NCBI GenBank assembly: GCA_001797815.1
Contig: MGQK01000092.1
Span: 55,946 to 66,883, forward strand
Source: Deltaproteobacteria bacterium RBG_13_61_14
Lineage (GTDB): Bacteria; RBG-13-61-14
Length of the DNA stretch: 10,938 nucleotides
Reading direction: 5' to 3'
Below are positions 1 to 10,938 of the stretch, in pieces. Under the pieces are notes generated by a model. That model was not told where the DNA came from. It saw nothing but the letters and a program-made list of their open reading frames with translations, and searched no databases. Numbering within the stretch: position 1 is the stretch's first letter; each line of letters opens with the position of its first letter. The position numbers were made by a program, and so were the translations under genes.

Positions 1-347
1 GGGTCGTGGCAGGTGGCGCAGGTCTCGTCGGTGAAATAGGCATAGTAGGGGAATCCGTCGCTGTCCAACCCGAGGTCGAGCGGGTCATGGTTCTCGTGGT
101 CAATCGCCTCGAGGTTGGCATGGGCGCCGGTCAGCCATTGCGTGGTCTGCCCGAAATGGCAATTGGTGCAGACGTCCAACCCGACCGTGGGGATATCCTC
201 GGGCGCGATCTTCTTAAAGGCCGCGGCGCGCTCCCTCTCCCCCGAATCGTTGGCGCAGCCCATCCCGACCAGGCCCGAGGCCAGAGCCAGCAATAAAATG
301 GCCAGCCCGAACCCGATGAAAGTCCTTTTCTTGTTCGCCTTGATCAT
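1..347 (-). CDS. Multiheme cytochrome c, probable outer-membrane lipoprotein (partial, runs off left edge)
   Basis: Only the first 115 residues are in the window; the frame is still open at base 1. The start is the ATG at 347-345, preceded by a G-rich ribosome-binding stretch (348-360, GGTGGGGG on the coding strand). Residues 1-30 form a basic start (KANKKR) and a hydrophobic segment ending in LVGMGC, which fits a loose lipoprotein signal with lipidated Cys31. Gly at -3 is not the classic residue. Two CXXCH motifs are visible, CTNCH at 60-64 and CATCH at 110-114, so this is a c-type cytochrome, probably with more hemes beyond the edge. It starts 13 bp after the 13-heme cytochrome gene in the same direction, third in the order barrel, cytochrome, lipoprotein cytochrome. 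That is the position of the outer-membrane cytochrome (OmcB-like role) in porin-cytochrome conduits. The cytochrome call is firm; outer-membrane or surface location is inferred from signal and context. Confidence 0.85.
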   Translation of the reverse strand, partial: MIKANKKRTFIGFGLAILLLALASGLVGMGCANDSGERERAAAFKKIAPEDIPTVGLDVCTNCHFGQTTQWLTGAHANLEAIDHENHDPLDLGLDSDGFPYYAYFTDETCATCHD

Positions 348-360
348 GGTCCCCCACCCC

Positions 361-1347
361 CTATAACTTGTGGCAACTCTTGCAATTATCACCGTTGTCC
401 GGATGCGGCATCAGGAACCCGGTATGGCAGGCCCGGCAGTCCGTGTTCAGAGTGTGCGGCGGCGTATTGGGCCGCGCCGGCGCGTTCAAGTGCCGGACAT
501 TCGCGCTATGGCACACCGTGCAGTTGCTCGCGCTCTCCCCCAGGTGACAATCCAGGCAGTGCCGGTCGCCGGGCGAGCCCCAGCCGCCCCGGTGGCTCTG
601 CGGCGCGGTCTCCTGGTGGCACCGGACGCAGTAATCGCTCCGGTGGCAGGCGGCGCAGCGCTCGCGATCCAGACCGGCCTCGGTCCCGTGGCCGAAAGTC
701 CGCCAGGTATAGGTGTGATCCCTGGGTTTCTCGACCTCATGGCAGCTCGCGCAACTGGTCCGCTGGTGGCAGCGGAAGCAGCGCTCGCCCATCACCGGCT
801 CGCGCGCCGCTTGCCCGTGCAACCGGTCCCAGGCCTGTTTATGGTCCGGCGGCGGGGTCTCGCGGTTGAGGGTCTGGTGACAGACCGCGCACTCGGCGCC
901 CACCCCCATTTCCCGGTGGCAGTCGAGGCAGGTGGCTTCGCTGGGCATGTCCTGCCTCGTTACCTTTTTACTGGAACCCACCTCATCATGGCAACGCTGG
1001 CATTCCACCCCGGCCGCTTGATGCGTGCGGTGCGAGAACTTGCCATCCGCGGGCAGGGCCCTGAGCCGCGGCCACTTGGCCGCCAACTCGGTCGCCAGCC
1101 CGGAATACTTCGCCGCTTCCTCGTGACAGCCCTGGCAAACCTGGGGATCAGGGGCGCCGGCATGGAGCCCGTCCTCCGAACCCGCGTGACAATCACTGCA
1201 TTTAAGCCCCTGCTCCTGCACGTGGAGCTTATGGCTGAACCACACCCGGCCCCCCTGGCAGGAAAAACCGAGCATGACCAGGGCTAGGATTAGCCCGCTT
1301 CCCAACAGCACCAACCTTCGCATGAGATTCATGTCCTTAAAATTCAT
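361..1347 (-). CDS. 13-heme cytochrome c (porin-cytochrome conduit component)
   Basis: A 328-residue protein with thirteen CXXCH motifs, whose first cysteines are residues 50, 71, 116, 140, 153, 190, 199, 231, 240, 264, 276, 304 and 322. Early repeats have the FSHxxH...GxxCxxCH pattern of cytochrome c7/c3-like modules. The signal is hydrophobic (about 10-29) and ends LGFSC, which fits a loose lipobox with Cys30, so the protein may be lipid-anchored rather than soluble. The ATG at 1347 overlaps the end of the barrel gene by 11 bp. A start at ATG 1323 (residue 9) is also plausible: the signal peptide would begin directly with MRR, and AAGGA lies ten bases upstream. Context suggests it plugs the barrel and relays electrons across the outer membrane, the role of OmaB or MtrA, which have 8 and 10 hemes. 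The heme count is directly seen; the conduit role is inferred from gene order. Confidence 0.92.
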   Translation of the reverse strand: MNFKDMNLMRRLVLLGSGLILALVMLGFSCQGGRVWFSHKLHVQEQGLKCSDCHAGSEDGLHAGAPDPQVCQGCHEEAAKYSGLATELAAKWPRLRALPADGKFSHRTHQAAGVECQRCHDEVGSSKKVTRQDMPSEATCLDCHREMGVGAECAVCHQTLNRETPPPDHKQAWDRLHGQAAREPVMGERCFRCHQRTSCASCHEVEKPRDHTYTWRTFGHGTEAGLDRERCAACHRSDYCVRCHQETAPQSHRGGWGSPGDRHCLDCHLGESASNCTVCHSANVRHLNAPARPNTPPHTLNTDCRACHTGFLMPHPDNGDNCKSCHKL

Positions 1348-2707
1348 ATCTCAACCTGGCCCGGAAAGTGTCCACCTCGCGCAAGCTGCTATCCTCGAAA
1401 CTGTAGCTCAACAGGAGCAGCACGTTCTTCCTCACGGGAAGGGTCAAGTCCGTGTAATAGGTCTGCGTCTCCTCCCGCTCCTCGCCGGTGAACTCATCAA
1501 TCTTGTAAAGATCAAAAGCAGTGCCGGCGCGGAACAGACCCCGCTTCCCGAAGCGCTGGTTATACTCGGCCCGGAGGGTGCGGGCCTCGGTAACATTGTT
1601 TTCCTGGGTGGCCAGCCACCAGTCGGCCCCGAGCATCAGCTCGGACCGGGCCAAGGGCACCTTGTTGATGAACAGGCTGAGCAAGTAGCGCTGATAGCCA
1701 TGATTGAAGCGCCCCTCGTCTTCCTCGTTCCCAAGGCCCCGGACCACCGCTCCGGCCTCAACGCCTAGCCGCTCGCCGATCCCTTTATAGAGGGTAACGC
1801 CGGCCTGGTGATAAGGATGGAGGTCGCCAAGCAAAACGGAAAAGGCGTCCTCGGTCAGGGGCTCGGCCTCCCGGGTGAGATAGAGACCCTGGTAAAAGGC
1901 GGAAACATTGAGATTGCGCTCTTCATCGCGATGGGAGCCGCGCAGGACCACGTCGCGCAACTCGCCGTCTTGCAAGCTGATCCGGCCGAGCAGGTGATCA
2001 TGAAGCCGCGGGCGCCAGGCGGCTTGCGCCACGGCCAGGCTTTGCTTCAGAGTCTCCTCCCGGCCGTCCAGCAACTCCACCCGATCGCGCAAATCCAGGT
2101 AACCCGCGCGCAGGGAAAGGGTGCGCAAGGCCCGCCAGTCCGCGTAAACGCCGGCCACGGAATCGCCTCGCCGGTCATTCAGGTCTTCATAGAGATTGGT
2201 GGGCAGGCCGGCCAGGGCGGTAAGAGTGAAGTTCCGGGTCGCCTCCGGCCGCAGCGTAATCAGCCCGCCGTCAAAGGCGATAGGCGCCAGCTCCAGGGAA
2301 TCCTGCCGGCCCAGGCGAAAGAGTTTCAGGGCGCCGGGACCGTTCACCTCGCCGTAGGCCAGGTAGATCCAGCCGAAGGTGGATTGGTCATAGGTGTCCG
2401 CGATTTCGCGGAAGGGATCAAACTCGCGGTCGCTGGTTTGGCCGTCAATATCGCTTTGCAGCGCGCCGGCGAAAACGAAGCCGGCTTCCCGGCCTTCGCC
2501 CAGAGCGGCCCAGGGACCAAACCCTTGCACGGAGAGCCGCTCGATCAAGTCCTGGTCCGTGTTTTCTCCGTCGGTTCGCAGCCGGTAGCCGGCTTCCGCC
2601 GACCCGCCCAGAGAGGCGCCTTTTTCCAGAGCCGAGCCCGGGAAGGGGGTCATCAACACGATGCCCGCTATCACCAGGGCCCCCGCCTTCTTGACCGCGG
2701 AAATCAT
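1337..2707 (-). CDS. Outer-membrane beta-barrel protein of a porin-cytochrome conduit
   Basis: 456 residues. The N-terminus is a Sec signal peptide: Lys6-Lys7, a hydrophobic run and likely cleavage after PGSA (about residue 26). The mature part is rich in alternating polar and hydrophobic strands with many aromatic residues, and it ends in RLRYEF, the C-terminal Phe typical of barrels inserted by the BAM machinery. There are no CXXCH motifs. Length and composition fit the roughly 20-strand porins that sheathe multiheme cytochromes (OmbB, ExtB or MtrB-like role), although sequence identity to those cannot be judged by eye. It is first in a minus-strand operon whose second gene overlaps it by 11 bp. 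The start ATG (2707-2705) has a weak GAGGA about 13 bases upstream; a candidate promoter lies near 2881-2909. The barrel call is strong, and the conduit function rests on the cytochrome neighbours. Confidence 0.85.
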   Translation of the reverse strand: MISAVKKAGALVIAGIVLMTPFPGSALEKGASLGGSAEAGYRLRTDGENTDQDLIERLSVQGFGPWAALGEGREAGFVFAGALQSDIDGQTSDREFDPFREIADTYDQSTFGWIYLAYGEVNGPGALKLFRLGRQDSLELAPIAFDGGLITLRPEATRNFTLTALAGLPTNLYEDLNDRRGDSVAGVYADWRALRTLSLRAGYLDLRDRVELLDGREETLKQSLAVAQAAWRPRLHDHLLGRISLQDGELRDVVLRGSHRDEERNLNVSAFYQGLYLTREAEPLTEDAFSVLLGDLHPYHQAGVTLYKGIGERLGVEAGAVVRGLGNEEDEGRFNHGYQRYLLSLFINKVPLARSELMLGADWWLATQENNVTEARTLRAEYNQRFGKRGLFRAGTAFDLYKIDEFTGEEREETQTYYTDLTLPVRKNVLLLLSYSFEDSSLREVDTFRARLRYEF

Positions 2708-2880
2708 CTGTTATTCAACTTCCTCGTCACTCATTATGCCTGGGGCATCTCCCCCAGCCCCATCCCGATCCGCCCGAGACCAGGGTTTTTACTTGGTCCT
2801 CACCGTGGTCTTTTTGGGGCGCTGATTTCACCCGATATTGGCCAGCCCTTTGTTCCATTAACCTTTTGAAAGCGGTAGTT

Positions 2881-2909
2881 AAGGTAATGAAGCAAGTTAA
2901 ATTTGTCAA
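2881..2909 (-). promoter_or_regulatory. Candidate sigma-70-type promoter for the conduit operon
   Basis: Read on the minus strand there is a perfect TTGACA (-35, bases 2909-2904), a 17-bp spacer, and TACCTT (-10, bases 2886-2881). The -10 keeps the most important positions T1, A2 and T6 but matches only 3 of 6. It lies in an AT-rich block and points toward the barrel gene, leaving a leader of about 170 nt. Plausible but unproven. Confidence 0.35.
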
Positions 2910-2953
2910 TAAATATTTTAACTAAATTTTTAAACAATACCAAGATAATAATT

Positions 2954-3054
2954 ACTAATGGGAGCGCTATTCATTGGACAGTGAGGAACCCCGGCACAGA
3001 TTGTAGGGGTTTGCCCGCCGCGGGAAGTGTCCAATATTTCATGCTCCCATCAGT
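2954..3054. repeat. 101-bp imperfect inverted repeat just upstream of the receiver-cytochrome b gene
   Basis: The outer arms are ACTAATGGGAGC (2954-2965) and GCTCCCATCAGT (3043-3054), matching at 11 of 12 positions when one is reverse-complemented. After an 8-base unmatched stretch on each side, TTGGACA (2974-2980) pairs with TGTCCAA (3028-3034). The 47-nt interior holds a short hairpin, CCCG-CCG-CGGG (3014-3024). The right arm stops one base before the AAGGAG ribosome-binding site at 3055-3060. It could be a leader RNA structure affecting translation of the downstream operon, a large operator, or a small MITE-like element with terminal inverted repeats. Confidence 0.65.
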
Positions 3055-3060
3055 AAGGAG
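3055..3060 (+). promoter_or_regulatory. Shine-Dalgarno sequence of the receiver-cytochrome b gene
   Basis: AAGGAG lies six bases before the ATG at 3067 and sets the start of the first gene of the operon. It directly follows the right arm of the inverted repeat, so folding of that repeat could affect ribosome access. Confidence 0.75.
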
Positions 3061-3066
3061 TAATCA

Positions 3067-3969
3067 ATGCCGTTGGGTCCCTTGGTCAAATCGTTGTTCA
3101 CCGAGCCCTCCCCGGAGCCGATCCCTTTACCCCCGATCGCGGTCCTGGTCATTGACGACGATGACAAGGTGCTGACCCGGGTGCAAGAGGTCTTGCGCCG
3201 GGCCGGGTGCCTGGTGGATACGGCCGGCTCCGGGCCCGAGGGCCTGGCCCGGCTTGCGCGCCAGGACTATGACCTGGTCTTCACCGACCTGATGATGCCG
3301 GAGATGAGCGGGATCGAGGTGGTGCGCCGGGCGCTGGCGAGGAAGCCCGAGACCGCGGTGCTGATGATCACCGGCTTCGCCTCGGTGGACAGCGCGGTCG
3401 AGGCCCTGAAGTTGGGCGCCCTGGACTATATTGAGAAGCCCTTCACGCCCTCGGAATTGGAGGCCTTTACCCGGGCCGCCCTGAAAAAGAAGCGGGAGCG
3501 GAAGATCCAGCGGGAGCAAGAGCATGGCTTTGTCCGCTTGACTCTCTCCGAGCGGATGCAGCATATCTTACTCCTGGTCTCCTTTACCGCCCTGGTGGTG
3601 ACCGGGATCCCGCTCCTGTTTCCGGACCTGTTCCAGAACGTCTTTTTCCTGAGCGAAAGTTCCTTGATCCGGAGTATCACCCACCGGGCGGCCGCCTTGA
3701 TCCTGATCGGCGCCGGCTTGATGCACGTGGCCTCTAACCTGATCTCGCCCGAGGGCAACCGGGAATGGGCTATCGGCAACATCCAAACGGCCAAGCGCAT
3801 GGAACAGCACTGGATTCCTCGGGTGGTGCGGCAACTATACCTGGTCTTGATCATGGCCGTGATCGGAGGACTAGTTGCTTTTCTCGCCATTGACCTCTAT
3901 TCTCGAATTAAGGCGCATCCGCGGAAAAAGCCGGATGAGCCGAAAAAACCCGCCGGAGGCAAGGATTGA
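3067..3969 (+). CDS. Response-regulator receiver domain fused to a half cytochrome b and a third membrane helix
   Basis: 300 residues. Residues about 24-140 are a CheY-like receiver of NtrC type: acidic pocket Asp30-Asp32, phospho-acceptor Asp74 in FTDLMMPEMSG, Thr102 in MITGFAS and Lys124 in YIEKPF. All key residues are present, so it should be phosphorylatable. There is no sigma-54 ATPase or DNA-binding domain. After a basic charged linker (140-160) come two membrane helices like the first half of the cytochromes b encoded downstream: helix 1 (about 166-186) starts at Gln-His166 and runs to the TGIPL turn, and helix 2 (about 203-223) carries His206 and His220 in the same H-x13-H spacing as both cytochromes b. 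A third helix (about 256-277) and a Lys-rich tail resemble the C-terminal anchors of the neighbouring cytochromes c. Helices III and IV of a real cytochrome b are missing, so intramolecular heme ligation is uncertain. It is first in the operon; its stop overlaps the next start. Confidence 0.85.
   Translation: MPLGPLVKSLFTEPSPEPIPLPPIAVLVIDDDDKVLTRVQEVLRRAGCLVDTAGSGPEGLARLARQDYDLVFTDLMMPEMSGIEVVRRALARKPETAVLMITGFASVDSAVEALKLGALDYIEKPFTPSELEAFTRAALKKKRERKIQREQEHGFVRLTLSERMQHILLLVSFTALVVTGIPLLFPDLFQNVFFLSESSLIRSITHRAAALILIGAGLMHVASNLISPEGNREWAIGNIQTAKRMEQHWIPRVVRQLYLVLIMAVIGGLVAFLAIDLYSRIKAHPRKKPDEPKKPAGGKD
3955..3959 (+). promoter_or_regulatory. Shine-Dalgarno sequence supporting a TTG start
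   Basis: GGAGG lies six bases before the TTG at 3966-3968. It favours TTG as the real start of the 6-heme cytochrome gene, because no in-frame ATG or GTG occurs before or within the signal peptide. Confidence 0.65.
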
Positions 3970-4763
3970 GCAAGACCTGGACACTGCTGGCTTGGGCACT
4001 AATCCCCGGCTGCGCGCTGTCCTTTTCCGGCTGGTCCCAGCCACTCTCGCCGCTCCACCAGCAGCGCCAGCGCGAGCTCGCCCAGTCCGCGCACAAAAAC
4101 CTTGCCTGCACCGACTGCCACCCCCGCGGCGTGGACCCGGTGCTGCGGCCGAAGATGGAGCCGGTCACCTGCGGCGCCTGCCACCCGGCCGAGGCCGCGG
4201 TGTATCAGGAGAGCATCCACGGCCAGGAGGCGGCTAAAGGCAACCCCGACGTTCCCACCTGCGCCTCCTGCCACGGCTCGCACGCCGTCGCTCCGGTCTC
4301 CTCCCCCGAGTCGCGGGTATCTATGGAAAACCTGCCCCAGACCTGCTCCGCCTGCCACGAGAGCCTGGCCCTGGCCCAAAAATACGGCATCCCCGGCCGG
4401 CGTTATTCCACCTATCTCTTCAGTTTCCACGGCGAGGCCAACCGCTTCGGCCAGGTGACCGTGGCCAACTGCGCGAGCTGCCACGGCACCCATAACATTT
4501 TCCCTTTCAGCGACCCGCGCTCGACCGTCAACCCGAAAAACCTGGTCCGCACCTGCGGGCAATGCCACCCCAACGCCACCAGGAACTTCGCCCGGGGCAA
4601 GGTCCACGTCGAGGCCACCCCGGAAAACTCCAAGGGGGTGTTCGTGGTCCGCACCTTCTATTACTGGTTCATCGGAACCCTGGTCGCGCTTTTCGCCCTG
4701 CACATCGTCCTGGACCTCTACGGCCGGGCCCGAAGGCGCGTCCACCCGGAGGCCAAACGATGA
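3966..4763 (+). CDS. 6-heme membrane-anchored cytochrome c (Cbc-type complex subunit)
   Basis: 265 residues with CXXCH motifs at residues 48, 69, 99, 127, 169 and 197. The start is TTG, overlapping the TGA of the upstream gene as TTGA. It is supported by GGAGG six bases upstream and by the hydrophobic signal segment that follows at once (about 5-23). A single transmembrane helix near the C-terminus (about 230-252) ends in a basic RARRR stop, so the heme domain faces the periplasm on a C-terminal anchor. Blocks such as [22 protein letters not shown] and CGQCHPNATRNFARGK recur nearly unchanged in the 9-heme protein two genes downstream, so the two are paralogues. Its stop overlaps the ATG of a cytochrome b by 4 bp. 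The likely role is to take electrons from that cytochrome b, as in Geobacter Cbc complexes (inferred from gene pairing). Confidence 0.92.
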   Translation: MSKTWTLLAWALIPGCALSFSGWSQPLSPLHQQRQRELAQSAHKNLACTDCHPRGVDPVLRPKMEPVTCGACHPAEAAVYQESIHGQEAAKGNPDVPTCASCHGSHAVAPVSSPESRVSMENLPQTCSACHESLALAQKYGIPGRRYSTYLFSFHGEANRFGQVTVANCASCHGTHNIFPFSDPRSTVNPKNLVRTCGQCHPNATRNFARGKVHVEATPENSKGVFVVRTFYYWFIGTLVALFALHIVLDLYGRARRRVHPEAKR

Positions 4764-5470
4764 AGCCGAAGGCGCTCCCTTCTTCCCGCCGGAAAAACGG
4801 CCTGGTCAAGCGCTGGACCCGCGCCCAGCTCTTCCAGCACTGGCTGGTCCTGCTTAGCCTCATCCTGCTCGGCCTCACCGGGCTTGCTCTCAAGTATCAC
4901 GCCCACGCCTGGGCCGCCTGGCTGCTGCAACGCATGGGCGGGCCGGCCATGAGCGGCACCCTGCACCGGACCGCGGCCGTGGTCTTGATCGGCACCGTGG
5001 TCTTCCACCTCGCCCACGCCGCTCTGACCGAATACGGCCACCAGGAGTTCCGGCGCATCCGGCTCAGGGCCCAGGACTTCCGCGACTTTCTGCACATGCT
5101 CAAGTTCAACCTCGGCTCGGCCCCGGAGCCGCCGAAAACCGCCAAGTACAGCTACCAGGAAAAATTCCATTACTGGGCCGTGGCCCTGATCGTCCTCCTC
5201 ATGATCCCCTCCGGCTTCGTGCTGTGGTTCGAGAACGAGGCCATGCAGTTTTTGCCCAAGTGGATCTACGACCTCACCCTGGTCCTCCACGGCGGCGCCG
5301 GGATCTTTTTCTTCGCGGTGGTGGTCCTCTCCCACCTCTACAGCGTGCACCTCGATCCCCGCGTCTTCCCCATGGACTGGATGTGGCTCACCGGCACCAT
5401 CAGCGAAGACCAGCTCCGGGCCCGGCATCCCCTGGAATTCGAGGAGCTTGAGGAACGCTCCGGCTCATGA
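4760..5470 (+). CDS. Four-helix cytochrome b, quinol-oxidising membrane subunit (first copy)
   Basis: 236 residues beginning at ATG 4760, which overlaps the previous stop (ATGA). The open frame extends further upstream, but only inside the preceding gene. Four membrane helices are visible: about 27-47 (Gln-His27), 69-90 (His69 and His83, H-x13-H), 137-157 (His137) and 175-196 (His177, His192, then His197). The pattern is that of the cytochrome b561/formate dehydrogenase gamma/Ni-Fe hydrogenase b-type family, which binds two b hemes between helices I, II and IV and exchanges electrons with menaquinone. Sandwiched between two cytochromes c, it probably oxidises menaquinol and passes electrons to the 6-heme subunit. 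The direction of electron flow is not shown by the sequence. Confidence 0.9.
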   Translation: MKPKALPSSRRKNGLVKRWTRAQLFQHWLVLLSLILLGLTGLALKYHAHAWAAWLLQRMGGPAMSGTLHRTAAVVLIGTVVFHLAHAALTEYGHQEFRRIRLRAQDFRDFLHMLKFNLGSAPEPPKTAKYSYQEKFHYWAVALIVLLMIPSGFVLWFENEAMQFLPKWIYDLTLVLHGGAGIFFFAVVVLSHLYSVHLDPRVFPMDWMWLTGTISEDQLRARHPLEFEELEERSGS

Positions 5471-6555
5471 ACCCGCGCCCGATCAAACTGGCGCTCGTCG
5501 CGCTCGCGGCCGGCCTGGCCGGAGGCTGGGCCGCGGCCGGGCGAGCCCAGGCGCCGCTCCAGACCTGCACCATTTGCCACGCCAAGCCGGACCTGGAAGT
5601 GGTGGACGCGAACGGCCGGGTCCGCTCGCTCTACGTGGACGAGAAGGTGCTCAAGGCCTCGGTCCATGCCCGGAAGAGTTGCAAGGACTGCCATTTCGAC
5701 GTGAAGGAAATCCCTCACCGCGACCGCAAGCCGGCCAAGGTGCAATGCACCCATTGCCATTACCAGGGCAACCCCGAGGGCGCGCCCCAGTCCGACGCCT
5801 ACCTGGAATACGCCGAGAGCATCCACGGCCAGGAGGCGGCCAGGGGCAACCCCCAGGCCCCGCTCTGCCAGGACTGCCACGGCACCCACGACATCCGCCA
5901 TGCCAGGGACCCGGAAGCGCGCGTCTCCCGGATGAACGTGGCCGAGACCTGCGGCCGCTGCCACCTCAAGATCTACGGCGAATACGCGGGCAGCATCCAC
6001 GGGGTGGCCCTGCTTCAGAAGCGCCTGCCCGACGCGCCCGCCTGCACCGACTGCCACGGCGAGCACGCCATCCGCAAAAAAGAAGACCCCAACTCCAAGG
6101 TCTACGTCAGCAACATCGCCGAGACCTGTTCCCGCTGTCACGGCAACGAGAACATCGTGGGCAAATACGGGATCGAGACCGAGCAGGTCGCCACCTACGC
6201 CGACAGCTTCCACGGCATCGCCGAGAAATTCGGGGCCAAGACCGTGGCCAACTGCGCGAGCTGCCACGGGATCCACGACATCCTGCCGGCCGACGACCCG
6301 CGCAGCTCCGTCGCCCTCCACAACATCCCCAAGACCTGCGGCAAGTGCCACCCCGGCGCTAACAAGAACTTCGCCAAGGGCAAGATCCACGTCAACCCCG
6401 ACAAGGCCGAGGCCGGGATCATCTTCTGGGTCAAGCTGGCGTTCACCGTGCTCACCGCCGGCACCATGGCCGCGCTGATCGGACACATCCTCCTCGACCT
6501 CCGCAAAAAATTGAAAGTGCGGCGGGCCGCAAAGAACGAAGGGCGCCATGACTGA
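5467..6555 (+). CDS. 9-heme membrane-anchored cytochrome c (Cbc-type complex subunit, paralogue of the 6-heme protein)
   Basis: 362 residues. The ATG at 5467 overlaps the preceding stop (ATGA), and GAGGAA at 5450-5455 is a possible ribosome-binding site. A Sec signal peptide ends near GRAQA (about 28). Nine CXXCH motifs start at residues 34, 72, 94, 134, 162, 193, 221, 263 and 291. The C-terminal membrane helix (about 319-344) is followed by a basic tail, giving periplasmic hemes with a C-terminal anchor. The last two thirds align by eye with the 6-heme protein ([38 protein letters not shown]). The extra hemes lie mainly in the N-terminal part. It is followed by its own cytochrome b with an 8-bp overlap, so the operon contains two c/b modules in tandem. 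Probable role: electron acceptor for the second cytochrome b. Confidence 0.92.
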
Positions 6556-7564
6556 ACCCGCGGAGCGTGATTCCCAGCCGGGCAAAGAGCCGAAGCCTTA
6601 CCAGGAAGCCCTGGACCTGATCGCGGAAGAGCTGTATCAGCAGCTCCGGCGCGATCTCGACGACGCTTACGACCCGGACCTGGATGACTACATCCGCGAG
6701 CAGGTGAAGAAACGGGTGGAGCGCGACCTGGGCACGGAGATGGACCTGCGCCTGGCCCGGGCCCGGCGCCGGCTGCGGGCCGAGGTGGAGCGGGGGCTGA
6801 ATAAAGAGCGCAAGCGCCGGAAAATGGCGGCGGCGCCGGAGCGCGGGCGTTCCTTGGTCCGGCTCAACCGCCATTTCCGGGCCCAGCACCTGGCGCTCTT
6901 CACCAGCGTGATCATCCTGATCATCACCGGGCTGCCCATGAAGTTCTCCCGCCTCGGGATCTCCGGGTTCGTGGTCAACCTTCTGGGCGGGATCGAGAAC
7001 GACCGCATCCTCCACCGCACCGGCGCCACCATCTTGATCGGCGTGGCCCTCTATCACCTCGGCTACACCCTGTTCCATCCCCAGGGCCGCAGCGACTTCT
7101 TCCTCTTGCTCCCCCGCCTCAAAGACGCCTGGGACGCGCTCCTTAACGTCCTTTACTTCCTCGGCATCACCCGGGAGCGGCCCCGCTTTGACCGCTTCAG
7201 TTACATGGAAAAGTTCGATTACTGGGCGGTCTATTGGGGCTGCGTGATCATGATCGGCTCGGGCCTGATCCTGTGGTTCCCCGACACCGCCCTGCAATGG
7301 ATTCCCAAGTTCGCGGTGGACACGGTCAAAGAGGCCCACAGCGACGAGGCGCTGCTCGCCACCCTCGCCCTGGTCATCTGGCATTTCTACAACGTCCACT
7401 TCAACCCCGACCGCTTCCCCGGGACCCTGCTCTGGTGGCACGGCCGGATCAGCGAAAAAGAAATCAAGGAAGAGCACCCGCTGGAATACGAGCGGATCAT
7501 CCCAGAACCATCCGAACTCTTGCCCGGGTCGGCTGACCCGAGCCCCCAGGCCGACGCCGAATGA
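6548..7564 (+). CDS. Cytochrome b with charged cytoplasmic N-terminal extension (second copy)
   Basis: 338 residues, about 100 longer than the first cytochrome b. Residues 1-105 are highly charged, rich in Arg, Glu and Asp, and probably helical or coiled coil; no known domain is recognised. The membrane core follows: helix I from His114 (AQH), helix II with His156 and His170 (H-x13-H), helix III about 224-244, and helix IV with His264 and His279 and then His284. The KFHYW motif before helix III in the first copy reads KFDYW here (Asp224), so the helix III His is lost. The usual heme ligands on helices I, II and IV remain. The ATG at 6548 overlaps the 9-heme gene by 8 bp, and the TGA overlaps the next ATG. 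It probably oxidises menaquinol together with the 9-heme subunit. The extension could be a docking platform for cytosolic partners, perhaps the receiver domain encoded first in the operon (speculative). Confidence 0.9.
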
Positions 7565-9609
7565 GAGACCTGCTTCAAGATATCCTGATCCTGGTCCGGG
7601 TCCACTCGCGGGTCCTGCTCAGCCTGGTCATCATCGTCTTCTCGGCCTGGGTGGTCTTCACCGTCGGCTTCTGGGTAGTGAGCGGCAACCCCAAGTCTTG
7701 CCTGATGTGCCACTACGAGCGGCCCTTCTACGAAGGATGGGCCGCCTCCACCCACAAGGAGGTCACCTGCGTCGCCTGCCACCCGGTGGGTGTGACCTTT
7801 GCCACAGTCAACACCGTCAAATACCTGACCGGTTTGTATTCGCCGGTGCCGCGCGCCCGGGTGGAAAACCAGAATTGCCTCCAGGCCGGCTGCCACCAAC
7901 AGCGGCTGAAGCAGGGCAAAGTCCAGGTGGGGGCCATCACCTTTGACCATAACCTGCACCTGGAGCCGACCTTGCGCGGCGGCAACCACCTCTGGTGCTC
8001 GTCCTGCCACGGCCAGATGGTCCAGGGCCGGCACATGGTGGCGGACCTGGGCGTGTGTTTCCTCTGCCACTTCAAGGGCGCGCCGGCCGGCCAGTCGGTT
8101 ACCGGCTGCCCCTCCTGCCACGGCACCCCGACCAAGGTGGTGGAGCACGACGGCTTCGCCTTCAGCCACGAGTCCTACCTGCGGATCGGGGTCGAGTGCC
8201 GGCAGTGCCACCTCCAGGTCAAGGAAGGCGACGGCGAGGTGCCCAGGGAGCGGTGTCACCGCTGCCACGTGGAGCGGGTGGCCTTTTACAACCAGCCGGT
8301 GGCGGTGCACAAGAAGCACGTCAACCAAAACGGGATTGACTGCCTGGAATGCCACGAGCCCATCCGCCACGGCGAGGTCCAGATGATCCAGGCCCTGGAA
8401 ATCCGTTGCGAAAACTGCCATCCGCGGCTACACTCCAACCAGAAAGAGTTATACCTGGGCGCCAGCGCCCGGGGAGTGGCCGACCAGCCCAGCCGGATGT
8501 TCGCGGCCCAGGTGACCTGCGACGGCTGCCATACCCATCCGGTCACCGCCCGGAGCCAGGGAGCCGCGGCGCCGGGCGAGCAGAGCCTGGAAGCCGAGCG
8601 CCGGTCCTGCCTGGACTGCCACGGCCCGGGCTACGACCAGATGCTCGACACCTGGATCCGGGAAGGCGACCGGATGCTGGCCGCGGTCCTCCCCGAGATC
8701 AATACCGCCGAGAGCCTCTTGAAGTCCGACCGCGTCTTGCCCGAGGCCCGGCCCCTCTTGGCGGACGCGGTCTTCAACTACGACCTGGTCCAATCCGGCC
8801 GGCCGGCGCACAACGTGGAATACGCGGTGCGCATCCTCCAGACCGCCTGGGACCAGATGGACGTGGCCCGGGCCGCGACCGAGCCGGGCTATAAGCCCAA
8901 GCTGCGGCCGGCGATCCTGGGCACGCCCGACGGCTACTGCACGGCCATGTGCCACTCGGCGCTGGGCCTGCCGGAGAAGACCGTGTTCATCGAGATGAAG
9001 CTCGAGTTCCCCCACCGCCGGCACGTGGAGGAGATCAAGGTCCCCTGCACCACTTGCCATTCCCCGGACCAGCACAAGATGCGGATCATAGACAAGGCCG
9101 GCTGCATGCAGTGCCACCACGGGAAAGAAGACATGAAGTGCGAGACCTGCCACTCCGGCATCGCCGCCCTGCGCCAGGCCGCGGCCAAGGGAGCGGGCGT
9201 GAAGCCCCGGCCCGAACCCATGGCCGATGCCCTCTCCTGCGCCGACTGCCACAACCTTTTAGACCCGGCCCAGACCGTGCGGGAGATCAAGCCCCGCTGC
9301 ATCGCCTGCCACGACCAGGGTTACGGCGACCTCCTTATCCAGTGGGACGCGGACTGGCGCAACTCGCGGGTCAAGGTGGAAGCCCTGATCGAAGCGGCCA
9401 AGCTCCGGATTGACCAAGACCGTCGGGAAGGCAAAGACACGGCGGCAGCGGAAAAAGGATTAGCCGAGGCCGAGGGCAATTTCCAGATTGCCGATGCCGG
9501 CCGCGGCGTTCACAACTTTGATTATGCGATGGACCTGCTCCAGGCGGCGGAAGATCGCTTGAATCGAATCGTGGGCACCCCGTCCGCCGCGGACGAAAAG
9601 GCCCCCTAA
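7561..9609 (+). CDS. NapC/NirT-anchored 18-heme cytochrome c with internal duplication
   Basis: 682 residues. An uncleaved N-terminal helix (about 17-40) is followed by CLMCH, W...STH and CVACH (47-74), the NapC/NirT/NrfH quinol-dehydrogenase signature. Sixteen CXXCH motifs start at residues 47, 70, 146, 166, 183, 213, 232, 261, 283, 320, 350, 496, 515, 527, 560 and 580. There is also a CX4CH at 106-112 and a CX3CH at 460-465, giving up to 18 hemes. Segments 350-433 and 580-668 are two copies of one module: a heme motif, GYxxxLxxW, about 40 helical residues, then a GR..HN..YA..LLQ-like helix. That last element resembles the C-terminal helices of NrfA-type cytochromes. It is last in the overlapping gene chain (ATGA overlap upstream). 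The likely role is to oxidise quinol or collect electrons from both c/b modules and pass them across the periplasm. A catalytic role is possible, but no NrfA CXXCK heme is seen. Confidence 0.9.
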
Positions 9610-9651
9610 CCCCTGGCCGGGGCGGAAGCGCCTCGGACCGGGAAGGACCGG

Positions 9652-9954
9652 ATGACTCAACATACGGAAATGACAAGGACAAATATCGCGTTTGCGTTCG
9701 GGCCGGGCTTGGGGCTCGCGCTGCTCGGCCTCGGGCTGGCGGCCCCGGGCTGGGCGGATAACGGGAAACCCACGGCCTGCGTGACCTGCCATGCCGAGGC
9801 GGCCACCCGCCGGGACCCGAAGCTTTTCGAGTATTACCGGCAGTGGGAAGGCTCGGCCCACCATCAGGCCGGGGTGGACTGTTACGGCTGCCACGGGGGC
9901 GAGGCGCAGGCCCCGGACCCGGCCTGGGTCTGGAAGAGACCGAAAAAAACCTGA
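9652..9954 (+). pseudogene. Truncated diheme cytochrome c (5' remnant)
   Basis: 100 residues. AAGGA (9643-9647) lies four bases before ATG 9652; ATG 9670 is an alternative. A hydrophobic signal peptide ends near GWA-DN, followed by CVTCH (residues 43-47) and CYGCH (82-86). The spacing and the text WEGSAHHQAGVDCYGCHGG resemble the start of octaheme HAO-family or similar multiheme cytochromes, which normally continue for hundreds of residues (family assignment tentative). After about PDPA (near base 9923) the frame reads WVWKRPKKT and stops. Those bases, in another frame, encode a regulator helix-turn-helix. The true cytochrome reading therefore ends at a junction near 9915-9930 and the 3' end is lost. 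A short functional diheme protein cannot be excluded, since signal and both heme motifs are intact. It lies 42 bp after the 18-heme gene. Confidence 0.6.
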
Positions 9955-10085
9955 TTCTTCAGGCCCTGGAAGCATCCCACGGCAACCAGATCCAGGCCGC
10001 CCGCATCCTCAAAATCAGCCGCGACACGCTCCGCTACCGCATGAAAAAATTCAACATCCCCTCCGCCCGCGAACCGCGAACCTGA
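9924..10085 (+). pseudogene. C-terminal Fis-type helix-turn-helix remnant of an NtrC-family regulator
   Basis: About 53 residues ending at TGA 10083-10085. The text includes LEETEKNLILQALEA, then NQIQAARILKISRDTLRYR and MKKFNI, the classic C-terminal DNA-binding domain (HTH_8/Fis type) of sigma-54-dependent response regulators. The receiver and AAA+ ATPase domains that should precede it are absent. Upstream the frame is shared, out of phase, with the truncated diheme cytochrome. The only in-frame start I see is a GTG at 9843 inside that cytochrome, which would add a Gly/Pro/Arg-rich, unnatural-looking N-terminus. The best reading is a 3' gene fragment joined to a 5' cytochrome fragment by deletion or recombination. 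A stand-alone small HTH protein is less likely but possible. Confidence 0.65.
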
Positions 10086-10281
10086 ACGGAAAGCAGTAGG
10101 CAGCCTGGGACAGGCATTAGACATTAGGCTTTGGGCTTTAGGCTTCAGAAACAAAAAATCTGCGTAATCTGCGGATGCTCCTCTTCTTTTTTTCCTCTTT
10201 ATTCTTTCGTGTCCCTTCGTGTCCTTGGTGGATGATTTTATTCCCTTCCCCTTCTTGAGCCTTTGTGCCTTGGTGGTGAAA
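10086..10281. repeat. Intergenic block of short degenerate repeat phrases
   Basis: There is no gene in these 196 bp, and the base composition is clearly lower in GC than the neighbours. Three kinds of small repeats follow each other. First is a degenerate AGGCTTT/ATTAG series at 10113-10145. Second is AATCTGCG twice at 10157-10164 and 10166-10173. Third is CTTCGTGTCCTTGGTGG (10215-10231) with a close copy, CTTTGTGCCTTGGTGG (10261-10276), plus a further TTTCGTGTCC (10206-10214). I recall similar phrases as dispersed intergenic repeats in environmental bacterial genomes, but I cannot verify this here. No intrinsic terminator is evident. Confidence 0.55.
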
Positions 10282-10938
10282 TCAGCGATTGCGTTCCTGG
10301 AAGCGCTTTTCCACCGCGGCCAGCCGGTCCTGGATCAAGCTTTTGTTGGGATAGTCCTTGAGCAGTTCCTTGTAGGCCTGGATCGCCTCTTCCAGGCGCA
10401 GGCTTTCTTCCAGGCTCTTGGCCACGCCGAACCGGGCCTGGATCCCGAGCGGGCTTTGCGGATAGTCCCGGAGAAATTCCTGGTATTGGGTCAGCGCCAT
10501 CTCGGTCTGGCCTTCCAGGTAGTAGCTTTCGGCCAGGCTCAAGGCGGCGTCATCGGTCCAGGTGCTGTCCGGGTATTGGTCGAGGATGGCTTGCAGCTCC
10601 GCCCGGTATTGGGTGAAGCTGCGCAACTCCAGGAAGCAGCGGGCCATGCGGTAATGAATCCGGTCCGGCTGGGGGAAGTCGGGAAAGAGCGAGAGCAGGC
10701 GGTGGTACTCGATGAGCGCGTGGGCGTAGTCCTCATACTTGTAATGGTAGATTTCGGCCCGGGCCAACTGGGCGGAGGGGGCGTAGGGAGAGCGGGGATA
10801 ACCCTGGACCAGGCGCTGGTAAGCGCTGAGGGCGCGGTCATATTGGTCGAAGTAGAGGGAATAGATCTGGCCGATCATGTGCAGGGCCTGGTCGGCCACG
10901 TCCGATTGGGGATGGTCCATCACCACCAGCTCGAAGCC
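10282..10938 (-). CDS. TPR-repeat protein, possibly periplasmic/envelope (partial, runs off right edge)
   Basis: 218 residues are visible and the frame is open through base 10938 (GFELVVMDHPQSD...), so the N-terminus lies outside the window. The visible GTG/ATG codons near 10926-10918 are probably internal. The protein is a chain of about five tetratricopeptide repeats with the recurring signature YPxSxxAxxA (HPQSDVADQA, YPRSPYAPSA, YPDSTWTDDA, YPQSPLGIQA) and A..Y..LL..YP helices. This pattern is common in BamD/YbgF(CpoB)-like and other Gram-negative envelope TPR proteins, which act as protein-protein scaffolds. The C-terminus (EKRFQERNR) is charged. It is transcribed toward the cytochrome operon and separated from it by the repeat block, so no functional link to the cytochromes is evident. 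The TPR fold is strongly supported; cellular role and location are not determined. Confidence 0.85.
   Translation of the reverse strand, partial: GFELVVMDHPQSDVADQALHMIGQIYSLYFDQYDRALSAYQRLVQGYPRSPYAPSAQLARAEIYHYKYEDYAHALIEYHRLLSLFPDFPQPDRIHYRMARCFLELRSFTQYRAELQAILDQYPDSTWTDDAALSLAESYYLEGQTEMALTQYQEFLRDYPQSPLGIQARFGVAKSLEESLRLEEAIQAYKELLKDYPNKSLIQDRLAAVEKRFQERNR

Follow-up and report, generated by a model that had tools for sequence, protein, structure and literature searches.

A response-regulator receiver fused to half a cytochrome b heads a multiheme cytochrome operon in a deltaproteobacterial genome

Two-component systems are known mainly for the control of transcription, second messengers and motility. 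Receivers of the NtrC1/DctD type dimerise through an extended last helix, and in cytochrome b6 an H-x13-H pair ligates two hemes. A survey of archaeal regulators describes receivers attached to metabolic enzymes, as well as a membrane-anchored output, MetOD3 (PMC5847659). As far as the accessible parts of the published accounts go, the nearest published systems to the locus described here are the Cbc complexes of Geobacter. Compared by description, the Cbc-type menaquinol:ferricytochrome c oxidoreductases and the CbcL-like c-b fusions (PMC11434368, PMC7894505) combine an inner-membrane cytochrome b and a multiheme cytochrome c with an outer-membrane cytochrome/porin-like pair, and so does our locus.

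The locus belongs to Deltaproteobacteria bacterium RBG_13_61_14 (GCA_001797815.1; contig MGQK01000092.1, positions 55,946 to 66,883 of the forward strand). This whole stretch of 10,938 nt is referred to as the window. The genome is a metagenome-assembled draft of 4.7 Mb in 132 contigs, 95% complete, and its phylum was sampled by only three genomes in the searched set. The features are as follows, in window positions:

361-1347, minus strand: divergent 13-heme cytochrome c
1337-2707, minus strand: divergent 456-aa protein ending in Phe (...RYEF), likely an outer-membrane beta-barrel, judged from its sequence only (no Pfam match)
3055-3060, plus strand: Shine-Dalgarno site AAGGAG ahead of the fusion gene
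3067-3969, plus strand: fusion gene of 300 aa, comprising a receiver, cytochrome b helices I-II and a cytochrome c-type anchor helix
3142-3465, plus strand: receiver domain, aa 26-133 (PF00072, E 9.6e-29; nearest solved receivers NtrC1 and DctD), with the phospho-acceptor D74 at 3286-3288
3448-3525, plus strand: extended helix after the receiver, aa 128-153, of the linker type that dimerises NtrC-class receivers (AlphaFold2 pLDDT 85.6; the DctD match reaches aa 164)
3544-3618, plus strand: cytochrome b helix I, aa 160-184, with H166 (alignment, AlphaFold2, profile match)
3661-3744, plus strand: cytochrome b helix II, aa 199-226, with H206-x13-H220 (alignment, AlphaFold2, profile match)
3814-3915, plus strand: third helix, aa 250-283, homologous to the C-terminal anchor helix of cytochromes c (HMM 41 bits, E 5e-11)
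3966-4763, plus strand: 6-heme cytochrome c with C-terminal anchor helix; TTG start, 4-nt overlap with the fusion stop
4760-5470, plus strand: four-helix cytochrome b (b1), ATGA overlap (PF01292, E 9e-15)
5467-6555, plus strand: 9-heme cytochrome c with anchor helix
6548-7564, plus strand: four-helix cytochrome b (b2) with N-terminal cytoplasmic extension (PF01292, E 6e-13)
7561-9609, plus strand: 16-heme cytochrome c

At the level of sequence, the fusion of a receiver with half a cytochrome is a real and unusual gene. It forms one uninterrupted frame with an ATG start behind the AAGGAG, and sequence comparison gives the order of its parts as receiver, first cytochrome b half and cytochrome c tail. 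A whole-genome search found one such protein encoded in the source genome. AlphaFold2 models the whole protein confidently (pLDDT 86; 85.6). Scanning of the upstream DNA for a sigma-54 promoter remained at chance level, and a sigma-70-like site was represented by one weak candidate, on the opposite strand only.

With regard to the receiver, the PF00072 match exceeds the gathering score and the active site is complete (D30, D31, D32, D74, T102 and K124), in agreement with a preliminary description of this DNA, which had listed all phosphorylation residues as present. The modelled fold alternates beta strands and alpha helices, with pLDDT above 90 for most of the domain. The Pfam search found neither an HTH nor a sigma-54 ATPase domain, membrane helices being in their place, which bears out the earlier statement that the protein has no DNA-binding or enzymatic domain. 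Identity to the NtrC-type regulators of the source genome reaches 43%. In a weakly supported tree, the nearest sequences are NtrC-type and mixed receivers, and this weak grouping was obtained instead of an origin from the receivers associated with GcvH, NuoE and FNT proteins, which was unsupported. Close kinship to the stand-alone receivers that head other cytochrome operons was likewise rejected, the best score being 11 bits.

The membrane part is modelled confidently (pLDDT 82). Residues 136-234 match b2 with an E-value of 1e-9, the best in-genome match in the whole-genome search. A profile of the alignment with relatives matches E. coli FdnI (E 8.6e-8) and helices A-B of cytochrome b6 (E 1.1e-4). 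These matches confirm the homology to helices I and II that had previously been drawn by eye, and they speak against the concern, raised with it, that the membrane helices might prove unlike cytochrome b. As the fusion protein alone falls below the Pfam gathering score for cytochrome b families (16.9 versus 26.7 bits for DUF4405), its family assignment rests on its relatives. When the membrane part is aligned with 41 cytochromes b from other genomes, the positions of H166, G180, H206 and R207 are invariant and those of R157, Q165 and H220 nearly so; the fusion protein keeps R157, H166, G180, H206, R207 and H220 of this set. The three histidines, already pointed out in the preliminary description, are ligand candidates. 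In clustering (support 0.87), the half-cytochrome falls among separate cytochromes b whose genes come after that of an anchored 11-heme cytochrome c.

Helices III-IV, which carry the partner ligands, are absent, as is any fourth helix in the fusion protein, leaving the histidines with no partners within the chain. We considered a receiver joined by frameshift to a whole cytochrome b and rejected it, as helices III-IV are found neither in frame nor in the downstream DNA, where the next gene lies. Comparing folds says little about so small a bundle of helices: Foldseek returned no significant match in the PDB for the three-helix model, and VIA-align ranked E. coli hydrogenase-1 cytochrome b second for the modelled hairpin (Z 8.5, rmsd 3.2, 64 residues), a Z that helical hairpins reach by chance. 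In FdnI, helices III-IV are matched by the hairpin profile as well, the paired histidines being in register; in whole relatives (L254, E 5.6e-6) it likewise matches helices III-IV, the helix II histidines lying over those of helix IV. Since one profile matches both helices I-II and helices III-IV, a whole cytochrome b is a duplicated hairpin. This internal duplication, with the H-x13-H histidines aligned, is seen within the cytochrome b family in b1 and b2 of the window (4760-5470 and 6548-7564) and in their relatives.

The third helix had been described simply as an anchor. It is no generic anchor, however: an HMM of the anchor helices of operon-type cytochromes c recognises it with the score given above, the best of 2000 shuffled sequences reaching 9.7 bits, and it is thus homologous to the anchor of the neighbouring cytochromes c. 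The helix lacks their conserved anchor histidine and is long in the AlphaFold2 model, ending at aa 283. Its identification as cytochrome b helix III was rejected, as an HMM of 60 helix III sequences gives no match. There are no CxxCH heme motifs in the fusion protein. Its anchor is most similar to those of 11-heme cytochromes c paired with separate cytochromes b (L185, E 8e-6). The half-cytochrome and the anchor therefore derive from one kind of gene pair, with the order swapped. In all cytochrome c-b fusions seen, the anchor helix precedes the cytochrome b, and the order in the fusion gene is therefore permuted. Some c-b fusion ORFs (L240, L242, L096 and L097) are very large, at ~930-1390 aa from stop to stop, with 13-19 heme motifs and a b2-like cytochrome b. 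In cytochromes c, this helix crosses the membrane from the outside inwards. In the fusion protein, an inside receiver and a two-helix hairpin precede it, so that it would run the opposite way and leave the C-terminus outside. The C-terminal tail carries six K/R residues, and its placement outside would be contrary to the positive-inside rule.

The fusion gene is the first of six operon genes with good Shine-Dalgarno sites and successive overlaps of 4, 4, 4, 8 and 4 nt, taking the b1 start as the ATG at 4760; it had already been recognised as the head of a translationally coupled respiratory operon. The core of this operon, consisting of an anchored cytochrome c, b1, an anchored 9-heme cytochrome c, b2 and a 16-heme cytochrome c, recurs in other phyla without the fusion; there, an 11-heme c-b fusion gene usually precedes or follows it. 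In the window, the receiver fusion occupies the place of this 11-heme c-b gene. The barrel/13-heme pair on the other strand is a probable porin-cytochrome conduit and, together with the operon, makes the locus resemble a route for electrons from quinol to the cell exterior. At the window edge, this pair is followed by another heme lipoprotein ORF. The neighbouring stretches that were examined showed no kinase gene. Beyond the operon, the stretch at 9652-10085 holds two overlapping features in different frames: the ORF of a 2-heme cytochrome c (9652-9954) and a Fis-type HTH_8 domain (~9930-10085; Pfam E 2e-17) resembling an NtrC-type regulator tail. No near copy was found elsewhere in the source genome. 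This arrangement is possibly a deletion scar or a small coupled DNA-binding protein, and such an out-of-frame joint at the far end of the operon indicates that deletion events can happen in this locus.

The preliminary description had suggested looking for the same architecture beside other cytochrome b/c operons, and the sampled Desulfobacterota, Acidobacteriota, Zixibacteria and Nitrospirota yielded no other fusion of a receiver with a cytochrome b. Full-length searches (E <= 1e-31) covered 347 genomes from the phylum of an Acidobacteria MAG, 395 from that of a Deltaproteobacteria MAG, 131 from that of a Zixibacteria MAG and 99 in a last draw that repeats part of the draw of 395; they gave receiver-only matches or none. 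Searches with the membrane part in 297, 297, 245 and 132 genomes yielded, at the loci fetched, whole cytochromes b or c-b fusions and nothing else. The fetched loci were the best of each search, and of all their ORFs only that of the window protein contains both parts; a rare second fusion may exist beyond them. Plasmid records of the fusion were not found, nor was an intact copy of either parent gene elsewhere in the source genome. A paper on a receiver-cytochrome b fusion was not found in the openly accessible literature, to which the main output-domain surveys do not belong.

These searches did reveal other links between receivers and energy metabolism. In eight genomes (Desulfobacterota loci L094:6243-6671, L146:5781-6203 and L253-L258), a conserved stand-alone receiver of ~142 aa (motifs AYQDD, LLDDE, VISS and MKPV) opens an operon in which a 9- or 11-heme cytochrome c and a cytochrome b follow. 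An NtrC-type regulator gene lies further upstream at these loci, and at L237 the cytochrome c/b pair is directly preceded by an NtrC-type regulator and an ORF about as long as a kinase gene. It had been argued beforehand that separate receiver and membrane genes in homologues would speak for a frameshift or an assembly fusion. Separate receivers do head other cytochrome c/b operons, which fits this loosely; nevertheless, as these receivers are not close relatives and the cytochromes b are whole, they give no sign of such an artefact here. Related receivers are also fused to formate/nitrite transporters (6 ORFs), NuoE-like 2Fe-2S proteins (21) and GcvH-like proteins (39), these class tallies being derived from crude similarity searches. 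The transporters are complete members of the FocA/NirC family, and their genes often lie beside other receiver genes (L012:10761-12098, L018:4834-6132, L036, L043, L059 and L061). Fusions to NuoE/HoxE-like 2Fe-2S, GcvH-like lipoyl-carrier and Nfn-like ferredoxin/pyridine-nucleotide oxidoreductase proteins were seen at L053:6187-7071, L074:8911-9801, L130:964-1824 and L018:1572-3977.

We tentatively propose that the fusion protein is a response regulator bound to the membrane, which acts on the neighbouring quinol:cytochrome c complex as a phosphorylatable accessory subunit. Starting from the receiver, the half-cytochrome, the anchor helix and the operon with its matching complex, all established by sequence comparison, we infer phosphorylation of D74, binding of heme and gating of quinol oxidation. 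A cytoplasmic NtrC/FixJ-type receiver is joined through its last helix to the cytochrome b half, followed by the anchor helix. An unlinked kinase would phosphorylate D74 and thereby alter the dimerisation of the receiver. This would shift the packing of the half-cytochrome, whether its partner is a second copy or one of the whole cytochromes b, and the altered packing would raise or lower quinol oxidation by the Cbc-like complex. As whole cytochromes b are duplicated hairpins, two half-cytochromes could in principle pair into a four-helix di-heme bundle, or a half could pair with a whole cytochrome b. In a more specific version, the receiver dimer would join two halves into a split cytochrome assembled upon phosphorylation, with H206/H206' and H220/H220' binding two hemes, and would switch the quinol:cytochrome c path on or off without a change in transcription; we consider this quite improbable. 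An accessory subunit is consistent with the intact receiver, the kept ligand candidates, the clustering of the half-cytochrome, the position at the head of the operon, the recurrence of the operon core in other phyla, the recurrent link of receivers to cytochrome c/b operons, the match of the hairpin profile to helices III-IV and the dimerising nature of the nearest solved receivers. Against it stand the third-helix topology, the GC3 drop in the tail, the histidines without partners and the lack of a kinase gene in the neighbouring stretches examined. The fusion is, moreover, known from one genome and has no orthologue, so there is no evidence of selection on it.

The missing helices III-IV and the third helix without its conserved histidine would also suit a protein in which the membrane helices bind no heme or quinone, and serve either to keep the receiver close to the complex or as a sink for phosphate. 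The stand-alone receivers heading related operons are in line with such a plain membrane-anchored receiver. Nevertheless, all three histidines and the conserved residues around them are kept, which would be needless for a mere anchor, and we therefore regard this explanation as rather unlikely. We attach a similarly low likelihood to the gene being a recent deletion product with no selected function, in which a receiver, the start of a cytochrome b and the tail of a cytochrome c were joined by deletions in a cluster of regulator and cytochrome genes, the frame staying open by chance or for translational coupling. It is nonetheless a serious rival, because the fusion is confined to a lone genome, its partner helices are missing and its third helix poses a topology problem. 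It would also account for the order permuted relative to c-b fusions and for the second scar, the out-of-frame joint between a Fis-type tail and a cytochrome c at the opposite end of the operon. NtrC-type regulators adjoin relatives of both parent genes, and the last 65 codons (3772-3966) have a GC3 of 0.63, compared with 0.83-0.91 in the rest of the gene and ~0.87-0.91 in the neighbouring genes. In contrast, one would less readily expect of such a remnant that 300 codons stay open, that no catalytic or ligand residue is lost, that the Shine-Dalgarno site is strong and that the junctions fall in natural places, where the receiver helix ends and ahead of helix I.

The possibility that the gene is a chimera of metagenome assembly deserves mention, as the draft consists of 132 contigs and the gene lies ~8 kb from a contig end. 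However, such a chimera would need two in-frame junctions, there is no break at the operon gene boundary, where the 4-nt overlap with the next gene is preserved, and the composition is continuous over the receiver/helix I junction (GC3 0.91 to 0.83). With no intact copy of a parent gene found elsewhere in the genome, we consider an assembly artefact highly improbable.

Should the fusion protein prove to be an accessory subunit, a respiratory complex carrying electrons from quinol to the cell outside would be under direct phosphorylation control, through a receiver built into a piece of cytochrome. The half-cytochrome b would then also offer a natural test of how the duplication of a two-helix hairpin gave rise to the four-helix di-heme cytochromes. 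The repeated occurrence of receivers next to, or as part of, proteins of energy metabolism in several deep lineages of bacteria points to a broader, little-described form of regulation.

In comparison with known systems, the window operon differs from those of the Cbc complexes in that it includes a receiver gene, a receiver subunit not figuring in the accessible parts of their published descriptions; its heme numbers also differ from the subunit list of CbcMNOPQR, as far as that source is available (PMC10989804). NtrC-class response regulators contain the closest solved receivers and share the extended last helix, whereas the fusion protein has neither their sigma-54 ATPase nor their HTH. The four-helix cytochromes b of the FdnI/HyaC type (PF01292) share helices I-II with the conserved histidines, but they also possess helices III-IV and a second set of ligands, both of which the fusion lacks. 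The stand-alone receivers agree with the window receiver in their first-gene position and in the cytochrome families of their operons; in contrast, they are separate soluble proteins of distant sequence, accompanied by a complete cytochrome b, while the window receiver is fused to half of one. Closest in design are the fusions of receivers to metabolic and membrane proteins, which have an N-terminal intact receiver of the same broad group and an output in energy metabolism or the membrane rather than in DNA binding. A redox-membrane output of a receiver had been described as unfamiliar; the FNT, NuoE-like and GcvH-like fusions and the archaeal examples (PMC5847659) show that the general idea is known, whereas a half-cytochrome b output was found nowhere else in the genomes searched and is new. 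The outputs of these other fusions are whole proteins or domains occurring at several loci, while that of the window protein is half a cytochrome b with an anchor, occurring once.
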